From Acidobacteriota bacterium (GTDB lineage: Bacteria; Acidobacteriota; Terriglobia; Acidiferrales; UBA7541), in assembly GCA_003224085.1 (NCBI GenBank), contig QHYK01000085.1:1-64000 (forward strand): 64,000 nucleotides of DNA. The letters run 5' to 3'. The notes beneath the pieces are model-generated. The model did no database searches, had not been told where the DNA came from, and saw only the letters and a program-made list of their open reading frames with translations. The stretch's first letter is position 1. The number at the start of each line of letters is the position of its first letter. Made by a program: the position numbers and the translations under genes. This document shows positions 1 to 64,000 of this stretch, piece after piece.

Positions 1-391
1 CCCAAGCCTCTTGATCGAAGTAATGTGTCTCTCCATCTTCTCTCTATCTGTCATGTTCCTTATCCCCAGGGCTGGCCCCCACTTGGTTTACCACTCGAAT
101 TCCGAATAGACGATCACGGCAAAATGTAGTGATAGCCAACACCTGCAGAATTGCTCGACGGTCCGGGGAGTTAAATTTCTATGTCATACCAAAATACTGT
201 CAATGGTACTTTCTCCAATTCCAGGCCACGTTCTCTTCTTCGAAGCTCCGGAGGCGCCTAACGGCACCCCGAGCACCGAAGGTGCGGCACAACCGGGCAG
301 CAGACAGCAGCCAGATCGAACCAGCGAAGTGACGAAGCTTCGCCGTCCCAGGGAAGCATCGCGACCGAGGGACCTCTCTTCGTCAGTAGAA
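1..391. other. No convincing gene; possible decayed repeat
   Basis: I see no ORF with a protein-like composition here. The open frames are antisense extensions of the neighbouring membrane-protein gene. Around 330-390 the minus strand reads GGTCCCTCGGTCGC followed by GATGCTTCCCTGGGAC. This resembles a decayed copy of the dispersed repeat found more clearly at 30.1 and 62.8 kb. Confidence 0.4.
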
Positions 392-2218
392 TCACTCCGG
401 CTTGAGGTTTTTGCGGTCCCGCTCATGCTTTGCCAATTGCGGTCGAAGGCTCGCGAGGTTCTGAAACAGGTTGTAACAAAATGCCGCGCCCAGGCTGAGA
501 AGTGCTACCGTGACCAAAAGGCTTGGCACTTCGCTTGAGGACTGCAGCCAGCCGCGCTCGTCCTGGAAGAGCCTGAATTGGGAGCGCGCGAGTTCACTCT
601 TCAGCGAAGCGGATTGGTCAATGAGCTTGTCGGAATCGCTGACTAGCTCGGCGTTCACTTCTTGTTGGTAGGCGGCAACTAGGCTCTCGCGCGCGGGATT
701 TCCATCCAGGGTCGCGCGCAGCCAGGACTCGCCGTCCTCACGGCTCGCAAATCCCGGCACCGCTTCGAGGTCGCGCATCGCTTTGGACTTCGCTCCTGCG
801 GTGACACTGTCTTCGGCAGGAGCCGCGGTTTTTTCCCGCTCTTTTGCCCGCCCTTTCCGCTTCACCGGAGTCCTGGCGTCGATCCCTTCTTTATTCGCGT
901 GAGTCTCCGGAACAGCCTGGCCAGTCGAAGCTGCGGCTTGTCCATTGCGGTTCACTTGCACAGGGATGACGGAGACCGTATGTAAGATCGCAACCATGGC
1001 CTTGCGATACACGTCGGGCACAACCGTGTGAGCGCCTTGCTTGGCACGTGAGGATTGCTCGGCCTGCTTGTCCATCCCCACCGCAGTGGCCGCCAATTGT
1101 GCGCGCAATTCGGCGCCTTGGGACATCGACTGCAAAAGCCGAACGGGGTTAAAGTGCGCGGCGAAGACGAAGATGCAGGAGAGCACGACCGTGACAAGCC
1201 GTGCTTCTACTGTGAAGCGCTGCGAAGCCCTGTCCATGAAGTCATCGAACCAAGCCCGGAGGCCTTCCAAACGCGGCTCGGACGGCGTAGAGACCGACGT
1301 CAATCCTTCAGGTGCGGGAACGGATACCAGCTCGGCTACCCTCGCTTGTGCTGTCGCATTCGCCACGGCCACGGCGACGCTCCCCTCCGTTTCGACCGGC
1401 TCGGCGTGGCGAACGATGCCTTCGTCGAAATCCGCAGGCTCCGGCGAGAGATATTCATGCAGCGAAGCCTCGGTCGAGGCGCGGCGAACGGCGCCCTCAT
1501 CCCAATAAGGTTTTGAGTACACAGGCCGGCCCGCTTGCTCCGCTCCGGCTCTGGCTCCCGGCTCCTTCTCCTTCCACGCAATCGTGAGCATTGTGCGCTG
1601 GGCAGCATCGGGCAGGGTTCCAGGAAGCGGTTCAGAGAGCTTTTCGAGCACGGCGGGCAGCTGTTCGGCGCGGATGGAAGTAGCCAGGCGCCAGCGGCTG
1701 AGCAGCCCGCCAAGAACCGCTCCTACGAGCGCCCCGGTGCGCCAGGGATGATTGCAAAAATCGATTGCGGAAACGTAGCCGGCCAGAAAATCCGAATATT
1801 GGCAAATATCCGCGGCAAACAGGCGCTTGGCCGTCGCCAAGACGATTGGGGTAATGAAGAATCCTCCAACCCCACCCATGATCCATGGCAACAGGGGAAT
1901 GGAGGCGGTGATGCCTTGCAGCTTCCCCGCGGTCTCCGGCGGAAGGAAGGGAACCCGGTCCGCACGTAGGCGAAAGTGCGAAAAGATCGAGTCAGAAGCG
2001 GTGGGGTGACGCAAGACTCTCCCGGCAATTTCCTTTGCCCAGTGTCTGGTTTCCTGGTCCGAATAAGCAGTTTCCAGCAGGTCCGCCAGGCTGCGCCGCA
2101 AATTGGCCCCGCGCAGGCCTAGAAAACTGACGACAACCTGGGTGGCCGCCGTGATGAACAGGCTGGCGACAAGGATCAGGACGACAAAAGCAATCACACT
2201 GTCAACGTAGTGAAACAT
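392..2218 (-). CDS. Multi-pass membrane protein of unknown function
   Basis: A 608-residue protein that I do not recognise. Residues about 8-35 form a first hydrophobic helix (VIAFVVLILVASLFITAAT). Two more hydrophobic stretches lie around 105-130 and 155-175, one near 345-360 (VTVVLSCIFVFAAHF), and a last one near the C-terminus (LLVTVALLSLGAAFCYNLF). Between the third and fourth lies an acidic, low-complexity soluble segment, and between the fourth and fifth a Lys/Arg/Ala-rich linker. The ATG start is preceded by CGGAAAACTGCC, a weak but acceptable ribosome site. It stands alone, divergent from the following hydrolase gene. Composition and length argue that it is a real gene; no function is assigned. 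Confidence 0.75.
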   Translation of the reverse strand: MFHYVDSVIAFVVLILVASLFITAATQVVVSFLGLRGANLRRSLADLLETAYSDQETRHWAKEIAGRVLRHPTASDSIFSHFRLRADRVPFLPPETAGKLQGITASIPLLPWIMGGVGGFFITPIVLATAKRLFAADICQYSDFLAGYVSAIDFCNHPWRTGALVGAVLGGLLSRWRLATSIRAEQLPAVLEKLSEPLPGTLPDAAQRTMLTIAWKEKEPGARAGAEQAGRPVYSKPYWDEGAVRRASTEASLHEYLSPEPADFDEGIVRHAEPVETEGSVAVAVANATAQARVAELVSVPAPEGLTSVSTPSEPRLEGLRAWFDDFMDRASQRFTVEARLVTVVLSCIFVFAAHFNPVRLLQSMSQGAELRAQLAATAVGMDKQAEQSSRAKQGAHTVVPDVYRKAMVAILHTVSVIPVQVNRNGQAAASTGQAVPETHANKEGIDARTPVKRKGRAKEREKTAAPAEDSVTAGAKSKAMRDLEAVPGFASREDGESWLRATLDGNPARESLVAAYQQEVNAELVSDSDKLIDQSASLKSELARSQFRLFQDERGWLQSSSEVPSLLVTVALLSLGAAFCYNLFQNLASLRPQLAKHERDRKNLKPE

Positions 2219-2411
2219 GGCAGTTTTCCGATATGAGGAACATAGAGGACACTCCTATGGCGCGGAGAAAAAAAGCTGGGTGAGTGTCCTTATCCTACCA
2301 CCCGCTTATTGATCCCCTCCAGAAATGAAGGCTGCTGCCACCGATGAATAAACATGAGACAGAACTCGAAGACGGGCGCCTGGCCTCGATCGCACTGGCC
2401 TAATTGACCTT

Positions 2412-2439
2412 CATCGGCAAATCTCAGATTTGCCAGATG
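2412..2439. repeat. Long palindrome GGCAAATCT-C-AGATTTGCC
   Basis: The core arms 2416-2424 and 2426-2434 pair perfectly over 9 bp around a single central base. The outer CATC (2412-2415) and GATG (2436-2439) extend the stem by 4 bp past one bulged A. There is no following T-run, so it is not a typical Rho-independent terminator. It may be a dispersed palindromic element or a protein-binding site. Confidence 0.6.
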
Positions 2440-2785
2440 GAAGCAAGGTAAGTCTCCGCGTCAATCCTCCAAAACGTGCATCATGAGACTTGAAGGAAAT
2501 ACGTCCCGCTTCTCTCTCCTCCGGAGCTATACTCGGAAGATTCGGCAACTCGTCGATATCGGCGTTTTCGCCGAGAAGGAGGTGATCCAGTGAGGTACGG
2601 TTTACGTTGACGCAGTAGAGGAGGCGCTTGTGATCTACGCCGAGCGCCTCTCTCCTTTTCCCCCTGTCTGAATTTCCCTGAAAATTTGCCAGTATCGGCC
2701 CAGCTCCTCATCGGCGTTATCCTTGCGCCCTCTCACGCCCCAACCCATGCCCCGTCATTCCGACGCTTTGAGGCTCACGCGTTAG

Positions 2786-2805
2786 CCCAGCCCGCGAGGG
2801 CTGGG
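2786..2805. repeat. GC-rich hairpin CCCAGCCC-GCGA-GGGCTGGG
   Basis: Eight perfectly paired bases surround a GCGA tetraloop about 80 bp before the hydrolase start. There is no T-run. It could be part of the untranslated leader or of a repeat; nothing more can be said. Confidence 0.45.
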
Positions 2806-2886
2806 GCAAGAAGCAAGCAATTCTCTCCATTGTGGTTCTCCTCGTCACTCATCACTCGCCTCCGTCCCTGGAGTAAAATTCCCAGC

Positions 2887-4014
2887 ATGAAAAACTCACT
2901 TGGATTCGCAGCACTCACTCTGCTTGTCCTTATTCTGTCCTCGCCTGCCACTTTACAGGTACAGGCTACACAGACCGCCCAAACGGCTCAAACCGAAGGC
3001 GCCCAGCAATTCGCCGACTTGGGCGAGTTCCGGTTGCGCAACGGAAGTGTCATCCGGGATTTCCGCCTCGGCTATCGCACGCTGGGAAAACTCAACGCGG
3101 AGAAGTCGAACGCCATCCTTTGGCCTTCGTGGCTGGGCGGCAAGTCCCAAGACCTGTTGCAGTTCGTCGGACCAAACAACGTCGTGGATAGCACACGCTA
3201 TTTCGTGATTCTCGTGGACGCGATTGGCGATGGCGTTTCCAGTTCGCCGTCAAATAGCGCCAAGCAGCCACTTATGAAGTTTCCCGAATTCACCATTCGA
3301 GACATGGTGGAATCCGAGCACCGGCTCGCCACAGACTTTCTGCACTTGACGCACTTGCGCGCCGTCCTGGGCATCTCCATGGGAGGCATGCAAACCTTTG
3401 AATGGGGCGTGGCCTATCCCGATTTCATGGACCTGCTGATCCCTATCGTGGGCTCGCCGCAGTCCACCTCTTTCGACAAGTTGCTTTGGACCGCTCAAAT
3501 CGACGCCATGGAGCTGGATCCGGTCTGGAATCACGGCAATCCCACCGGGCCGATGGACCGCAGCCTCGGCCTCGTTGAAGAAATCGGCTCGATGAATCTC
3601 ACTTCGCCGGCTTATCGCGTGGCGCAAACCAGGCCCGAGGGGTTCAACGAGCTGCTCGCGGGGATACGGAATAGCGCCAAGGGTGATGGCGGAGTCGCCT
3701 GCGACCGGATCCGCCAGCGGCAAGCCATTATTGCGCTCGACATTCCCAGCGAACTTGTCTTGACGACGCTGGAACAGGCCGCGGCTAAGGTCCGCGCGAA
3801 GCTCCTGGTCATTGTTTCGCCCGAAGACCATCTTGTGAATCCCGAGCCGGCCATGAAGTTCGCCGAGGCCGCCGGCGCGCCCTTGGTAAAGTTGGATTCT
3901 TCGTGCGGGCACTTGTCCCCGTCTTGCATCTCGGTGGGCCCGACAGTCGCGCGTTTCCTGACCGACCCCTCTTCGGTCAACAGTGAGACGCTAAAGGAGG
4001 TGCCCAAGCACTAG
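2887..4014 (+). CDS. Secreted alpha/beta hydrolase of the homoserine O-acetyltransferase (MetX) fold
   Basis: A 375-residue protein. I chose ATG 2887 because it begins a clear signal peptide ([19 protein letters not shown], cleavage near residue 28); the open frame upstream is not protein-like. The body matches MetX-like hydrolases: an N-terminal beta-strand region ([20 protein letters not shown]), the nucleophile elbow GISMGGMQ with Ser164, an acid in SPEDH (Asp314), and a His in CGHLS (His342). Cytoplasmic MetX has no leader, so this exported protein is more likely an esterase or hydrolase than a methionine-pathway enzyme. Monocistronic. The fold is sure, the substrate unknown. Confidence 0.88.
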
Positions 4015-4465
4015 CGAGTGTGGGCGCGGCAGGAATTTTCTTTCTCAGATTGAGCCAACTCTCTGGAAAATAGTGCCGTTTGAGACGATTTCGGCTGGCG
4101 GAGCCGCTCGATCGTAATGCATGCCAGTGCCTAGTTAGCCATCGGTTCTCAATTCAGAGCAAAAAATAGAACTGCTCACGATGATTGAAAAAAAAGAAGT
4201 TGCTGAAGCAATACGGACTCCAACGGTCTTCCAGACCGATGTTACACGATGTTACGCAGAGGGAGGTGTAAAGACCAACGGTTCTGGTACAAGCGGTGCA
4301 TATCTCGCCTGCAGGTCTGCGCACGAGACGGTCGAACCAGGGAGACAAGGTGCAAAGCAAGATCCGGGGAAGCCATCAGGAAACTAGGTTTAGAGCAGGC
4401 TCCTCACGGCCGCAATCAGGGACTCCCACTACCGCCATTCCTCAAAAGTGCGCTGCAAGGTCGAG
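4015..4465. other. Intergenic region, nothing recognised
   Basis: About 450 bp. A small open frame at 4181-4387 has no recognisable features and no good ribosome site. A short direct duplication (CGATGTTAC, CGATGTTAC) lies near 4240. I see no terminator with a T-run after the hydrolase. Confidence 0.5.
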
Positions 4466-5560
4466 ATGCAGTGCAAACTGTCTAATGTTGTCTATACAAT
4501 TTTAAGGCTAAGACTTGCTCTAGCGCCGCATGCGAGTACGATTCGCGCCGTCCTGCTCGCCTTTGCGCTCCTTGTCGGCACTTCGGCTGTCCATGCCCAA
4601 GGTCCCGAGGCCAGCTCGCAAAAAGCCGAGGCGCCAAAAACCGAGGCGATGGCCCCGGGTACCATCTCAGGTACCGTCTTTCTGCCCTGCGACCTGCACG
4701 CCAGCCAGGTGGCGGTCACCCTGAAATCCCACGATGCCGGAGTTTTTCGCAGCTTCCTGACCGATTACGACGGTCATTTCGAAGTTCCCAGCCTTCCTGT
4801 TGGGACATACGAGGTCAGCATCGAAGAACAGGGTTACGAGCCTTACCGTAGCACCGCCGAGTTCGATGGAACTTCGCTCAAGCTCGAGCTTCGCATGGCG
4901 GCATTTGCCACACCGCAACCTGCGCCGAATGCCTATACCATTTCCGTTCGCGAGCTCAACATTCCCGGCAAGGCGCAAAACGAGTATCACAAGGGGCTGC
5001 AGCAACTGGCAAAGAAAGACCAGAACGGAAGCCTCAGTCATTTCATGAAGGCTGTTCAACTGTTCCCCGGGTATTTTGAAGCCCTCTATCACGCGGGGAT
5101 TGTGCATACGAATCTGGGGCATTTGGAAAAGGCTATGCAGTCCTTCCAGAGGGCGGTCGTTACGAGCGGCGGACGTTACGCCAAAGCGGTATTTGGAGTC
5201 GGTTACTTACATTATTTGCAAGGGCGTCCAGCGCAGGCGGAAACGACCATCCGGAGAGGTTTGGAAATCGATCCAAACTCGCCGGACGGTTACGTGATTC
5301 TGGGCATGACGCTTTTGCGTTTGAACCGGACCGACGAGGCGGAGAAAAGCGCCCGTGAAGCCTTGCTTCGCGACCCCAACGCCGCGAGCGCTTACCTCGT
5401 GCTGGCGGATTCCTGTGCGCGCCGACAGAATTATCAAGAGCAAATTCAGGACTTGGACGCTTACCTAAAAATGGATCCCAGCGGCCCGGCCAGCACACGA
5501 GCCCACGAAGTCCGCGCCGTTGCTCAACGCCTCCTGGACCGCTCCCAGCCCCAAAACTGA
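4466..5560 (+). CDS. Secreted TPR protein with N-terminal carboxypeptidase-regulatory-like domain
   Basis: A 364-residue protein. ATG 4466 is preceded by CAAGGTCGAG; an in-frame ATG at 4448 is an alternative. A hydrophobic leader (AVLLAFALLVGTSAVHAQ) indicates export. After a short Ala/Glu-rich linker comes a carboxypeptidase-regulatory beta-sandwich (SGTVFLPCDL ... GHFEVPSLPVGTYEVSIEEQGY). Several TPR units follow, with the typical spacing (FEALYHAGIVHTNLGHLEKA; PDGYVILGMTLLRLNRTDEA; ASAYLVLADSCARRQNYQE). Such proteins act as periplasmic scaffolds for protein-protein contacts; the partner is unknown. It lies upstream of, and is oriented towards, the cupredoxin-like gene cluster. Confidence 0.85.
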   Translation: MQCKLSNVVYTILRLRLALAPHASTIRAVLLAFALLVGTSAVHAQGPEASSQKAEAPKTEAMAPGTISGTVFLPCDLHASQVAVTLKSHDAGVFRSFLTDYDGHFEVPSLPVGTYEVSIEEQGYEPYRSTAEFDGTSLKLELRMAAFATPQPAPNAYTISVRELNIPGKAQNEYHKGLQQLAKKDQNGSLSHFMKAVQLFPGYFEALYHAGIVHTNLGHLEKAMQSFQRAVVTSGGRYAKAVFGVGYLHYLQGRPAQAETTIRRGLEIDPNSPDGYVILGMTLLRLNRTDEAEKSAREALLRDPNAASAYLVLADSCARRQNYQEQIQDLDAYLKMDPSGPASTRAHEVRAVAQRLLDRSQPQN

Positions 5561-5978
5561 CTATCCGACAGTCTCAGGTGGGGCATGGATCGACCTCAGG
5601 GAAGGAATTCGGGGTGCCGCACGCTGCGGTTCCAATCACCTGCGCACTCTTTTTCGCAACGGAGCCTCGCAACACCTTTCCCCTCAATGACTTCCGCACT
5701 CTTCTCCGTGCGATGGAGGGGGTGCCCCATTGCTGGCCGCAACTCGTGCAACCCGAAAGCGGGGAAGGGCCACTTAAGCCATTCCGAGGACCTTCTAACT
5801 CCGAAATTACTGTTTGATGCCGGAACCTGTCGCTGTTCCAGTGATTTTGGCGGCTTTCACGATATCAGCCCCTTCTTTCGTAGTCTTCCACAGCACCAGT
5901 TCAACCGATACCAGAACTTTTAGAGGTAATCCGTATTGTTGACTGCTGTTTTAGCCATTCGAACGGAAGATAGAAAAC
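5561..5978. other. Convergent intergenic region, nothing recognised
   Basis: About 420 bp between convergent genes. The open frames at 5578-5923 lack ribosome sites and protein-like composition. No T-tailed hairpin was found. Confidence 0.5.
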
Positions 5979-6734
5979 TCAATGGCCTGCGGTGGACTTG
6001 AACACGAACTCCAATTCCTTTGTGGCGCCGGAGCTCACCGTGATTTTCTGCGTTGACGTACCGAGTTTCTCGTGCCAGGCCTGAATCGTGTAGTCTCCGG
6101 GCGGAAGATTCTTCAACTCGAAGTTGCCGCTCTTGTCCGTCACCGCAAAGAACGGATGCTTGAAGACGGCGATGTAGCTGCGCATCCAGGGATGAATATT
6201 GCACTTCATGGGAATCGCGATCTCTTCCCGGGCAAAGGTGGCGTCCACACGAGTGCCGGGGGCCTGAGCCTTATTCCATTCGCGATTGTTGGCGGGGACG
6301 GGATGCAGGTTATGCGTCGTAAGGTCGTTGTTTATAATGTCCAGCTCCTGATTCGCACGCAGAGTGACGACGTGAGGAGCGTACATGCAACCTTTCTGCT
6401 CCAAGCTGACTGGCTGCGCGGGGGGATCAAAGGTGCGATCACCCAAGCCTTCGGAGACGAACACGACTGCGTTTTGCAAACCACCATCAGGAGTAGCCAC
6501 AACATCTTCCCCGGTCACTCCGCCGGGATGCAGCTTGGCGCAGGTCGGATCTGCGTTCATGTTTATGCGCGTCGGAGCGGGCCGCTGGCCCGCAAACTTC
6601 ACCAATCCTTTTACTGTCGCGGTTCCGGGAAGGGAACTATCATTGGCCGGGGAGCGACCAGAAGCAGGTTCGCGCGCTTCCACGAGCAGAACAAGAGTGG
6701 CAGCGAACAGTATCACTACAGCTTTAGCTTTCAT
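5979..6734 (-). CDS. Secreted cupredoxin-like protein with C-terminal carboxypeptidase-regulatory domain (copy 1)
   Basis: A 251-residue exported protein (leader MKAKAVVILFAATLVLLVEA). The middle has a blue-copper-like ligand pattern: a first His in NNDLTTHNLHP, then Cys, His and Met in CNIHPWMRS, matching the His...Cys-x-x-His...Met arrangement of type 1 copper sites. The last 60 residues form a carboxypeptidase-regulatory fold (GNFELKNLPPGDYTIQAWHEK). It is clearly paralogous to the gene at 9736-10461, with the same Cys-containing N-terminal part (DPTCAKLHP / QPECIKLNP) and the same order of blocks. An electron-transfer or copper role outside the cytoplasm is inferred from the ligands. Confidence 0.85.
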   Translation of the reverse strand: MKAKAVVILFAATLVLLVEAREPASGRSPANDSSLPGTATVKGLVKFAGQRPAPTRINMNADPTCAKLHPGGVTGEDVVATPDGGLQNAVVFVSEGLGDRTFDPPAQPVSLEQKGCMYAPHVVTLRANQELDIINNDLTTHNLHPVPANNREWNKAQAPGTRVDATFAREEIAIPMKCNIHPWMRSYIAVFKHPFFAVTDKSGNFELKNLPPGDYTIQAWHEKLGTSTQKITVSSGATKELEFVFKSTAGH

Positions 6735-6809
6735 CGTGCATGCATCTCCTTGGTTCAGATTTTTTGTTCAAGCACTTTCTAATTTCTTTCTTCCGCTTGG
6801 TTCGCAGTC

Positions 6810-7121
6810 TTATTGCCGTTGCGGGGCACTTTTCGAATTCAGGGCCGATTTGTAGCCCTTCTCGTAGCCAACTCGGAAGGAAGCGCGGTCCTTGTCGCTG
6901 TTCCAGCGGGCGACGCTCGGTTGCAGTTTTCTTCCATGTTGGGCATCAAGTTCTCCCCAGAAGAAGCCGTCGCGGTAGGCGGCGTCCCTCTCCTGCACCG
7001 AGTTGACATTCCGTTGACCAAGCCGAGTTGCGCGACCAGCCAATCCCACAGTGGCTACACCCCCCCAAGGTGCGGCCATGAGGGCCAAAAACACAGACAG
7101 CTTCTTTGCTTTTATCGTCAT
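6810..7121 (-). CDS. Small secreted protein with GY-type motifs, function unknown
   Basis: A 103-residue protein with a hydrophobic leader (KLSVFLALMAAPWGGVATVGLA). The mature part carries two related motifs, AAYRDGFFWGELDAQHGR and DRASFRVGYEKGYKSAL, both of the form aromatic-x-Gly-(aromatic)-x-Gly. I recall small exported acidobacterial proteins with this pattern, but the family has no known function. It lies 75 bp upstream of, and on the same strand as, the cupredoxin-like gene, so the two may be co-transcribed. Confidence 0.65.
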   Translation of the reverse strand: MTIKAKKLSVFLALMAAPWGGVATVGLAGRATRLGQRNVNSVQERDAAYRDGFFWGELDAQHGRKLQPSVARWNSDKDRASFRVGYEKGYKSALNSKSAPQRQ

Positions 7122-7876
7122 AAAACCTCCATGGCCGACCCGATTCTTCCCGAAGCCCAGCCGCGACGCGAAAATCTAATGACAGAGACCCCAAGACCTA
7201 ACGATCTGACGTGCTTTTTTTGCTTTGTTTGGTGCTTCAGCTATCTCTGTCGACCTCCCACAGGCCACAAGTACTGGGGCAGCGTCATACCTGCGAGTGC
7301 GGTCTGGGAATCTTCGAAGCACACGTGGAGCAATGAACAAAACAGGAACCACGGCCGCAGACGGCCCTAGCGGGTAAACGCGTGAGGGAGTTATGATCAC
7401 TGACAGCCCACCTCGTCTGATCCAATGGCACGCAGAAAGCTGCTTGCCATCCCTCGGAGGAGAGGGCTGGAGTAAGCGCTCTCTGCAAAGTGCGCCTGCT
7501 TCCGGTCTGGGGCGTAGCGCGATTACTCCCCAGACCTAACTTGCAACAGCCGCAAAATATTCCAAAAAACCCAGTACCGAATCACCCTTCTTGGGTTCAG
7601 ATCGTCAGCCTGGGAACGACACCTTCGACTCACCTGGATGCCGGTTAAAGAGGGACTATTCTCCAATCCGGCAATACACAACGATATTGTGCTGCAAGCA
7701 ACGTTATAGGAATAAGGGTGAGGCTCCATGTTCCAGAGCAAAGATGCACTCGGCTAACGGGCGATTTTACAAAGAGTTTACAAGCAAGAGTGCGGGCGTT
7801 TTATCGCGCTTTCGCCGTCGACTTTGACTGCAGAAAACAAGCCACTGTCAGGTTTTTGTGTAGGCAACCCTGAAAG
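7122..7876. other. Long intergenic region with one strong hairpin
   Basis: About 750 bp without a convincing gene. Small open frames on both strands lack ribosome sites. The main structure is a 9-bp inverted repeat at 7504-7536 (listed). The segment may hold decayed coding sequence, but I could not recognise any family. Confidence 0.5.
7504..7536. repeat. Inverted repeat GGTCTGGGG ... CCCCAGACC
   Basis: Perfect 9-bp arms (7504-7512 and 7528-7536) flank a 15-base loop. There is no T-run on either side. It may be an RNA hairpin or remnant of a small mobile element. Confidence 0.5.
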
Positions 7877-9409
7877 TTATTCCGCAATGGCTCTCGAGGG
7901 GTTCTTCTTCATTGTGAGACAGATCCCGATATTGGTAACAGCGCTCGACATGCCCGGATCTAGCCGGACGGCTTCGTTATATTGGCCAATGGCTTGATCC
8001 AGCTTGCGCTGATCCAGCAAGACGTTTCCATAGTCGTTGTGCAGCACCGCAGACTCTGGCGTGTAGCGCAGGAGGAACAAGTACTGTTCGGCCGCCGAGT
8101 CAAGTTCGCGACTCTCCCGCAGCAAATGAGCAAAAAGGTTCAAGTCCCGGAAGCGAGCTTCCACAAACTTGCCCTGGTCACCATAGGCAACGGAAGAAGC
8201 CTTCAACGAACGGCGGAGTTCCTCGATGGCCGCTTTCGAGTCCTTTTCTTCCAAGTAAAGCTCCACCAGGGACTCACTTGCCGCAATGGCCGCAGGATAC
8301 ATGGCTGTAAGACGCCGCAATTCGTTGATGGCCTCGAGGGTGCGTCCAAAGGATGCAAGAGTTTCCGCAAGAAAAATATGTTGAACGATCCCGAAAGGAA
8401 CGATGCGAACTCCCTCCCGGAGTTCAGCCAGAGCTTCCTCGCGGTTGTGTCGGGAAAGGTAGTAAACCGCGAGGTCGCTTCGAATCAAAGGATTGTCGGG
8501 CTCCAGCCGGATAGCTTCCGCAAATTCGCTTTCGACCATTTCGAAATTGCCTGTCTGAAGATATCTGGACGCGAGCCTGCGGTGATTGCTGGCCAGGTCA
8601 GGGTCAATCTCTATATGGCGGGCAGTCTCGGGGTCCATCCTGGCTGGCTGCTCGGAAGAGGCTGTCGAACCGGGAGTCTCTTCGTCGCCGCCAACATAGG
8701 CTATCCGGGGAACCTGCAAGGTTGTTTCGCTAATTTCCAGTCGCTCCCCGTCTAACCTGCTGGCGTTTTCCAGTTCCGTCGCCGCTTCGCCGGAATCCAT
8801 TTCCGTTGCCAGCGCCTGATGAGTCATCGCTAGATTAGGTCCTAGCGTCACCGCGCGCTGGAGCAGCTCTCTTCGTTCTTCGGGGTTCCCCTGGGAGGTT
8901 TCAAAGCGATTCCCGGTCAAATCGTAATGTTGCAAGAGCCGGGTTGTCGCCAGCAAGGGCCAGGGACTCTTGGGGTTCTCTTGAATCGAGATGCGGCACT
9001 CCTTCTCCGCCAGATCCGTCGCGCCTGCGTGAATCAGTTCCGCGCACCTGGCCAAGCGCTCGAAGCTCACTTCCATTCCCGACAAGGACTGTGGCTGCCC
9101 GGATTCCTCCGCCGACAAGAGTCGTTCCACGAGAATGCCTTCGCCGCCGGCGAGCTTTACCCGGTCGAGGAAGTCTTCGGAAATAGGGAAACTGACTCCC
9201 CTGGTTTTGACGAGATGAGCGATGTAGCTGGGCGTATTACCCGCTGCAAGGCGGCCCAGAATCTCAGCCTGGCCGAGCGGAATGTTTTGCGCTGAGGCAG
9301 AGGCACAAGCCGACGCGAACAGAAGGAACCACCCAAGAACCAGGATAGGCGGCTTCCTGGCAGAAAAAATTTGCGCAATTGCGGAGAGTTTTTTCCGCAT
9401 TCCCATCAT
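7877..9409 (-). CDS. Secreted TPR-repeat protein
   Basis: About 510 residues. Three closely spaced ATGs (9409, 9406, 9400) precede a basic-then-hydrophobic leader (MRKKLSAIAQIF ... ILVLGWFLLFASACASASAQ). The upstream extension of the frame to 9496 is less likely. A conserved N-terminal helical region is followed by multiple TPR units, for example SNHRRLASRYLQTGNFEMVE, SDLAVYYLSRHNREEALAEL and NDYGNVLLDQRKLDQAIGQY. It ends shortly after a last TPR (TNIGICLTMKKNPSRAIAE), mid-repeat in appearance. Its divergent neighbour is the second cupredoxin-like gene. Likely a periplasmic assembly or scaffold factor; the partner is not identifiable. Confidence 0.82.
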   Translation of the reverse strand: MMGMRKKLSAIAQIFSARKPPILVLGWFLLFASACASASAQNIPLGQAEILGRLAAGNTPSYIAHLVKTRGVSFPISEDFLDRVKLAGGEGILVERLLSAEESGQPQSLSGMEVSFERLARCAELIHAGATDLAEKECRISIQENPKSPWPLLATTRLLQHYDLTGNRFETSQGNPEERRELLQRAVTLGPNLAMTHQALATEMDSGEAATELENASRLDGERLEISETTLQVPRIAYVGGDEETPGSTASSEQPARMDPETARHIEIDPDLASNHRRLASRYLQTGNFEMVESEFAEAIRLEPDNPLIRSDLAVYYLSRHNREEALAELREGVRIVPFGIVQHIFLAETLASFGRTLEAINELRRLTAMYPAAIAASESLVELYLEEKDSKAAIEELRRSLKASSVAYGDQGKFVEARFRDLNLFAHLLRESRELDSAAEQYLFLLRYTPESAVLHNDYGNVLLDQRKLDQAIGQYNEAVRLDPGMSSAVTNIGICLTMKKNPSRAIAE

Positions 9410-9735
9410 TAGAAAGCGGGCCTGCGCACTGTGCAACGAAACAATAGTACCAATGCACCCAAAAAACAACCATGAAACGACTAATGCGGCCGTCACTCGT
9501 CTCCCCGACTACGAAAAAATGGGTTGCACAAATCATGCTTTGGCTGCTAAGAGAGCTGTTATTATCTCCGTGATAACAAATTGCGGGAATTTTGCGGGCC
9601 GCAAGCATCCTCCTGGCGGTAGCATTTGGGAACAGAGGGTTCTCGACCCGAGGAAACGGATTGAGCCCTTCTCGCTGTGAGGTCCCCAACACACTGGCAA
9701 TTGTGGCCATTCCATTCCTCAGATAGGAAGAGAGG
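9410..9735. other. Divergent intergenic region
   Basis: About 325 bp between the divergent TPR and cupredoxin-like genes; it must hold both promoters. AT-rich text around 9540-9590 includes TTATCTCCGTGATAA (5-bp arms). No firm promoter boxes could be assigned. The sequence before the plus-strand start reads GGAAGAGAGGATG, a good ribosome site. Confidence 0.45.
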
Positions 9736-10461
9736 ATGAAGCGGAACATGCGATTGGGAACGATAAGCTTCGCGGCCCTGCCCATTCTGTTGGGTTCAGG
9801 GGCTTTCTATCCCGGCCCCAGCTCCGGAGCCATCACGGGAAAGGTGACCTACACGGGAACGCCCGCGAAACCGAAACTCATTGACATGGCCAAGCAGCCG
9901 GAGTGTATCAAGTTAAATCCCGAAGGCCTCCGAACAGAAGACGTGGTCGCCGGTCCAGGAAACGCTTTGCAAAATGTCCTCGTTTACATTTCTGGCGGAG
10001 ACTCCGATCCCCCCGCGCCGCCAACCGCAGTAACCTTTGATCAACACAATTGCCAGTATACAACGCATGTTCTTCCTCTTCGGGTGGGGCAAGATGTGAA
10101 CATTTCCAATAGCGACCCCTTTAATCACAACATTCACCCGCTAGCCAAAATCAACCGCGAATGGAACCGCATCCAGCTGCCGGGTACTCCGCCCTTTTCC
10201 TACTCCTATGAGAACGAAGAGTTCATCCACGTGAAGTGCAACATTCACGCGTGGATGAGCGCGTATTTTGTGGTTCTCAAGACCAGCCATGCCTCGGTTA
10301 CCCAAAACGACGGCACATTCCGGCTTCCCGATGTCCCTCCGGGCAGGTACACGGTGACGGCGTGGCATGAGACTTACGGCACGCAGAAGAAAGAAGCCAC
10401 TCTGGGCGGCGAAACGCTAAACGTCGATTTCGTCTTTCGCGCCATGCCACAATCTTATTGA
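9736..10461 (+). CDS. Secreted cupredoxin-like protein with C-terminal carboxypeptidase-regulatory domain (copy 2)
   Basis: A 241-residue exported protein (leader to about residue 30) with ribosome site GAGAGG just before ATG. The putative type 1 copper ligands are in SDPFNHNIHPL (His) and CNIHAWMSAY (Cys, His, Met). The C-terminal domain (GTFRLPDVPPGRYTVTAWHET) is a carboxypeptidase-regulatory sandwich. Its layout is the same as the gene at 5979-6734, so the two arose by duplication or are parallel components of one extracytoplasmic redox system. The TPR genes between and beside them may belong to the same system. Confidence 0.86.
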   Translation: MKRNMRLGTISFAALPILLGSGAFYPGPSSGAITGKVTYTGTPAKPKLIDMAKQPECIKLNPEGLRTEDVVAGPGNALQNVLVYISGGDSDPPAPPTAVTFDQHNCQYTTHVLPLRVGQDVNISNSDPFNHNIHPLAKINREWNRIQLPGTPPFSYSYENEEFIHVKCNIHAWMSAYFVVLKTSHASVTQNDGTFRLPDVPPGRYTVTAWHETYGTQKKEATLGGETLNVDFVFRAMPQSY

Positions 10462-10503
10462 GAAACTATTTGGTTTAGGATCGCTGCCTTAAGAGCAGGA
10501 ATG

Positions 10504-11847
10504 CTACGCCGAGGCGCGTTTGCGCCAAAACAGATATGCAGGCAAACCGACAGCAAACAGAATGATGGCAGCGGTGAGATTTTGGAATTGAGCAGGATCA
10601 CGGAACGCCAAGTACACGGCGTTGCCGACGATGGCAGCCGCGGCAAGGACGAAAAGAATCGGCGTCCAGGGATATCCTGGAACGCGGTAGGGAAGAGGCC
10701 GGCTGCCGCTGGCGCTGCGAATGGGAAAAATGGCCGCGGCTCCCAAACCGTAGAAAATCCAACCGATGAAAATCACGCCTTCAATCAATTTTTGAAACTG
10801 ACCTAATTGTCCGGCGCAGACGAGCACCGCCGACCACGCGCCAAGCGCAACGATGGCAAAGACCGGCGTGCGGTAGACGGCGTGCACCACGGCCAATTTC
10901 TTGAAGAACAAATTATCCTGCGCCATGGCGTAAAAGACGCGCGGGGCGGTGAGGAGGACGCTGTTTGCCGCACTGAACGTGGAAACGAGAATGGTGAGCG
11001 CGACGATTTTGCCCGCCCACGAGCCGAGAACTGCGCTGACCGAAGTTGCAGCGATAGTATCGCTAGCGGCGGTAGCCGCAGGACCGAGAGCCCACAGATA
11101 CGCCACGATGGCCAGGAGGTACAACCCGATAAGAACCAGCGAGCCAAGCAAGAAAGCGCGCGGAAATGCTTTTTGCGGATCCACAACTTCCCCTGCGCTG
11201 TAGGTTCCGAATTGCCAGCCTTCGTAAGCCCAAAGGACGGCGATCATCGCGAGGCCAAAACTCGAAAACAAGCTGGCGTCATGTTGCGTGACGCCCATCG
11301 CCGGAAGCACTTCCTTGGCGTGATGTCCCAGGGAGAGGAGCACCGCGCTCAGAATCACAATGACACCGGCCTTGACGAGTGTCGTCCAGTTCTGCAGGTC
11401 GGAACTTTTTCGCGTGCCCCAGACATTGACTGCGGTCACGAAGGCGATCACCAGCACGGCGACGAACGTCTGCATGATTTGAGAAACGGGAAATATCCTG
11501 GCGAAGTATTCGCTGAACGCGCGCGCCAGAGCGGCAACGGAGCCGCTGGCGATGACGAGAAAAAGACACCAGCCGTAAAGAAAAGCGGACGCGCGGCCGA
11601 ATCCGTCGCGAATGTAGCAATAGAGGCCGCCGGCTTCGGGATTAGCGGCTGCCAGTTCCGCGTAAGTGAGCGCGCCAAGGAGGGAAAGAACGCCGCCGAC
11701 GATCCACACCAGCATCGCGACGCCGACCGAGCCTCCCACCTGACGCAGAATGGGGCCCGGCGTGCGAAAGATGCCGGAGCCAATGACGGAACCGATGAAC
11801 AAAAGAAACAGATCTCGCAGGCGAAGTGTGCGGACAAGTTCAATCAT
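10504..11847 (-). CDS. APC-superfamily amino acid permease
   Basis: A 447-residue inner-membrane transporter with about 12 hydrophobic helices. I chose ATG 11847 (MIELVRTLRLRD), which gives the usual short cytoplasmic N-terminus. The first helix carries the substrate-binding glycine motif GSVIGSGIF typical of the APC family, followed by PGPILRQVGG and the conserved NPEAGGLYCY. Members exchange or import amino acids or polyamines with protons or by antiport; the substrate cannot be read from sequence. It ends 43 bp from the convergent cupredoxin-like gene. Gene 11914-12975 lies upstream on the same strand with a 66-bp gap. Confidence 0.92.
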   Translation of the reverse strand: MIELVRTLRLRDLFLLFIGSVIGSGIFRTPGPILRQVGGSVGVAMLVWIVGGVLSLLGALTYAELAAANPEAGGLYCYIRDGFGRASAFLYGWCLFLVIASGSVAALARAFSEYFARIFPVSQIMQTFVAVLVIAFVTAVNVWGTRKSSDLQNWTTLVKAGVIVILSAVLLSLGHHAKEVLPAMGVTQHDASLFSSFGLAMIAVLWAYEGWQFGTYSAGEVVDPQKAFPRAFLLGSLVLIGLYLLAIVAYLWALGPAATAASDTIAATSVSAVLGSWAGKIVALTILVSTFSAANSVLLTAPRVFYAMAQDNLFFKKLAVVHAVYRTPVFAIVALGAWSAVLVCAGQLGQFQKLIEGVIFIGWIFYGLGAAAIFPIRSASGSRPLPYRVPGYPWTPILFVLAAAAIVGNAVYLAFRDPAQFQNLTAAIILFAVGLPAYLFWRKRASA

Positions 11848-11913
11848 GGAGTAGCTTGCGGCGCCGTTTCTCGCGAGCAAGCCGAACGCATCATAACCGG
11901 AGATTGGGAGGCG

Positions 11914-12975
11914 TCAAGGAGAACTTGGAGGAACGTAAATCGGCGATGGCATAAAACACAGAATAAAAATGACCAAGGCGAGGAATGCGCCGAGCCGCCG
12001 ATTTGCATCCAGCGGAGACGAATCGTAGACCGGAGGGATGCGCAGAAAACGCATCAGCAGGAGCATGCCGCCCCAGATGTACCAGCCTTCCCAGAAATGC
12101 AGCCAGCCAAGAGCAATCAATCCGATGGGCAGCAGCAGAGAAAAAACGCGGTGCGCTGGCACGCTGACTGAACGCAGAATGTGGCCGCCGTCGAGCTGCG
12201 CGACCGGCAAGAGATTCAGAGCGGTGACAAAGAGCGCGACCCACGCGGCGCGGCCAATTGGGGGCAGCAACAGCGCGGCGGGAGAAATCCCCGGGCGAAA
12301 AGCCGCTTCCAAAAACCGCAGCAGAAGGGGCGTACCGTAGATCAGTTCCGCCTTCGCGGGATTGGCAAGCTCAGGAACGAACTTTGCATGCAGGACTCCG
12401 TAGGCCAGCGCGGGAATCGCGAAGACGAAACCCACGATGGGCCCTGAAGCGCCTACATCGAACAGCGCGCGGTTGGTGCGCATCGGCGAGCGAATCAGCA
12501 TGAACGCGCCAAAAGTGCCGGCCAGATTGGGAAAGGGAATAAAAAAAGGATAGCTGGCGCGGAGACGATGGTAGCGGCAAGCAAAGAAGTGCCCGAGTTC
12601 ATGAGCCAGTAAAATTCCGAGCAGCGTGGCGGCAAAGGGAAGCCCAGTCAGCAGACCGGCGGGATTTTCGTAGAACAGGGTGAAGGCGTGGATAAACTCG
12701 TTTACGGACACGGCCTCGTTGTGCGCGTAAGCGACGGCAAACTGTGTGCCGGCGACAATAGAGGTGCACAGTGTAAGGAAAAAAAGGAAAACCGCGAGGA
12801 CCAGCGATTTCACGGATGGGCGAGAAGGAATCTGCGCGTCATACCATTGGCGGACGAGATCGGAGCTCCAATCCGCGCTGACAGGTCTGGTTGAAGGAGG
12901 ATTCTCTGGCACTGGAGGCGGCAGGCTCACGAGGTCATAGGCGCGGCAAATGTGCCAGCCCTCATAGTACAGCAC
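11914..12975 (-). CDS. Site-2-type membrane metalloprotease (M50 family)
   Basis: About 353 residues with several transmembrane helices. The zinc-binding motif HELGH lies in a helix (LLAHELGHFFAC), and the second M50 motif LDGGH (VAQLDGGHILRS) supplies the third ligand. Together they define an intramembrane-type protease of the YwhC/SREBP-S2P group. No PDZ domain is visible. The frame opens with GTG at 12975; a later start is possible because the first 45 residues are Pro-rich and poorly conserved in appearance. Such proteases cut membrane-bound regulators; the target is unknown. Probably co-transcribed with the APC permease downstream. Confidence 0.9.
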   Translation of the reverse strand: MLYYEGWHICRAYDLVSLPPPVPENPPSTRPVSADWSSDLVRQWYDAQIPSRPSVKSLVLAVFLFFLTLCTSIVAGTQFAVAYAHNEAVSVNEFIHAFTLFYENPAGLLTGLPFAATLLGILLAHELGHFFACRYHRLRASYPFFIPFPNLAGTFGAFMLIRSPMRTNRALFDVGASGPIVGFVFAIPALAYGVLHAKFVPELANPAKAELIYGTPLLLRFLEAAFRPGISPAALLLPPIGRAAWVALFVTALNLLPVAQLDGGHILRSVSVPAHRVFSLLLPIGLIALGWLHFWEGWYIWGGMLLLMRFLRIPPVYDSSPLDANRRLGAFLALVIFILCFMPSPIYVPPSSP

Positions 12976-13070
12976 AGGTGGGCGGATTCATGCCAGCGAG
13001 GAAACCCGGAGGAATTCTTGTCACGAGGATTTGCAAATTTGTTTTGCGGGCTTCTGGAGAACCACGAGCC

Positions 13071-13352
13071 TTATTTCTTTTCGTCGTCTTTGCCCTGAAG
13101 TTCCTTGCCCGGCTTGAAGCGCACGGCTTTTCCGGGAGGGATGTTGACTTCTTCGCCGGTGCGAGGATTGCGTCCGATGCCGGTCTTGCGGGGCTTCACG
13201 CTGAAAACGCCGAAGCGGCGGAGCTCGATGCGCTGGCTGCGGCCAAGCGCCTGCTTCAGGGATTCGAAAACGGTTTCGACGGCCTGCTCGGCCTTGGTGC
13301 GGCTTATATTTGTCGCTGTCACAACGGCGTTAACCAGATCCAGCTTAATCAC
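13071..13352 (-). CDS. HU/IHF-family DNA-binding protein
   Basis: A 93-residue protein. I chose GTG 13352 because it is preceded by GGGAGGAGCGC, a strong ribosome site, and it gives the normal HU length starting VIKLDLVNAV; the frame upstream is not conserved in appearance. The beta-arm signature GRNPRTGEEVNIPPGKAVRFKPG is intact, including the DNA-intercalating Pro region. The arm Phe-Gly-Val-Phe-Ser (RRFGVFSVKPRKTGIGRNP) matches HU/IHF. It bends and compacts DNA. The C-terminal DDEKK tail is acidic and basic. Divergent from dcd. Confidence 0.93.
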   Translation of the reverse strand: MIKLDLVNAVVTATNISRTKAEQAVETVFESLKQALGRSQRIELRRFGVFSVKPRKTGIGRNPRTGEEVNIPPGKAVRFKPGKELQGKDDEKK

Positions 13353-13652
13353 GCGCTCCTCCCGCACATCCGAGGCAGATGCTAGAAGGTGCGAGGGCGG
13401 GTTGTCAAGACGTGAGGGGTAATTTACACTGAACGTCTTTTGGCGCGAGGGGGCTGCGCCGATTCGCTGCAATCATCGAAACAAGTTGGCCATGTGACAT
13501 CAACGAGCAGCATCGGTAAAAAACCGGAAAGCAGATCCCTCTCCCCGCAAAAACTGCGGGGATTCGGGATGAAAAGTTTGGACCGATGCGCTTTCAGGCA
13601 GGATGTCAGCAGAACGAAATAAGTTCCTTAAATTACATCTCAGGAGGAAGGG
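13353..13652. other. Divergent promoter region between HU and dcd
   Basis: About 300 bp holding the leaders of both genes. The dcd ribosome site is strong (TCAGGAGGAAGGGATG). No operator-like palindrome was seen. Confidence 0.4.
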
Positions 13653-14207
13653 ATGTCCGTCAAGCCAGACCGGTGGATCCGGCGCATGGCGCTGGAGCAG
13701 AAAATGATCGAGCCGTTTACGGACCGGCAAGTGCGGGAAGGAGTGATCAGTTACGGAGTGTCATCGTACGGCTACGACATTCGCGTGGCGGACGAGTTCC
13801 GGATTTTCACCAACGTGAACACGACCATCGTCGATCCCAAGCATTTCGATTCGCGGTCGCTGGTGGAATTTAAAGGCGAGGTTTGCGTCATTCCGCCGAA
13901 TTCCTTCGCGCTGGCGCTGTCGGTGGAATACTTCCGCATTCCGCGCAACGTACTGACGATTTGCGTGGGCAAATCGACGTATGCGCGCTGCGGGATCATT
14001 GTTAACGTGACGCCGTTTGAGCCGGAGTGGGAAGGCTTCGTGACTCTGGAAATCAGCAACACCACGCCGCTGCCCGCTAAGATTTACGCCAACGAGGGGT
14101 TGTGCCAGGTGATTTTCTTTTTGTCGGACGAAGATTGCGAAGTCAGCTACAAGGACAAAAAAGGGAAATATCAGGCACAGGGTGGCATCGTGTTGCCGCG
14201 GCTATAG
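13653..14207 (+). CDS. dcd: dCTP deaminase
   Basis: A 184-residue enzyme that deaminates dCTP to dUTP, feeding dTMP synthesis. It shows the family signatures: N-terminal [13 protein letters not shown], the phosphate-contacting GKSTYARCG, and the catalytic-Glu segment [14 protein letters not shown] followed by LCQVIFF. Length and ends match trimeric bacterial Dcd. ATG 13653 has a canonical GGAGGA ribosome site 7 bases upstream. Whether it also hydrolyses dUTP, as some homologues do, cannot be told. It faces the convergent DedA gene across about 120 bp. Confidence 0.96.
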
Positions 14208-14330
14208 TTGGGAAGTGACCGGTGAATAGTGGCTGCGAAACGGCAAAGGGTTGCCCCGCGACAGAGATTGCCGGCATTCCGCTTGGCACTGAATTGTTTC
14301 TGAACTCCTGCGGGAATTTGCCGATCATGC

Positions 14331-15266
14331 TCACGGACGAGTTGCCATGGGGAAGCCGCGCTCGCGCCAGGCCTGCAACCCGCCTTCCAGCGGCCGGATG
14401 CGCCTGATACCGTTTTTTCTAAGAAGCAGCGCCACACGGGCGCTGGTGGCTTCGTTGGGTCAAGTACAGTAAAGAACCACTTCGCCATCCCGCGGCAAAC
14501 GGTTGTTCTTTTCTTCGAGTTCCTTGGCTTCGATGTGCACCGCTCCGGGAATGACTTCAGGCGCGGCTTCGAAATCCATCGAATGGCGCAGGTCGACAAT
14601 CGTGATTTGCTCGCCCGCGTCGAGTTTTTGCTTTAATTCATCCACGGTGATACGCGCGATACGCAATTCGCGCAGGAAGCGCTGCCTGCCAACAAATTTG
14701 TATCCGATGTATGCCGCAAGCGCGCCAAACACCACGACAAGAAGCCACCCTCCCAGCGAAGCAAGGCTCGCTGCAACGCGCTCGATCTCTCCGGCGAACA
14801 CGTAGCCAAGCCCCAGAAACGCGCCGGCCCACAGCATGGTACCCAACGCGTCGAACAGCAGAAAGCGCCGAAAGCGCATGTGAAAAATTCCGGCAAGCGG
14901 GGGCGTCACCAATCCCAAGCCGGGAATGAATTTAGCCACTAAAAGCGACCGCGCACCTTGTTTGGAGAAAATACCTTCCGTTCGGCGGACGCAGGAATCC
15001 GGTTCGAGGGAAATGCGGCAGAGAAGCTGCAGAATCTTGATTCCCCTGTGGCGGCCAAGCTGAAACCAGACGGAATCCGAACTAACAGCTCCCAGCACGC
15101 AGAACAAAAGGCAGGCGAAGAAATTCAGGTACCCCTTGCCGGAAAGTGCGCCCGCTGCCAGGAGCAAAGGCATAGCCGGAACAGGCACGCCTAATTGTTC
15201 GACAAAAACCCACCCGAACAGAACGGCGTGTCCGTGGTGGATGAGGAACTCGAAGGCACGATGCAT
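14331..15266 (-). CDS. DedA membrane protein fused to rhodanese domain; candidate selenoprotein with in-frame TGA
   Basis: Read through TGA 14460-14462, the frame gives 311 residues and ends at TGA 14331-14333. Residues 1-195 are a DedA membrane protein (FVEQLGVPVPA; FQLGRHRG; KFIPGLGLVTPPLAG). Residues about 210-311 are a rhodanese domain (ITIVDLRHSMDFE; IPGAVHIEAKEL). The TGA falls two codons after the rhodanese Cys, in VVLYCT-TGA-PNEATSAR, and the frame continues as a complete domain ending RPLEGGLQAWRERGFP. From memory, Cys-containing relatives have YC[ST]CPNE here, so TGA replaces Cys and would give Cys267-Thr-Sec269. A SECIS-like hairpin follows 14 nt later. ATG 15266 is the natural start; an upstream one at 15326 overlaps the nitroreductase. 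The alternative is a nonsense mutation truncating the domain. Confidence 0.72.
14427..14445 (-). promoter_or_regulatory. SECIS-like hairpin downstream of in-frame TGA
   Basis: On the minus strand CAGCGCC, loop CGTGT, GGCGCTG forms a perfect 7-bp stem. The apical loop begins 21 nt after the TGA and has G as its second base. This agrees with the known bacterial SECIS rules (short stem-loop in the coding region, G in the first two loop bases, loop roughly 16-37 nt after UGA). SelB binding is inferred, not shown. Confidence 0.6.
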
Positions 15267-15292
15267 GGATAGGCTGGAGCCCGTCTCCTCGA

Positions 15293-15898
15293 TTACTTTG
15301 CCGCGAAGGGAGCAGTATGCCCCCAATGGCCGGTCATCACAAATTCGCGGATGGGCTTGCGCGCTCTTGGCGCCAACTCGGACTTCCGGAAATCCTCGGG
15401 AAGAGTTTCCGGGTCTCCGGGATGGCCAATGGCGATGGCCGACACGGGATCCCAGCCCTCAGGAATTCCGAATGTTTGTCGAGCCTTGTCGTGAGAGAAG
15501 CCGGCCATTTGGTGAACGAGCAGGCCTCGCGATGTAGCCTCCGCGGTCAATTGGGCATTTGCGGCGCCGACATCATGGACAGCCACGGGATTCGGCGTGC
15601 CGTTGTGGCTGAAGTTCCGCCGCGCCACGGAAATCGCGAGGACCGGGGCGTTCTTCGCCCAGTTTTGGTTGAATTCCACCAAAACCCCCAGCATCTTCTT
15701 GAAATTCTCGGGATCATCCTTGGTGGCCACCAGATAAGCCCAGGGCTGCTCGTTGTAGCTGGAGGCTGCCCAGCGGGCCGCCTCGAAAAGGCTTGCGAGA
15801 ACCGCCGGTTCCACGGGCTTGTCCGAGAAAGCGCGTGGACTCCAGCGATTGCGGATGAGCTCGTGAACAGGATGATCGGTTACCGCTGCTTTGTGCAT
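15293..15898 (-). CDS. Nitroreductase-family flavoprotein
   Basis: A 201-residue FMN-dependent oxidoreductase. ATG 15898 is preceded by AAAAAGGATCAAGAAC, a good ribosome site. The N-terminal FMN-phosphate motif RNRWSPRAFSDKPV and SYNEQPWAYLVA, plus the C-terminal GHPGDPETLPEDFR, match the nitroreductase family; EATSRGLLVHQMAGF is also typical. Members reduce nitro groups, quinones or enones with NAD(P)H. It lies 26 bp upstream of the DedA-rhodanese gene and about 100 bp downstream of yceI, inside a MarR-headed gene run, which suggests a role in handling electrophiles or oxidants. Confidence 0.92.
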   Translation of the reverse strand: MHKAAVTDHPVHELIRNRWSPRAFSDKPVEPAVLASLFEAARWAASSYNEQPWAYLVATKDDPENFKKMLGVLVEFNQNWAKNAPVLAISVARRNFSHNGTPNPVAVHDVGAANAQLTAEATSRGLLVHQMAGFSHDKARQTFGIPEGWDPVSAIAIGHPGDPETLPEDFRKSELAPRARKPIREFVMTGHWGHTAPFAAK

Positions 15899-15998
15899 GT
15901 TCTTGATCCTTTTTCGTCGGCTCTTCTTAGATGATGAGGCGAAGGGAAGCGGTGCATTCACGCCGCTTCAGACCTGGTCGTAATTTTCCGAAATAATG

Positions 15999-16625
15999 TT
16001 AGTCGCCGGATTTTACCGGAGCTTTCTGGATGAATTCCGCATCGATGGTGATGTTCACTTCGTCGCCCACCACGACTCCGCCGTTGTCGAGCTTGGCGTT
16101 CCATTTCACGCCGTAGTCCTGCCGGTTGATTTTGGTAGTGGCGGAGACGGCCACGCGCTGATTGCCCCACGGATCCTTCGCCGGGGAAGTCGGCCCTTCC
16201 ACGTCGAGGACGACTTCCTTCGTTGTGCCATGAATGGTCAGGTCACCGGTGACGCGGAGCTTTCCGGGGGCGACTTGCTCGACCTTCTTGGATTTGAAGG
16301 TCATGGTGGGGAAGTGCGCCACATCAAAGAAGCGTTCGCTGCGCAAGTCCTTATCGCGGTCGGGTTCGCGGGTATCCACGGTGTTCACGTCGATGGTCAC
16401 ATCCACGCTCGATTTGGCGATGTCCTGGTCATCGAGCAGCATCGTTCCGCGCATCTTGCTGAACGCGCCGCGCACGGTGGAAAGCCCTAGATGGCGGACG
16501 GCGAACTGCGCTGAGGAGTGTTGCGGGTCAATCTGCCAGCTGGAATTGCCGGCTCGGACAGGCAGGGAAAGCCCCAGTGCCAGGCTGGCGAGTATTGCCA
16601 TTCGAGAGAGGTATCGATTCATCAT
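15999..16625 (-). CDS. Exported YceI-family lipocalin-like protein
   Basis: A 208-residue protein. ATG 16625, or the adjacent ATG 16622, follows AGAAGGAAAATC. The leader MAILASLALGLSLPVRAG signals export. The mature part is a YceI beta-barrel: WQIDPQHSSAQFAVRHLGLSTVRGAF at the start, then LRSERFFDVAHFPTMTFKS and LTIHGTTKEVVLDVE. YceI proteins bind polyisoprenoid-type lipids or quinones in the periplasm and are often linked to redox stress. It is 52 bp downstream of marR on the same strand, so probably in the same transcript. Confidence 0.94.
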   Translation of the reverse strand: MMNRYLSRMAILASLALGLSLPVRAGNSSWQIDPQHSSAQFAVRHLGLSTVRGAFSKMRGTMLLDDQDIAKSSVDVTIDVNTVDTREPDRDKDLRSERFFDVAHFPTMTFKSKKVEQVAPGKLRVTGDLTIHGTTKEVVLDVEGPTSPAKDPWGNQRVAVSATTKINRQDYGVKWNAKLDNGGVVVGDEVNITIDAEFIQKAPVKSGD

Positions 16626-16677
16626 GATTTTCCTTCCTTCTTGAGTTTGGAGTTTGAAACATGGAACTGCTGTGTCT

Positions 16678-17139
16678 TTACTGCTGCTCGTGCGCACGAA
16701 CTTCTTCCAGCAAGTCATACAGAGTCTTCAGGCGCGCGCCAGCCATGTGCCGGAACTGCTTTTTGTGCAAATCCCGCATGGGTTGGTCCAGCGGCTTTAA
16801 CAGCTCAAGCCCACGCGGAGTAATGCGTGTCTTCACGACGCGGCGGTCGTCCTTCTGGCGTTCGCGGGTAATCAATCCGCGCTTCTCCATGCGGTCGAGC
16901 AGACGCGTAATATCCGGGTCGTGCGTAATCAAGCGCTCGCCAATGCCGCGGCAGGCCAGTCCGCCCGGGCCCGCGCCGCGGAGGATGCGCAGCACGTTGT
17001 ACTGCGTGCCGGTCAATTCCGCGGTGCGCGTGAGATGTTCGGCTTGTTGGCCGAGCGCGTCGGCGGCCTTCTGTAAGCTGAGAAAGGTGCGCTCTTCCAA
17101 GCGAGCGGGCGGGCGTTGCGGTTTGTTCCCGGCGTTCAT
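16678..17139 (-). CDS. MarR-family transcriptional regulator
   Basis: A 153-residue winged-helix regulator. ATG 17139 gives the usual N-terminus. The recognition helix region is LACRGIGERLITHDPDITRLLDRMEKRGLI, and the wing is REERQ-like (RERQKDDRRVVKTRITPRG), the classical MarR D-x-R motif. A perfect 9-bp inverted repeat lies just upstream of the start, so it likely represses its own operon (marR, yceI, nitroreductase, dedA-rhodanese) and releases on binding a phenolic ligand or on Cys oxidation. The single visible Cys is in LACRG. Confidence 0.93.
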   Translation of the reverse strand: MNAGNKPQRPPARLEERTFLSLQKAADALGQQAEHLTRTAELTGTQYNVLRILRGAGPGGLACRGIGERLITHDPDITRLLDRMEKRGLITRERQKDDRRVVKTRITPRGLELLKPLDQPMRDLHKKQFRHMAGARLKTLYDLLEEVRAHEQQ

Positions 17140-17148
17140 GAACGGAAT

Positions 17149-17170
17149 AATAGTCGTGTAAACGACTATT
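17149..17170. promoter_or_regulatory. Candidate MarR operator palindrome
   Basis: AATAGTCGT-GTAA-ACGACTATT, perfect 9-bp arms with a 4-base centre, lies 10 bp upstream of the marR start codon. The size and symmetry fit a MarR dimer site, and the position would block transcription of the four-gene run. Confidence 0.75.
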
Positions 17171-17203
17171 GTCAAGAGGAAAATGTCAGGACGACGGCGC
17201 CTT

Positions 17204-17953
17204 CTAAGCCTTGCGCAGCGGCCGCAATTGCATCTCGCTCAGGAAGCTCCCCGGCCTTTGCGTGACGATCGCTTCTATGGCATGCGCGACGTCTTCCGCG
17301 CTGAGCGCTTTCGAAGGATCTTTTGGGCGGCTGCCGGAAAATTCGGTGGCCACGCTTCCCGGGCAAATCACGCTCACGCGAATGCCGTGGTCACGCAAAT
17401 CTTCCGCCATGCAGCCGGAGAGGCCCATCAGGCCCCATTTGGAGGCGCAGTAGATTCCGCCTCCGGCAAACGTGCTTTTCCCGGCCAGCGAACTGATATT
17501 GATAATGTCTCCGGAGCCGCGCTTGATCATCGACGGCACCACCGTACGGGACACGAGGAACACGCTCTTGAGATTGCTATCGAGAATGCGATCCCAATCC
17601 GCCTCGGTTTTTTCGTGCGCCGGGCCGAAGAGGCCGATTCCGGCATTGTTCACCAGAATCGTGATCGGACCGAGTGCCGCTTCGGTTTTGGCGACGAGTT
17701 CGGAAACCGGCCCTGCCTGAGTGACGTCCGCTACTTGAGCAAACGCGCGCGGGCCAAGCTTTTTCAGGCTGGCGGCGGAATCTTCCAGCGCCTTGCGGTC
17801 GCGGCCGCAGATGGCCACCGAAGCGCCGAGTCCCGCCAGACGATGCGCGATGGCGCGGCCGATGCCGCGGCTCCCTCCCGTCACCAGTGCCACACTTCCC
17901 GAGAGTGCCTTTTTTTCGCGTAACTCGCTATTTGCGTCACGTATTCCAGCCAT
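17204..17953 (-). CDS. Short-chain dehydrogenase/reductase
   Basis: A 249-residue classical SDR. ATG 17953 follows GCGAGGAAGAATTCTC, a strong ribosome site; the upstream frame extension is rejected. It shows the NAD(P)-binding TGGSRGIGRAIA, the structural NNAG, and the catalytic Ser, Tyr and Lys in NISSLAG ... YCASKWG. The Arg after the first Gly motif (GGSRG, and CGRDR) suggests NADP(H). The substrate is unknown. It lies upstream of marR on the same strand but is separated by the operator region. Divergent from the gene at 18241. Confidence 0.93.
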   Translation of the reverse strand: MAGIRDANSELREKKALSGSVALVTGGSRGIGRAIAHRLAGLGASVAICGRDRKALEDSAASLKKLGPRAFAQVADVTQAGPVSELVAKTEAALGPITILVNNAGIGLFGPAHEKTEADWDRILDSNLKSVFLVSRTVVPSMIKRGSGDIINISSLAGKSTFAGGGIYCASKWGLMGLSGCMAEDLRDHGIRVSVICPGSVATEFSGSRPKDPSKALSAEDVAHAIEAIVTQRPGSFLSEMQLRPLRKA

Positions 17954-18240
17954 GAGAATTCTTCCTCGCACGGGCCACTCTTTTTGTGCGAAACTCATCC
18001 TATCATCAGAGATTTCTGTGGCAGCAGCCATCCGTTCGCTGCAGCAGAAACGATTGAGAAGTGGCCCCGCGGCACAAAGAAATCATCAGGAGCATCGTCG
18101 AGGATAACGGCTTGCGGATTGAACTCGCCTTTACCTATAATCCCAAGGTTTTCCGAGACAGAATGATTCCCGGTGGAAGAATTCCGGGTCGCACCGAAAC
18201 ACAAATTCGACGCACGGAAGCTCAGCGAGGAGAAACCGGA

Positions 18241-19605
18241 ATGAACGGAACAAAGAAATGGGTGGGGATTGCGCTGGCAGTGGCGCTTTGCCTTCTTGGA
18301 AGTGCATGGAGCCTGAACGCGCAAGCTCCTGCCGCAGGCGGCCAGGACTCCGCACCCAAGTACACCCTGGTCGAATACAACGCTTACAAGGCCTGTGAGG
18401 GCGAATCCAACCCAACCGCCAAGATTAAATGTCTGGACGATTTTGTCTCAAAGTATCCGAATTCCGCGCTGCTGAATTTTGTCTACGTTCAATACTCGAT
18501 CGCCTACAGCCAGCAGAAGAACTATCCCAAAATAATTGAGACCGCCGACAAGCTGGCCGCGCTGGGCGACAAGGTCGATGCCTATACGCGGTTCCAGGCA
18601 TATCTCACCCATGTGGTCACCTATTATCAAATGCTTGCCGACCCCGGCAACAAAGGAAAAGGCCTCCAGAAGGACGCCGCCCTAGCCAAGGGCACGATAG
18701 AAGCGGCTCAGAATGCCTTAAAGCTGCTGCCAGACATAAAGAAGCCGGAAGGCGTGGCTGACGATGCTTGGAACAAACAGAAGGCGCAGTGGCCGATTAC
18801 GATCAACGACATTGCCGGGCAAGCCGCGATGAACGCAAACGACTGCTCGGGTGCAACGAACTTCTACAAGGCTGAACTTGCGGTGAATCCCGATAATGCC
18901 GTCGCTACTTATCAGCTCGGGCGCGCGTACTACTGCATGACTCCTCCCCAATCTATGGATGCTTTCTGGTACATGGCGAGAGCGGTGACCTCCAAGGGCG
19001 CCACGCAGGCACAGTCCGACCAGGTGAAGAAGTTCCTGAAAGGTCTCATCGCCAACTACCAGGGCGGAAACGTCTGTGACAGCCTGATCGATGGGGAGAT
19101 GAATGAGCTTCTTCAGCTTGCGGGCAGCTCTGCGGATCGCCCCAGCAGCTATTCTTTGCCCGGCGGCGCGGACATCGGCGCCGTTCAGAAGGATATGACA
19201 ATCGCTTCGGTGTTCAACGACCTTAAAGCAGGGGGCGACAAGAGCAAGCTAACCTGGCTCGCGGCCTGCGGGCTGGAATTTCCGGAAGTTCCGGGCAAGG
19301 TTATCGAAGCTGTTCCCGGTGACCCCCTCGTGCTGAAGATCGCGTTTGTGACCAGCGATGCCGAGTTTGACGCCGCGACGACCGCGAATATGGACGTCAA
19401 AGTTGTCGGCCAGCCGGAAGCCGCGCGCGTCGAAAAAAACAGCGCCGTTCACTTCACGGGAACTCTCGTTGCTTACGACCCGGAGCCTTTTTTCCTGCAC
19501 TGGGACAAGGCCAAGGTCAAGGAAGAAGACATTCCCAAGGAAAAAGGCCCGAAGAAGCCGCCGGTTCGCCGGCCTGCCAGAAAGCCAAGTGGGCGGTCTA
19601 GCTAG
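18241..19605 (+). CDS. Secreted TPR-like protein, function unknown
   Basis: A 454-residue protein. I chose ATG 18241 because GAGGAGAAACCGGA precedes it and a signal peptide follows (WVGIALAVALCLLGSAWSLNAQ). The N-terminal two thirds are helical with TPR-like spacing (LLNFVYVQYSIAYSQQKNYPK; NPDNAVATYQLGRAYYCM). The last part (VIEAVPGDPLVLKIAFVTSDAEFDAA) is beta-rich and includes HFTGTLVAYDPEPFFLHWDKAKV. The tail is Lys/Pro/Arg-rich (PKKPPVRRPARK). I recall similar proteins in Acidobacteriota but no function. A hairpin terminator follows at 19642. Confidence 0.8.
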   Translation: MNGTKKWVGIALAVALCLLGSAWSLNAQAPAAGGQDSAPKYTLVEYNAYKACEGESNPTAKIKCLDDFVSKYPNSALLNFVYVQYSIAYSQQKNYPKIIETADKLAALGDKVDAYTRFQAYLTHVVTYYQMLADPGNKGKGLQKDAALAKGTIEAAQNALKLLPDIKKPEGVADDAWNKQKAQWPITINDIAGQAAMNANDCSGATNFYKAELAVNPDNAVATYQLGRAYYCMTPPQSMDAFWYMARAVTSKGATQAQSDQVKKFLKGLIANYQGGNVCDSLIDGEMNELLQLAGSSADRPSSYSLPGGADIGAVQKDMTIASVFNDLKAGGDKSKLTWLAACGLEFPEVPGKVIEAVPGDPLVLKIAFVTSDAEFDAATTANMDVKVVGQPEAARVEKNSAVHFTGTLVAYDPEPFFLHWDKAKVKEEDIPKEKGPKKPPVRRPARKPSGRSS

Positions 19606-19641
19606 CAGCTAGCTCTCTCGCAAGAATCTGCGGTGCAAAGA

Positions 19642-19670
19642 AAACGGCTCCGCGATTGGGAGAGCCGTTT
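19642..19670. terminator. Hairpin terminator between convergent genes
   Basis: AAACGGCTC (19642-19650) pairs with GAGCCGTTT (19662-19670) around an 11-base loop. It lies between the plus-strand TPR-like gene and the minus-strand Fis-type gene, with A-rich sequence on one side and TTTCACTTT on the other, so it may serve both. Confidence 0.7.
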
Positions 19671-19694
19671 CACTTTCGGTACGCCAACTTTGTT

Positions 19695-19922
19695 CTACCG
19701 CGGCCGCCGCCGATGGCCGTTGGTGTCCAGCTTGTACTCCTCGATCTTCCGGCTCAGGGTATTACGATGAATGCCCAGGAGCTGAGCGGCGCGCGACTGA
19801 TTGCCGTTCGCGCGGTCCAGCACGCGTTTGATGAATCGCTTCTCGAATTCGCTTATGGCTTCGTCAAAGTTGATGCCACGCTCCACCATTTGATTGACGA
19901 GCCCTTCCAATTGATCTTTCAC
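19695..19922 (-). CDS. Fis-type helix-turn-helix protein
   Basis: A 75-residue protein. The C-terminal half is the Fis / NtrC-terminal DNA-binding fold (FIKRVLDRANGNQSRAAQLLGIHRNTLSRKIEEYKLD), in which NQSRAAQLLGIHRNTL is the helix-turn-helix. The N-terminal half (LEGLVNQMVERGINFDEAI) is also seen in stand-alone Fis-like proteins of deltaproteobacteria and acidobacteria. It starts 37 bp after purC on the same strand and is probably co-transcribed. Targets are unknown. Confidence 0.88.
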   Translation of the reverse strand: MKDQLEGLVNQMVERGINFDEAISEFEKRFIKRVLDRANGNQSRAAQLLGIHRNTLSRKIEEYKLDTNGHRRRPR

Positions 19923-19959
19923 GATGGCACGCTCCGCAAGATTGTTTGGGGCCCGGTTG

Positions 19960-20859
19960 CTACGTCAGTTCACGGCTGGTGAGAATCCGGTACGCCTCCC
20001 GGTACTTGTCGCGGGTGGCGTCGACTACCTCCGGTGGCAGCTCCGGCCCGGGCGGGGTTTTGGGCCAGCGCATCCGTTCGAGATAGTCCCGCACAAATTG
20101 TTTGTCAAAAGACGCTTGCGGTCCGCCGGGAGTGTAATGTGCGGCGGGCCAGAAGCGCGAGGAATCCGGTGTCAGCGCTTCGTCGATCCAAATCAGTTCA
20201 CCGTCCAACAGGCCAAATTCAAATTTCGTGTCGGCCACGATGATTCCGCGTGGCTCGGCATGCACCGCCGCGCGCCGGTACAACTCCAGGCTGACGGCGC
20301 GAACCCTTGGTGCAAGTTCTTTGCCGATCATTTTCTCAGCCTGTTCAAAAGGGATATTTTCGTCGTGTCCGGTCAGCGCCTTCGTTGCGGGAGTGAAAAT
20401 TGGTTCCGGAAGCCGGCCCGATTCGAGTAATCCGTTGGGGAGGGGGATTCCGCAGATTTTCCCGGTTGTTCGATAGTCCTTCCAGCCTGATCCCGAAACG
20501 TACCCGCGAACCACACATTCAATCGGCAAAGGCTTCGTCTTTCGCACCAGCATGGACCGACCTGACAGTACCTCTTTGAATCTGTCAAAGGGAGCAGGGA
20601 ATTCCACGGCGCTAATCACGTGACTGGGAATGACGTCTTTCAGGAGGTCGAACCAGAAGAGAGAAAGCTGCGTGAGCACGCGCCCCTTGTCGGGAATCGG
20701 TGTCGGCAGGATGACGTCGAACGCGGAAAGCCGGTCCGTCGCGACGATCAGCAGCTTGTCGCCCAGATCGTAAATGTCGCGGACCTTCCCGCGCGCGCTC
20801 GGCGACAATCCGGCGAACTGGGTATCCCTCAGTACTTTCATTGCTGGAGCTGAAGACAC
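19960..20859 (-). CDS. purC: Phosphoribosylaminoimidazole-succinocarboxamide synthase
   Basis: A 299-residue enzyme of purine synthesis that joins CAIR and aspartate with ATP to give SAICAR. Motifs visible in order are [44 protein letters not shown] and LTPDSSRFW. The length matches the fungal-like/actinobacterial longer SAICAR synthetases (about 290-300) rather than the 235-residue E. coli form. GTG 20859 has GGGGAG 9 bases upstream; ATG 20841 is the alternative. smc lies about 200 bp upstream on the same strand. Confidence 0.96.
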
Positions 20860-20986
20860 CGGGAAAATCTCCCCGACTTGGTGCTCCGCATTCTAGCGCA
20901 CCGAGTCGCGATGTCAAACCGGTCAGCGGTGGAAAATTGTGCGAAACGCGTACGCACGAACGGCGATAGGAAACTTTCATGAAAAT

Positions 20987-21034
20987 AATAAACAATACGC
21001 GAAAAAATCTTCAGCCTCTCTATGGTTGTTTATT
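20987..21034. repeat. Inverted repeat AATAAACAA ... TTGTTTATT
   Basis: Perfect 9-bp arms with 30 bases between them lie in the gap between smc and purC. It could be a weak terminator of smc (AT-rich stem, no clear T-run) or an operator for purC. Confidence 0.4.
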
Positions 21035-21065
21035 TCTCGCGGGAAATGACAAGGGGCCGTCTTAT

Positions 21066-24000
21066 TTACGCTGCCGACGCCTGCCCACTGGGATTTTCGT
21101 TTTCCGTTTCTTCCCAGCGCACGCTGACCAGCTTGGAGACGCCCGGCTCCTGCATGGTCACGCCATAAAGAACAGGGGCAATCTCCATGGTTTTGCGGTT
21201 GTGCGTGACGATGATGAATTGCGTCTGGCTGCTCATTTCTCCGATTAATTTCGTGAACCGTCCCACGTTCGCCTCGTCCAGCGGAGCGTCGACTTCGTCG
21301 AGGATGCAGAACGGGCTCGGTTGATAGCGGAAAATCGCGATCAACAGCGCTAGTGCGGTCATAGCCTTCTCTCCGCCAGAAAGCAGCAGTACATTTTGCA
21401 GCCGCTTGCCTGGAGGTGAAGCGACGATGTCGATGCCCGCATCACCGGAGCTGTCCGGCTCAGTCACGCGCATCTCTGCCATGCCACCGCCAAAGATCGC
21501 GTGGAAGGCGTCGGAGAAGCTCTTGTTAATCGCATGGAACGCGTGCTCGAACTTTTCCTTGGTGGCCTGGTCGAGCTCGACGATGGCCTGCTGTGTGTCG
21601 GCGATGGATTTCAGCAAATCGTCGCGCTCGCGCGTCAGGAACGTGAACCGCTGCTCGCACTCGTTGAATTCCTCGAGCGCCATCATGTTCACCGCGCCCA
21701 TGTTCTCAATGCGCTGCTTCATGTCGCGATAGTTCGCTTCAGCAGCAGCAAGTTCCTCGCCGCTCATGAAGGCCACTTCCGTCGCGATCAGATCCTCCGG
21801 TTGCGCGTTCACCTCGCTCATGCACGTTTCGCGCAAATGCTGCCGGTCGGATTCGTTTTTCGCGCGCTCCACTTCGGCATGATTGCGTTGTTCGCGTAGT
21901 TCCTGCAGTTCCTGCCGACCCATGCGCAAATGATCTTCCGTCTGGGTCACACGAGTGCGGGCCGATTCCCATTCCTGTTCGAGCTCCTTCTGCCGCGCTT
22001 CCAGCCGCAGCTTTTCTGCACGCAGCCTTTCCAGTTGCAGCGTCAGCTCTTCGCTCTGCTTTGCCAGGACAGCCGTTTCGTCGCTGATGGACAGGACCTG
22101 TTGCTGCAGCGCCGTCTCGCGGCGTTCCATTTCCGTGCGCTCTTCGCGCAGCCGTGTCGCCAAAGCTTCCGCTGCCACCAGACGCTCATTAATTGCTGCT
22201 AGCCCCGCGCGAGCTGTGGCAAGGTCGTGCTGCTCGCTTTGTACGGAACTGCGCAGACCCACGAGTTCTTCCGTGAGACGCGCGCTTTCCGTTTCCGCTT
22301 CCGCGCGATTCAGCGCCGCCGCGGCGTGTTCGTGCTTCGCGCGTTCCGCGCGCAGCCGCGCTCCCTCCGCTTCTTGCCGTACGCGGGCCAACTCGCCCTG
22401 GCAAACCGCCAGCTCCGCGCCCAGACGCGCCAACTCGCTTTGCATGTGGCTGTGGCGATGCTGCGCGGAAATAACATCGCGCTCTACGTCGCGCTGCTTC
22501 GCGTTGATCTCTTCCAATGCCTGCTCCGTTGCGCGAAGTTCCGCCGTTACCTTTTCCAGCGCACCCAGCTTTTCGTTCGTTTGGTGTTCGAGATGCAAAA
22601 CCTCGGCGTTCAGCGCGCGCAATTCACGCTTCATGCCCAAGGGGCCGGCTTCGTCCGGACGCCCGCCGGTTACCATGCGTCCCTGGTAGCACGTGCCGTC
22701 CGGGGTAACGAACGCGTATTGTGGATTGTCGCGCGCCAATCTTTCCGCCGCGGCAGCGCTGTCCGCCATATACGCCGCGCGAAGCCTCGGCAAAAACTGC
22801 TTCGCCGCTGCTCCTAGCGGATCGCGGAATTCCACCAGCTTGTCCATCCGCGAAATCACGCCGTCATCGCGATGAAAATTCGCAATCGGCTCGTACTCGC
22901 TCCCTAAACGCAAGTTGCGCAGCGAATCCACGAAGAAGGTCGCCCGGCCGCCCACTTCCTCGCGCAGCATGGAAATGCCGGTGCGCGCATGGTCGAACGT
23001 CTCCACCACGACAAACTCGAGTTCATCGCGCAGGAATTGCTCGATCGCCGCTTCGTGCTTCTCTTCGACTTCTGCATAGTCCGCCAGCACGCCCACGGCG
23101 CGGAACTGTTGCCCGCCCCCGCGCTCGTTCGCCGCAAAAAGCTTTTGTACTGCTTCCGCGGTATAGGACCGGTCATTCAGGATTTGCGTCAACGTCGAAT
23201 GCCGCGCCCGCGCGCTCGCCAGTGAGTCGCGCAGTGTGTCCGCTTCTTCCGTCAAACCATCGCGTTGTTCGCGTAATCCGCTAATTTTCGCTTGCAATTC
23301 CGCCGCGGTGTGCTTCAATGTGCCAAGCTGCCCTGAAATCGCCTCCAGCTCTCGAGCGGCCCGTTCAGCGTCGTCTCGGGCGCGCATCGAAGCTTCCAGC
23401 ACCTCGTGCTCGTTCGTTTCCAATTTCCGTAGCGCCTCGTTTTGATGCACTAGTGCTTCTTCGGCCTGCTTTTGGTCGCCGTGCAAACGCAACAGGCTCT
23501 CGCCAGCTTCCGATGCGCGCTGCCGCAGCGCCTCGATGCGCCCTTCGCTTTCGCGAATCTGCGTTGCGCGTTGTTCGGCGCGCTGCAAAAGTTCTTCCAC
23601 ACGCGCGTTCAATGTGCCGGATTCCTCGCGCAGCAGCGTCACCGCTTGTACTTGCGTCGTGCTTCGCGTTTCCCATTCGGCCGCTTGAGCCCGGGCCTGT
23701 TTCAGCTCCGCATCCATCTGCGCGTGGCGCGCTGCCAATTCCTGGGCGCGTTGCCGGTTAAACGCAATTTTGTTTTCGCTGCGGTCGACTTCCAGTGCCG
23801 TCAAATTCAATACGTTCTGGTTCTGCCGGAGTTCCGCATCCAGTTCGTAAATCCGCTGATTCAAGCGGTCCTGTTCGCCTTCCATCTCCTGGATGGCTGT
23901 CGCGCGCCGGCTTTCCGCCACGTTCAATTCTTCCAGTTGCTTTGTAATTCTGTCCGCAGCGGCATCCAGCTCGCGCGCCTTGCCGGCCAGCATTTGGCGC

Positions 24001-24926
24001 ACGATTCCTCGCATCTGGTCGCGGATTTCCGAATAGCGCCGCGCCTTGGCCGCCTGGCGCTTCAGCGAGCCGAGTTGCTTCTCCACCTCGGTGACGATGT
24101 CGTTCACGCGCGCCAGATTGAGCTTCGACGATTCCAGCTTCGCTTCCGCCAGCCGCTTTTTGGTTTTGAATTTCGTTACCCCCGCGGCTTCTTCGATGAT
24201 GGCGCGCCGCTCCATCGGCTTGGTGGAAAGGATCAGCCCGATGCGCCCCTGTTCGATGATGGCGTACGAGTCGGGCCCGAGCCCCACGCCCATGAACATT
24301 TCCTGGATGTCGCGCAACCGCGCCACGCGGCCATTGATGAGGTATTCGCTTTGTCCGGAACGGTACAGCCGCCGGCTGACCGTCATTTCTCCCGGCTTGG
24401 TTGTCAATGCTGGTTTCTCTTCACTCTTCTTCTTTCTCTTAAACAGCTTCTTGAATCTGCCCCCGTTTTCCTCTGCTTCTCCGGCTTGCGTGTTGTCCTG
24501 GCTCAACTGTTCCTGAGCTTGGCCGGTTTCTGGTGTATCGGCTGTTGTCGAGCGGCTTCCTTCTATCCCTCTCTTCTCTGTGCTCTCTGTGCCCTCTGCG
24601 TTGGGTGTTTTGTCTTCCGCAGCGCCTTCCATCACGAACCGCGCCGCTTCCGCCAGCTCCGGATCTTCCATCGTGATGGTCACTTCCGCCATGCCCAGCG
24701 GCGGGCGCTTGGTCGTTCCATTGAAGATACAATCCGCCATGCGCTCGGCACGCAGCGACTTGTGGCTCTGCTCCCCCAACACCCAGGAGATGGCGTCCAC
24801 TACATTCGACTTGCCGCAGCCGTTCGGCCCCACGATACACGTCGTGCCCGAGCCGCTGAACGTCACCGCCGTGCGTTCGCAAAACGACTTAAAGCCTGTA
24901 ATTTCGACTTTTCGCAGCTTAAGCAA
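21066..24926 (-). CDS. smc: Chromosome segregation ATPase SMC, with head-domain insertion
   Basis: About 1286 residues. I chose TTG 24926, preceded by AAGAGGTCATC, because the protein then opens LLKLRKVEITGFKSF like other SMCs. Walker A GPNGCGKSN is at 33-41, followed by long coiled coils, a hinge (GVLADYAEVEEKHEAAIEQF ... GGRATFFVDSL), the second coil, signature LLSGGEKAMTALALL and Walker B FCILDEVDAPLDEANVGRF. The dimer organises the origin region for segregation. Residues about 101-173 are an odd low-complexity, charged insertion between ITMEDPELAEAA and GEMTVSRRLYRSGQ. Part of it (NAEGTESTEKR) is encoded by a CTCTGTG-type dispersed repeat. scpA/scpB are not in the window. Confidence 0.97.
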   Translation of the reverse strand: MLKLRKVEITGFKSFCERTAVTFSGSGTTCIVGPNGCGKSNVVDAISWVLGEQSHKSLRAERMADCIFNGTTKRPPLGMAEVTITMEDPELAEAARFVMEGAAEDKTPNAEGTESTEKRGIEGSRSTTADTPETGQAQEQLSQDNTQAGEAEENGGRFKKLFKRKKKSEEKPALTTKPGEMTVSRRLYRSGQSEYLINGRVARLRDIQEMFMGVGLGPDSYAIIEQGRIGLILSTKPMERRAIIEEAAGVTKFKTKKRLAEAKLESSKLNLARVNDIVTEVEKQLGSLKRQAAKARRYSEIRDQMRGIVRQMLAGKARELDAAADRITKQLEELNVAESRRATAIQEMEGEQDRLNQRIYELDAELRQNQNVLNLTALEVDRSENKIAFNRQRAQELAARHAQMDAELKQARAQAAEWETRSTTQVQAVTLLREESGTLNARVEELLQRAEQRATQIRESEGRIEALRQRASEAGESLLRLHGDQKQAEEALVHQNEALRKLETNEHEVLEASMRARDDAERAARELEAISGQLGTLKHTAAELQAKISGLREQRDGLTEEADTLRDSLASARARHSTLTQILNDRSYTAEAVQKLFAANERGGGQQFRAVGVLADYAEVEEKHEAAIEQFLRDELEFVVVETFDHARTGISMLREEVGGRATFFVDSLRNLRLGSEYEPIANFHRDDGVISRMDKLVEFRDPLGAAAKQFLPRLRAAYMADSAAAAERLARDNPQYAFVTPDGTCYQGRMVTGGRPDEAGPLGMKRELRALNAEVLHLEHQTNEKLGALEKVTAELRATEQALEEINAKQRDVERDVISAQHRHSHMQSELARLGAELAVCQGELARVRQEAEGARLRAERAKHEHAAAALNRAEAETESARLTEELVGLRSSVQSEQHDLATARAGLAAINERLVAAEALATRLREERTEMERRETALQQQVLSISDETAVLAKQSEELTLQLERLRAEKLRLEARQKELEQEWESARTRVTQTEDHLRMGRQELQELREQRNHAEVERAKNESDRQHLRETCMSEVNAQPEDLIATEVAFMSGEELAAAEANYRDMKQRIENMGAVNMMALEEFNECEQRFTFLTRERDDLLKSIADTQQAIVELDQATKEKFEHAFHAINKSFSDAFHAIFGGGMAEMRVTEPDSSGDAGIDIVASPPGKRLQNVLLLSGGEKAMTALALLIAIFRYQPSPFCILDEVDAPLDEANVGRFTKLIGEMSSQTQFIIVTHNRKTMEIAPVLYGVTMQEPGVSKLVSVRWEETENENPSGQASAA
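24570..24604 (-). repeat. CTCTGTG-type dispersed repeat inside smc
   Basis: On the plus strand the text runs CTCTTCTCTGTGCTCTCTG then TGCCCTCTGCG. This matches the widespread (T/C)TCTCTGTG-CTCTGTG short repeat of many soil bacteria. It is read in-frame on the minus strand as part of the smc insertion. Confidence 0.6.
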
Positions 24927-25564
24927 GATGACCTCTTCGCCTCTCCGACTGCGCCCGTTCGAGTTGGATGCCATCCGGCCATACGCTGTTCGCCGGCCGG
25001 GCAAGTGAGAATGAATGCAATAAGAGACGGCTTCGTTTGCCTCGAGGGGAGGGGCTTTCGAGCGTCAGGTCAGTCCCACACCCTGGGACCGCCCGCAAAG
25101 CCGGCCCGTTAAAGGCCGTCTTGAAAACGTTTGGCAGGTTCCTAGTCAGAGCCCAGCCGCCTGGCGCAAGGATGGCGGTACCAAAAAACCCTAGCACGAT
25201 GTCCCTGACGTGTCTAGCCCTACTCTACGCCTTGTGGCCCTCTCGTCACCGCCACAAATCTATTTTCTTGGGCTCCTCTGAGGGGCTCCTGAACCAACTT
25301 GTTGACCCGTATGATGGAAGGCGATTCTCCTACGCTCCCATCGCAGGGGGGGCTTTCAACGGAAGTCTCGCTTGACGCCGGGAGTCCCATTTCGCTATCG
25401 GTCGCACCGCGCACTCCAGATCAGAACGGACGACGACCCTAGCGACCCGCAGCGCGTCTTGGCCGAGAAGCAGGATCTGGGCAATAAACTTTCGCAAATC
25501 CGCTCGCGGCTGCAATGATTCTTGGCCAGGTTAGCGGTAGGCACGGGGTAACTGAACCTTGCTT
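24927..25564. other. Intergenic region with possible broken small ORF
   Basis: About 640 bp between two minus-strand genes. On the plus strand, 25311-25442 reads MMEGDSPTLPSQGG ... RTPDQNGRRP then stops. In the next frame SDPQRVLAEKQDLGNKLSQI continues to a stop near 25516. The second part has a helical, protein-like composition, so a frameshifted small gene is possible. No family is recognised. Confidence 0.35.
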
Positions 25565-28030
25565 TTATTCGTATCTCAATACAACCACGGGATCTACGCT
25601 CATCGCCCGGTGCGCAGGGACGGTGCAGGCAACCAGCGCAATCGATGCTAGCAAGGCCATCACGCTGGCCAACACCAGCGGATCGAAAGGCCGGACTCCA
25701 TAGATTTGGCTGGCCACGGCTTTTTGCAGCAGCGCCGCGCCGGCTATCCCTAACACGAAACCGGCCGCAACGAGTTTGAATCCTTCTCCCAGCACCAGGC
25801 GCAGAACTCCGGTTCGCGTGCTGCCGAGCGCCACGCGAATGCCGATCTCGCGCTTGCGCTGGGCGACCAGATATGCCAGCACGCCATAAATTCCGAGTGA
25901 AGCCAGGAACAAGGCGACTCCGCCGAAAGCGTTCGCCAGGAGCATGGAAGTCCGGCGCGAGGACAGCGAAAGATCAATTCGCTCCACCATGGAATGAATG
26001 TCGAAAAGGGCCAGGTCTGGATCCAGCCGCGAGATTTCGGCGCGCAGGGCGCGGATGACGGATGCTGAGTCGCCCGCGGTTTTAAGGGCAAAAGTGAAGC
26101 CGCCGGCAGGCTGCTGGGCATTGGGCAAATAATATGCTCCGACAATCGCGCCGGAATCATCGAGGTTTTCGTAGCGGAGCGTACGGGTGACCCCTACTAC
26201 GGTGTACCAGACGGTGTGCTCGTCAATTTTCAGCAAATCGTTCGGATCGCCGGGAAAGTACATTCGCCGGCCAAGGGGGTCGCGGTTCGGCCAAAAATGA
26301 CGCGCCAAGCGTTCGTCCACAATGACGACGCGAGGAGCATTCTCATTGTCGCGGTCATTGAAAGCTCGGCCCCGAACCATCGAAATGCTCAGGGCTTCGA
26401 AATAGCCGGGGGTCACGGTGATATTTAAAGGGGAAATAAGCGACTCGCCCGGCTTCATCCGATAGCCTTCGGCGAGAATCACACTGTCATTGTGATTGCC
26501 GCCGAAAGGAATTGTCTCCGTCGCGCCCGCCGACGAAACTCCGCGTATAGCCCGAATAGCCGGCAGTGCGCGATACATGAAATCGCGCCGGGCCTCTGGC
26601 GTGGAATATTTGGCGCGCGGCAATGCCAGCGATGCGGACACCACGCCGTTCGGGTTAAATCCTGGGTTCACATGCAAAAGCGCTCGAAAGCTTGCGAGAA
26701 GCAGTCCCGCGCCCATGAGCAGCGTGAAAGCAAATGCCACCTGCGCCGTAACCAGCAATTGACGCACCCGGCGCGATTTCTTTCCGCTCGTTCCTGTGCG
26801 CGACTCCTCATGCAGCGCATCCTTGATCCCGATCTTGGAAACGCCCGCTAAAGGAAACAGCCCGACAAAGATTCCCGCTGCCAGGGACAGCCCCAGGGAA
26901 ACCAGAACTACTGTGCCATCCATGCGGACTTCGTTCGCCCGCGGGAAATGTTCCAGCCCGATGGCGTTCAGCGCCCGCAACACGCCTGCCCCAAGAACCA
27001 CGCCGCCCAAGCCCCCAATCAAGGCCAATCCCAGGTTCTCTAAAACCAATTGCCGTATGAGCTGTGCACGGCCTGCTCCCAGCGCGATCCGCGTTGCGAC
27101 TTCCTTCCGCCGCATGGCCAACCGCGCCAGCGCCAGGTTGGCGATATTAAGCCCGCCAATCATCAAGACAAGGAACGCGCCGCCCCACAGCAGGTAGAGA
27201 GTCCCTTTCACTCCGGCGGTCAGCATGTCCTGCAGCGGCTTCACCGTGGTGTGGAATCCGGCGTTGATCAGGAGCTCTTTCATTTCTGGAAAACGCTCGA
27301 GGTTTTCCTGGTTCAACGCGTTCACTTGGGCTTGGGCCTGCTCAAGCGTGGCGCCGGGCTTCAAGCGCCCAATGTGGAACCAGTTATTGTTGTGATGAAC
27401 GGTCTTGTCTTCCGGTGTGAAGGCAATCGGCATCCAAAGCCGAACTTCGGGCTCAATGAAAATAAAGTTGGGTGGCATTAGGCCCACGATCGTGAAAGGC
27501 CTGCCGCTGATGCGCAGCGTATGGCCAAGAACCGTTTTGTCTCCGGCATACAACTGCTCCCAAAGCCCGTAGCTCAAGATGACTTCTTGATCACGCCCGA
27601 CTTCACCTTCTTGTTCCGCAAACGGCCGCCCCAGCAGCGGAGAGACACGCAGCAGATGGAACCACGAAGGCGTCACCAGCATCCCGCGAATCTGCTGCGG
27701 CGAACCGTTCAGCTCCACGGTTTGATTGTGCGGCTGGAAGAGGGCCTGGCTCTCAAAAGCCGTCATTTCCTTGAGCCGGTCGAAATAGTCGCCGGAGGCG
27801 GAGTAGTTGCCGCCAGAAACTCCGGCGTTGGGGTAATCGTTCGACATGAGGAGAATGGAGTTCGCGTCCGCCACCGGCAACGGCCGCAAAATGACCGAGT
27901 TCACGATAGCAAAAAGGGCGGCGTTGGCTGCCATGCAAACGGAAAATGTAAGAAGCACGGTCAGCGCAAAGCCTCTGTCGCGCCGCAGCGAACGAACGCC
28001 GTATTTCAGGTCACGAAAAAATGCACCCAT
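25565..28030 (-). CDS. ADOP-family FtsX/MacB-type permease
   Basis: An 821-residue inner-membrane protein of the acidobacterial duplicated orphan permease type. The N-terminus (FFRDLKYGVRSLRRDRGFALTVLLTFSVCMAANAALF) is typical, with the first helix. A MacB-like periplasmic core follows (VTPSWFHLLRVSPLLGRPF; EVILSYGLWEQLYAG; FTIVGLMPPNF). Next comes a first FtsX three-helix block around 280-400 (NIANLALARLAMRRKEVATRIALGAGRAQLIRQL), a second periplasmic core, and a final FtsX block (LVAQRKREIGIRVALGSTRTGVLRLVLGEG). No ABC ATPase is adjacent, as is usual for these orphans. Function is unknown, perhaps efflux or signalling. Confidence 0.93.
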   Translation of the reverse strand: MGAFFRDLKYGVRSLRRDRGFALTVLLTFSVCMAANAALFAIVNSVILRPLPVADANSILLMSNDYPNAGVSGGNYSASGDYFDRLKEMTAFESQALFQPHNQTVELNGSPQQIRGMLVTPSWFHLLRVSPLLGRPFAEQEGEVGRDQEVILSYGLWEQLYAGDKTVLGHTLRISGRPFTIVGLMPPNFIFIEPEVRLWMPIAFTPEDKTVHHNNNWFHIGRLKPGATLEQAQAQVNALNQENLERFPEMKELLINAGFHTTVKPLQDMLTAGVKGTLYLLWGGAFLVLMIGGLNIANLALARLAMRRKEVATRIALGAGRAQLIRQLVLENLGLALIGGLGGVVLGAGVLRALNAIGLEHFPRANEVRMDGTVVLVSLGLSLAAGIFVGLFPLAGVSKIGIKDALHEESRTGTSGKKSRRVRQLLVTAQVAFAFTLLMGAGLLLASFRALLHVNPGFNPNGVVSASLALPRAKYSTPEARRDFMYRALPAIRAIRGVSSAGATETIPFGGNHNDSVILAEGYRMKPGESLISPLNITVTPGYFEALSISMVRGRAFNDRDNENAPRVVIVDERLARHFWPNRDPLGRRMYFPGDPNDLLKIDEHTVWYTVVGVTRTLRYENLDDSGAIVGAYYLPNAQQPAGGFTFALKTAGDSASVIRALRAEISRLDPDLALFDIHSMVERIDLSLSSRRTSMLLANAFGGVALFLASLGIYGVLAYLVAQRKREIGIRVALGSTRTGVLRLVLGEGFKLVAAGFVLGIAGAALLQKAVASQIYGVRPFDPLVLASVMALLASIALVACTVPAHRAMSVDPVVVLRYE

Positions 28031-28389
28031 GATTTGAGCTCCCCTCGCCTCCCACCTGTTCCTTTGCTGTGGGTAGTTCCAATACTCGCGCGGGATTCTG
28101 GCACTACATTATCGCCGACGTCGGGACAGGCCGGCGCCTGCCAATCAATACGCACAGCGCCGCCTGTCTTTAGACGCTCCAGTCGCGCCCCCGGATAATC
28201 CTCCGGCTGGTTGCGAAGCGGTGTTCCAGCCAATTTGACGGTTGCGCGCTTGCTCGGGATTGCGCGAAAATTGGATTTCCGCCGGGGCAGGAACGTCCCC
28301 TGACAGAAACCCGCGGCCGGTTCGCTCCTTTCAGCGGGAATAAGCCGCAACCATCAACAAGGGCAAGAATCAAAAGAAGGGGCAAGCTT
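28031..28389. other. Divergent intergenic region
   Basis: About 360 bp between the ADOP gene and the aminotransferase. A minus-strand open frame runs through it into the permease region but has no family resemblance. The aminotransferase ribosome site AAGAAGGGGCAAGCTT lies directly before 28390. Confidence 0.4.
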
Positions 28390-29598
28390 ATGACGCAACA
28401 CATTGGAGAACTCAATCCCCCCGTGCGGCTGATGTTGACGCCGGGACCGTCTTCGGTCGACCCGCGCGTGTACCGCGCGCTGGCCACATCGCTCGTGGGC
28501 CACATGGACCCTTGGTTCCGCGGCTGCATGGATGAAACGCAGGTCCTGCTTCGTCAGATTTTCCAGACGGAGAATCGTATCACGCTGCCTTTATCAGCAT
28601 CAGGATCCGGCGGAATTGAAGCCTCGGTGCTCAATGTGTTGGAAGAAGGCGATGAAGCCATTATCGCGGTGAACGGCGTGTTCTCCAAGCGCATGTGCGA
28701 AATTGCGACGCGCGCTTCATCGAAAGTGATAAAAGTCGAGGCACCGTACGGGAAACCCGTGGATCCCGAAGATGTGCGCCGTGCCGGCAAGGGCAAGAAG
28801 ATCAAGATGGTCGGCCTGGCTCAGGGCGAGACGTCCACAGGCGTGCTTACCAGGATTGACGGGTTTCGAAAGGTTGCGGACGAATTGGGAGCCTTGCTCG
28901 TGGTGGATACCGTGGCGTCGCTCGCGGCCGTGCCCCTGCACGTGGATCGCGAGCGCGTGGACATTTGCTTTAGCGGCTCGCAAAAGGCCATCAGCGCGCC
29001 TCCGGGAATGTCGCCCATCACCGTGAGTTCCGCGGCCGAAGAGGTGTTTCGCAAGCGCAAGACGAAAGTACAAAGCTGGTATTTCGACCTGACGACCGCG
29101 ATGGATTATTGGGGCAAGGACCGCCTATATCATCACACACCTCCGATTTCGCTGATTTTTGCTTTGCGCGAAGCGATGCGGATTGTCCTCGAAGAAGGCC
29201 TGGAAACACGCTGGGAGCGCCATCGCGTAAACCAACTCGCGCTCATTGCAGGTTTGGAAGTGATGGGCTTGAAGCTTTTGGTGGAAAAACCGGCGGACCG
29301 GCTTCCCACGGTCACGGCAGCGATGATTCCGAGCGGTGTAAACGACGAAAAGCTGCGAAATCAGTTGCTCGATGAATTCAACATTGAAATCGCCGGAGGT
29401 TTCGGGCCGATCAAAGGCAAAATCTGGCGTGTGGGCCTGATGGGCTACTGCAGCCAGAAGCCCAACGTCCTTCTCTTCCTGGCGGCGCTGGAGAAGTGCT
29501 TGACCGACCAGGGATTCCGCGTTGGAAGCGGCGCTGGCGTGGGCGCCGCAGTGCAAAGCTATGCGCACGCCGAGACTGCGGCGGCGGTCAGCCGGTAG
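28390..29598 (+). CDS. Class V aminotransferase (serine/alanine-glyoxylate type)
   Basis: A 402-residue PLP enzyme. The N-terminus LMLTPGPSSVDPRVYRAL is diagnostic of alanine/serine-glyoxylate aminotransferases. The PLP Asp lies in LLVVDTVASLAAVPL, and the Schiff-base Lys in CFSGSQKAISAPPGM. The substrate Arg lies near the C-terminus (FGPIKGKIWRVGLMGYC). It probably converts glyoxylate to glycine with serine or alanine as donor, or acts as a phosphoserine/aspartate-type relative. The next gene starts 122 bp downstream. Confidence 0.93.
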   Translation: MTQHIGELNPPVRLMLTPGPSSVDPRVYRALATSLVGHMDPWFRGCMDETQVLLRQIFQTENRITLPLSASGSGGIEASVLNVLEEGDEAIIAVNGVFSKRMCEIATRASSKVIKVEAPYGKPVDPEDVRRAGKGKKIKMVGLAQGETSTGVLTRIDGFRKVADELGALLVVDTVASLAAVPLHVDRERVDICFSGSQKAISAPPGMSPITVSSAAEEVFRKRKTKVQSWYFDLTTAMDYWGKDRLYHHTPPISLIFALREAMRIVLEEGLETRWERHRVNQLALIAGLEVMGLKLLVEKPADRLPTVTAAMIPSGVNDEKLRNQLLDEFNIEIAGGFGPIKGKIWRVGLMGYCSQKPNVLLFLAALEKCLTDQGFRVGSGAGVGAAVQSYAHAETAAAVSR

Positions 29599-29719
29599 AG
29601 TTGAGCGAAGGGAACGGCCCGCAGAGAAAACCCAAGGGAAGCCAAAAAGTCTTGTTTGGAATTTTTCTTTTCACTGAAAACTTGTACCTGAAAACTCAGA
29701 ACTAGCCTAAGGAGCAAGC

Positions 29720-30094
29720 GTGACCACACGGCCTGTACTGGCAAACGCCGGCGCGATGAGCCAGTTCGTCGGCCCGTTCGAAGTAACGTCCAAGCTGAGC
29801 GGGCAAACCTACCAGTGCCGTTTCTCGCACATGTGGAACGGCATCGCCACGCGCCACGCGGACACCATCGACACGAAGTTCTTCGTGGATGGCGAGGCGC
29901 ATGTTGTAGGTTTGGCGCACACCGCCTTCGTGAAATTCCGCGAAAAGTCCCACCGTGACTTGACCGATCGCGAAGCCAGTTTTGTGGCTGCGGAATATTT
30001 GCGCGAACGGCTCGAAGAAGAAGATCTTCGCCCGCTTTATGACGTTCCCGAGAGCGAAGTCCTTCGCCTCATCAACCTAATCGGCGTCAAGTAA
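29720..30094 (+). CDS. Conserved hypothetical protein
   Basis: A 124-residue protein starting at GTG with the strong ribosome site AAGGAGCAAGC. The sequence is soluble and mixed alpha/beta (GPFEVTSKLSGQTYQCRF; DTKFFVDGEAHVVGLAH; LTDREASFVAAEYLRERLEEE). No signal peptide and no recognised domain. It follows the aminotransferase and may share its transcript. Confidence 0.7.
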   Translation: MTTRPVLANAGAMSQFVGPFEVTSKLSGQTYQCRFSHMWNGIATRHADTIDTKFFVDGEAHVVGLAHTAFVKFREKSHRDLTDREASFVAAEYLRERLEEEDLRPLYDVPESEVLRLINLIGVK

Positions 30095-30112
30095 GCAACA
30101 CGCCATGAACGT

Positions 30113-30142
30113 GTCATCCTGAGCGAAGCGAGGGATCTCAAC
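30113..30142 (+). repeat. Dispersed repeat GTCATCCTGAGCG-type, copy A
   Basis: The text GTCATCCTGAGCGAAGCGAG then GGATCTCAAC is a full copy of the short dispersed repeat common in acidobacterial and other soil genomes. It lies in the gap before a low-GC disrupted gene. An inverted copy lies at 30984. Confidence 0.75.
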
Positions 30143-30259
30143 GAACACACCGCCTCGACATCAGATTTCACTTGGCTCACATAACCGCGTTTAGCAACCA
30201 CGTTCAGGGTGGAATTTCCCATCGTTGCAATTCCTGGCACTGCCGTATGATGGCTGTCA

Positions 30260-30951
30260 ATGCCTTACGGACATTCAAGGAACGTTTTTCTTGTGGTCGC
30301 GGGCGGAAATCCGGCCGCAGAGCTACATTTTGAGGACACCATTCAGCGCCAAAGAACACTAGAGGAAGTTTGGCGATTTCTGCCATCCCAAGAGATCGAA
30401 AACCTAGAAAGGATTTACCACCGCTCGAATTTCATCGTGTGGGGCGCTGTCCCGGGACCGATGAACGAATCGCGATGGGAAAAGATGAAACCGGGCGGCG
30501 TCGTGCTTATCTACAACAATGGCCGTATTCGTTTTGCTGGTGAGATTGCTGCCAAGGTGAGGAAGTACCCAAGAGCATCGAAAATATCGACGTCGTCTGG
30601 AAATTCGGGCCGTACTCTATAAAGTCCGCGTTCGAAATCGAGCGCTCGACGTCAATCTACTCTGGAATTCTTAGGCTGTCTGATCTCAGGGCGGAAGCGC
30701 CGAACTCGAACTATCCACTCTTCATAGTGGCTTCCGAAGATCGGCAGAAAAAAGTTTTTGAAGAATTGAGGCGACCAACCTTCGCTGGCCCGTGTTTACA
30801 TCTGAACGAAGTCATGAAATTCTTGAGTTATAAGGAGCTCCGCGATGTTGACGAATCGTCGAAGAATGCGAAGGACTTTGATATTGACGTTTTGCTTGCG
30901 GCTGGCGAAAGCGTTCCGGGTGGCCTAGACACAGGAGCGTGCGATTGTTGA
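30260..30951 (+). pseudogene. Frameshifted gene with EVE/PUA-like N-terminus, possibly restriction-associated
   Basis: The first frame (30260-30565) reads a PUA/EVE-like fold: SNFIVWGAVPG then WEKMKPGGVVLIYNNGRIRFAGEIAAKV. Near 30565 the coding signal moves to the -1 frame, as if one base were lost. It then runs PKSIENIDVVWKFGPYSIKS ... PLFIVASEDRQKKVFEELRRPTF to the stop at 30951. The segment PLFIVASEDR...RRPTF recalls the ends of some restriction-endonuclease-like proteins, but that is recollection only. Base composition is visibly more AT-rich than in the neighbours, suggesting transfer. It is flanked by inverted copies of a dispersed repeat. A sequencing error is the alternative to decay. 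Confidence 0.6.
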
Positions 30952-30983
30952 CATTGAATTCAGCCATTGCACGCATCTCGTCG

Positions 30984-31028
30984 GTTGAGATTCTTCGCCC
31001 ATCCTCATCGGATGCGCTCAGAATGATG
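30984..31028 (-). repeat. Dispersed repeat, inverted diverged copy B
   Basis: GTTGAGATTCTTCGC ... TGCGCTCAGAATGATG is the reverse complement of copy A with substitutions and an inserted dozen or so bases in the middle. Together with copy A it encloses only the low-GC disrupted gene. Confidence 0.55.
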
Positions 31029-31078
31029 CGTTTCCCGAAGTGTTGCTGCCGAAGAGGCGCTGTCTTGGAAAACGCATT

Positions 31079-32323
31079 TTAGTCGCCCGGCTCAACGTGA
31101 AATGTTTCGAGGATGGGATGGCGAAGGCCGTCGCGGCGGACGAAGTAAATCACGAGAAACAACAGCAAGGCCCCGCACACCATGACAGCCACGGCAATCT
31201 CAAGACTGAATTGCAGGTCGTGAAAGTCGGAGATTTTGCCAAGCAGATGCGGCCCCAAACCCCCGAGGAGCTGCGTCACAAACATGTAGACTCCGACAGA
31301 AGTGGCATGCGCGCGGCGCGGCATCATATCGTGTATCACCGCTGTAACCGGGCCGTGATACCAGGACATGAAAAAGCCGGCAATCGCCATCCCAGCGAGA
31401 ACCATCCATTGTTCGTCGGCTTGAATGGCAACGATCAGAAAGGGGGCGGCAAGCAAGAACGCGACCGCAATGGCCAGCAATCGTCCGTAGTTCAAGCGCT
31501 TCTGAAGAGAGTCCGCGACGGAGCCGCCCACAAGCACGCCTAATACCGAAGAGATCATGGCGATTAAGGAAAGAGAAACAGATGCCTGGCCCAGGCTGAA
31601 GTCCTTGTAATTAACAGCGAAGTCGATGCCCCAGAAAAGCAGCGAGACGCTGGAGAAGGTAATGCATGTGCCTGCGGCGATCATGGCCACAAAAGCGGGA
31701 ACGCTCAACAGACGAGGTATGGGTACGACCTCGGACCGTGGGCCGCGCGCAGGTTCCTCCAAAGAAAAGACTGCGATGCCGGGAACGATGCCCAAAAGCC
31801 CCACCAAAAAGAGCGCGTATTGCCAGCCGTAATGCTGCCCAACAACGCCGCCAAGGGCTTGGCCTCCCACCCCACCAAGCAGCATTCCGGCAGCGAAAAT
31901 GGCCTGCGCCCGTGCCCGCCGCTCCTGGGGAAAAGCGCCTGAAATCATGGATTGCGCTGCGGGCGCGTAGGCAGCTTCACCCAGGCCAACTGCAGCGCGG
32001 GCGAACAGCAAGAAAGCATAGGTAGATGCCAGGCCGCTGACTAGGGTCGCCACACTCCAGCACGCTACGCCGATGACAATGACCGTGATGCGATTGAAAC
32101 GGTCAGCGAAGAATCCGAAGGGAATGCTGGCCACCGCCAGGACCACCAGCAGCCACATTTGCAGGGCCCCGAGCCGTGCATCGGTGGCATGGAAATGATC
32201 GCGCAGCAGGGGAATAAGGGGAACGACTACCTGCCGGGCTGCAAAGTTGACAAAGTTCACTAAAGCAAGTACAGCAAGGAGGCGAATCTGTTGGGCATTC
32301 AGCGGAATGGGCTTTGTGGACAT
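31079..32323 (-). CDS. Major facilitator superfamily transporter
   Basis: A 414-residue 12-helix transporter. ATG 32323 (MSTKPIPLNAQQIRLL) gives a normal N-terminus. The MFS motif between helices 2 and 3 is GFFADRFNRITV, and ARAAVGLGEAAYAPAAQSMI in helix 4 resembles the spinster/phthalate-type group. The second half has the related VLVGGSVADSLQKR. The substrate is unknown, possibly a lipid or organic anion by analogy with spinster-like members. Divergent from the AI-2E gene with a 119-bp gap that must hold both promoters. Confidence 0.92.
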   Translation of the reverse strand: MSTKPIPLNAQQIRLLAVLALVNFVNFAARQVVVPLIPLLRDHFHATDARLGALQMWLLVVLAVASIPFGFFADRFNRITVIVIGVACWSVATLVSGLASTYAFLLFARAAVGLGEAAYAPAAQSMISGAFPQERRARAQAIFAAGMLLGGVGGQALGGVVGQHYGWQYALFLVGLLGIVPGIAVFSLEEPARGPRSEVVPIPRLLSVPAFVAMIAAGTCITFSSVSLLFWGIDFAVNYKDFSLGQASVSLSLIAMISSVLGVLVGGSVADSLQKRLNYGRLLAIAVAFLLAAPFLIVAIQADEQWMVLAGMAIAGFFMSWYHGPVTAVIHDMMPRRAHATSVGVYMFVTQLLGGLGPHLLGKISDFHDLQFSLEIAVAVMVCGALLLFLVIYFVRRDGLRHPILETFHVEPGD

Positions 32324-32442
32324 GCCAAATTTGCCGGGTGACCCGCGCGCGACCTGGTAGAGCGGAAGGAAAAAGTTATCAGAAACCAGCCGGTACACGA
32401 AAGGACCGTGTCCGCTCGACCCCTAACGATTATAGTACGACC

Positions 32443-33540
32443 ATGAATGCCGCTCCTTCAACGAATGCCACGACGAGCCGTCTGACGGCGGTACTTTCCT
32501 ACGGCATCTTGCTGCTGCTGCTCTACCTGATCTTCCGTATCGCCGAGCCATTTCTGGGAGCCCTGGGCTGGGCGGCCATTCTGGCGATTTTCTTCTATCC
32601 CATGCACCGGCGGCTCGCCAACCGCCTATCACCGTCGCAAGCTTCGGTAGCTAGCACCGTGGCTGTCACGGTTCTTCTGATTGCCCCTTCCATCTTGTTG
32701 GGCACTCTTTTTGTGCGGCAGGCTATTTCGATTTCGCGGGGCGTGCAGCATTCCATCGTCGGTGGCCAGCATTCCCCCGTGCTTGCGGACAGTTGGTCCA
32801 CCATTGCCAAGGGCTGGTCTTGGGTGGCCCACCACGTTCCGGGAATCGATCCCAACGCCGACCTCTTCGAGACACTCGGGCAAGCCATCGAAAAAGAGGC
32901 GGGATTCATAGCCCAACGGCTCGGGACCATTGTAAAGAACATCGCCGCTTTCATTTTTGATTTGTTTGTGATGATTTTTGCGATGTTCTATTTTTTCCGC
33001 GATGGCGAGAGGATTCTTGACAACGTACGCAGAATTTTGCCGTTTGATGCGGAGCACCGGGATGCGATGCTCAAGCAGGCCCGCGAACTGATCTCGGCAA
33101 GTGTCGCGAGCAGCCTGCTCGTCGCAGCAGTTCAAGGAGCTCTCGGCGGCACAGGCTTTGCCATCGTAGGCCTGCCCGCGCCGGTCTTCTGGGGCGTTTT
33201 GATGGCCTTCTTTTCCTTGATACCGGTCGTAGGATCTGGCTTGATTTTTGTGCCCGCCTCGCTTTGGCTGGGACTTACTGGACATTGGGGGCGCGCGGTT
33301 TTGCTCCTGGCGATATGCGCGGGCGTCTCGACCATCGTGGATAACGTGTTGAGACCTTTGTTGCTCGAGGGCCGGACGGAATTAAGCGGCCTGGTGATAT
33401 TCATCAGCATTCTAGGCGGCATCAATCTGTTTGGAATGCTGGGCTTGGTGCTGGGGCCGATCCTGGCAGCCATGGCCGCAGGCGTCCTCAGGGCCTACAC
33501 GGAAAGCACGGAGAGTCCGCCGCCCATAACCGCTGGGTAA
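32443..33540 (+). CDS. AI-2E-family transporter
   Basis: A 365-residue membrane protein of the AI-2E (UPF0118) family. ATG 32443 lies after the divergent gene; the frame upstream overlaps that gene and is rejected. Helices cluster at 18-65 and from about 150 onwards; the family signature is in FIFDLFVMIFAMFYFFRDGERI and LLVAAVQGALGGTGFAIVGLPAPVFWGVLMAFFSLIPVVGSGLIFVPA, the latter given here only as its location (about residues 225-275). Members export quorum signals or act as Na+/H+ antiporters. Confidence 0.92.
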   Translation: MNAAPSTNATTSRLTAVLSYGILLLLLYLIFRIAEPFLGALGWAAILAIFFYPMHRRLANRLSPSQASVASTVAVTVLLIAPSILLGTLFVRQAISISRGVQHSIVGGQHSPVLADSWSTIAKGWSWVAHHVPGIDPNADLFETLGQAIEKEAGFIAQRLGTIVKNIAAFIFDLFVMIFAMFYFFRDGERILDNVRRILPFDAEHRDAMLKQARELISASVASSLLVAAVQGALGGTGFAIVGLPAPVFWGVLMAFFSLIPVVGSGLIFVPASLWLGLTGHWGRAVLLLAICAGVSTIVDNVLRPLLLEGRTELSGLVIFISILGGINLFGMLGLVLGPILAAMAAGVLRAYTESTESPPPITAG

Positions 33541-33607
33541 CACCTGCCTGGCCCCAACGCTGCGGCCTAGCGTGAGTGTGTTAGAGTAACGCGCTCGAAA
33601 GGATTTC

Positions 33608-36058
33608 ATGACCACCAAGCCTGCGCCGAAGCCAGCGGAGCTTCCTCCGGCGAAACTGCGCTGGAGGTGTGAGCTCTCGCGCATCCCTTTCGAAACGACA
33701 GCCCAGGCCGATCCCCGCGAAGGGTTCATTGGCCAGGAGCGAGCCCTGCGAGCTTTGAAAATGGGGGTGGAGCTTTCTGCGCCAGGCTACAACGTGTTTG
33801 TCTGCGGATTGGCGGGCACCAGCCGCGGCGGAACCATCGCGCGCATGATTCAAGAGCTTCATCCGCCGACCAAGGAATCCTTGGACCGCTGCTACGTCAA
33901 CAATTTCAAATTGCCGGACCGGCCAAGACTGCTGACGCTCCCGCGCGGGCAGGCAGATTCCTTCAAAAAAGACATGCAAGCGGGAATCGATTTTCTGCGC
34001 CGGCGGATTCCTCAAGTGTTCGAAGGCGAACCTTTCCAGCGGCAAAAGGGAAGGATTGTTGAGCGCTTCACTGTTCGCGAAAAGGAATTGATGGACGATT
34101 TCACGCGGCGCATTGCTAGGGATCAGTTTGCGCTGGGCCACATGCAAGTCGGCGCCGTAGCGCTGCCGGAAATCTTCCCGGTGCTCGAAGGGCAGATGGT
34201 GCCCATCGAAGACATCTCGAAGATGGTGCACGAGGGGAAACTCGAAGGCACCGTCGCCGAAGAGATCGAGCGGAAGTACGAGCAATTCCGGCAGGAATTC
34301 ACGGTGGTTTACCGCAAAACGCTCACGCTCTCGCGCGAACTGGCCAGCGAGCTGAGTTACCTGGAACAAGAAGCGGCTTCCGTGTTGGTGGATGGCTTCA
34401 TCGAAGAACTGAAAGAAAAATATCCCGGCACAAGCGTCGCGGAATACCTCGAAGAAGTGCGACATCACTTGCTGGATAATCTGGATCCCTTCAAGGAGCG
34501 CGAAGGGGAAGGAGAGCAGGAGGAAGAGTCTGCTGACGGTGCTCAGAAAGCCCCGGGCGGGCCCGAACGCGACCCGTTTCGCGTGTACGGCGTCAACGTC
34601 ATCCTCGCGCACAATCACGAAGAAGCTTCTCCGGTAATTTTCGAAACCACCCCGACATACGCCAATCTTTTCGGCACCATTCAGCGCGCTTATGACGCGC
34701 GCGGCGGCTGGAGCAGCGACTTCATGGACCTCCGGGGCGGTTCGCTCCTTCGCGCCGACGGCGGCTTTCTGATTATGTATGCGATGGAGGCTCTCTCAGA
34801 AACCGGCGTCTGGCGCGCGCTAAAACGCACGCTGAATCACAATCGCCTGGAGATCCAGCCGCAGGAAATTTTCTATCCTTTTGGCGGAAGCGCGCTGAAG
34901 CCGGAAGCCATCGACATCAACGTGAAGGTGATCCTCATCGGCGACCGCCAGCTCTACGAATTGCTTTACGAATACGAAGAAGACTTTCGCAAAATATTCA
35001 AAGTACGCGTGGAGTTCGACGAAGAGATGGCCATGAGCGACGGCGTCATCGCCGAATATGCCGGGCGGCTGCGCGCGCTGTCGGAGAAAGAAAATTTGTT
35101 TCCTTTCGACCGCGGCGCGTTCGCCGCGATGCTCGAATACGGAGTGCGCCAGGCCGGACGAAGGAACAAGGTGACCGCGCGCTTTGTGGACATCGCCGAT
35201 TTGGCCCGCGAAGCCCACTACAGCGCCGCTGCTACGGGGGAAACCATAGTTCGGGCCCATCACGTCCGCCTCGCTTTGTTTTCCAAAATCGAACGACACA
35301 ATCTCATTGAGACACGCATCCGCGAAATGATCGAGGAAGGAACGCTTCTTGTGGATGTGTCGGGCGCGCGCGTCGGCCAGGTGAACGGCCTCAGCGTGCT
35401 CGAGATTGGCGGATATTCGTTCGGGAAGCCGGTGCGCATCACCGCCACCGCGGCTTTGGGAAAAGCCGGGCTGATCAACGTCGAGCGCGAAGCGAATTTG
35501 AGCGGCCGCTTTCACGACAAGGGCGTGCAAATCATCGCCGGCTATTTGCGGAGTCAGTTCGCGCAAGACAAGCCGCTCTCGCTGGCCGCCAGCATCTGTT
35601 TCGAACAATCCTATTCGGGCGTAGATGGAGACAGCGCCAGCTCCACGGAAATCTATGCCCTTGTCTCCGCGCTTTCCGGCCTGCCGTTTCGACAAGACAT
35701 TGCGGTGACGGGATCCATCAACCAGCAGGGCGACGTTCAGGCGATCGGCGGCGTGAACGAAAAAATCGAGGGCTACTTTGACGTGTGCCGCATCAAGGGC
35801 CTCACCGGCACGCAGGGCGTGATGATCCCGGAAGCAAACGTCGAGGACTTGATGCTGCGAGAAGACGTGCTCGACGCAGTGGCCGCGGGAAAGTTTCACG
35901 TGTGGCCGGTGGCGAAAATCGAACAGGGGATCGAGCTTCTAACCAACGTTTCCGCCGGAGGCAGGAATGGCGCGGGGAAATTCAACTCAGGCACCGTTTT
36001 CGCTTTGGTAGACGAGCGCCTCAGCGAAATGGCCAAAACGCTAAAGGAATTCGAATAA
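33608..36058 (+). CDS. Lon-related (LonB-like) AAA protease
   Basis: An 816-residue protein with N-terminal AAA_32-type region and a C-terminal Lon proteolytic domain. The opening (FIGQERALRALKMGVELSAPGYNVFVCGLAGTSRGGT) carries the degenerate P-loop with Arg in place of Lys that is usual in this group. A Lon S16 domain starts near 570 (VGQVNGLSVLEIGGYSFG). The catalytic Ser lies in DGDSASSTEIYA and the Lys in VNEKIEGYF. It probably degrades specific or damaged proteins in the cytoplasm. The long central insertion contains coiled-coil-like segments. Monocistronic, closely behind the AI-2E gene (67 bp). Confidence 0.93.
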   Translation: MTTKPAPKPAELPPAKLRWRCELSRIPFETTAQADPREGFIGQERALRALKMGVELSAPGYNVFVCGLAGTSRGGTIARMIQELHPPTKESLDRCYVNNFKLPDRPRLLTLPRGQADSFKKDMQAGIDFLRRRIPQVFEGEPFQRQKGRIVERFTVREKELMDDFTRRIARDQFALGHMQVGAVALPEIFPVLEGQMVPIEDISKMVHEGKLEGTVAEEIERKYEQFRQEFTVVYRKTLTLSRELASELSYLEQEAASVLVDGFIEELKEKYPGTSVAEYLEEVRHHLLDNLDPFKEREGEGEQEEESADGAQKAPGGPERDPFRVYGVNVILAHNHEEASPVIFETTPTYANLFGTIQRAYDARGGWSSDFMDLRGGSLLRADGGFLIMYAMEALSETGVWRALKRTLNHNRLEIQPQEIFYPFGGSALKPEAIDINVKVILIGDRQLYELLYEYEEDFRKIFKVRVEFDEEMAMSDGVIAEYAGRLRALSEKENLFPFDRGAFAAMLEYGVRQAGRRNKVTARFVDIADLAREAHYSAAATGETIVRAHHVRLALFSKIERHNLIETRIREMIEEGTLLVDVSGARVGQVNGLSVLEIGGYSFGKPVRITATAALGKAGLINVEREANLSGRFHDKGVQIIAGYLRSQFAQDKPLSLAASICFEQSYSGVDGDSASSTEIYALVSALSGLPFRQDIAVTGSINQQGDVQAIGGVNEKIEGYFDVCRIKGLTGTQGVMIPEANVEDLMLREDVLDAVAAGKFHVWPVAKIEQGIELLTNVSAGGRNGAGKFNSGTVFALVDERLSEMAKTLKEFE

Positions 36059-36207
36059 GCCGCACCGAACCAGATCTTCCAGGCGCAAATCCCAGTACTC
36101 ATTTTTCTGGAGCTCACCCTCTGCTCGCCAAGAAGGATGAAGCCCTGCCCCACATCTCTTCCAGAACGCAGAAAGAGCCGCTAGCAAAAATCAAATGCGA
36201 ATCGCGC

Positions 36208-37113
36208 CTACGGTTTGTCCGTTGCAGGAGTCGCTGGCGTGGCCGATGCAGAAGGCGCTGGCGCTGCGGCGGGTGCCGGTGCGCCCGAATCCTTGGGCGT
36301 TGCGAGATACCCCGTGATCTGATTTTTGCCCACATCAAAGACCACGATTTCGTACGGCGCCATCCGGGTGCTGCCCTTCACGTAAAACTGCACGGGCTCG
36401 CCCGAGGTTTTGTCTCTCTTTTCGATGGTTTTGTCATCCGCGATGACGGTGATGGTGTACTTGGACTTCTTGGGATCGGTCCGGTTTAGCGAGATCTGGA
36501 CGGGTCCGACGCGCTGGGCGTTCTTGGTTCTTTGCAGCGTAAATTCGTAGTAGTTCCGGTCACCGCGGCGCCTCAACTCCTCCAGGTCATCCCGGTTGTG
36601 GGCGACTAATCCGCTCATCACGTTCATGTCGCCCATGCTTCGTTCAAGCTTCCCCTTGGTGGCTTCCAGGTCGCTCTTGGTCGCCTCCAGGTCTTTTTTC
36701 GCGCCGCCAACTTCGGTTGCCACTGCCCCAATCTGTTCCTGGCTCGCCTTAATCTGGGTGGTGAGCTCCTGGTCGGCGGCTTGCTGTTCCTTCCGAATGT
36801 CTTCGGCGCGACTCTTCGCTTTCGCCAGTTCCGATTGCGTCAAACCCATTCTTTGCGTAGTGATTTCCACATGGCTCTTCAGGTCCGCGATCCGCGAATT
36901 GGCCTGGTCCAACTGCGCGCTGAGAATCTTGTTCTTTTCCTCCTGATTTGCCAGGTCTTGGCTCAGCCGCGCCTGGGTCGTGTAACCGAAATAGACCACC
37001 ACGGCCAGTCCGGCAATGACCATCCCGAACAATACGCTGATCCACCGTGGCGTCCCCGCGCTTTCATACGCATAGGATTCTTGCGCGCTTGGTATGTTTG
37101 GAGAAATGCTCAT
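36208..37113 (-). CDS. Membrane-anchored coiled-coil protein, function unknown
   Basis: A 301-residue protein. ATG 37113 follows AGAGAGGGAAGA. One transmembrane helix lies at about 24-45 (VLFGMVIAGLAVVVYFGY). A long coiled coil follows (about 48-165, rich in Gln/Glu/Lys/Ala), then a beta-rich domain (NYYEFTLQRTKNAQRVGPVQISLNRTDPKKSKYTITVIADD, cited by location near 180-225) and an Ala/Pro-rich tail. The topology suggests an envelope protein with the C-terminus outside. No family name is known to me. It is convergent with the Lon gene. Confidence 0.8.
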   Translation of the reverse strand: MSISPNIPSAQESYAYESAGTPRWISVLFGMVIAGLAVVVYFGYTTQARLSQDLANQEEKNKILSAQLDQANSRIADLKSHVEITTQRMGLTQSELAKAKSRAEDIRKEQQAADQELTTQIKASQEQIGAVATEVGGAKKDLEATKSDLEATKGKLERSMGDMNVMSGLVAHNRDDLEELRRRGDRNYYEFTLQRTKNAQRVGPVQISLNRTDPKKSKYTITVIADDKTIEKRDKTSGEPVQFYVKGSTRMAPYEIVVFDVGKNQITGYLATPKDSGAPAPAAAPAPSASATPATPATDKP

Positions 37114-37238
37114 TCTTCCCTCTCTGTGATTAGGTCTTGCCCCTAGCAAACGGCCCCACCGAAAATTATGGCCTGCAAAATGCCTTCTGTCCATCTTCCC
37201 GCAAGCCGCACAAGCCGCACCTCGAGGATAGGATGCTT

Positions 37239-37658
37239 TCAGCGCCGCGAGCGTTTCGAGGATGGGTTTTTGCCTTTAAGTTCCGGCCAGCGGGCAAATA
37301 CGGTCGTGGTCAACCCGCCGCGCGGTGTGAATTCGCCGCGCACCACGCACCAAACCGGCTGAGCGGCTTCGACAATGTCGTGCAGGATCTTGTTTACGGC
37401 ATTTTCGTAGAAAATGCCCAGGTTGCGGTAGCCCAACAGGTACATTTTTAGGGCTTTCAGCTCGAGGCATTGCTTCCTAGGCATGTATTGGATAGTGAGT
37501 GCGCCGTTGTCCGGCATGCCCGTCTTGGGGCAAACCGAGGTGTACTCCGGGAACCGTGTGGTGATAACGTAGCTCTCGAATTGGTTTGGCCAGGTCTCCA
37601 GCGCCGGCAACTTCGCGTTGATTCCGGCGCGCGCGTGTTCGGCGGTATAGTCGGGCAT
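37239..37658 (-). CDS. queF: NADPH-dependent 7-cyano-7-deazaguanine reductase
   Basis: A 139-residue T-fold enzyme that reduces preQ0 to preQ1 in queuosine synthesis, the only nitrile-to-amine reduction known in primary metabolism. The catalytic pair is visible as Cys and Asp in SVCPKTGMPD, and the family signature is LELKALKMYLLGYRNLGIF (cited as residues about 85-103). ATG 37658 follows AAAGGAGCCCAC; the long frame upstream is spurious. The size fits the unimodular YkvM-type enzyme. No preQ1 riboswitch signature was seen upstream. Other queuosine genes are not in the window. Confidence 0.95.
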   Translation of the reverse strand: MPDYTAEHARAGINAKLPALETWPNQFESYVITTRFPEYTSVCPKTGMPDNGALTIQYMPRKQCLELKALKMYLLGYRNLGIFYENAVNKILHDIVEAAQPVWCVVRGEFTPRGGLTTTVFARWPELKGKNPSSKRSRR

Positions 37659-38229
37659 GTGGGCTCCTTTGGGATCGTTATTGTATCGTATCGTGCTCGG
37701 CCTCAAGTCTGTCTCCTTCCAAAGTCGTCCCGCGAGTGGCTGCGAGAGAGGCAAGGTGTGAATGGAGGGGCGCACCCACTTCCGGCAATTCGTATGAATA
37801 TCAAAACAAAGAGCTTGTAAAATGGGCAGTTCGTATCTGCATGAGGGAAAACAGGATAGCGAAGGGCAAAAATGGGCAAAAGGAGGCCAGTCGAAGAAGG
37901 AGAAGGGGCCCTTCCCTCCGTTGCCTGGGAAAGAGTGCGGAAGTGATTGACCGGACAAGGGTGGCGAATGTTCGGCTGAGGAAGAGCGTGTGGAACTAAA
38001 AGAAAAAAAAGAGTTTAGAAGAGGACCTCTCTTGAAAGGTTTTGAGGGGTGGTGTGGGCGAACATTTTTGAGGATCGGGCAACACAGGTGGAAGTCTTGC
38101 CAGAAAAGCGCCGAGCTGAAGGTGGCCGTCACAAAGGCGTCCAGCCTGTTAAACTCAAGGGCAGGGGTTGAAAAAGCACAAGACCGGCAAGATGCCGGCG
38201 TTACGAAATGAGCCATCGAGGAGCCAGCC
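37659..38229. other. Divergent intergenic region, purine-skewed
   Basis: About 570 bp between queF and fumC. From about 37740 to 38080 the plus strand is strongly purine-rich, with no gene-like frame. Upstream of queF, TTGAGG and TACAAT with 15-bp spacing could be a weak promoter. Just before fumC, GACCGGCAAGATGCCGGCG (38182-38200) is a short inverted repeat of a type often dispersed in such genomes. Confidence 0.45.
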
Positions 38230-39663
38230 ATGTCTGAAGCGGCGAAATCCAGTATGACTGCCGGGGCTGCTGCCAAGGGCCCCACTCGCACGGAGTCGGA
38301 CTCCATGGGCAAGATCGAGGTCCCCGCCGACCGCTACTACGGCGCGCAGACGGCGCGCTCGCTCATCCACTTCGCCATCGGCAAGGACACCATGCCGCCC
38401 GAGCTGATTCGCGCGTTCGGCATCCTCAAGAAGGCCTGCGCGCTGGTGAATCAAGATCTGGGAAAGCTCGCCCGCGAAAAAGCGCAACTGATCGTGCAGG
38501 CCGCCGACGAAGTCGTCTCCGGCAAGCTCAACGAGCATTTTCCCCTGCGCATCTGGCAAACCGGCAGCGGCACACAGACAAACATGAACGTGAACGAAGT
38601 GATCTCGAACCGCGCCATCGAGATTGCCGGCGGCGTGATGGGGAGCAAGAAGCCCATCCATCCCAATGACCACGTCAACATGTCGCAATCCTCGAACGAC
38701 ACGTTTCCCGCAGCCATGCACATCGCCGCCGCCGCGGAAACGTCGCAGCGGTTGCTGCCCGCAGTGAAAACGCTGCGCGATGCGCTTGACGCCAAGGCGA
38801 AGGAATTTGCCGGCATCGTGAAGATCGGCCGCACGCATCTCCAGGACGCCACGCCGCTGACGCTGGGCCAGGAATTTTCCGGCTACGTCAGCCTGCTCGA
38901 CCGCGACCTCGCGCGCGTCTCGCAGACGCTTGACGGTCTCTACGACCTGGCCATCGGCGGCACCGCCGTCGGCACCGGGCTCAACGCGCATCCGGAATTC
39001 GCCGAGCGCGCCGCGCGCAAAATCGCCGAGCTGACCGGCCTGCCGTTCCGCTCGCATCCGAACAAATTCGCGGCGCTCTCCGCGCACGACGAAATCGTGT
39101 TCGCTTCGGGCGCGCTGAAGACGCTTGCCGATTCGCTCATGAAAATCGCGAACGATATTCGCTGGCTTGCTTCCGGCCCGCGCTGCGGCCTGGGCGAGCT
39201 GACGCTGCCGGAAAACGAGCCCGGGTCATCGATCATGCCGGGCAAAGTGAATCCCACGCAGTCCGAAGCGCTGACCATGGTGGCCGTGCAGGTGATGGGC
39301 AACGACGCAGCCATTGGCTTCGCCGGCTCGCAAGGGAATTTCGAACTCAACGTCTTCAAACCGGTGATGATTTTCAACTATCTGCATTCCGTCGAGCTGC
39401 TGGCCGACGCGTGCCACAGCTTCACCGAGCACTGCGTGGGGGGGATCGAAGCAAACAAGAACACCATCGACCGCTACGTCCACAACTCGCTGATGCTGGT
39501 CACCGCGCTCGCTCCCAAAATCGGCTACGATAATGCCGCCAAAGTCGCCAAGACTGCGCATCACGAAGGCATCAGCCTGCGCGAGGCCGCGCTCAAGCTC
39601 GGCTTCGTCACCGGCGAGGAATTCGACCGCCTCGTCCAGCCGGAGGATATGACCCATCCATAG
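38230..39663 (+). CDS. fumC: Class II fumarate hydratase
   Basis: A 477-residue TCA-cycle enzyme interconverting fumarate and malate. Signature motifs are intact: [30 protein letters not shown], and the catalytic mobile loop [15 protein letters not shown]. The first 25 residues (Ala/Thr-rich) are an extra leader; translation could also begin at the internal Met in [18 protein letters not shown], which is the usual family start. ATG 38230 has GAGGAG 8 bases upstream, supporting the longer form. Oxygen-stable and iron-free, unlike class I fumarases. Confidence 0.96.
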
Positions 39664-39672
39664 GAACAACCG

Positions 39673-39984
39673 ATGCTTCCTGAAATTGACCTAAAGCAAA
39701 AGAAAGCACTTCAAGCATTCGACGCCGATGAACAGCGATATGGAGGGGATGCCAAGTGGGATAACTACATGGCTTTGCAGCGCCAAACGATCGCTTCAGA
39801 AATGAGAATGAATGGCTTCACTGAGGCTGAGGTAAGAAACGCCCCTGAATGGCGCACCCTGAGTGGGTATCTCAGCGTAAAGAAGACAGTCAATCTCGCG
39901 CCGCACCAGGAATTCCTCAGGAAACTGACATTGGATTCCGGCAAGAATATTCGGCCAATTCTCACGCGACATTCCAGGTCTTAA
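39673..39984 (+). CDS. Small hypothetical protein downstream of fumC
   Basis: A 103-residue soluble, helical protein (LKQKKALQAFDADEQRYGGD; SEMRMNGFTEAEVRNAPEW). It starts 10 bp after the fumC stop with AGGAACAACCG as ribosome site, so it would be translated from the fumC transcript. I do not recognise a family. Base composition is lower in GC than fumC, so recent acquisition or a non-gene are both possible. Confidence 0.5.
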   Translation: MLPEIDLKQKKALQAFDADEQRYGGDAKWDNYMALQRQTIASEMRMNGFTEAEVRNAPEWRTLSGYLSVKKTVNLAPHQEFLRKLTLDSGKNIRPILTRHSRS

Positions 39985-40173
39985 TGCACATCGCTCTGTT
40001 CCTTGCTCCCGAGGATTTGCCCCACGAGGATCGCGATAAAGTGGACCAGACGGCAGAAGTCATGCTCGCGACGCATATTGCACGCGTGGCCGCAATCCTT
40101 CTCTGTATGCTCACGGAAGTTCAGGCGTCTTGCCGGGCGTGAACCCGTATTGGTCGAGCTTAAGCCGCCGGAT

Positions 40174-40287
40174 CATATAACGGGGTGCGACTGTTTACGA
40201 CTTTATATGGTCACATGCCGTAACTTGTCTGTGGCCGGAAACTGCCGGGCAAGTTCGGTAAATCATTGCCCTCGGAAGGGCTTTTTT
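40174..40287 (+). ncRNA. Candidate structured leader RNA or sRNA
   Basis: Three nested elements precede the SIS gene. CATATAA (40174-40180) pairs with TTATATG (40203-40209). CCG-AACTTG (40218-40227, one bulged T) pairs with CAAGTT-CGG (40250-40258) around an inner CCGG/CCGG pairing. The T-tailed terminator at 40268-40287 ends the segment. The order fits a riboswitch-like attenuator in front of the sugar-isomerase gene or a stand-alone sRNA. It does not match the glmS ribozyme or other classes I know. Confidence 0.4.
40268..40287 (+). terminator. Rho-independent terminator before the SIS gene
   Basis: GCCCT-CGGA-AGGGC followed directly by TTTTTT. It either ends the fumC transcript or forms the switchable end of the leader RNA above; the next ATG is only 12 bp further. 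Confidence 0.75.
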
Positions 40288-40334
40288 CATACGCTTCCAT
40301 GGACATGGAAGAGGCCGATGTGCGTGAGCCTAAA

Positions 40335-41480
40335 ATGACACATTTCCTGAAAGACATACTGAGGCAGCCGGAGGAGTTGCGGCGGACCATCGAGCTTTTG
40401 GCCGGGCCAAATGGCGCGGGGCGGCGAGCGCTGGCGGCGGCGACGGCGGCGGTCCGCGGGGCGAGGCACGTCTACTTGACGGGCATCGGGAGCAGTTGGC
40501 ACGCCGCGTTGAACCTGAGCGTCCTCTTTCATCAGCATGCCCATCCGGTGTACCTGCACGATGCCGCGGAACTGCTGACCTTCGCGAACTTTCCCCAAGA
40601 CTCCGCGATGATGGTGATTTCGCGGAGCGGCAAGAGCGCCGAAATCGTGCAACTGGCGGGTAAGGCGCGGCAGGCTGGCGTAAACGTCATCGGTATAACG
40701 AATGCACCGGAGGGGGCGCTGGCGAAAGAAGCGCACCACGCGATTGTTGTGCCCATCGCGTTCGACTACGCCATTTCCGTCAACACCTACACGACGCTGG
40801 CCCTGGCAACGGGGCTCCTGGCTAGCAGCGTGACCGGTTCGCTGGACTCTGCGCTCACCGCATCGCTCTCGCATTCCTTCGCGGAAGCAGGCTGCGCCAT
40901 TCCGCGTTGGCAGGAGCAAATTGCCAAGTCGGATTGGCTTGCACCGCGCAGCACTACATACTTTCTGGCGCGCGGTTCGAGTCTTGGCAGCGCCTATGAG
41001 TCGCGGCTGATGTGGGAAGAAGGCGTGAAGACGCCCGCGACGGCCATGGGCACAGGCAGCTTCCGGCATGGCCCGCAGGAAATCGTTGCCAAGAATGTTC
41101 GCTTCGGCATCTGGATCGACGGCGTGAAGATGCGCGAGCAGGACTTGGCCGTGGCTCGCGATCTACGGAAGCTAGGCGCGCGCGGGATGCTGATTGGCCA
41201 AAGGCTTCCCGAGGATGCGGGCGATTTCGTGTTTCAACTTCCGCCGATTCCGGCAGAGTGGCAGTTCTTGATTGATATCCTCCCGGCGCAGCTTGTCGCC
41301 GAGCGGTTGGCAGGCTTGTCTGGCGTGGATTGCGATACGTTCCGGCTCTCGTCGTTCATCGTGGAGGACCAGGGCGGCTTGCTGCCGAAAGAAACGGGGA
41401 AGGAAACGCGAAGCGAAATCAAAGCACGAAATTCGAAACGCGAAATTCGAAATTCGCACAGCAAGAAGCGGACGCGCTAA
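40335..41480 (+). CDS. SIS-domain sugar-phosphate isomerase/deaminase-like protein
   Basis: A 381-residue protein with two SIS domains, like the isomerase half of GlmS or AgaS and without a glutaminase domain. Sugar-phosphate loops are visible in YLTGIGSSWHAAL, MVISRSGKSAEIV and FLARGSSLGSAYESRL; HGPQEIV is the usual C-terminal contact. ATG 40335 (MTHFLKDILRQPEEL) is the natural start; ATGs at 40299 and 40305 are alternatives, all with weak ribosome sites. A repeat-encoded tail of about 30 residues (KETRSEIKARNSKREIRNSH) is non-homologous in appearance. The ROK kinase gene follows, suggesting amino-sugar use. Confidence 0.87.
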   Translation: MTHFLKDILRQPEELRRTIELLAGPNGAGRRALAAATAAVRGARHVYLTGIGSSWHAALNLSVLFHQHAHPVYLHDAAELLTFANFPQDSAMMVISRSGKSAEIVQLAGKARQAGVNVIGITNAPEGALAKEAHHAIVVPIAFDYAISVNTYTTLALATGLLASSVTGSLDSALTASLSHSFAEAGCAIPRWQEQIAKSDWLAPRSTTYFLARGSSLGSAYESRLMWEEGVKTPATAMGTGSFRHGPQEIVAKNVRFGIWIDGVKMREQDLAVARDLRKLGARGMLIGQRLPEDAGDFVFQLPPIPAEWQFLIDILPAQLVAERLAGLSGVDCDTFRLSSFIVEDQGGLLPKETGKETRSEIKARNSKREIRNSHSKKRTR

Positions 41481-41492
41481 AGCGCGCCCCCA
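41427..41492. repeat. Two dispersed repeats at the SIS/ROK junction
   Basis: 41427-41457 is a run of CGAAATTCG units (CGAAATTCGAAACGCG, then CGAAATTCGAAATTCG). 41468-41492 contains the palindrome CGCGCT-AA-AGCGCG in GCGGACGCGCTAAAGCGCGC. Both resemble short repeats dispersed in such genomes. The SIS frame reads through the first and stops in the second. Confidence 0.55.
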
Positions 41493-41553
41493 CAGCGCGA
41501 AAGGCGAGAAGAGTTCAAGAGGGAAAGCCGGAAAGGGACCGAGGGAAAAAGAA

Positions 41554-42489
41554 ATGATAGGGGCGGTGGACATAGGAGGAACGAAAATTGCGGCGGGCAT
41601 CGTGGACGATGCCGGCATAGTGCTGGCGAAGCTCGAGACACCGACGGAGGCGGCGCGAGCGTATCCGGACGGGCTGCGGCACGTGGTTCGCATGCTGCGC
41701 GAAGCGGCCAAAAAAGCCAACACGGAGCTTTCCGGCATCGGCATCGGCTCGACGGGCTGGGTTTTTCCGATCACGGGCGAATTCGGCGACGTGGATTTTT
41801 TGCCCGGATGGAAAGGCTGCAATCCGGTGAAGGATTTGGCTCGTGAGTTTGGCGTGCCTGTGGCGCTGGAGAACGACGGCGACGCCGCGGCGCTGGGAGA
41901 AGCGGCGTGGGGCGCTGGGAAAGGGAAGTCGCGGCTGATTTACGTGACCGTGGGCACGGGAATTGGCGGCGGAATCATTCTCGATGGCGAACTGTATCGC
42001 GGCGCGGACAAGGCGCATCCCGAGGTGGGCCATCACGTGGTGGATTCCTTCGGGCCGGAGTGCACGTGCGGCTTCCGCGGCTGCTGGGAAGCAGTGGCTA
42101 CGGGCCCAGCGATGGCGGAATGGTTTAACACGAACGCGGCGGCGACCACGCGGCACCCGGAAGTTCTCGATGCGAAAGAAATTTTTCAACTTGCGAGACA
42201 AGGTCACCTGCTGGCGCGCGAAGCGGTTGCGCGCGAGGTGCATTATCTCGGGCTGGGCGTGGCCAATCTGATTAATTTGTTCGTGCCGGAGCGGATTGTG
42301 ATGGGTGGCAGCATCATGAAAGGCGTGAGCCTCGGAGAGATTTGCCAAGTGGTTGCGAAGGGGTGCCGCTTCGTTCCGTTTGAGAAGACCGAGATTGCGC
42401 TGGCTTCCTTGGGCGAAGATGCAAATCTGATCGGCGCAGCGCAAGTCTGGCACTACCGTTTCGGCCGCCGAGCCACCGGCGCCGCTTGA
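41554..42489 (+). CDS. ROK-family sugar kinase
   Basis: A 311-residue kinase. ATG 41554 follows GAGGGAAAAAGAA. It shows the ATP phosphate loop AVDIGGTKIAAGIV, the second phosphate motif TVGTGIGGGIILDG, and the catalytic Asp in ALENDGDAAALGE. It carries the ROK zinc motif with Cys residues in CTCGFRGCWEA, and an ATP-binding VMGGSIM. Likely a glucokinase or N-acyl-hexosamine kinase acting on the same sugar as the SIS protein upstream. The gap of 73 bp is filled by repeats. Confidence 0.92.
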   Translation: MIGAVDIGGTKIAAGIVDDAGIVLAKLETPTEAARAYPDGLRHVVRMLREAAKKANTELSGIGIGSTGWVFPITGEFGDVDFLPGWKGCNPVKDLAREFGVPVALENDGDAAALGEAAWGAGKGKSRLIYVTVGTGIGGGIILDGELYRGADKAHPEVGHHVVDSFGPECTCGFRGCWEAVATGPAMAEWFNTNAAATTRHPEVLDAKEIFQLARQGHLLAREAVAREVHYLGLGVANLINLFVPERIVMGGSIMKGVSLGEICQVVAKGCRFVPFEKTEIALASLGEDANLIGAAQVWHYRFGRRATGAA

Positions 42490-42560
42490 TTTTTCAATTG
42501 TGGCGGCGCAGGATTCTTTCCCAATACTTGTCTTCCATTCGCCGATCTGGAGGTTGCAGA

Positions 42561-43595
42561 ATGCGCCGCTTTGTGTCCCTCGGAGTTTTGCTGGCCTTGG
42601 CTTCGCTGGCTGCGGCGCGGACCCACGCGCAGGCGACGTACACGCTGAAGCCGACGCCGCAGACGGTGGTGTGGGGCTACTACGATGCGAAAGCGGCGCC
42701 GGTGCTGCGCATCGAGTCGGGCGACAAGGTGGAAATTCAGACGCTCATCACCAACAACCCCGAGCGACTGGAGAAGGCAGGGGTGCCGCCAGACCAGGTC
42801 GAGCGGTCGCTGCGTGACATCACGGAGCAGGTGAAGGACAAAGGCCCCGGCGGACACATCCTCACCGGGCCGATTTATATCGAAGACGCGCAGCCCGGCG
42901 ACGTGCTGCAAGTAAAGATTCTGTCGATTAAGCTGGCGATTCCGTATGCGTACAACGCATTCGGGCCGGGACGCGGGTTTCTGCCGGACGATTATCCTTA
43001 CGCGAAAATCAAAATCGTTCCGCTGGACGAGAAGCGCATGGTGGCGAAGTTCGCGCCGGGGATCGAGATTCCGCTGCATCCTTTTTTCGGCAGCATGGGC
43101 GACGCGCCGCCGGAAAGCGTGGGACGCTGGAACAGCGCGCCGCCGTGGATTATGGCGGGGAATCTGGACAACAAGGACCTCGTCGCCGGAACGACGCTGT
43201 ATATTCCGGTGCACGCGCCGGGAGCGCTGTTTGAAGTGGGCGACGGGCACGCGGGGCAGGGTGACGGAGAAGTGGATATCACCGCGCTTGAGACTTCGCT
43301 CATCGGCACGTTTCAATTCATCGTGCGTAAAGACATGCACTTGAAGTGGCCGCGCGCGGAAACGCCGACGCACTATATCACCATGGGCCTGAACGATGAC
43401 CTGAACGCCTGCGCCACGCTGGCGGTGCGAGAGATGATCGATCTCCTCGTTACAGAAAAGCATCTTTCGCGCGACGATGCATATATGCTTGCGAGCGTTG
43501 CCGCGGACTTGCACATCACGGAATTGGTCGACGGAAACAAGGGTGTGCACATGATGATTCCCAAGGCGATCTTCGTTTCGGGAGCTTCCAAATGA
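42561..43595 (+). CDS. Exported acetamidase/formamidase-family protein
   Basis: A 344-residue protein. ATG 42561 has GGAGG 9 bases upstream and starts a signal peptide (MRRFVSLGVLLALASLAAARTHAQ). The FmdA/AmdA fold is visible: VVWGYYDAKAAPVLRIESGD at the start, GHILTGPIYIEDAQPGD, the metal-binding HPFFGSMGDAPPE, and PVHAPGALFEVGDGHAGQGDGE (cited as residues about 205-226). Members hydrolyse formamide or short amides; the exported form may act on other amides. Its stop overlaps the next gene's start (ATGA), so they are translationally coupled. Confidence 0.9.
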   Translation: MRRFVSLGVLLALASLAAARTHAQATYTLKPTPQTVVWGYYDAKAAPVLRIESGDKVEIQTLITNNPERLEKAGVPPDQVERSLRDITEQVKDKGPGGHILTGPIYIEDAQPGDVLQVKILSIKLAIPYAYNAFGPGRGFLPDDYPYAKIKIVPLDEKRMVAKFAPGIEIPLHPFFGSMGDAPPESVGRWNSAPPWIMAGNLDNKDLVAGTTLYIPVHAPGALFEVGDGHAGQGDGEVDITALETSLIGTFQFIVRKDMHLKWPRAETPTHYITMGLNDDLNACATLAVREMIDLLVTEKHLSRDDAYMLASVAADLHITELVDGNKGVHMMIPKAIFVSGASK

Positions 43596-43610
43596 ACGAA
43601 AAATCGAGAA

Positions 43611-43654
43611 GCGGATTCCTCGGCCGCAAAAGGGGCAGCCTCGGAATGACAAAC
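43611..43654 (-). repeat. GTCATTCCGAG-type dispersed repeat inside the coding leader
   Basis: The plus strand GCGGATTCCTCGGCCGC ... CTCGGAATGACAAACG is the reverse complement of the GTCATTCCGAG...GAGGAATCCGC repeat. It is read in-frame as the N-terminal RSGFLGRKRGSLGMTNA of the broken PQQ gene. Confidence 0.6.
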
Positions 43655-43670
43655 GCGCGGTTTGCCGGGT

Positions 43671-43743
43671 TGCCTGTGGTTCTCCGTCGTGGATTTCTGC
43701 TTCTCTGTGGCCTCGGTGGGCTTACCTCTGTGTTCTTTGCGTG
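43671..43743. repeat. CTCTGTG-type dispersed repeat encoding the signal-peptide core
   Basis: The text CTGTGGTTCTCCGTCGTGG, then TTCTGCTTCTCTGTGGCC, then ACCTCTGTGTTCTTTGCG, matches the CTCTGTG-type repeat. In the used frame it encodes FLLLCGLGGLTSVFFA, a hydrophobic run that serves as the h-region of the leader. Confidence 0.6.
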
Positions 43744-45466
43744 GAGTCCTTTGGTTTTCGCACAGACGACGCAGCAGCATGAAACAGTCACGAACAAAGC
43801 GGGCGAAGCGCTGTACAAACAACGGTGCGCGGCGTGCCACGAGGGACCCGTGCCCAAGGCGCCAAATCGCGCGGCGCTGAAGCAAATGTCGCCGGAGAAC
43901 ATCCGCTTCGCTTTAGTGGGTGGAAGCATGGCGGTACAGGGGTTGGGCTTGACGACGGCGCAGATCGCCGACCTGGCTGAATTCCTTACAGGAAGGCTGC
44001 CGCTGAAGGAACAGATTCCTGCGGCGGCGATGTGCCCGGCGGACGCGGGGCAAGCGTTCGATGATCCGCTTGCGAGGCCACACTGGAACGGCTGGGGCGT
44101 GGACCTGGAGCAGCACAGATTTCAGCCCGCGGAAATGGCGCAGCTCAGCGCGGAGCAAGTGCCAAAACTTAAGCTGAAGTGGGCATTTGGTTTTCCCGGC
44201 GTCTTCCGAGCGCAGGCGCAGGCCACGGTCGCGGGCGGGCGTGTTCTTGTCGGAAGTTTTGAGCGAAGAGTCTATTCACTGAGCGCAGAGACCGGCTGCG
44301 TTTTCTGGGCGATCGAGACGGATGCGCACGTGCGGACAGCGATTAGCCTTGGTGAAAACGGCAGCAGGTGGGCAGCCTACTTTGGGGACCAGCGCGCCAA
44401 TGTTTATGCGGTGGACGCGGCGACGGGAAGACTTCTGTGGAAGACGCACGTGGAAGAGTTTCCCGGCGCAGCGATTACGGGGGCGCCCGCGCTGGCTGCG
44501 GGGAGACTCTATGTTCCCATTTCTTCGATGGAAGAAGTGGGCCGGAAGAGATGCGCACAAACTGTCCTGCAGCGAATGGCCCCGATTTTGATTGTGGCTC
44601 ATCGCCGATTCTGGTGGACCTGGGCCATGGGCACCGCGCCCTGGTTGCGGGGCAGAAATCGGGAATCGTCTACGCTTTGGATCCGGACAGGCAGGGCGAA
44701 CTGCTCTGGCAGCGGCGCGTGGGCCGCGGCGGGTCGATGGGCGGCGTGCAGTGGGGCTCGGCTACTGACGCAAAGCACGTGTACGTTGCCGTTTCCGACG
44801 TTACGATGCACCCCGTGCCCTCAGGGACGGCGGGAGCCCGCGATACGGCCTTCGGGTTCGCGGCGCAGCTGGATCCGAAAATCGGCGGGGGGCTTTTTGC
44901 CTTGAAACTTGAAACAGGCGAGGTCGCGTGGCAGACGCCCCATCCGGGATGCGGGCAGACCCCGGGGTGCAGCCCGGCGCAGTCCGCGGCGGTAACCGCA
45001 ATCCCCGGTGTGATTTTTTCCGGAGGGTTGGACGGGCACTTGCGAGCATACTCTGCGCAAAATGGGCACATCGTTTGGGACGTGGATACCGTCAAGGATT
45101 ACAAGACCGCGAACGGAGTGAAAGCACACGGCGGAGCGCTTGATGGGCCGGGAGCGGTGGTTGTGGGAGGGATGTTGTACGTGAACTCTGGGTATGCGTT
45201 TTTGGGAGGGGCTCCAGGCAACGTTCTGTTGGCCTTTTCGGTTGATGGGAAATGAAGAAGCGAACGCCTTGGGCCTGATTTTGTACTTTGTAAATTGCGA
45301 AGCGGTGATTCCCGCGTCGTCAAAAAACTGACAAAGCGGTCGGCGAGAGTCCCACAGCACAAAAAGCACAACCCTGGTAAGAAAATTTTGCTGGCATCCA
45401 CTGGACGCTATACCATATTCGCACGCGCCCAGCACAATCCAAACGAGTCACAACCAAGGGGGAATC

Positions 45467-46414
45467 GTGAGCTTTTGCCAAAGACTCGCAAGGCTGTCGC
45501 TGCTCTGTTTGCTGCCCGCGTCGCTGGCCGCGCAGACCAAGACAATTCCGGAGTGGTGCCAGGCGCTGCCACGGCCAGAGTACCGGGCGCTACTGCGCGT
45601 TCACGTAACCGATCCGTGGTTTGAAGTGTACAAGGTGGCGACGGGAACATTTGCGATTTACGAGCCGCATCAGGCCGAAGAGACCATTTCCTACCTCATC
45701 GTCGGGACCAAGCAAGCGGTGATTTTCGACACCGGGATGGGCATCAGCAGCATCAGCAAAGTTATCCAGCAATTGACGACCAAGCCCGTGGTGGTGCTCA
45801 ACTCCCACACGCATAACGATCACGTCGGCGGAAACTGGGAATTTCCTTACGTGTTCGCGATGGACACGGATTTTACGCGCAAGAATGCGCGAGGCTCGCT
45901 GGCGGACGCGCAGGCGGAGATCGCACCGGGGCAGATTTGCGGCAACTTGCCGGCAGGATTCAACCCAAGAACGTACGCGACGAAGCCCTGGAAGATTTTT
46001 CACTTTGTGCAAGACGGGTTCACCGTCAATCTCGGTGGCCGGAAACTTGAGATTATTGCCACGCCCGGTCACACGCCTGATGCGATTGCGCTGATTGATC
46101 GGGCTAATGGATTGCTCTTCACCGGCGATACCTACTATCCGGCACCGATCTGGTTGTATCGCCCCGAAACCGATATGGATGCCTACGTGGCGTCCGTCAA
46201 GCGTCTTGCAGCGCTTACGCCCCAAGTGAAAATGGTGCTCGGCGCCCACAACATTCCCGTGGCGGATCCGGCGGTGCTGCCTAAGCTCGTTGATGCGATT
46301 GTGGCCGTGCGCGCTGGCAAAGGCGAGGTCAAAGCCGAAGGAGCGGGCAAGGCCATCCACACATTTCAGGGCTTCAAGTTCCTTCTCGCGGAGCCTGCGA
46401 AAGGGCTAGATTAG
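45467..46414 (+). CDS. Exported metallo-beta-lactamase-fold hydrolase
   Basis: A 315-residue protein starting at GTG with GGGGGAATC upstream. The leader LARLSLLCLLPASLAAQ signals export. The zinc motif is HTHNDHVGG, with further ligands in ATPGHTPDAI and FTGDTYYP, then GAHNIP. This is the glyoxalase II/lactonase-type MBL fold; the substrate is not identifiable. The plus-strand gene at 46433 follows by 18 bp, so the two are probably co-transcribed. Confidence 0.92.
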   Translation: MSFCQRLARLSLLCLLPASLAAQTKTIPEWCQALPRPEYRALLRVHVTDPWFEVYKVATGTFAIYEPHQAEETISYLIVGTKQAVIFDTGMGISSISKVIQQLTTKPVVVLNSHTHNDHVGGNWEFPYVFAMDTDFTRKNARGSLADAQAEIAPGQICGNLPAGFNPRTYATKPWKIFHFVQDGFTVNLGGRKLEIIATPGHTPDAIALIDRANGLLFTGDTYYPAPIWLYRPETDMDAYVASVKRLAALTPQVKMVLGAHNIPVADPAVLPKLVDAIVAVRAGKGEVKAEGAGKAIHTFQGFKFLLAEPAKGLD

Positions 46415-46432
46415 TAATGAGAGACAGATTGC

Positions 46433-47074
46433 ATGCGGTTCGCCGGTTCCAAGACAGCCACATTCGTGGTGTTGTTTCTTTCTTTTGCAGTTCCCGTTTC
46501 TTCGCAGCAGGCCAAGAAGAAGAAACAGGTCGGACATGCAGAAAATGTTTGGGACTATGATGCCGGCGTATTTTTCGTAACAGACGGCTCGCTTTTCAAC
46601 GGCGCATGCTTTCGCGTTAACGGACGAATGATCTCGGAGGATTTTTTCAACGGCCTCAAGCGCATTGACACAAACCAAACTACGATTTTCCAGCGCGGCA
46701 AAGACGTGGTGACGAAATTCCCCGATTCCGTCACGGTTGCCTTCACCATTCACGATGAACTTTGTCCCACAGAAGACCAGCAAAGCGGATCGCGCAAATA
46801 CCTGACGCAGAAAATGCTGAGCGATCTGCGGCTCTCGATTTATTGGAAGCATGGCGTGGAGTTGCAGCCGGTAAAAGACGTGAAGGAAATTGATGCGCGA
46901 GTGGACCGCGTCCAGCCCTATGCCACTTCGCTGGCGGCGAATTTGCCTCCGCGCTACGAGTGGTCGTACGAACTTGTGGTGCCGAGCGCGGGCGTGCCTC
47001 TATCGGACAGCCTTGCGTTTGTGTTTCGCACGCCGGATGGGCGCATTGCGGCGCGCGTCTCCGCGCGACTGTAA
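46433..47074 (+). CDS. Secreted protein of unknown function
   Basis: A 213-residue protein with a signal peptide (TATFVVLFLSFAVPVSSQQ) followed by a Lys-rich segment. The mature region (DAGVFFVTDGSLFNGACFRVNG; SVTVAFTIHDELCP; YEWSYELVVPSAGVPLSDSLAFVF, cited in parts) looks like a beta-sandwich with two Cys. I do not recognise a family. It lies 18 bp after the MBL hydrolase. Confidence 0.75.
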   Translation: MRFAGSKTATFVVLFLSFAVPVSSQQAKKKKQVGHAENVWDYDAGVFFVTDGSLFNGACFRVNGRMISEDFFNGLKRIDTNQTTIFQRGKDVVTKFPDSVTVAFTIHDELCPTEDQQSGSRKYLTQKMLSDLRLSIYWKHGVELQPVKDVKEIDARVDRVQPYATSLAANLPPRYEWSYELVVPSAGVPLSDSLAFVFRTPDGRIAARVSARL

Positions 47075-47075
47075 G

Positions 47076-47309
47076 TTATAAGTTTTCAGATCTAAGCAAA
47101 AAACAAAGGGAATGCTTCTGCCCGAGGGATGCAACCGATGCCTTCTGAAGCTTTTCGCTTCGACTAGCCGATTCAATAGCAGGCTTCTGTGGCAGTTTGC
47201 CGTCGGGAAGAGTCCGGAATCGAACTACCACCTTTGCCTTTTCTCCCAACAGGACAGATTCAGGCATCCTTGCATGCCAGTTTTTTCGGACATCACTGGG
47301 ATTCTCCAC
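47076..47309 (-). pseudogene. Degraded TonB C-terminal domain
   Basis: On the minus strand DVRKNWHARMPESVLLGEK, then AKVVVRFRTLPDGKLPQKP and IESASRSEKLQKASVA, matches the TonB_C / energy-transducer fold (typical form: VRxNWYxxMPExAxxxxGKVVVxFxIxxDGxL...SGxxxLDxAA). After KASVA the expected small-Pro-Phe segment (GRSIPF) appears in the +1 frame, after which the domain stops. The N-terminal membrane part is absent. It is a remnant of a TonB-like gene. Confidence 0.6.
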
Positions 47310-47369
47310 TTACGAAGAATCAGCGGCACAATTTTGAGCTCTATTTCGAAATTCGTTTTGCTGAATCAA

Positions 47370-47768
47370 TCAGCCCATGGAGCTGACTTTTTGCGGCTCG
47401 ATTTTGTAGATGACGCGGACTTCGCCGGGCCGGCGATTCGGATACACAGGCTTGCCGAGATACTTCTGGGAGAGCTTGTTGATGTGGTCGTCGGCGCCCT
47501 TTTCGGTGATTTCCACGACCCGTCCGCGAACCTCGAGGTAGCGGTAGGGATTCGCGGGATCCTGCAGCGCAATGGCCACGCGTGGATCACGGCGCATGTT
47601 TTTGTCCTTGACGCGACCCTTGGCGGAGTTGACGCAAACATGTTTGCCGTCGAAATCGACCCACACAGGCGTGACCTGCGGACTGCCGTCTTTCATCAGC
47701 GTGGCCAGGTTGCCGAAGGCTCGTTTTTCGAATAGGTCGGCATATTTCTGCGGAATCACTTCACTCAT
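47370..47768 (-). CDS. PPOX-class, probably F420-dependent, flavin/deazaflavin enzyme
   Basis: A 132-residue split-barrel protein. ATG 47768 follows GGAGGAAAA and overlaps the scoB stop (ATGA), so it is the last gene of the operon. Family features are LATLMKDGSPQVTPVWVDFDG, NSAKGRVKDKNMRRDPRVAI and YRYLEVRGRVVEI. This pattern belongs to F420-dependent PPOX-class oxidoreductases. Its place behind cofH and cofC supports use of F420. The substrate is unknown. Confidence 0.9.
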   Translation of the reverse strand: MSEVIPQKYADLFEKRAFGNLATLMKDGSPQVTPVWVDFDGKHVCVNSAKGRVKDKNMRRDPRVAIALQDPANPYRYLEVRGRVVEITEKGADDHINKLSQKYLGKPVYPNRRPGEVRVIYKIEPQKVSSMG

Positions 47769-48499
47769 TTTTCCTCCAAAAGGCCAGGCAAAACTCGGGG
47801 TAAATGGATTTCGGGAACACGACCTTTGGTGGTCAATGGAGCGCCGGTCAGCTTCTGCACTTCTTCCGGCGTCCAGCCGCGCGCAACTTCGCGTAGCACC
47901 AGGCCCTCGGACATGACGTCGATTACCGCAAGATCTGTGACCATGGTATCCACGCACGCTAGACCAGTGAGCGGGTAAGTACACTTCTTGACGATTTTGG
48001 CTGCGCCGTCTCTGGCGACGTGTTCCATACAGACAATCAGCTTTTTTGCGCCAGCGGCGATGTCCATCGCGCCGCCAATGCCCCCTGAACCCTTGGCGCC
48101 CGGAATTTTCCAGTTGGCAAGATCGCCCTTTTCGGAAACTTGAAAGCTGCCTAGCACCGCGACGTCGAGATGACCGCCGCGGGTCATCAAGTGCGCGTCG
48201 GCCTGGTGAAAGATCGACGCGCCGGGAATCAGCGTGACGGGAACTTTCATGGCGTCGATCAGATCGTAGTCTTCTTCACCGGGCCTGGCGCGGCGGCCCA
48301 TACCCAAGATTCCATTTTCGCTGTGGAAATAAACGGTGATCTCTTTGGGGAGATAGTTGGCAATGAGATTCGGAATGCCCCAGCCGAGATTGACGTAAGC
48401 GCCATCGGGCAATTCGAGCGCGGCGCGCTGCGCGATTTGCTCGCGAGTCAAGCGCGGCTTATCGAGCAAGGCTTTTTCCTGAACGGCGCTATCCGGCAT
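47765..48499 (-). CDS. scoB: CoA transferase subunit B
   Basis: A 244-residue beta subunit of a 3-oxoacid (succinyl-CoA:acetoacetate type) CoA transferase. The catalytic Glu lies in FHSENGILGMG. The N-terminus LTREQIAQRAALELPDGAYVNLGWGIPNLIANYLP and IMGGHLDV-like (TRGGHLDVAVLGSFQV) are typical. ATG 48499 overlaps the scoA stop by 11 bp. It moves CoA between succinyl-CoA and acetoacetate or a related acid. Confidence 0.93.
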   Translation of the reverse strand: MPDSAVQEKALLDKPRLTREQIAQRAALELPDGAYVNLGWGIPNLIANYLPKEITVYFHSENGILGMGRRARPGEEDYDLIDAMKVPVTLIPGASIFHQADAHLMTRGGHLDVAVLGSFQVSEKGDLANWKIPGAKGSGGIGGAMDIAAGAKKLIVCMEHVARDGAAKIVKKCTYPLTGLACVDTMVTDLAVIDVMSEGLVLREVARGWTPEEVQKLTGAPLTTKGRVPEIHLPRVLPGLLEEK

Positions 48500-49166
48500 A
48501 GTGGAGTCCTTTCGCCTGCACGATGCGGTGCACAAAAATCGCGGGAGTCATGACGTGCACCGGATTGATTGAGCCCACCGGCACGAGTTCTTCCGCTTCC
48601 GCAATGGTTGTGTTCGCGGCCATGGCCATGATGGGATTGAAATTTCTCGCGGCGAGCCGATAAGTCAAGTTGCCCAGTTCGTCGGCTTTCTGCGCTTTGA
48701 TGAAGGCATAGTCCGCGTGAATGGGCATTTCCAAAATGCAGCGCTTGCCGTCGAGCACGCGCTCTTCTTTGCCGTCGGCGACTTCCGTGCCGACGCCAAC
48801 GGTTGTATAGAAGCCTTGCAAACCTGCGGCCGCGGCGCGCATGCGTTCGCAAAGAATGCCTTGCGGCACAAGCTCAAGCGTTACCTCTCTTGCGGCAAAG
48901 CGTTCCTGAAAATGATTGGCATGCGGCCCGGGGAAAGAGGCAATGACATGCTTGATCTGATTGTGTTTGAACATCAGGCCCAGCTCGCCATCGCGCGTGC
49001 CGCAGTTGTTGCTGATGGCGGTGATGTTTTTCACGCCTTTGCGCACCAGCGCCTGAATCAAATTGTTAGGAAAACCGGCGCCACCGAATCCGCCGAACAT
49101 GACGCGCGCGCCGTCGGGGACATCGGCGACGACCTCGTCAAGGCTGGAATAAACTTTCTTCTTCAT
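48489..49166 (-). CDS. scoA: CoA transferase subunit A
   Basis: A 225-residue alpha subunit partner of scoB. The CoA-binding glycine motif FGGFGGAGFPNNLI is intact, followed by ISNNCGTRDGELG and GTEVADGKEERVLDGK. It starts 7 bp after cofC, suggesting tight co-expression with F420 genes, an unusual context for ketone-body metabolism. Confidence 0.93.
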   Translation of the reverse strand: MKKKVYSSLDEVVADVPDGARVMFGGFGGAGFPNNLIQALVRKGVKNITAISNNCGTRDGELGLMFKHNQIKHVIASFPGPHANHFQERFAAREVTLELVPQGILCERMRAAAAGLQGFYTTVGVGTEVADGKEERVLDGKRCILEMPIHADYAFIKAQKADELGNLTYRLAARNFNPIMAMAANTTIAEAEELVPVGSINPVHVMTPAIFVHRIVQAKGLHYAG

Positions 49167-49173
49167 CGGGTTC

Positions 49174-49869
49174 CTAGGAATGATTTCCGGCGGCCGCGCT
49201 CGCCTTCTTGGCTTGGGGTCGGAATTTCACATCCAAACCGGTTTCGCGCAACCAGCGGCCGGTTGTTGTCCCGCTGAGATCGTGCTCCAGCAGCGCGCGC
49301 AAATCGGATTCGTCGTCGACATCCATTTCCAGGCGGGGATTGCGGCGGATGAAGACTTTTGCGCCGGCCCGTTTCGCTTCCGAAACATGTTTTGCGAAGC
49401 TCCCTTTGCCAAAATGCGAGGGGAACAGCGCCGGCGGAGTCCGGAGAATTGCATTGGTCCCCGTTCCGTCGCCTGAAGGCACGATGACCAGCCCGGGGTT
49501 GCCGCATTCCGCGGTCAAAAGTTCATCGATGTCGCCGGCTTGCGCCAGCGGCACATCCAGCGGCACGCGCAGCAATCCGGTCACGCCGCGTTCCTCACAA
49601 ACGCGCGAAGCGAAGTCCACGGCGTGACTCTCTGAGATCTGGCGATCTTCGCGCAGAACTTCCCAGCCGTTTTCGTCGGCTATATCAAAAACGGGCTGAT
49701 AATTCGTGACGACGAAAATCTTCTCGGCACGGCGAATGCCTTGCACCGTTCGAAGCATGTCCGAAAGCATGGCTTGCGCCAAGCCAAATCTTTCCTCGGG
49801 CGTGAGCACCCCTGTCAAACGCCTTTTCGCGTTTCTCAAGTCTTTAACCGGCAACAGGAGTGCTCGCAT
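49174..49869 (-). CDS. cofC: 2-phospholactate (or PEP/3PG) guanylyltransferase of F420 synthesis
   Basis: A 231-residue nucleotidyltransferase that activates phospholactate, PEP or 3-phosphoglycerate with GTP. It opens MRALLLPVKDLRNAKRRLTGVL; LLRVPLDVPLAQAGDIDELL carries the metal Asp, and PSGDGTGTNAILRTPPALFP is the CofC signature. ATG 49869 lies 7 bp after the cofH stop; the longer frame is spurious. Product: the activated precursor joined to FO by CofD (not in the window). Confidence 0.93.
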   Translation of the reverse strand: MRALLLPVKDLRNAKRRLTGVLTPEERFGLAQAMLSDMLRTVQGIRRAEKIFVVTNYQPVFDIADENGWEVLREDRQISESHAVDFASRVCEERGVTGLLRVPLDVPLAQAGDIDELLTAECGNPGLVIVPSGDGTGTNAILRTPPALFPSHFGKGSFAKHVSEAKRAGAKVFIRRNPRLEMDVDDESDLRALLEHDLSGTTTGRWLRETGLDVKFRPQAKKASAAAGNHS

Positions 49870-49876
49870 GGGCCGC

Positions 49877-51118
49877 CTAATAGGCGCCTTCCGCGTAGGG
49901 GACGTGAGCTTCTGCCCGTAGCTGGCGCAACGGCGTCGCCGTGGATGGTGGATCATCCTCGTGCCGTTCAAAAGTCCGGCGAATCTTGTAGGTCGTGGAG
50001 CGCTCGGCGGGCATGCGGCCGATTTTGCGAATATGCGCACGAAACTCTTCAGGCGAGACGTACTCGCCGAACGTCGCGCCGGCGGCTTTGGAAATGTTTT
50101 CTTCCATCAACGTCCCGCCAAAATCGTTGGCGCCCGCCTGTAAGCAGGCGAGAGAGGTGTCGATTCCCAACTTTACCCAAGAAACTTGAACGTTGGGAAT
50201 CGCGCCGTGGAGAAGCACGCGGGAAAGCGCATGAACGCGCAAGTGTTCGTCCCGCACGGCCCCGGGCCGCGCTCCTCCATGCTTGTAGAGACGCGTATTT
50301 TGATGAATGAAGCCTAGCGGAACGAATTCCGTGAAACCCCCGGTGCGCCTCTGAATAGAGCGCAGCAAGAGCAGATGACCGATCCAATCAGTAGGCTCTT
50401 CGACATGGCCGTACATCATGGTCGAAGTGCTGGGAATGCCGAGTTCATGAGCGGTGGTGATGATTTCGACCCAGCGCGCGACCGGCAGTTTGTTGGGACT
50501 AAGTTGCGTGCGAATTCGGTCGTCGAGAATTTCGGCTGCCGTGCCGGGAATGCTGCCGAGCCCTTCGTCTTTCATCATTTGCAGGTAATCGCGCAGCGGC
50601 ATTCCCGTTTTCAGCACGCCATAGTCAATTTCCATCGGCGAAAAAGCGTGGACGTGCATGGCGGAAATGGAGCGTTTGATGGCGCGCAAGAGGTCGCGGT
50701 AGAAAAAGCCGTCGAGGTCGCGGGGAAGGCCGCCTTGAATGCAAACTTCGGTGGCGCCGCAGTCCCAGGCTTCCTGGGCGCGGCGCACGATCTGTTCGAA
50801 GGAGAGCGAGTAGGCATCGGCGGCTTGCGGCCCGCGGCCAAATCCGCAAAAGCTGCAGCCAACGAAGCAAACGTTGGTGAAATTAATGTTGCGGTTGACG
50901 ACGTAAGTGACGGTCTCGCCGGCGGTCTCGCGCCGCAAATAATCCGCGACAGCCACCAGCGCTTGCAGGCCAGTTCCTTCGGCAGTCGCCAACTGCAATC
51001 CCTGCTCGAAAGAAAGGTCCTCGCCGCGAAGAACCGCTTCAAGGGAATCGCGCATGGCGGGCGCGCATTGCGATAGCACCTTCTCGAGCGTTTCCTGCGC
51101 CGCAGTCTCGTTTTTCAC
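49877..51118 (-). CDS. cofH: FO synthase subunit, radical SAM CofH
   Basis: A radical SAM enzyme of about 413 residues that builds the deazaflavin FO from tyrosine and 5-amino-6-ribitylaminouracil together with CofG. The iron-sulfur motif is CFVGCSFC. Also visible are IQGGLPRDLD, the SPMEID segment, PGTAAEILDDRIRTQLSPNKLP and TMMYGHVEEPTDWIGHL. GTG 51118 is my tentative start; GTG 51130 and ATG 51055 are alternatives. cofG and cofD/E are not seen here. First gene of the operon. Confidence 0.92.
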   Translation of the reverse strand: MKNETAAQETLEKVLSQCAPAMRDSLEAVLRGEDLSFEQGLQLATAEGTGLQALVAVADYLRRETAGETVTYVVNRNINFTNVCFVGCSFCGFGRGPQAADAYSLSFEQIVRRAQEAWDCGATEVCIQGGLPRDLDGFFYRDLLRAIKRSISAMHVHAFSPMEIDYGVLKTGMPLRDYLQMMKDEGLGSIPGTAAEILDDRIRTQLSPNKLPVARWVEIITTAHELGIPSTSTMMYGHVEEPTDWIGHLLLLRSIQRRTGGFTEFVPLGFIHQNTRLYKHGGARPGAVRDEHLRVHALSRVLLHGAIPNVQVSWVKLGIDTSLACLQAGANDFGGTLMEENISKAAGATFGEYVSPEEFRAHIRKIGRMPAERSTTYKIRRTFERHEDDPPSTATPLRQLRAEAHVPYAEGAY

Positions 51119-51461
51119 CGATACGTTCACGATCTTATCCAGAATTCGGCTTTGAACGGAAGCGGCGATCGGTTCCTTGCCTCGGCTTTCCTTCCCATGG
51201 GGCCATCCTATCAGAGCGAGGCTAACAATCGAAGTGCCTAGGGTCTTCGTAGACTTACCATGCTCGGGAACGCGGTTACGCTGAATAAAACGTCCCAAAC
51301 CGCGGTCTACGGCTATGTGCGTGCCCGCATGATACCGCTCGGGCTGAGATTTTGGACCGCGGTGATGGACACATCCGCGACGCACTAAATCTGCTATCTT
51401 TTTGTGCGTTGATGATCTTGGCCGAAGTAGCGACGTCCCGGCCAACAGGGTCTCATTTTCT

Positions 51462-52097
51462 ATGAGGCGCGGCACAGTGATGATTCTGATTGGCGTCTTA
51501 CTCCTCGGCGCTGCGGTCGCGATTGCCGCGTCGATGCTGCACGGCGGCTTGAGCGCCAAAGCTACACCGACCCGCCTGGAGGCTGTCCTGGCGCGGAATG
51601 CGCGTCACCTGGCAATTCCCGGGAATGCGCGCCTGACGCAGAATCCTGTGCTGGATTCGCCGGAAGGACAGCGCGAGGCGAGACTGCATTTTGCGGATCA
51701 CTGTGCGATTTGTCATGGGAACAATGGCAGCGGCGATACGCCAATCGGCAATGGCCTCTATCCCAAGCCGCCGGACTTGCGCAAACCGCAAACCCAGGAG
51801 CTGAGCGACGGCGAGTTGTTCTGGATTATCGAAAACGGCGTCCGGTTCACCGGCATGCCGGCGTTTTCGAGCAACGGCAATCATACCAGCGCGAATCATG
51901 GCAACGGGCAGGACAGCTGGAAGCTGGTGCATTTCATTCGCCATCTTCCGTATTTGACGTCAACGGAACGCCTGGAAATGGAGCGCTATAATCCAAAAGG
52001 GCCCGAGGAACGCGCGGAGGAAGAGGAAGAGAATGAATTTTTGAATGAAGCAACGCCCAAGGCAAAGTCAGAATCCCAAGTTCATAAGCGGAAATAA
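51462..52097 (+). CDS. Membrane-anchored c-type cytochrome
   Basis: A 211-residue protein. An N-terminal hydrophobic helix (VMILIGVLLLGAAVAIAAS) acts as anchor or leader. The heme site is CAICH in HFADHCAICHGNNGSGD, with the distal Met probably in FTGMPAF. The C-terminus is acidic and low-complexity (PEERAEEEEENEFLNEA). ATG 51462 is preferred; ATG 51480 is an alternative. A single-heme electron carrier, followed by a DUF5666-like gene about 40 bp later. Divergent from the F420 operon. Confidence 0.9.
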   Translation: MRRGTVMILIGVLLLGAAVAIAASMLHGGLSAKATPTRLEAVLARNARHLAIPGNARLTQNPVLDSPEGQREARLHFADHCAICHGNNGSGDTPIGNGLYPKPPDLRKPQTQELSDGELFWIIENGVRFTGMPAFSSNGNHTSANHGNGQDSWKLVHFIRHLPYLTSTERLEMERYNPKGPEERAEEEEENEFLNEATPKAKSESQVHKRK

Positions 52098-52137
52098 GGC
52101 GGCACCAGCATCCGCCGGGAAAACGATGGAGATACTT

Positions 52138-52521
52138 ATGAAGAGAGCTAAATGGCTTACGTTAGCGATAGCGTTCGCATTTGTGGGCGCGGTCGCTTTT
52201 GCACATGGGAACAGAGTGCACGTCAAGGGCAAGGTCGAGAAAATCGGCCCCGATTTATTGCAAGTGAGAACAACCGACGGGAAGACCGTGGAAGTGAAGC
52301 CGACGGCCTCGACAGTTTACATTCAGCATATGTCCCCGAAACCCGGAGACCCTCCCGATGCGAATCAAGATAAACCTGCCAAGCTTGCCGACCTCGTTGT
52401 TGGTGACTCCGTGGTGATCCATGCCTCCCCGAAAGACGGAGGTCTGGAGGCAGACGAGGTCAAATTCTCTTCGCCCGGTTCGAGCAAAGTAGCGACGGCA
52501 GCGCCGAAACCCAAGTCATGA
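52138..52521 (+). CDS. Small exported DUF5666-like protein
   Basis: A 127-residue protein. ATG 52138 follows GGAGATACTT. It has a signal peptide (LTLAIAFAFVGAVAFAHG), then a beta-barrel-like domain (HVKGKVEKIGPDLLQVRTTDG; KLADLVVGDSVVIHASPKDG; EADEVKF). The fold resembles the OB-like DUF5666 domains found in metal-stress proteins. The role is unknown; the neighbouring cytochrome c gene suggests an envelope redox or metal function. Confidence 0.8.
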   Translation: MKRAKWLTLAIAFAFVGAVAFAHGNRVHVKGKVEKIGPDLLQVRTTDGKTVEVKPTASTVYIQHMSPKPGDPPDANQDKPAKLADLVVGDSVVIHASPKDGGLEADEVKFSSPGSSKVATAAPKPKS

Positions 52522-52652
52522 AAGAGGCCGGCGGTTATAGTAAATAGTTCTTAGTTCGCGACCGAAAATAGAGAAAATAGGGTTATGAGGGAAATGTTGG
52601 CCCTTTCTCGCACGCAACCTCGGTGCCCACCCATCCCCACGCGTAGTCCCCG

Positions 52653-53762
52653 CTAGTCGACAAGATGGCAAGAGTGAGTTTTCAGGACCAGCCAGACTTG
52701 CTTTTCAGGGGCTAGCTCTAGCTCGCGCACTGCTCCCGGCGTTACGTGAGCCACAAACGTGACGCCGCAATCGACGCGCGCAACGCACATGCCGCCGCGT
52801 TGCTCTAGAGAAGCGATTCGTCCCTCCAGAATGTTGCGCGCGCTTAGTCCGCGCGGGCGTTCCGACGCCAGCAAGATGTCTCCGGCGCGGATCGCAATTT
52901 GTCCGCGGTCACCAGGGGACGCATGAGCGAGCGGAACTTCGATCTCGCACCTACTGTCGCCGAGCCTCACGCGCATCACGCCGTCTGCCTCGCGAAGGCC
53001 GAGCACCACGGCGCTGAGCAAATTCTCAAACCCTGCTGCCTGCGCCAGCCGCTTCCGGCGCGGCGCATCCAGCACGTCCATCGGCGCGCCGTGACCGACA
53101 ATACGGCCGTTATCGACAGCAATCACGCGTTCACCGAGCGCGTCTACCTCGTCGCGGCTGTGCGTTACGTAAAGAATGGGAATGCGTTTCGCGGCGTTCC
53201 AGGCGCGCAAGTCCTCCACGATCGCGGCCTTCAGTTCCGCGTCCAGCCCCGTTAGCGGTTCATCGAGGAGCAGCACGCGTGGTGCAGTGACGAGCGATCT
53301 GGCTAGCGCAGCCCTTTGCCTCTCTCCGCCCGAAATTTGCGCCGGTTTCTGATTTTTCAGCTTTTCAATGCGGAAATCCCCGAGAATCTCAGAGACACAC
53401 GCGCGCCGATCCTCCTCCGGAATATCTCTCAGCCCATACTCGATGTTTTTCTCGACGGTGAGGTGGGGAAATAAGGCCAGTGATTGAAACACGTAAGCGA
53501 TTCTCCGTTTTTGCGGCGGAACATCAAAATGCATTGTCGAGTCAAAGAGAACACTCTTGCCGATGGAGATTTTGCCAGCGTCCGGTCGCACCAATCCTGC
53601 GATGCAGTCCAGAAGCGTTGATTTCCCCGCTCCGGAAGGGCCGAACAAAATCGTGATGCCGAGGGATACTTCTAGAGAAACATCGAGCACAAAAGAAGTC
53701 TGGCCCCGATGCTGTTTGCGGATATCTACAGCCAGCACAGGAGGGTTCACTTCACGGTCCAT
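52653..53762 (-). CDS. modC: Molybdate ABC transporter ATPase
   Basis: A 369-residue ATPase. ATG 53762 overlaps the modB stop by 16 bp. Walker A is FGPSGAGKST, signature QISGGERQRAALARSL, Walker B VLLLDEPLTGLD, switch His in YVTHSRDE. The C-terminal third contains a mop/TOBE domain (RNILEGRIASLEQRGGMCVARVDCG) that binds molybdate. It drives molybdate or tungstate import with ModB and ModA. Confidence 0.95.
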   Translation of the reverse strand: MDREVNPPVLAVDIRKQHRGQTSFVLDVSLEVSLGITILFGPSGAGKSTLLDCIAGLVRPDAGKISIGKSVLFDSTMHFDVPPQKRRIAYVFQSLALFPHLTVEKNIEYGLRDIPEEDRRACVSEILGDFRIEKLKNQKPAQISGGERQRAALARSLVTAPRVLLLDEPLTGLDAELKAAIVEDLRAWNAAKRIPILYVTHSRDEVDALGERVIAVDNGRIVGHGAPMDVLDAPRRKRLAQAAGFENLLSAVVLGLREADGVMRVRLGDSRCEIEVPLAHASPGDRGQIAIRAGDILLASERPRGLSARNILEGRIASLEQRGGMCVARVDCGVTFVAHVTPGAVRELELAPEKQVWLVLKTHSCHLVD

Positions 53763-54427
53763 CGTGCCCACGCGGGCGCCCAAACGCAGCGATTCACGGC
53801 GTATACCAGGCAGAGCACGGCAAACGAAATTCCCAAGAGAAGCAACGCTAAATGATTGGCTGCACGGTATTCAATCGACTGCACGCGGTCGTAAATATCG
53901 ATGGAAACGGTGCGCGTCACGCCCGCGAGATTCCCGCCCACCATCAGCACCACGCCGAATTCTCCAAGCGTGTGCGCGAAGCTCAGTACCAGCGCCGTCA
54001 CGACACCAGGCAAAGACAGCGGCAGAATGATGCGGCGAAACGTTCGCCATTTTCCCGCGCCAAGGACCGCGGAAGCGTCGAGGAGCTTCCGGTCGACGGC
54101 TTCAAACGAAGCGATGAGCGGCTGAACCGCAAAAGGAAAGCTGTAGACGACGGAAGCGATGACTAGTCCGCTGAAGGTGAACGCCAGCCCGTGGCCGAAG
54201 AGGGCCATCCATAGCCTTCCAAGCGGTCCGCGCGGGCCCATAGCGAGCAGCGCGTAGAATCCGAGAACCGTGGGGGGAAGAACCAGCGGCAGCGCCACGA
54301 TGGATTCCAATAGAAATTTTCCGCGCCAGTTCGAATAGGCCAGCCAGTAAGCGACAGGAGTTCCGATCGCCAGCAATATCGCCGCAACGCAACCGGCCAA
54401 TTCGAACGACAACGCTAAAGAGCTCAT
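53747..54427 (-). CDS. modB: Molybdate ABC transporter permease
   Basis: A 226-residue inner-membrane subunit with about five helices. The EAA loop is AASAVLGAGKWRTFRRIILPLSLPGVV (residues near 135-160), and LPLVLPPTVLGFYAL and AHTLGEFGVVLMVGGN are ModB hallmarks. It sits between modA (55 bp upstream) and modC (overlapping). Confidence 0.95.
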   Translation of the reverse strand: MSSLALSFELAGCVAAILLAIGTPVAYWLAYSNWRGKFLLESIVALPLVLPPTVLGFYALLAMGPRGPLGRLWMALFGHGLAFTFSGLVIASVVYSFPFAVQPLIASFEAVDRKLLDASAVLGAGKWRTFRRIILPLSLPGVVTALVLSFAHTLGEFGVVLMVGGNLAGVTRTVSIDIYDRVQSIEYRAANHLALLLLGISFAVLCLVYAVNRCVWAPAWARWTVK

Positions 54428-54482
54428 TTTTGCTTGCTCTCTCCTGGCAAATCTCCTCGCGATATTGCTGACTGCCCGACTG

Positions 54483-55316
54483 TCAGCGGTTTGCCGGAAT
54501 AGCGAATCCGTGTTTTTCCAACGTCTTTCTGCCCAGAGAGCTCTTCACAAAATTCAAAAAGGCGAGGGCGGCCGCTTTGTTCTTCGCGTTGTTCGCCACG
54601 AGAGCTCCCTGCTCGATGGGCGGATGCATGCCCGCCGGAATTTCCCAAGCTTTTCCGTCTTTCATCCCAGGAGAAAGCGCCAGAGAATGAGCGATGATTC
54701 CGGCCTGCGCGTTGCCCGATCGCGCGAATTGCGCCGCCTGGGAGACATTTTCGCCATAAACCAGTTTCGTTTTCACTTGCTCGAAGATCCCTGCCTTCTT
54801 CAGAGCGGAAACGGCCGCTCGCCCATATGGCGCAACTTCAGGATTTGCAATCGCGATTTTCTGCACGCGCGAATCTAGCAGTGCACTCCAGCCCTGCTTG
54901 GTCACCTCCACAGTCGAATCAGGAGGCGTCCAAATCACAATTTGTCCTTGGGCGTACTCAAAAAGCGTTCCCGGCTCGGCAAAACCCGCCGCCTCCAGCT
55001 TCTGCGGATACTGCAAGTCAGCAGAAAAGAAGAGATCGAACGGCGCGCCACTTTGAATCTGCGCGAAGAAATTCCCGCTGGAGCCCGTGGTGATGTCCAC
55101 TTTTATGCCAGTCATGCTTTCGAACTGCGCTGCCAATTCTTCCATCGCGAATTTCACGTCCGCTGCGGCGGCAACACGCAGCGTCTGCCCCTGCGCTCGC
55201 AAATTCTTCGACGCAAAAAGGAAAGCCGCAAGGACCACGCACAAAGCAAGCCGGACGCGGCATTTTGATTTTGCACGAGTCCCCAATAACGAGTCACCCT
55301 CGTTCGCTTTACACAC
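54483..55316 (-). CDS. modA: Molybdate-binding periplasmic protein
   Basis: About 277 residues. The start is uncertain: the frame opens with GTG 55316, overlapping the regulator stop, while a TTG about 30 bp later is possible. A signal peptide is visible (LALCVVLAAFLFASKNLRAQ). Binding-protein features are VAAAADVKFAMEELAAQFE and TTGSSGNFFAQIQSGAPFDLFFSAD, where Ser residues contact the oxyanion, then NAQAGIIAHSLAL. It captures molybdate or tungstate outside the membrane. Confidence 0.93.
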   Translation of the reverse strand: MCKANEGDSLLGTRAKSKCRVRLALCVVLAAFLFASKNLRAQGQTLRVAAAADVKFAMEELAAQFESMTGIKVDITTGSSGNFFAQIQSGAPFDLFFSADLQYPQKLEAAGFAEPGTLFEYAQGQIVIWTPPDSTVEVTKQGWSALLDSRVQKIAIANPEVAPYGRAAVSALKKAGIFEQVKTKLVYGENVSQAAQFARSGNAQAGIIAHSLALSPGMKDGKAWEIPAGMHPPIEQGALVANNAKNKAAALAFLNFVKSSLGRKTLEKHGFAIPANR

Positions 55317-55716
55317 GGAGAATCATCACTTCCGTGGATTTGATGAGCGCCGCTGCGCGGTCACCCGGTTTCAGGCGCAGCTCCTTGGCGGCGTCAGCGG
55401 TGATAATGGAAGTGATGTGCTGCTCACCAATAGCCAGCGTGACCTGGGCAAGCAGCCCGCTGAACTTTAGACCCACGACACGGCCAATCAACTGGTTGCG
55501 TCCGCTGATCTTTCGGAAATGTAGGCGCCGGGCCGGGAGATCGCCGCGCTCAAACTTCTTCGGAATCAGTCGGTCGATTTCGCTTTCCGGCACGCGATGA
55601 TGCCCGCCAGGCGTCTTCACGGACTTGATTTTGCCGTGGTAGATCCACTGCTTCAGCGTGGGATAGCTGATGCCCAGAACGTTGGCCGCTTCGCGCGGCG
55701 CCAGCAGCTTCTGCAC
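55309..55716 (-). CDS. Mop-domain regulator with excisionase/MerR-type HTH
   Basis: A 135-residue protein. N-terminal 50 residues are a MerR/excisionase-type helix-turn-helix (LLAPREAANVLGISYPTLKQW; HGKIKSVKTPGGHHRVPESEID). Residues about 68-135 are a mop/TOBE molybdate-binding domain (RNQLIGRVVGLKFSGLLAQVTLAIGEQ; ADAAKELRLKPGDRAAALIKSTEV). ATG 55716 follows GGGAGGCCATTC-like text. It heads modABC and likely senses molybdate, replacing the LysR-type ModE of E. coli. Confidence 0.9.
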   Translation of the reverse strand: MQKLLAPREAANVLGISYPTLKQWIYHGKIKSVKTPGGHHRVPESEIDRLIPKKFERGDLPARRLHFRKISGRNQLIGRVVGLKFSGLLAQVTLAIGEQHITSIITADAAKELRLKPGDRAAALIKSTEVMILRV

Positions 55717-55815
55717 GAATGGCCTCCCTTGGAATATACAGAATAAATCTATAAGAGACGTACATTCAATATGTTTTTATATGATTTTGACCCGCTGTGG
55801 GCCAAACGGCTTTTG

Positions 55816-58239
55816 CTAATTTCGCAGGGGCTTGCCAGTTTTCAGGGTGTGCGCGATCCGCTCCTGCGTCTTCTTTTCCCCGCAGAGCGAGACGAAGGCT
55901 TCGCGCTCAAGATCGAGAACATATTGCTCGCTGACCATTTGCGGTGCGGTCAGCGGTCCGCCAGCGAGAATGTTGGCCAGCTTGCGGCCGACGTGCGCGT
56001 CGTATTCCGAAGCGTATCCTCCGCGCACCATCATGTGGATCGCCAGTTTCGCTCCGGCAAGGAATTGTTCTCCGAGCACTTTAATCTGAGTCGCCTGCGC
56101 GCCTTCTTGCCAATTTGCCGCAGGCCGTTTGTAGCCGCCTCGTACCAACGCCAGCGCAACTTCCTTGGCATCCGCTACCAGCCGGTCGCGATTCATCGAA
56201 ACACTGTCTTCGCGCCGCAAATAGCCAAGTTCGCGGCACTCTTCCGCGCTGGTGCCGACTTTGGCCATCGCGATCGCCTCAAACACCGGCTTCAGCGCGT
56301 GAAACAAATCCAAGTCCTCGCCGCCAGCCGCGTGCTCGTTCGCACGAATCAACATTTCCTTGGTCCCGCCGCCTCCGGGAATTAGCCCCACTCCGGTTTC
56401 CACTTGGCCAATATAGGCTTCAGCCGCAGCCTGAATTCTTGCGGAGTGAAGGCAGACTTCGCAGCCGCCGCCAAGCGCCATGCCCTGTGGCGCGGCCACC
56501 ACCGGCTTCGGCGCGTATTTGATGGCCAAATTAACGCTCTGAAATTGCTTGACGGCCGAGTGCAGTTCGTCCCATTCCTGTTCTTGCGCCGCCACCAACA
56601 CCAGCATTAGATTTGCGCCCACCGAAAAATTCGCTGCCTGGTTCGCAATAAGCATGGCGTCAAAATCGGTTTCCAACCGCTTCAGTCCCTTGTGCATCAT
56701 TGCGATGAGGTCCGCGCCGATGGCATTCATCTTGGCGTGAAATTCGCAGCAAAACACGCCATCGCCAAGGTCAATCAAGCTCGCTCCAGCATTTCTCTCA
56801 ATTTCGCGCCCAGCCTCTTTCAGCGATTTCAGAATGATGACGCCTTTGGGCTCTTCAACCTTCTTTGCTCCGCCTGTGCAAACATCAAAAACAGTCGTCA
56901 CGCCCTTTTCCGATTCGTAGAATCCCTTGCGTCCACTCGCAAGCACTTTTTCAATGACCGGCGAAATCGCCCTCCCTTCTTTCTGCACTTGTGCCGCGAA
57001 GATCTTTACTCCAATTGCGTCCATCATTTCGAATGGGCCCAGTTCCCAGCCAAAGCCCCAGCGCATCGCCCGATCCACGTCCGCAACGTTGTCGGAAATT
57101 TCCGGCACGCGCCGCGCCGCGTATAAACACATTTCCGAAAGTCCGCTCCAAATGAACTGCTGCGCCTTGTCGCCTTTTTGCCCTTCAAGCAGCGGCCCGA
57201 CCAGCGCGCGCAGCCGTTCGCGCGTGTCCTCAATCGCTTTCCCCATTTCAAGCGAACCGAGTTTCGCCTTCTGCCGGGGGCGGTACTCCATGGTCTTCAC
57301 ATCGAGTGTAAGAATCTCTTTCTCGCCGTCGCCGCGAACTTTCTTGTAAAAGCCCTGACCCGTCTTGTCACCCAGCCACCCGCGCTTCACCATTTCTTCG
57401 ACCATCGCGGGCACTTTGTACCGTTCGCGCGATTCATCATTGGGCGCGGTCTCATAAATGTTCTTTACCACGTGAATGAGCACGTCGAGTCCCACAAGGT
57501 CCGCCGTTCGAAAGGTCGCCGATTTTGGCCATCCGACCGCCGGGCCGGTGCACGCATCCACTTCTTCCACCGTCATCCCCAGCGTTTCCATCAGCCGCAG
57601 TGCACTCAACATGGAATACGTTCCGATGCGATTGGCGATGAAATTCGGCGTATCTTCAGCCAGCACCAGGCCTTTGCCGAGCCGCCGATCGCAGAATTCG
57701 CTAAGCGTCTCGACAACCTCACGCGAAGTCTTCGGTCCAGGAATGACTTCCACTAATTTCAAATAGCGCGGCGGATTGAAAAAGTGCGTGCCCGCCCAAT
57801 GCTGCTGAAACTCATCGCTCATGCCTTCCGCGATCAGATGCACCGGCAATCCCGAAGTGTTCGTCGTTGCAATCGCGCCTGGTTTGCGAAACTGCGCCAC
57901 GCGGGCCAGCAATTTGCGCTTGATTTCCAGGTTTTCCGCCACGACCTCGATAATCCAATCCGCCTCGGCGCAGCGTGCCAGGTCGTCTTCGAAATTCCCG
58001 ATGACAATCTTGTCCGCCAGCGACGGCGTGAAAAAGGCCGCGGGCTTTGATTTTCTCGCCGCCTCCAGCCCAGCGCGAACAATCTTGTTGCGTTCCGCAG
58101 AAGGCGCGTCGGGAGGAAGATTCGGCGGCACAATATCTAGCAAAATGCAGGGCAGGCCCGCATTCGCGAAAAGCGCCGCAATCCGCGAACCCATTGTCCC
58201 TGCCCCCAGCACCACTGCCTTTTCGATGCGCCGTTCCAT
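55816..58239 (-). CDS. fadN: FadN-type fused 3-hydroxyacyl-CoA dehydrogenase/enoyl-CoA hydratase
   Basis: An 807-residue bifunctional beta-oxidation enzyme. Dehydrogenase comes first: NAD motif VLGAGTMGSRIAALFANAG, GTHFFNPPRYLKLVEVIPG (catalytic His), and TPNFIANRIGTY. A second dehydrogenase-like helical part follows (AMRWGFGWELGPFEMMDAIG). The hydratase domain is last: oxyanion loops MALGGGCEVCLHS and the Glu segment GQVETGVGLIPGGGG. This order matches Bacillus FadN rather than E. coli FadB. ATG 58239 is chosen; the frame to 58305 is less likely. The partner thiolase and acyl-CoA dehydrogenase are not in the window. Confidence 0.95.
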   Translation of the reverse strand: MERRIEKAVVLGAGTMGSRIAALFANAGLPCILLDIVPPNLPPDAPSAERNKIVRAGLEAARKSKPAAFFTPSLADKIVIGNFEDDLARCAEADWIIEVVAENLEIKRKLLARVAQFRKPGAIATTNTSGLPVHLIAEGMSDEFQQHWAGTHFFNPPRYLKLVEVIPGPKTSREVVETLSEFCDRRLGKGLVLAEDTPNFIANRIGTYSMLSALRLMETLGMTVEEVDACTGPAVGWPKSATFRTADLVGLDVLIHVVKNIYETAPNDESRERYKVPAMVEEMVKRGWLGDKTGQGFYKKVRGDGEKEILTLDVKTMEYRPRQKAKLGSLEMGKAIEDTRERLRALVGPLLEGQKGDKAQQFIWSGLSEMCLYAARRVPEISDNVADVDRAMRWGFGWELGPFEMMDAIGVKIFAAQVQKEGRAISPVIEKVLASGRKGFYESEKGVTTVFDVCTGGAKKVEEPKGVIILKSLKEAGREIERNAGASLIDLGDGVFCCEFHAKMNAIGADLIAMMHKGLKRLETDFDAMLIANQAANFSVGANLMLVLVAAQEQEWDELHSAVKQFQSVNLAIKYAPKPVVAAPQGMALGGGCEVCLHSARIQAAAEAYIGQVETGVGLIPGGGGTKEMLIRANEHAAGGEDLDLFHALKPVFEAIAMAKVGTSAEECRELGYLRREDSVSMNRDRLVADAKEVALALVRGGYKRPAANWQEGAQATQIKVLGEQFLAGAKLAIHMMVRGGYASEYDAHVGRKLANILAGGPLTAPQMVSEQYVLDLEREAFVSLCGEKKTQERIAHTLKTGKPLRN

Positions 58240-58345
58240 AATCAGCCTTTTCCCGCGAAAGTATTCTCGGAACGACAGGTTACAGAACCGGCAAGCAGCG
58301 GTCAAACGCGCGCATGGCCGGCGGCAAGCTTGCTAAAATAGAAAA

Positions 58346-59269
58346 ATGGCGGAAGCAGAGAAAGACGAAAAGGGGTCGGGACCACTCGCCTGGCTCAAGA
58401 CCGCGAAGGAAAAGATCCGCGCTTTTGCCTATGGCAACGAGCCCCAACCGACAGAGCGTGTCCGCGTTGGACTAGCTCTGGCGGGGGGGTTTGCCCGCGG
58501 CATCGCCCACATCGGCGTGATTCGCGTGCTGCGCGAAGCCGGCATTCCCATTGACTGCGCTGCGGGAACGAGCGTCGGTTCCTTGATCGGCGCAGCTTTT
58601 TGCGGCGGCGCGTCGCTCGAGGACATGGAGAGAATCGGCGCGGTCACGACGTTCGCCGATTTCGGCCGCTGGACTCCTTCCTGGCTTGGCCTGGCTACCA
58701 ATCAGCGCATGGAAAAATTCCTCGCTCGCTTCACGCCCGCCAAGACGTTCGAAGAGTTGCAGACGCCGCTGGCCATCGCTACCACGGACATCATTGACGG
58801 AGTGACGGTCTACCATTCGAGCGGACCGCTTGCTCCTCCGCTTCGCGCATCTTGCGCCTACCCGGGCCTATTTGTGCCCATTCAGTATGAGGGCCGCACG
58901 CTGGTAGACGGTTTTCTGACGGCTCCCGTTCCCGTCGAAGGCGCGCTGCTGCTTGGCGCGGACATCGTTATTGCCGTATACCTGGAATCGGGAAGCCTCG
59001 AACAACCGCGCACGATCACCGATATTCTCAGCCGCTCGTTCAATATCATGCAGCGGCACGCCGACCTCGCTTGGCGCACTCAGGCGGACATCATCATCGA
59101 GCCGGACGTGAAACAGTTTGTCTGGGACGACTTTACCAAGACGCCGGACATGGTTGCTGCCGGCGAAATTGCGGCGCTCCACGCCTTGCCCCAGATTCGT
59201 GCGGCCTTGCGCGGCGACAGGCGCGATCCCGCCGCCGGAACCGACGCTCTTCCGGCCCGCTTGAAATGA
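58346..59269 (+). CDS. Patatin-like phospholipase
   Basis: A 307-residue soluble acyl hydrolase. It shows the oxyanion glycine motif LALAGGFARGIAHIGVIRVL, the nucleophile elbow GTSVGSLIG (Ser), and the dyad Asp in VDGFLTAPVP. The family cuts phospholipids or other acyl esters. It has no signal peptide. ATG 58346 follows the divergent gene by 106 bp. The next plus-strand gene starts 134 bp later. Confidence 0.9.
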   Translation: MAEAEKDEKGSGPLAWLKTAKEKIRAFAYGNEPQPTERVRVGLALAGGFARGIAHIGVIRVLREAGIPIDCAAGTSVGSLIGAAFCGGASLEDMERIGAVTTFADFGRWTPSWLGLATNQRMEKFLARFTPAKTFEELQTPLAIATTDIIDGVTVYHSSGPLAPPLRASCAYPGLFVPIQYEGRTLVDGFLTAPVPVEGALLLGADIVIAVYLESGSLEQPRTITDILSRSFNIMQRHADLAWRTQADIIIEPDVKQFVWDDFTKTPDMVAAGEIAALHALPQIRAALRGDRRDPAAGTDALPARLK

Positions 59270-59402
59270 GCATTCGCATAGTCGCAGGAACCTTCCATTG
59301 ATAGCTGCACGACTCCCCGTACTATTTCTCAAGCCGCCTGGCAAGAGGGACGGCCCTATAATTTGAGTGTCCGATCAAGACACAGCACTGCGGAGGTGAA
59401 GC

Positions 59403-59929
59403 ATGCGTCGCTCGTTCCTCTTCGTTTTTTGTTTCTTGTTTCTCTCGGCTTCCGGCTTGGGTCAATCTACGGCAAACGATCCACAGGGAATGCAAGCTCT
59501 GGTGGCGGAAGTCCGGCAGCTGAGAAAGGACTTGCAAACTACCAATGGAAACGCGCTAAAAGCGCAAGTTCTCCTTTATCGCCTGCAGGTTCAGGAAGCG
59601 ACGGTTGGCCGTGTTGCGCAGCACCTTGGTGAAGTGCGCTCACATCTCGCCGAAACACAGGCACATCGGCGAGATGCGGCGGCTTGAAGCGTAGTGAAGA
59701 ATTCCTGGAAAACGCTGCGGCCTCGGAAATTTCTCCCGAACAGCGGAAACAATTCGAATTCGAAATTTCCCGGCTCAAGGGAGAACTCGAAAGTCTGTCC
59801 GCGGAAGAGCAACAAAGGCAAACTGCTGAAATGGAAGCGGAGGAGCAACTTCGGACCGAGCAGGCCAAACTCAGCGGATTGGAAGAGCGTGTGGACCGGT
59901 TGGAGAACGAGTTGGGCAATCCTCATTAG
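59403..59929 (+). pseudogene. Secreted coiled-coil protein gene with -1 frameshift
   Basis: The first frame (59403-59687) gives a signal peptide (SFLFVFCFLFLSASGLGQ) and a coiled coil (VAEVRQLRKDLQTTNGNALK; LAETQAHRRDAAA) then TGA. The second frame (59684-59929) opens TTG AAG and continues the coiled coil (RSEEFLENAAASEISPEQR; AEMEAEEQLRTEQAKLSGLEE). Inserting one base after GCGGCGG would restore a continuous AADLKR, the likely ancestral reading. So the gene lost one base, or the two halves are coupled through the TGA/TTG overlap. Envelope role unknown. Confidence 0.65.
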
Positions 59930-59975
59930 CTCAAGTGCCTCTACTGGAAGCATGCGGTGCCCAGGCCGCAAAGTG

Positions 59976-60236
59976 CTAGTTCCGGGTGACCTTCACCAAG
60001 ACAGGTTTCCCTTGTCCCTTACCGCGCTGCGTCAGCCACGCTGCCAGTCCTTCCGCAAACCGCTCGGGAGTAAGCCGGAAGCTCGCCTCAATTTTCCCAT
60101 CTCCGACGGGCAGAGTGTCGTCGAAATCAGCGGAATTCGTGAAGTTGCGCATGCAGAATTGATCCAGCCACTCTAGTGGGCAAGGCTTCTCTTCACCTTG
60201 AATCACGACGTTGACGTTGAATTTCTGCGCGTACAT
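59976..60236 (-). CDS. Small hypothetical protein
   Basis: An 86-residue soluble protein (FNVNVVIQGEEKPCPLEWLDQF; LPVGDGKIEASFRLTPERFAEGL; GKPVLVKVTRN). No family is recognised. It starts 23 bp after the 60260-60703 gene stop on the same strand, so it is probably in the same transcript. Confidence 0.55.
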   Translation of the reverse strand: MYAQKFNVNVVIQGEEKPCPLEWLDQFCMRNFTNSADFDDTLPVGDGKIEASFRLTPERFAEGLAAWLTQRGKGQGKPVLVKVTRN

Positions 60237-60259
60237 GCGGTTGCTGGCGGCAAAAACAA

Positions 60260-60703
60260 TTAGGGCAGACGGACCTTCAGGAACTTGATTCTTTCGCGCT
60301 CCGCCGGATTCATTATAAGTTTTCCTGTTTGCCGTTCATATTCGCCGAGATAGGCTCTGGCCCAACTACCGTTGGCGACGAGCGCCGCTACGCTGTCCTC
60401 GTGTTTGTATCCGGCGTACTTCGCGTCAGAGAAAAAGCTTACCGACCACGTGTTTCCCCATCCCGTTCGACACTGCTTCAGCGACGCCTGCAGGGAGAGC
60501 AATACCTTTCGTGCCTTGACGGTTGTGTTGATCTGGTCCGCATGCACGATGACAAATATTCTTTCGTTCCGGTCATCAATTCGAACGATCTTGGCCGAAT
60601 CGTCACTTTTGCAGCTTTCTTGCGGAGGGTTCTGCGCAACAATCCTGGCTACGGGCAGGAACGCCAAGGCAAAAGCGGCAAAATACGCTTTACGAGGTCC
60701 CAA
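60260..60703 (-). CDS. Small exported protein, function unknown
   Basis: A 147-residue protein. I chose TTG 60703, preceded by AGGTGACATT, because it begins a signal peptide (GPRKAYFAAFALAFLPVARIVAQ); the longer frame overlaps the desaturase. The mature part has CKSDDSAKIVRIDDRNER, SLKQCRTGWGNTWSVSFFSD and YKHEDSVAALVANGSWARAYLGEY, with two Cys that could pair. Family unknown. It sits 16 bp after the desaturase gene. Confidence 0.65.
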   Translation of the reverse strand: MGPRKAYFAAFALAFLPVARIVAQNPPQESCKSDDSAKIVRIDDRNERIFVIVHADQINTTVKARKVLLSLQASLKQCRTGWGNTWSVSFFSDAKYAGYKHEDSVAALVANGSWARAYLGEYERQTGKLIMNPAERERIKFLKVRLP

Positions 60704-60719
60704 AATGTCACCTAGAAGA

Positions 60720-61568
60720 TTAAGATGCGCGGGGCCGCTTGACGGAATGAGCCAACCCAACCGCTTCGAGCAGGCAGATGAAATACCAGCCGATGTCGGT
60801 CTGATACCAGCGCAATCCCAGGCGCGCGGAGCCGGCATGCGTGTGATGATTCTTGTGCCAATTTTCGCCCCAGGCGGTCAGCTGAAATGGGCCAAGCCAC
60901 CAGACGTTGATGCTCGAATCTCCGCCCTCTTTTTGTTCGCCCAAGTGCGTCAGGCTGTTCACCAGGCACTGCAAATGAAGCGAGTAGACCAGCCGGATGG
61001 CCCCCAGCCAGAAAAAGCCCATCCAGCCAAATCCCAGAATCAGCCCGCAGCAAATCGAAAGCAAAATGACCGGCGTTTCCGCCCAGCCCCAGATTTTGTA
61101 AATCCCGCCCATCATTTCTGGCGCCCAACGCTTCTTGTCGGCGGGCTCCGTCTGATACAGCCAGCGCAAATGCGCCCACCAGAAGCCGCCTTGCTTCGGG
61201 CTGGAAATGTCTTCCGGCAGATCGGTGACCGCATGATGCAGCCGGTGATACGCAACCCAGCTCGCCGGATGCCCGGAGCCGTTGAAGACTGCCCAGAAAA
61301 TCAGGAATTGCTCGACAGTCGGATGCGTCTTGAGGGTCTTATGCGCGAGCATCCGGTGATAACAGACCGTCGTGCCAAGGCCGCCCAATGCGGTAAAGAG
61401 CAGAGTCATTGCAACAACCTTGAGGCTCGGGAGAGGGAAGAGGATCAACCCGACCACTGCGAGGAGGTGAATCAGAATGAGGTAGGCGAAAACCCCTTCT
61501 TTGCCGTGAACCGGCTTCCAAAACGGTCTCTCCCACGGCGGCGCTTGCTGCGTCAAGCTTATTTCCAT
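60720..61568 (-). CDS. Acyl-CoA (delta-9 type) fatty acid desaturase
   Basis: A 282-residue membrane di-iron enzyme introducing a cis double bond into acyl chains. Histidine boxes are HRMLAH (in CYHRMLAHKTLKTH), HRLHH (in VAYHRLHHAVTD) and HKNHH (in GENWHKNHHTHAG). Four hydrophobic helices lie around them. ATG 61568 (MEISLTQQAPPWERPFW) is chosen over the spurious upstream extension. It adjusts membrane fluidity; the electron donor is not encoded here. Two small minus-strand genes follow closely. Confidence 0.93.
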   Translation of the reverse strand: MEISLTQQAPPWERPFWKPVHGKEGVFAYLILIHLLAVVGLILFPLPSLKVVAMTLLFTALGGLGTTVCYHRMLAHKTLKTHPTVEQFLIFWAVFNGSGHPASWVAYHRLHHAVTDLPEDISSPKQGGFWWAHLRWLYQTEPADKKRWAPEMMGGIYKIWGWAETPVILLSICCGLILGFGWMGFFWLGAIRLVYSLHLQCLVNSLTHLGEQKEGGDSSINVWWLGPFQLTAWGENWHKNHHTHAGSARLGLRWYQTDIGWYFICLLEAVGLAHSVKRPRAS

Positions 61569-61835
61569 GGATTCTCCGATGATCTGCAGAATTGAAATGC
61601 GCTGATGCCTGGTGTGCAGACGCGTAAGGCCCGTATAACCATAACATCTTCCCGTGTTGCAAAGTCTGAAAAATACGCGTATGTTGGCCAAAAAGTGACC
61701 TGCGAATCCGTGTGGACCTGACAAGCCTGTGGAAAAACTGGAGTTGCGTAACGAAATGTCGCGGAAATACACGATATCAATAGCCCAGCCTCTAAAGCGT
61801 CTTGAAAAAGGTGAAAGCATTCTTAGGAGGTGCTC

Positions 61836-62804
61836 ATGTGCCCACGACCGCGGAACATTTTTGGCAAACTCGTCTCTGTTATCGCAGTCTTGGGCGCTGG
61901 CGCATTCCTACTCTCCTGCAGTCCACCCAATTACCCGACAAAGCCGATTGAGCTGAAGTATTACGCCAACGGCCCGTGGGCCGTGACCGTGTCAATCGGT
62001 TGGAATTGCTGTGATTCGGCAGGGAATAAGTTCGATCTCTTCTATCCAAACAGCCCGGCGCCGCCCACGGGCGGCTTCCCCATTCTGACCTGGGGAAATG
62101 GCACGAATTCCACTTCAAGCAATTATTCGTATTTCCTGAAGCACATGGCTTCCTGGGGATTCGTCGTGATCGCCACGCAAGACCAGAACACCGGCGTGGG
62201 CCAAACCATTCTCGACGCTGCCAACTTCATGATCGCTCAAGACACTAAACCCGGCGGCATGTTCCAGAACAAATTGAACGTCGGACGGGTCGGCGCCTTG
62301 GGCCATTCCCAGGGCGCGACCGGCGCCATTAACGCAATGAAGAAATCGGGGGGAATCATCAAGACGGTGATGCCCATCGAATTGCCGGCGCAGATTTTTT
62401 GTAGCACGCCTCAAAACTGCGCGGACACCTCAACGCTTATGCAAGGCTCCATGTTTCTGATCGACGGCTCACTGGACCTTCCCATTTCGCCGCCGACCGA
62501 GCCTGCCTCCGCCACCGGCTTGCAATCCATCGCCGCCTACTACGACGCCACACCCGCGGGGATCATCAAGGCCAAAGGAACGCTCGTTGGCCCGTCGCAT
62601 GCCGATGTCGAAGGCTCTCCTACCTGCAGCACAGTTGCGCTTGGTTGTGTGCTCGGAGTTTACGGCTACCTCGGCTACCCCACCGCGTGGATGCGGTTCC
62701 AATTACAGAACGATAGCTATGCTCACGGCGCGTTCGTGAACGGAACCGGCGAAATTTTCTCCGAAACCGCTAACTGGCAATACGTCGCCACCAACGTCCC
62801 GTAG
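61836..62804 (+). CDS. Lipoprotein alpha/beta hydrolase
   Basis: A 322-residue exported protein. ATG 61836 follows AGGAGGTGCTC. A lipobox-like GAFLLSCS suggests lipid anchoring. The nucleophile lies in GHSQGATGAI, and the fold resembles dienelactone-hydrolase/PET-hydrolase (cutinase-like) proteins, with the oxyanion strand PILTWGNGTNS and the acid and His towards the C-terminus (GPSHADVEG). Several Cys (NCCDSAG, FCSTPQNC, PTCSTVALGC) may form disulfides. Substrate unknown; an esterase is likely. Confidence 0.88.
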   Translation: MCPRPRNIFGKLVSVIAVLGAGAFLLSCSPPNYPTKPIELKYYANGPWAVTVSIGWNCCDSAGNKFDLFYPNSPAPPTGGFPILTWGNGTNSTSSNYSYFLKHMASWGFVVIATQDQNTGVGQTILDAANFMIAQDTKPGGMFQNKLNVGRVGALGHSQGATGAINAMKKSGGIIKTVMPIELPAQIFCSTPQNCADTSTLMQGSMFLIDGSLDLPISPPTEPASATGLQSIAAYYDATPAGIIKAKGTLVGPSHADVEGSPTCSTVALGCVLGVYGYLGYPTAWMRFQLQNDSYAHGAFVNGTGEIFSETANWQYVATNVP

Positions 62805-62828
62805 CAGGCCAAAAAAAAAGGTCAAGGT

Positions 62829-62854
62829 GTCATCCCGAGCGTAGCGAGGGATCC
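62829..62854 (+). repeat. Dispersed repeat GTCATCCCGAGCG-type, copy C
   Basis: GTCATCCCGAGCGTAGCGAG then GGATCC lies right after the lipoprotein hydrolase stop, followed by TTTTGAAATTCG. It is the same family as copies A and B near 30-31 kb. Confidence 0.75.
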
Positions 62855-62877
62855 GCTCTTGGTTATTTTGAAATTCG

Positions 62878-63705
62878 TTATTCCTTCTCCTTGCGCTCTT
62901 CCGATGTTTGTAACTTCCACAGAATCTGCCGCAACATGCCGAGAAGGAGTTCCGCGTCCGCTTCGGAGAGACTCAGGCGCCGAATGAACCGACGGATTCT
63001 CTCTTCTGCTGGTGCCGCCGAACGCGGCGTGCTGCTTCGCAAGTGAGTCTCGAGGTAGCCGCTGGCTTCCAGCGTTTCGAGCAAGAGCGAGGTGATCCGT
63101 TCGAGATCGCCTGCCGCGGCGAACGCCGATTTCTCCCCCGCCAAGGTGGATTTCACATCACGGGCCAATTCATACAAGCACACCGCAACAGCCTGACCCA
63201 GGTTCATCGAGCGGTGCTCCTGCCGAGTGGGAACCTGCATCAGCCAATGGCAATGGCTGAAATCCTCGTTCGACAGCCCGCGTTTTTCTGAGCCGAATAA
63301 AAGTGCCACGCGACCGGTGCAGAGACGCTTGCGTATCAGCCGCGCCCCTTGCAGCAGATTTCGCACCGGATGCTGTGGATCGCGGCGGCTCAGCGCGGTC
63401 GTGCCCACGACGAGCGAGCAGTCCGCAACGGCGCGTTCCAAAGATTTGAATTCTTCCGCTTGCGTGAGCAGCGGCGCCGCCCCCACGGCCGACCGCGCCT
63501 CCCGGAACGACAATTCGAACGGATTCACTACCCGCAAGTGCAAAAAGCCGAAATTGCTCATTGCGCGCGCCGCCGCGCCAATGTTCAGAGGATTCCGAGT
63601 GTTCACCAGAACCACGCGCAGAGCATCGAATTCAGATTGTCGCGACAAAACCGGATACTTTACATCAGAAAGAGAGGGGCAGCAGAGAAACCTGGTTCCT
63701 CTCAA
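62878..63705 (-). CDS. TrmJ/TrmH-type tRNA or rRNA 2'-O-methyltransferase
   Basis: A 275-residue SPOUT enzyme. SAM-knot motifs are in LVNTRNPLNIGAAARAMSNFGF (start), ALLFGSEKRGLSNEDF, and HRSMNLGQAVAVCLYEL. These match TrmJ (methylates nucleotide 32 of tRNA). The C-terminal helical extension (ERIRRFIRRLSLSEADAELLLGML) also fits TrmJ. The frame opens with TTG 63705, which overlaps the upstream stop as TTGA; a later TTG is possible. Confidence 0.88.
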   Translation of the reverse strand: MRGTRFLCCPSLSDVKYPVLSRQSEFDALRVVLVNTRNPLNIGAAARAMSNFGFLHLRVVNPFELSFREARSAVGAAPLLTQAEEFKSLERAVADCSLVVGTTALSRRDPQHPVRNLLQGARLIRKRLCTGRVALLFGSEKRGLSNEDFSHCHWLMQVPTRQEHRSMNLGQAVAVCLYELARDVKSTLAGEKSAFAAAGDLERITSLLLETLEASGYLETHLRSSTPRSAAPAEERIRRFIRRLSLSEADAELLLGMLRQILWKLQTSEERKEKE

Positions 63706-63968
63706 AATGGCTCTTGCTCGCCTCTGTATCGTTCGTAAAAGTCCTTAAGCCCGTTCGCTCCCACGCCGGACAGGAATTCGAGTTTATGAATGAGAAGCAG
63801 GATGACTTCCACGAATGGAAGCGCATATTTTCCAATCGGATCCTGCCAAATATTCTCACGAAGAACTAGTGCGTCTGCCAGTCTACCGTTGTGAGCCTGC
63901 AGCTTCCTGGTGGGGCGTGTTGCGCAGGAGGCAATCCGTAACATAGACTGGTTTTCGGGTAGAATCAT
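63702..63968 (-). CDS. Short hypothetical protein overlapping the methyltransferase start
   Basis: An 88-residue frame whose last half is protein-like (YALPFVEVILLLIHKLEF; NGLKDFYERYRGEQEPF). Its TGA overlaps the TTG of the methyltransferase, a normal coupling arrangement. I do not recognise a family and the start is uncertain. The window ends 32 bp beyond. Confidence 0.4.
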   Translation of the reverse strand: MILPENQSMLRIASCATRPTRKLQAHNGRLADALVLRENIWQDPIGKYALPFVEVILLLIHKLEFLSGVGANGLKDFYERYRGEQEPF

Positions 63969-64000
63969 CGCGCCTTGCCAACCCGGGCCGTGAGTTCCCT

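Follow-up and report, generated by a model that had tools for sequence, protein, structure and literature searches.

A DedA-rhodanese fusion in Acidobacteriota with an in-frame TGA codon predicted to encode selenocysteine

In a 64,000-nucleotide window of the genome of an Acidobacteriota bacterium (contig QHYK01000085.1; the window is the whole stretch of DNA that was analysed), a frame encoding a DedA-type membrane domain followed by a rhodanese domain meets a TGA codon and then continues in phase through a complete domain end. The locus raises the question of whether this TGA terminates the protein, replaces a Cys codon by error, or is read as selenocysteine (Sec), and, in the last case, what a Sec residue might do in a rhodanese domain joined to a DedA protein.

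The reading frame and its surroundings

On the minus strand, the DedA-rhodanese frame begins with the ATG at 15266–15264, reaches a TGA at 14462–14460, and runs on for 42 codons before the last TGA at 14333–14331. The sequence around the internal TGA is YCT-TGA-PNEATSARVALLLRK, which upon read-through would give LYCTU. A conventional reading ends at the first TGA, with 268 residues when counted from the ATG or 288 from an upstream TTG. Both the position of this TGA directly after the rhodanese Cys-Thr, with 42 codons to a second TGA, and the 268-residue truncated annotation had been put forward in a sequence-only reading of the window, and both are borne out by the frame. Because PF09335 is followed by PF00581 in one frame, the product is a DedA-rhodanese fusion (Table 1), and the predicted structure likewise comprises a helical part and a rhodanese-like part (mean pLDDT 83.6, pTM 0.69, 47 sequences, with Sec modelled as Cys). 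The two strands of the window together contain 1,729 TGA triplets. Three of them have 100 or more open codons before them and 20 or more after, as well as a hairpin of at least six Watson-Crick pairs in which G is the first or second base of the loop; among the three, the longest preceding frame was that of the TGA at 14462–14460 (332 codons vs 104 and 120).

Table 1. Coordinates of the features of the locus, numbered from the first nucleotide of the window.
Feature	Position	Strand	Basis or detail
Read-through CDS, predicted DedA-rhodanese selenoprotein, 311 residues, Sec = residue 269	14331..15266	-	Frame and 79 homologous loci
In-frame TGA, predicted Sec codon (residue 269)	14460..14462	-	TGA/Cys comparison over 79 loci
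bSECIS-like element	14423..14453	-	Lower stem GAAGC/GCUUC, 4-nt bulge, upper stem AGCGCC/GGCGCU, loop CGUGU at 14434-14438
Alternative 7-bp stem (lower stem left out)	14439-14445 paired with 14427-14433	-	CAGCGCC / CGTGT / GGCGCTG
DedA/VTT domain, PF09335, residues 29-155	14802..15182	-	Pfam 58 bits; helical part of model
Rhodanese domain, PF00581, residues 207-302	14361..14648	-	Pfam 55.1 bits (read-through protein)
C83, basic DedA loop	15018..15020	-	27/27 rows of A1, 47/47 rows of A2
C92, same DedA loop as C83	14991..14993	-	27/27 rows of A1, 46/47 rows of A2
C267, aligned with the rhodanese active-site Cys of 3tp9	14466..14468	-	Alignment; invariant in A1 and A2
Nitroreductase-family protein, directly upstream	15293..15898	-	ATG start chosen; ORF to 15961
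YceI-like protein	15999..16718	-	ORF limits; true start inside
MarR-family protein, probable regulator of the unit	16678..17175	-	Upstream on same strand

The MarR, YceI and nitroreductase neighbours named in the earlier reading were found as described. The nitroreductase is immediately upstream in 32 of 34 same-genus loci, the two exceptions being L056, for which there are 4 bases of upstream sequence only, and L095, a distant second copy; outside the genus the MarR-YceI-nitroreductase arrangement fades. The MarR-family protein is a probable regulator of the unit, the partners of the putative operon may function together, and the neighbours suggest co-expression with an oxidative or electrophile stress unit. 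A dCTP deaminase-like gene (13653–14207, plus strand; PF22769, 126.3 bits), present in 31 of 34 same-genus loci, faces the fusion gene.

The TGA codon, the downstream hairpin and the selenocysteine machinery

With the first 268 residues as query against this genome and 120 relatives, matches at E 1e-10 or better were obtained in 107 of the 121 genomes, many of them to DedA proteins without a rhodanese. Among the matches listed (to E ~7e-13), 79 loci from 77 genomes, including the one under study, extend to the rhodanese end; this set leaves out DedA-only matches and two short contig-edge matches (G045 and G082). Codon 269 among these listed matches is TGA at 57 of 79 loci (the present one included) and TGC or TGT at the other 22, and no other codon is found. 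The TGA is thus common to 56 further loci from other assemblies, at protein identities down to 35%. None of the 79 listed loci stops at the TGA position; they run on through the same conserved end, where the natural stop of the gene in the relatives is TAA, TAG or TGA. The coding sequence beyond the TGA and the hairpin is under constraint, with pS of 0.36–0.74 vs pN of 0.09–0.18 (25 codons, 11 relatives). Two loci, L056 and L088, are partial or split, and one TGA form, L050, has a further stop between its two domains and may be broken or mis-assembled. The sequence-only reading had expected Cys at the TGA position in relatives, within a motif YC[ST]CPNE; a Cys codon is aligned there at the 22 loci, and the motif is present in many Cys forms. 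It had also named homologues ending at the same place as grounds for abandoning the idea, and none of the 79 do.

Bacterial SECIS elements are constrained in their distance from the UGA and in the position of a G within the loop. Here, the hairpin loop begins at nucleotide 22 past the TGA (21 bases between) and its second base is G; the perfect 7-bp hairpin that had been claimed at this distance, with its G, is present as described. The fold of the TGA plus 48 nt has a free energy of -15.8 kcal/mol (z -2.90), which 1 of 200 shuffled sequences equalled. The stem-loop rule that we applied, taken from a section of PMC1088965, calls for a SECIS-like stem-loop past the TGA whose small apical loop contains G, and this is the arrangement seen here.

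The nucleotide sequence of this region is retained in a manner that follows the TGA. Codon usage was compared over 60 Sec rows, consisting of 51 of the 57 TGA loci and 9 from a pattern scan of Acidobacteriota for C-x-TGA, and 21 Cys rows; the motif employed caught 81 of 88 loci and missed six Sec and one Cys. In the Sec rows, codons 6–10 past the TGA read AGC GCC CGT/CGG GTG/GCG GCG with few exceptions (AGC in 59/60). The Ala codon at position 7 is GCC in 60/60 Sec rows and 6/21 Cys rows, and that at position 10 is GCG in 60/60 and 11/21, respectively. For the hairpin itself, 122 rows were assembled (121 different; 64 Sec, 58 Cys) after three partial loci and three duplicates had been dropped. 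An intact hairpin, defined as five inner pairs plus G in the first two loop bases, occurs in 62 of 64 Sec rows vs 4 of 58 Cys rows, 37 of the latter having been chosen from a scan able to find Cys forms only. The Sec rows lacking it are L060 and L206, and the Cys rows possessing it are L110, L123, L132 and L154. One Cys form from the same genus, L042 in genome G003, has the 7-bp stem, but neither of its first two loop bases is G; it is probably a recent Sec-to-Cys change. G003 also carries the second, distant Cys copy L095.

On the best tree, a quick tree built without the active-site end and including some long branches, there are 14 changes between Sec and Cys (8 of them forced by starred branches), compared with an average of 40.7 for shuffled labels. 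Among 8 independent Sec/Cys pairs taken on the starred branches, an average of 6.8 have the hairpin with Sec and 0.0 have it the other way round; the sign test gives a median p of 0.016 (range 0.016–0.125). For the outer stem pair, nt 15/nt 33, in 55 rows, G15 is met by C in 11 and by G in 4, and C15 by G in 37 and by C in 3; by independent pairs on the tree, the covariation of this pair was not significant (median p 1).

The genome under study (6.8 Mb, 97% complete) encodes selA, selB, selC and selD, so that the lack of Sec machinery, named beforehand as a reason to drop the proposal, did not materialize. SelA (C58:48211-49596) scored 561.3 bits, SelB (C7:160831-162711) 352.9 bits and SelD (contig C89) 344.5 bits, while selC, the tRNA-Sec with anticodon TCA, is located at C122:3224-3318. 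Within the window itself, Rfam (gathering) and ARAGORN returned nothing; the machinery is located elsewhere in the genome. The selD gene is split over the contig ends C18 and C89 (L196 and L195), which overlap by 136 bases, and its N-terminal part reads VKAAGUAAKLSPSLL, with an in-frame TGA at what we take to be the SelD active-site position that is normally Sec or Cys. On this reading of the sequence, selD is very likely a second selenoprotein of this genome.

Among the 79 listed loci, SelA and SelB are both over cut-off in the genomes of 50 Sec loci, one of them in 7, and neither in 0; the corresponding numbers for the Cys loci are 14, 1 and 7. The genomes of the 7 Sec loci with one of the two are 77–94% complete; in each of them the other gene, selA or selB, is absent or scores under the cut-off. 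The absence of both is therefore confined to Cys loci (0/57 Sec vs 7/22 Cys; Fisher p 5.9e-5, kinship ignored), and Cys forms occur also in genomes with the full machinery, as the 14 loci demonstrate.

The alternation of TGA with Cys codons, the retention of the hairpin with TGA, the complete selABCD set of this genome, and the restriction to Cys of the 7 loci in genomes where neither selA nor selB is over cut-off together indicate that the TGA almost certainly encodes Sec and that the gene specifies a selenoprotein. SelB and Sec-tRNA(Sec), acting with a SECIS hairpin 7–37 nt past the UGA, would insert Sec at residue 269. Were the TGA instead a true stop, arising from a sequencing error or a nonsense mutation of a Cys codon, the product would be the 268-residue protein of the conventional reading and the rest a remnant, and the locus with a stop elsewhere, L050, shows that a member of the family can look broken. 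This is highly improbable, since the same TGA recurs in the 56 other loci, which come from other assemblies, purifying selection acts past it, and the hairpin is retained nearly exclusively with it. Translation of the UGA as some other residue, through a code change or near-cognate read-through as Trp or Cys, has no direct point in its favour beyond a frame that would be open under any such code, and it is scarcely credible: every one of the 22 loci without TGA has Cys at the aligned position, the Sec machinery is complete and the hairpin properly spaced, the 7 loci whose genomes have neither selA nor selB over cut-off include no TGA form, and relatives that end this gene with TGA, besides TAA or TAG, imply that TGA is still a stop. 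A stop codon, a sequencing error and a code change were accordingly rejected on the conserved TGA/Cys codon, the constraint past it, the hairpin and the Sec machinery.

Relationship to known rhodaneses and DedA fusions

The Cys that opens the active-site loop of a canonical rhodanese corresponds by alignment to C267, which pairs with the active-site Cys of 3tp9, presumably the catalytic one. With C267 as the canonical Cys, Sec ends a C-x-U pair. The sequence-only reading had proposed a Cys-x-Sec pair, and this stands; what it missed is that, from the alignment, Sec is not the canonical rhodanese Cys but stands in for the second Cys of what was ancestrally a CxC pair (C267-x-U269).

Rhodaneses with this motif are on record. 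The 2026 review of prokaryotic selenoproteins (PMC13188914) includes in its tabulated matter a rhodanese form 3, CxU, NF041203. This family, rhodanese_LYCAU (example TKB26178.1), has the same domain with the C-x-U motif found here, but its 126-position profile includes no membrane domain, while the present protein has a DedA part. NF041203 was the best NCBIfam match (89.4 bits over profile positions 19–125 of 126; 84.9 in a six-frame search), and the score falls short of the curated cut-off of 115 bits. With Sec taken as Cys, eight proteins were scored against it: the present one, a further five DedA fusions, of which 3 have Sec and 2 have Cys, and two CxU rhodaneses from Acidobacteriota that stand alone. 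All eight fell below 115, at 80–106 bits. The protein thus resembles form 3 in its CxU and is not filed as an equivalog member. TsoB, which is rhodanese/DsbD fusion-like (form 5, NF045694, UxxxxU), also combines a Sec rhodanese with a further redox part; according to its table row in PMC13188914, it differs in motif and in fusion partner.

DedA-rhodanese fusions with Cys are likewise known. Those annotated as DedA/thiosulfate sulfurtransferase GlpE (e.g., Xanthomonas sacchari WP_043095768.1) have the same domain order, and differ in having Cys for Sec, with 35–43% identity among the 12 matches listed. Members from Xanthomonas, Caballeronia and a Comamonadaceae, which are located on plasmids, include the CxCPNE or CxCPAE loop and the C...C loop pair, and K-x-x-P-G-x-[SA] replaces R-x-x-P-G-x-R. 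The CxC loop and the C...C loop pair are both found in the present protein, in which the second Cys of the former is predicted to be Sec. The same domain order is described for PA1209 of P. aeruginosa in a passage of PMC12893004, and passages of PMC10127716 and PMC12893004 treat DedA (COG0586)-rhodanese fusions as known and call their role unclear. Redox fusions are recorded for the other DedA subfamily, COG0398, in PMC10127716, where the relevant passage gives no mechanism. DedA or VTT does not occur in the main text of PMC13188914, and a search of the open literature, with most subscription papers and supplementary tables outside it, revealed no Sec-containing DedA-rhodanese fusion in print. 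As far as the literature was searched, CxU rhodaneses and DedA-rhodanese fusions were each known separately, and the Sec-containing fusion, in many Acidobacteriota, is new.

In a scan of 396 Acidobacteriota genomes, C-x-TGA followed by the conserved residues was present in 30 genomes and in 22 of 211 genera, with 0 for a reversed control; being exact, the pattern passes over Sec forms that are more diverged. The frames of 20 of the 30 loci were read, and the 8 that are not DedA fusions were typed in this way. Twelve encode DedA-rhodanese fusions (the present one included), and six encode a rhodanese alone, which begins with an N-terminal signal or resembles a lipoprotein at its start; a further locus has a short rhodanese on its own, and in the last the rhodanese lies behind a membrane domain. 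The six stand-alone forms with such starts, all of the C-x-Sec type, are L199–L203 and L218, of which L199 scored 87.8 bits against NF041203, under the cut-off. In L204, from another acidobacterial genome, frame reading places the C-x-Sec rhodanese behind a membrane domain resembling a cation/proton antiporter. A contig scan found Cys forms in Acidobacteria, Nitrospira, Verrucomicrobia and others; its pattern requires Cys at the Sec codon, and it is therefore mute on Sec forms outside Acidobacteriota.

The DedA part and a possible role of the C-x-Sec centre

Two overlapping alignments, A1 (27 rows) and A2 (47 rows), were used to examine the DedA part. C83, C92, K112, C267 and C/U269 are invariant in the 27 aligned rows. 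The loop carrying C83 and C92 is basic, and a basic stretch precedes the rhodanese domain, so that, by the positive-inside rule, both the loop and the rhodanese would be expected to face the cytoplasm. The Cys pair is also present in 4 of 12 chosen DedA proteins without a rhodanese and is thus not tied to the fusion, which weakens the notion that it arrived with the rhodanese. These four proteins, L187–L190, have the pair as C-x8-C and keep Arg at position 118; in the ~2.5-kb stretches around them there was no significant rhodanese match.

With the COG0586 undecaprenyl-phosphate (UndP) flippases (UptA, YghB/YqjA), the protein shares PF09335, E23 and the P-x-P of the first re-entrant tip. It differs in its extra rhodanese and its Cys pair, in having no acidic residue at position 35, a placement that assumes an offset from YghB numbering, and in the second re-entrant tip, where it has K112 and G118 in place of two Arg. 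Mapped to the flippase Arg site through the motif in paralogues, position 118 is occupied by N, S, G, A or D and never by Arg in A1 and A2, whereas all 12 of the DedA-only proteins chosen for comparison have Arg there. The two Arg sites at this tip bind phosphate in UndP flippases, as stated in a passage of PMC10127716. Lacking the Arg that such flippases require, the DedA part probably has a cargo other than undecaprenyl phosphate, as judged from these alignments.

The product would be a membrane protein of DedA type carrying a rhodanese at its C-terminus, both active sites being presumably cytoplasmic. By alignment, C267 would be the canonical persulfide-accepting Cys, and U269 might either form a selenenyl-sulfide with C267 or attack the C267 persulfide. 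The C-x-U centre could then hand electrons or sulfane sulfur to or from C83/C92 of the DedA loop, and the rhodanese domain, by sensing or using the cytoplasmic thiol or persulfide state, could switch or drive the DedA carrier. Such a relay, running through selenol/thiol or persulfide chemistry and with DedA as its target, is put forward tentatively; that transport by the DedA carrier is itself driven or gated by a Se-based relay through the loop Cys pair is more doubtful, but if true it would supply a mechanism for the DedA-rhodanese fusion.

The Sec protein might instead be a simple membrane-anchored sulfurtransferase or persulfide reductase, with an independent DedA part and no relay. In keeping with this, the best 50 of 309 Foldseek matches to the C-terminal domain are mostly rhodaneses and rhodanese fusions, including persulfide dioxygenase-rhodanese and NADH-dependent persulfide reductase, and PMC10127716, in the passage concerned, leaves the role of COG0586 fusions unclear. 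We nonetheless give it slightly less weight than the relay, as the near-invariant C83 and C92 would lack an explanation, and the absence of Arg at 118 throughout A1 and A2, set against its presence in the DedA-only proteins, argues that the DedA part is at least no ordinary UndP flippase. The same weight goes to a C-x-U selenenyl-sulfide serving only as an oxidative on/off switch of rhodanese activity or as protection of the enzyme from irreversible oxidation, with no turnover of substrate by Se. The repeated exchange of Sec and Cys on the tree speaks for it, as it implies that Cys is able to do the job; the retention of Sec in many lineages (64 Sec rows) suggests a real gain of some kind.

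With this fusion, the bacterial selenoproteome gains a membrane-fused architecture, in a phylum that is common in soil. Conventional reading would truncate the family at residue 268, and all eight proteins tested with the curated CxU model lie below its cut-off. The natural series of Sec and Cys forms is well suited to the question of what advantage selenium has over sulfur, and the four conserved Cys/Sec positions provide a direct handle on the role of rhodanese domains on DedA proteins.
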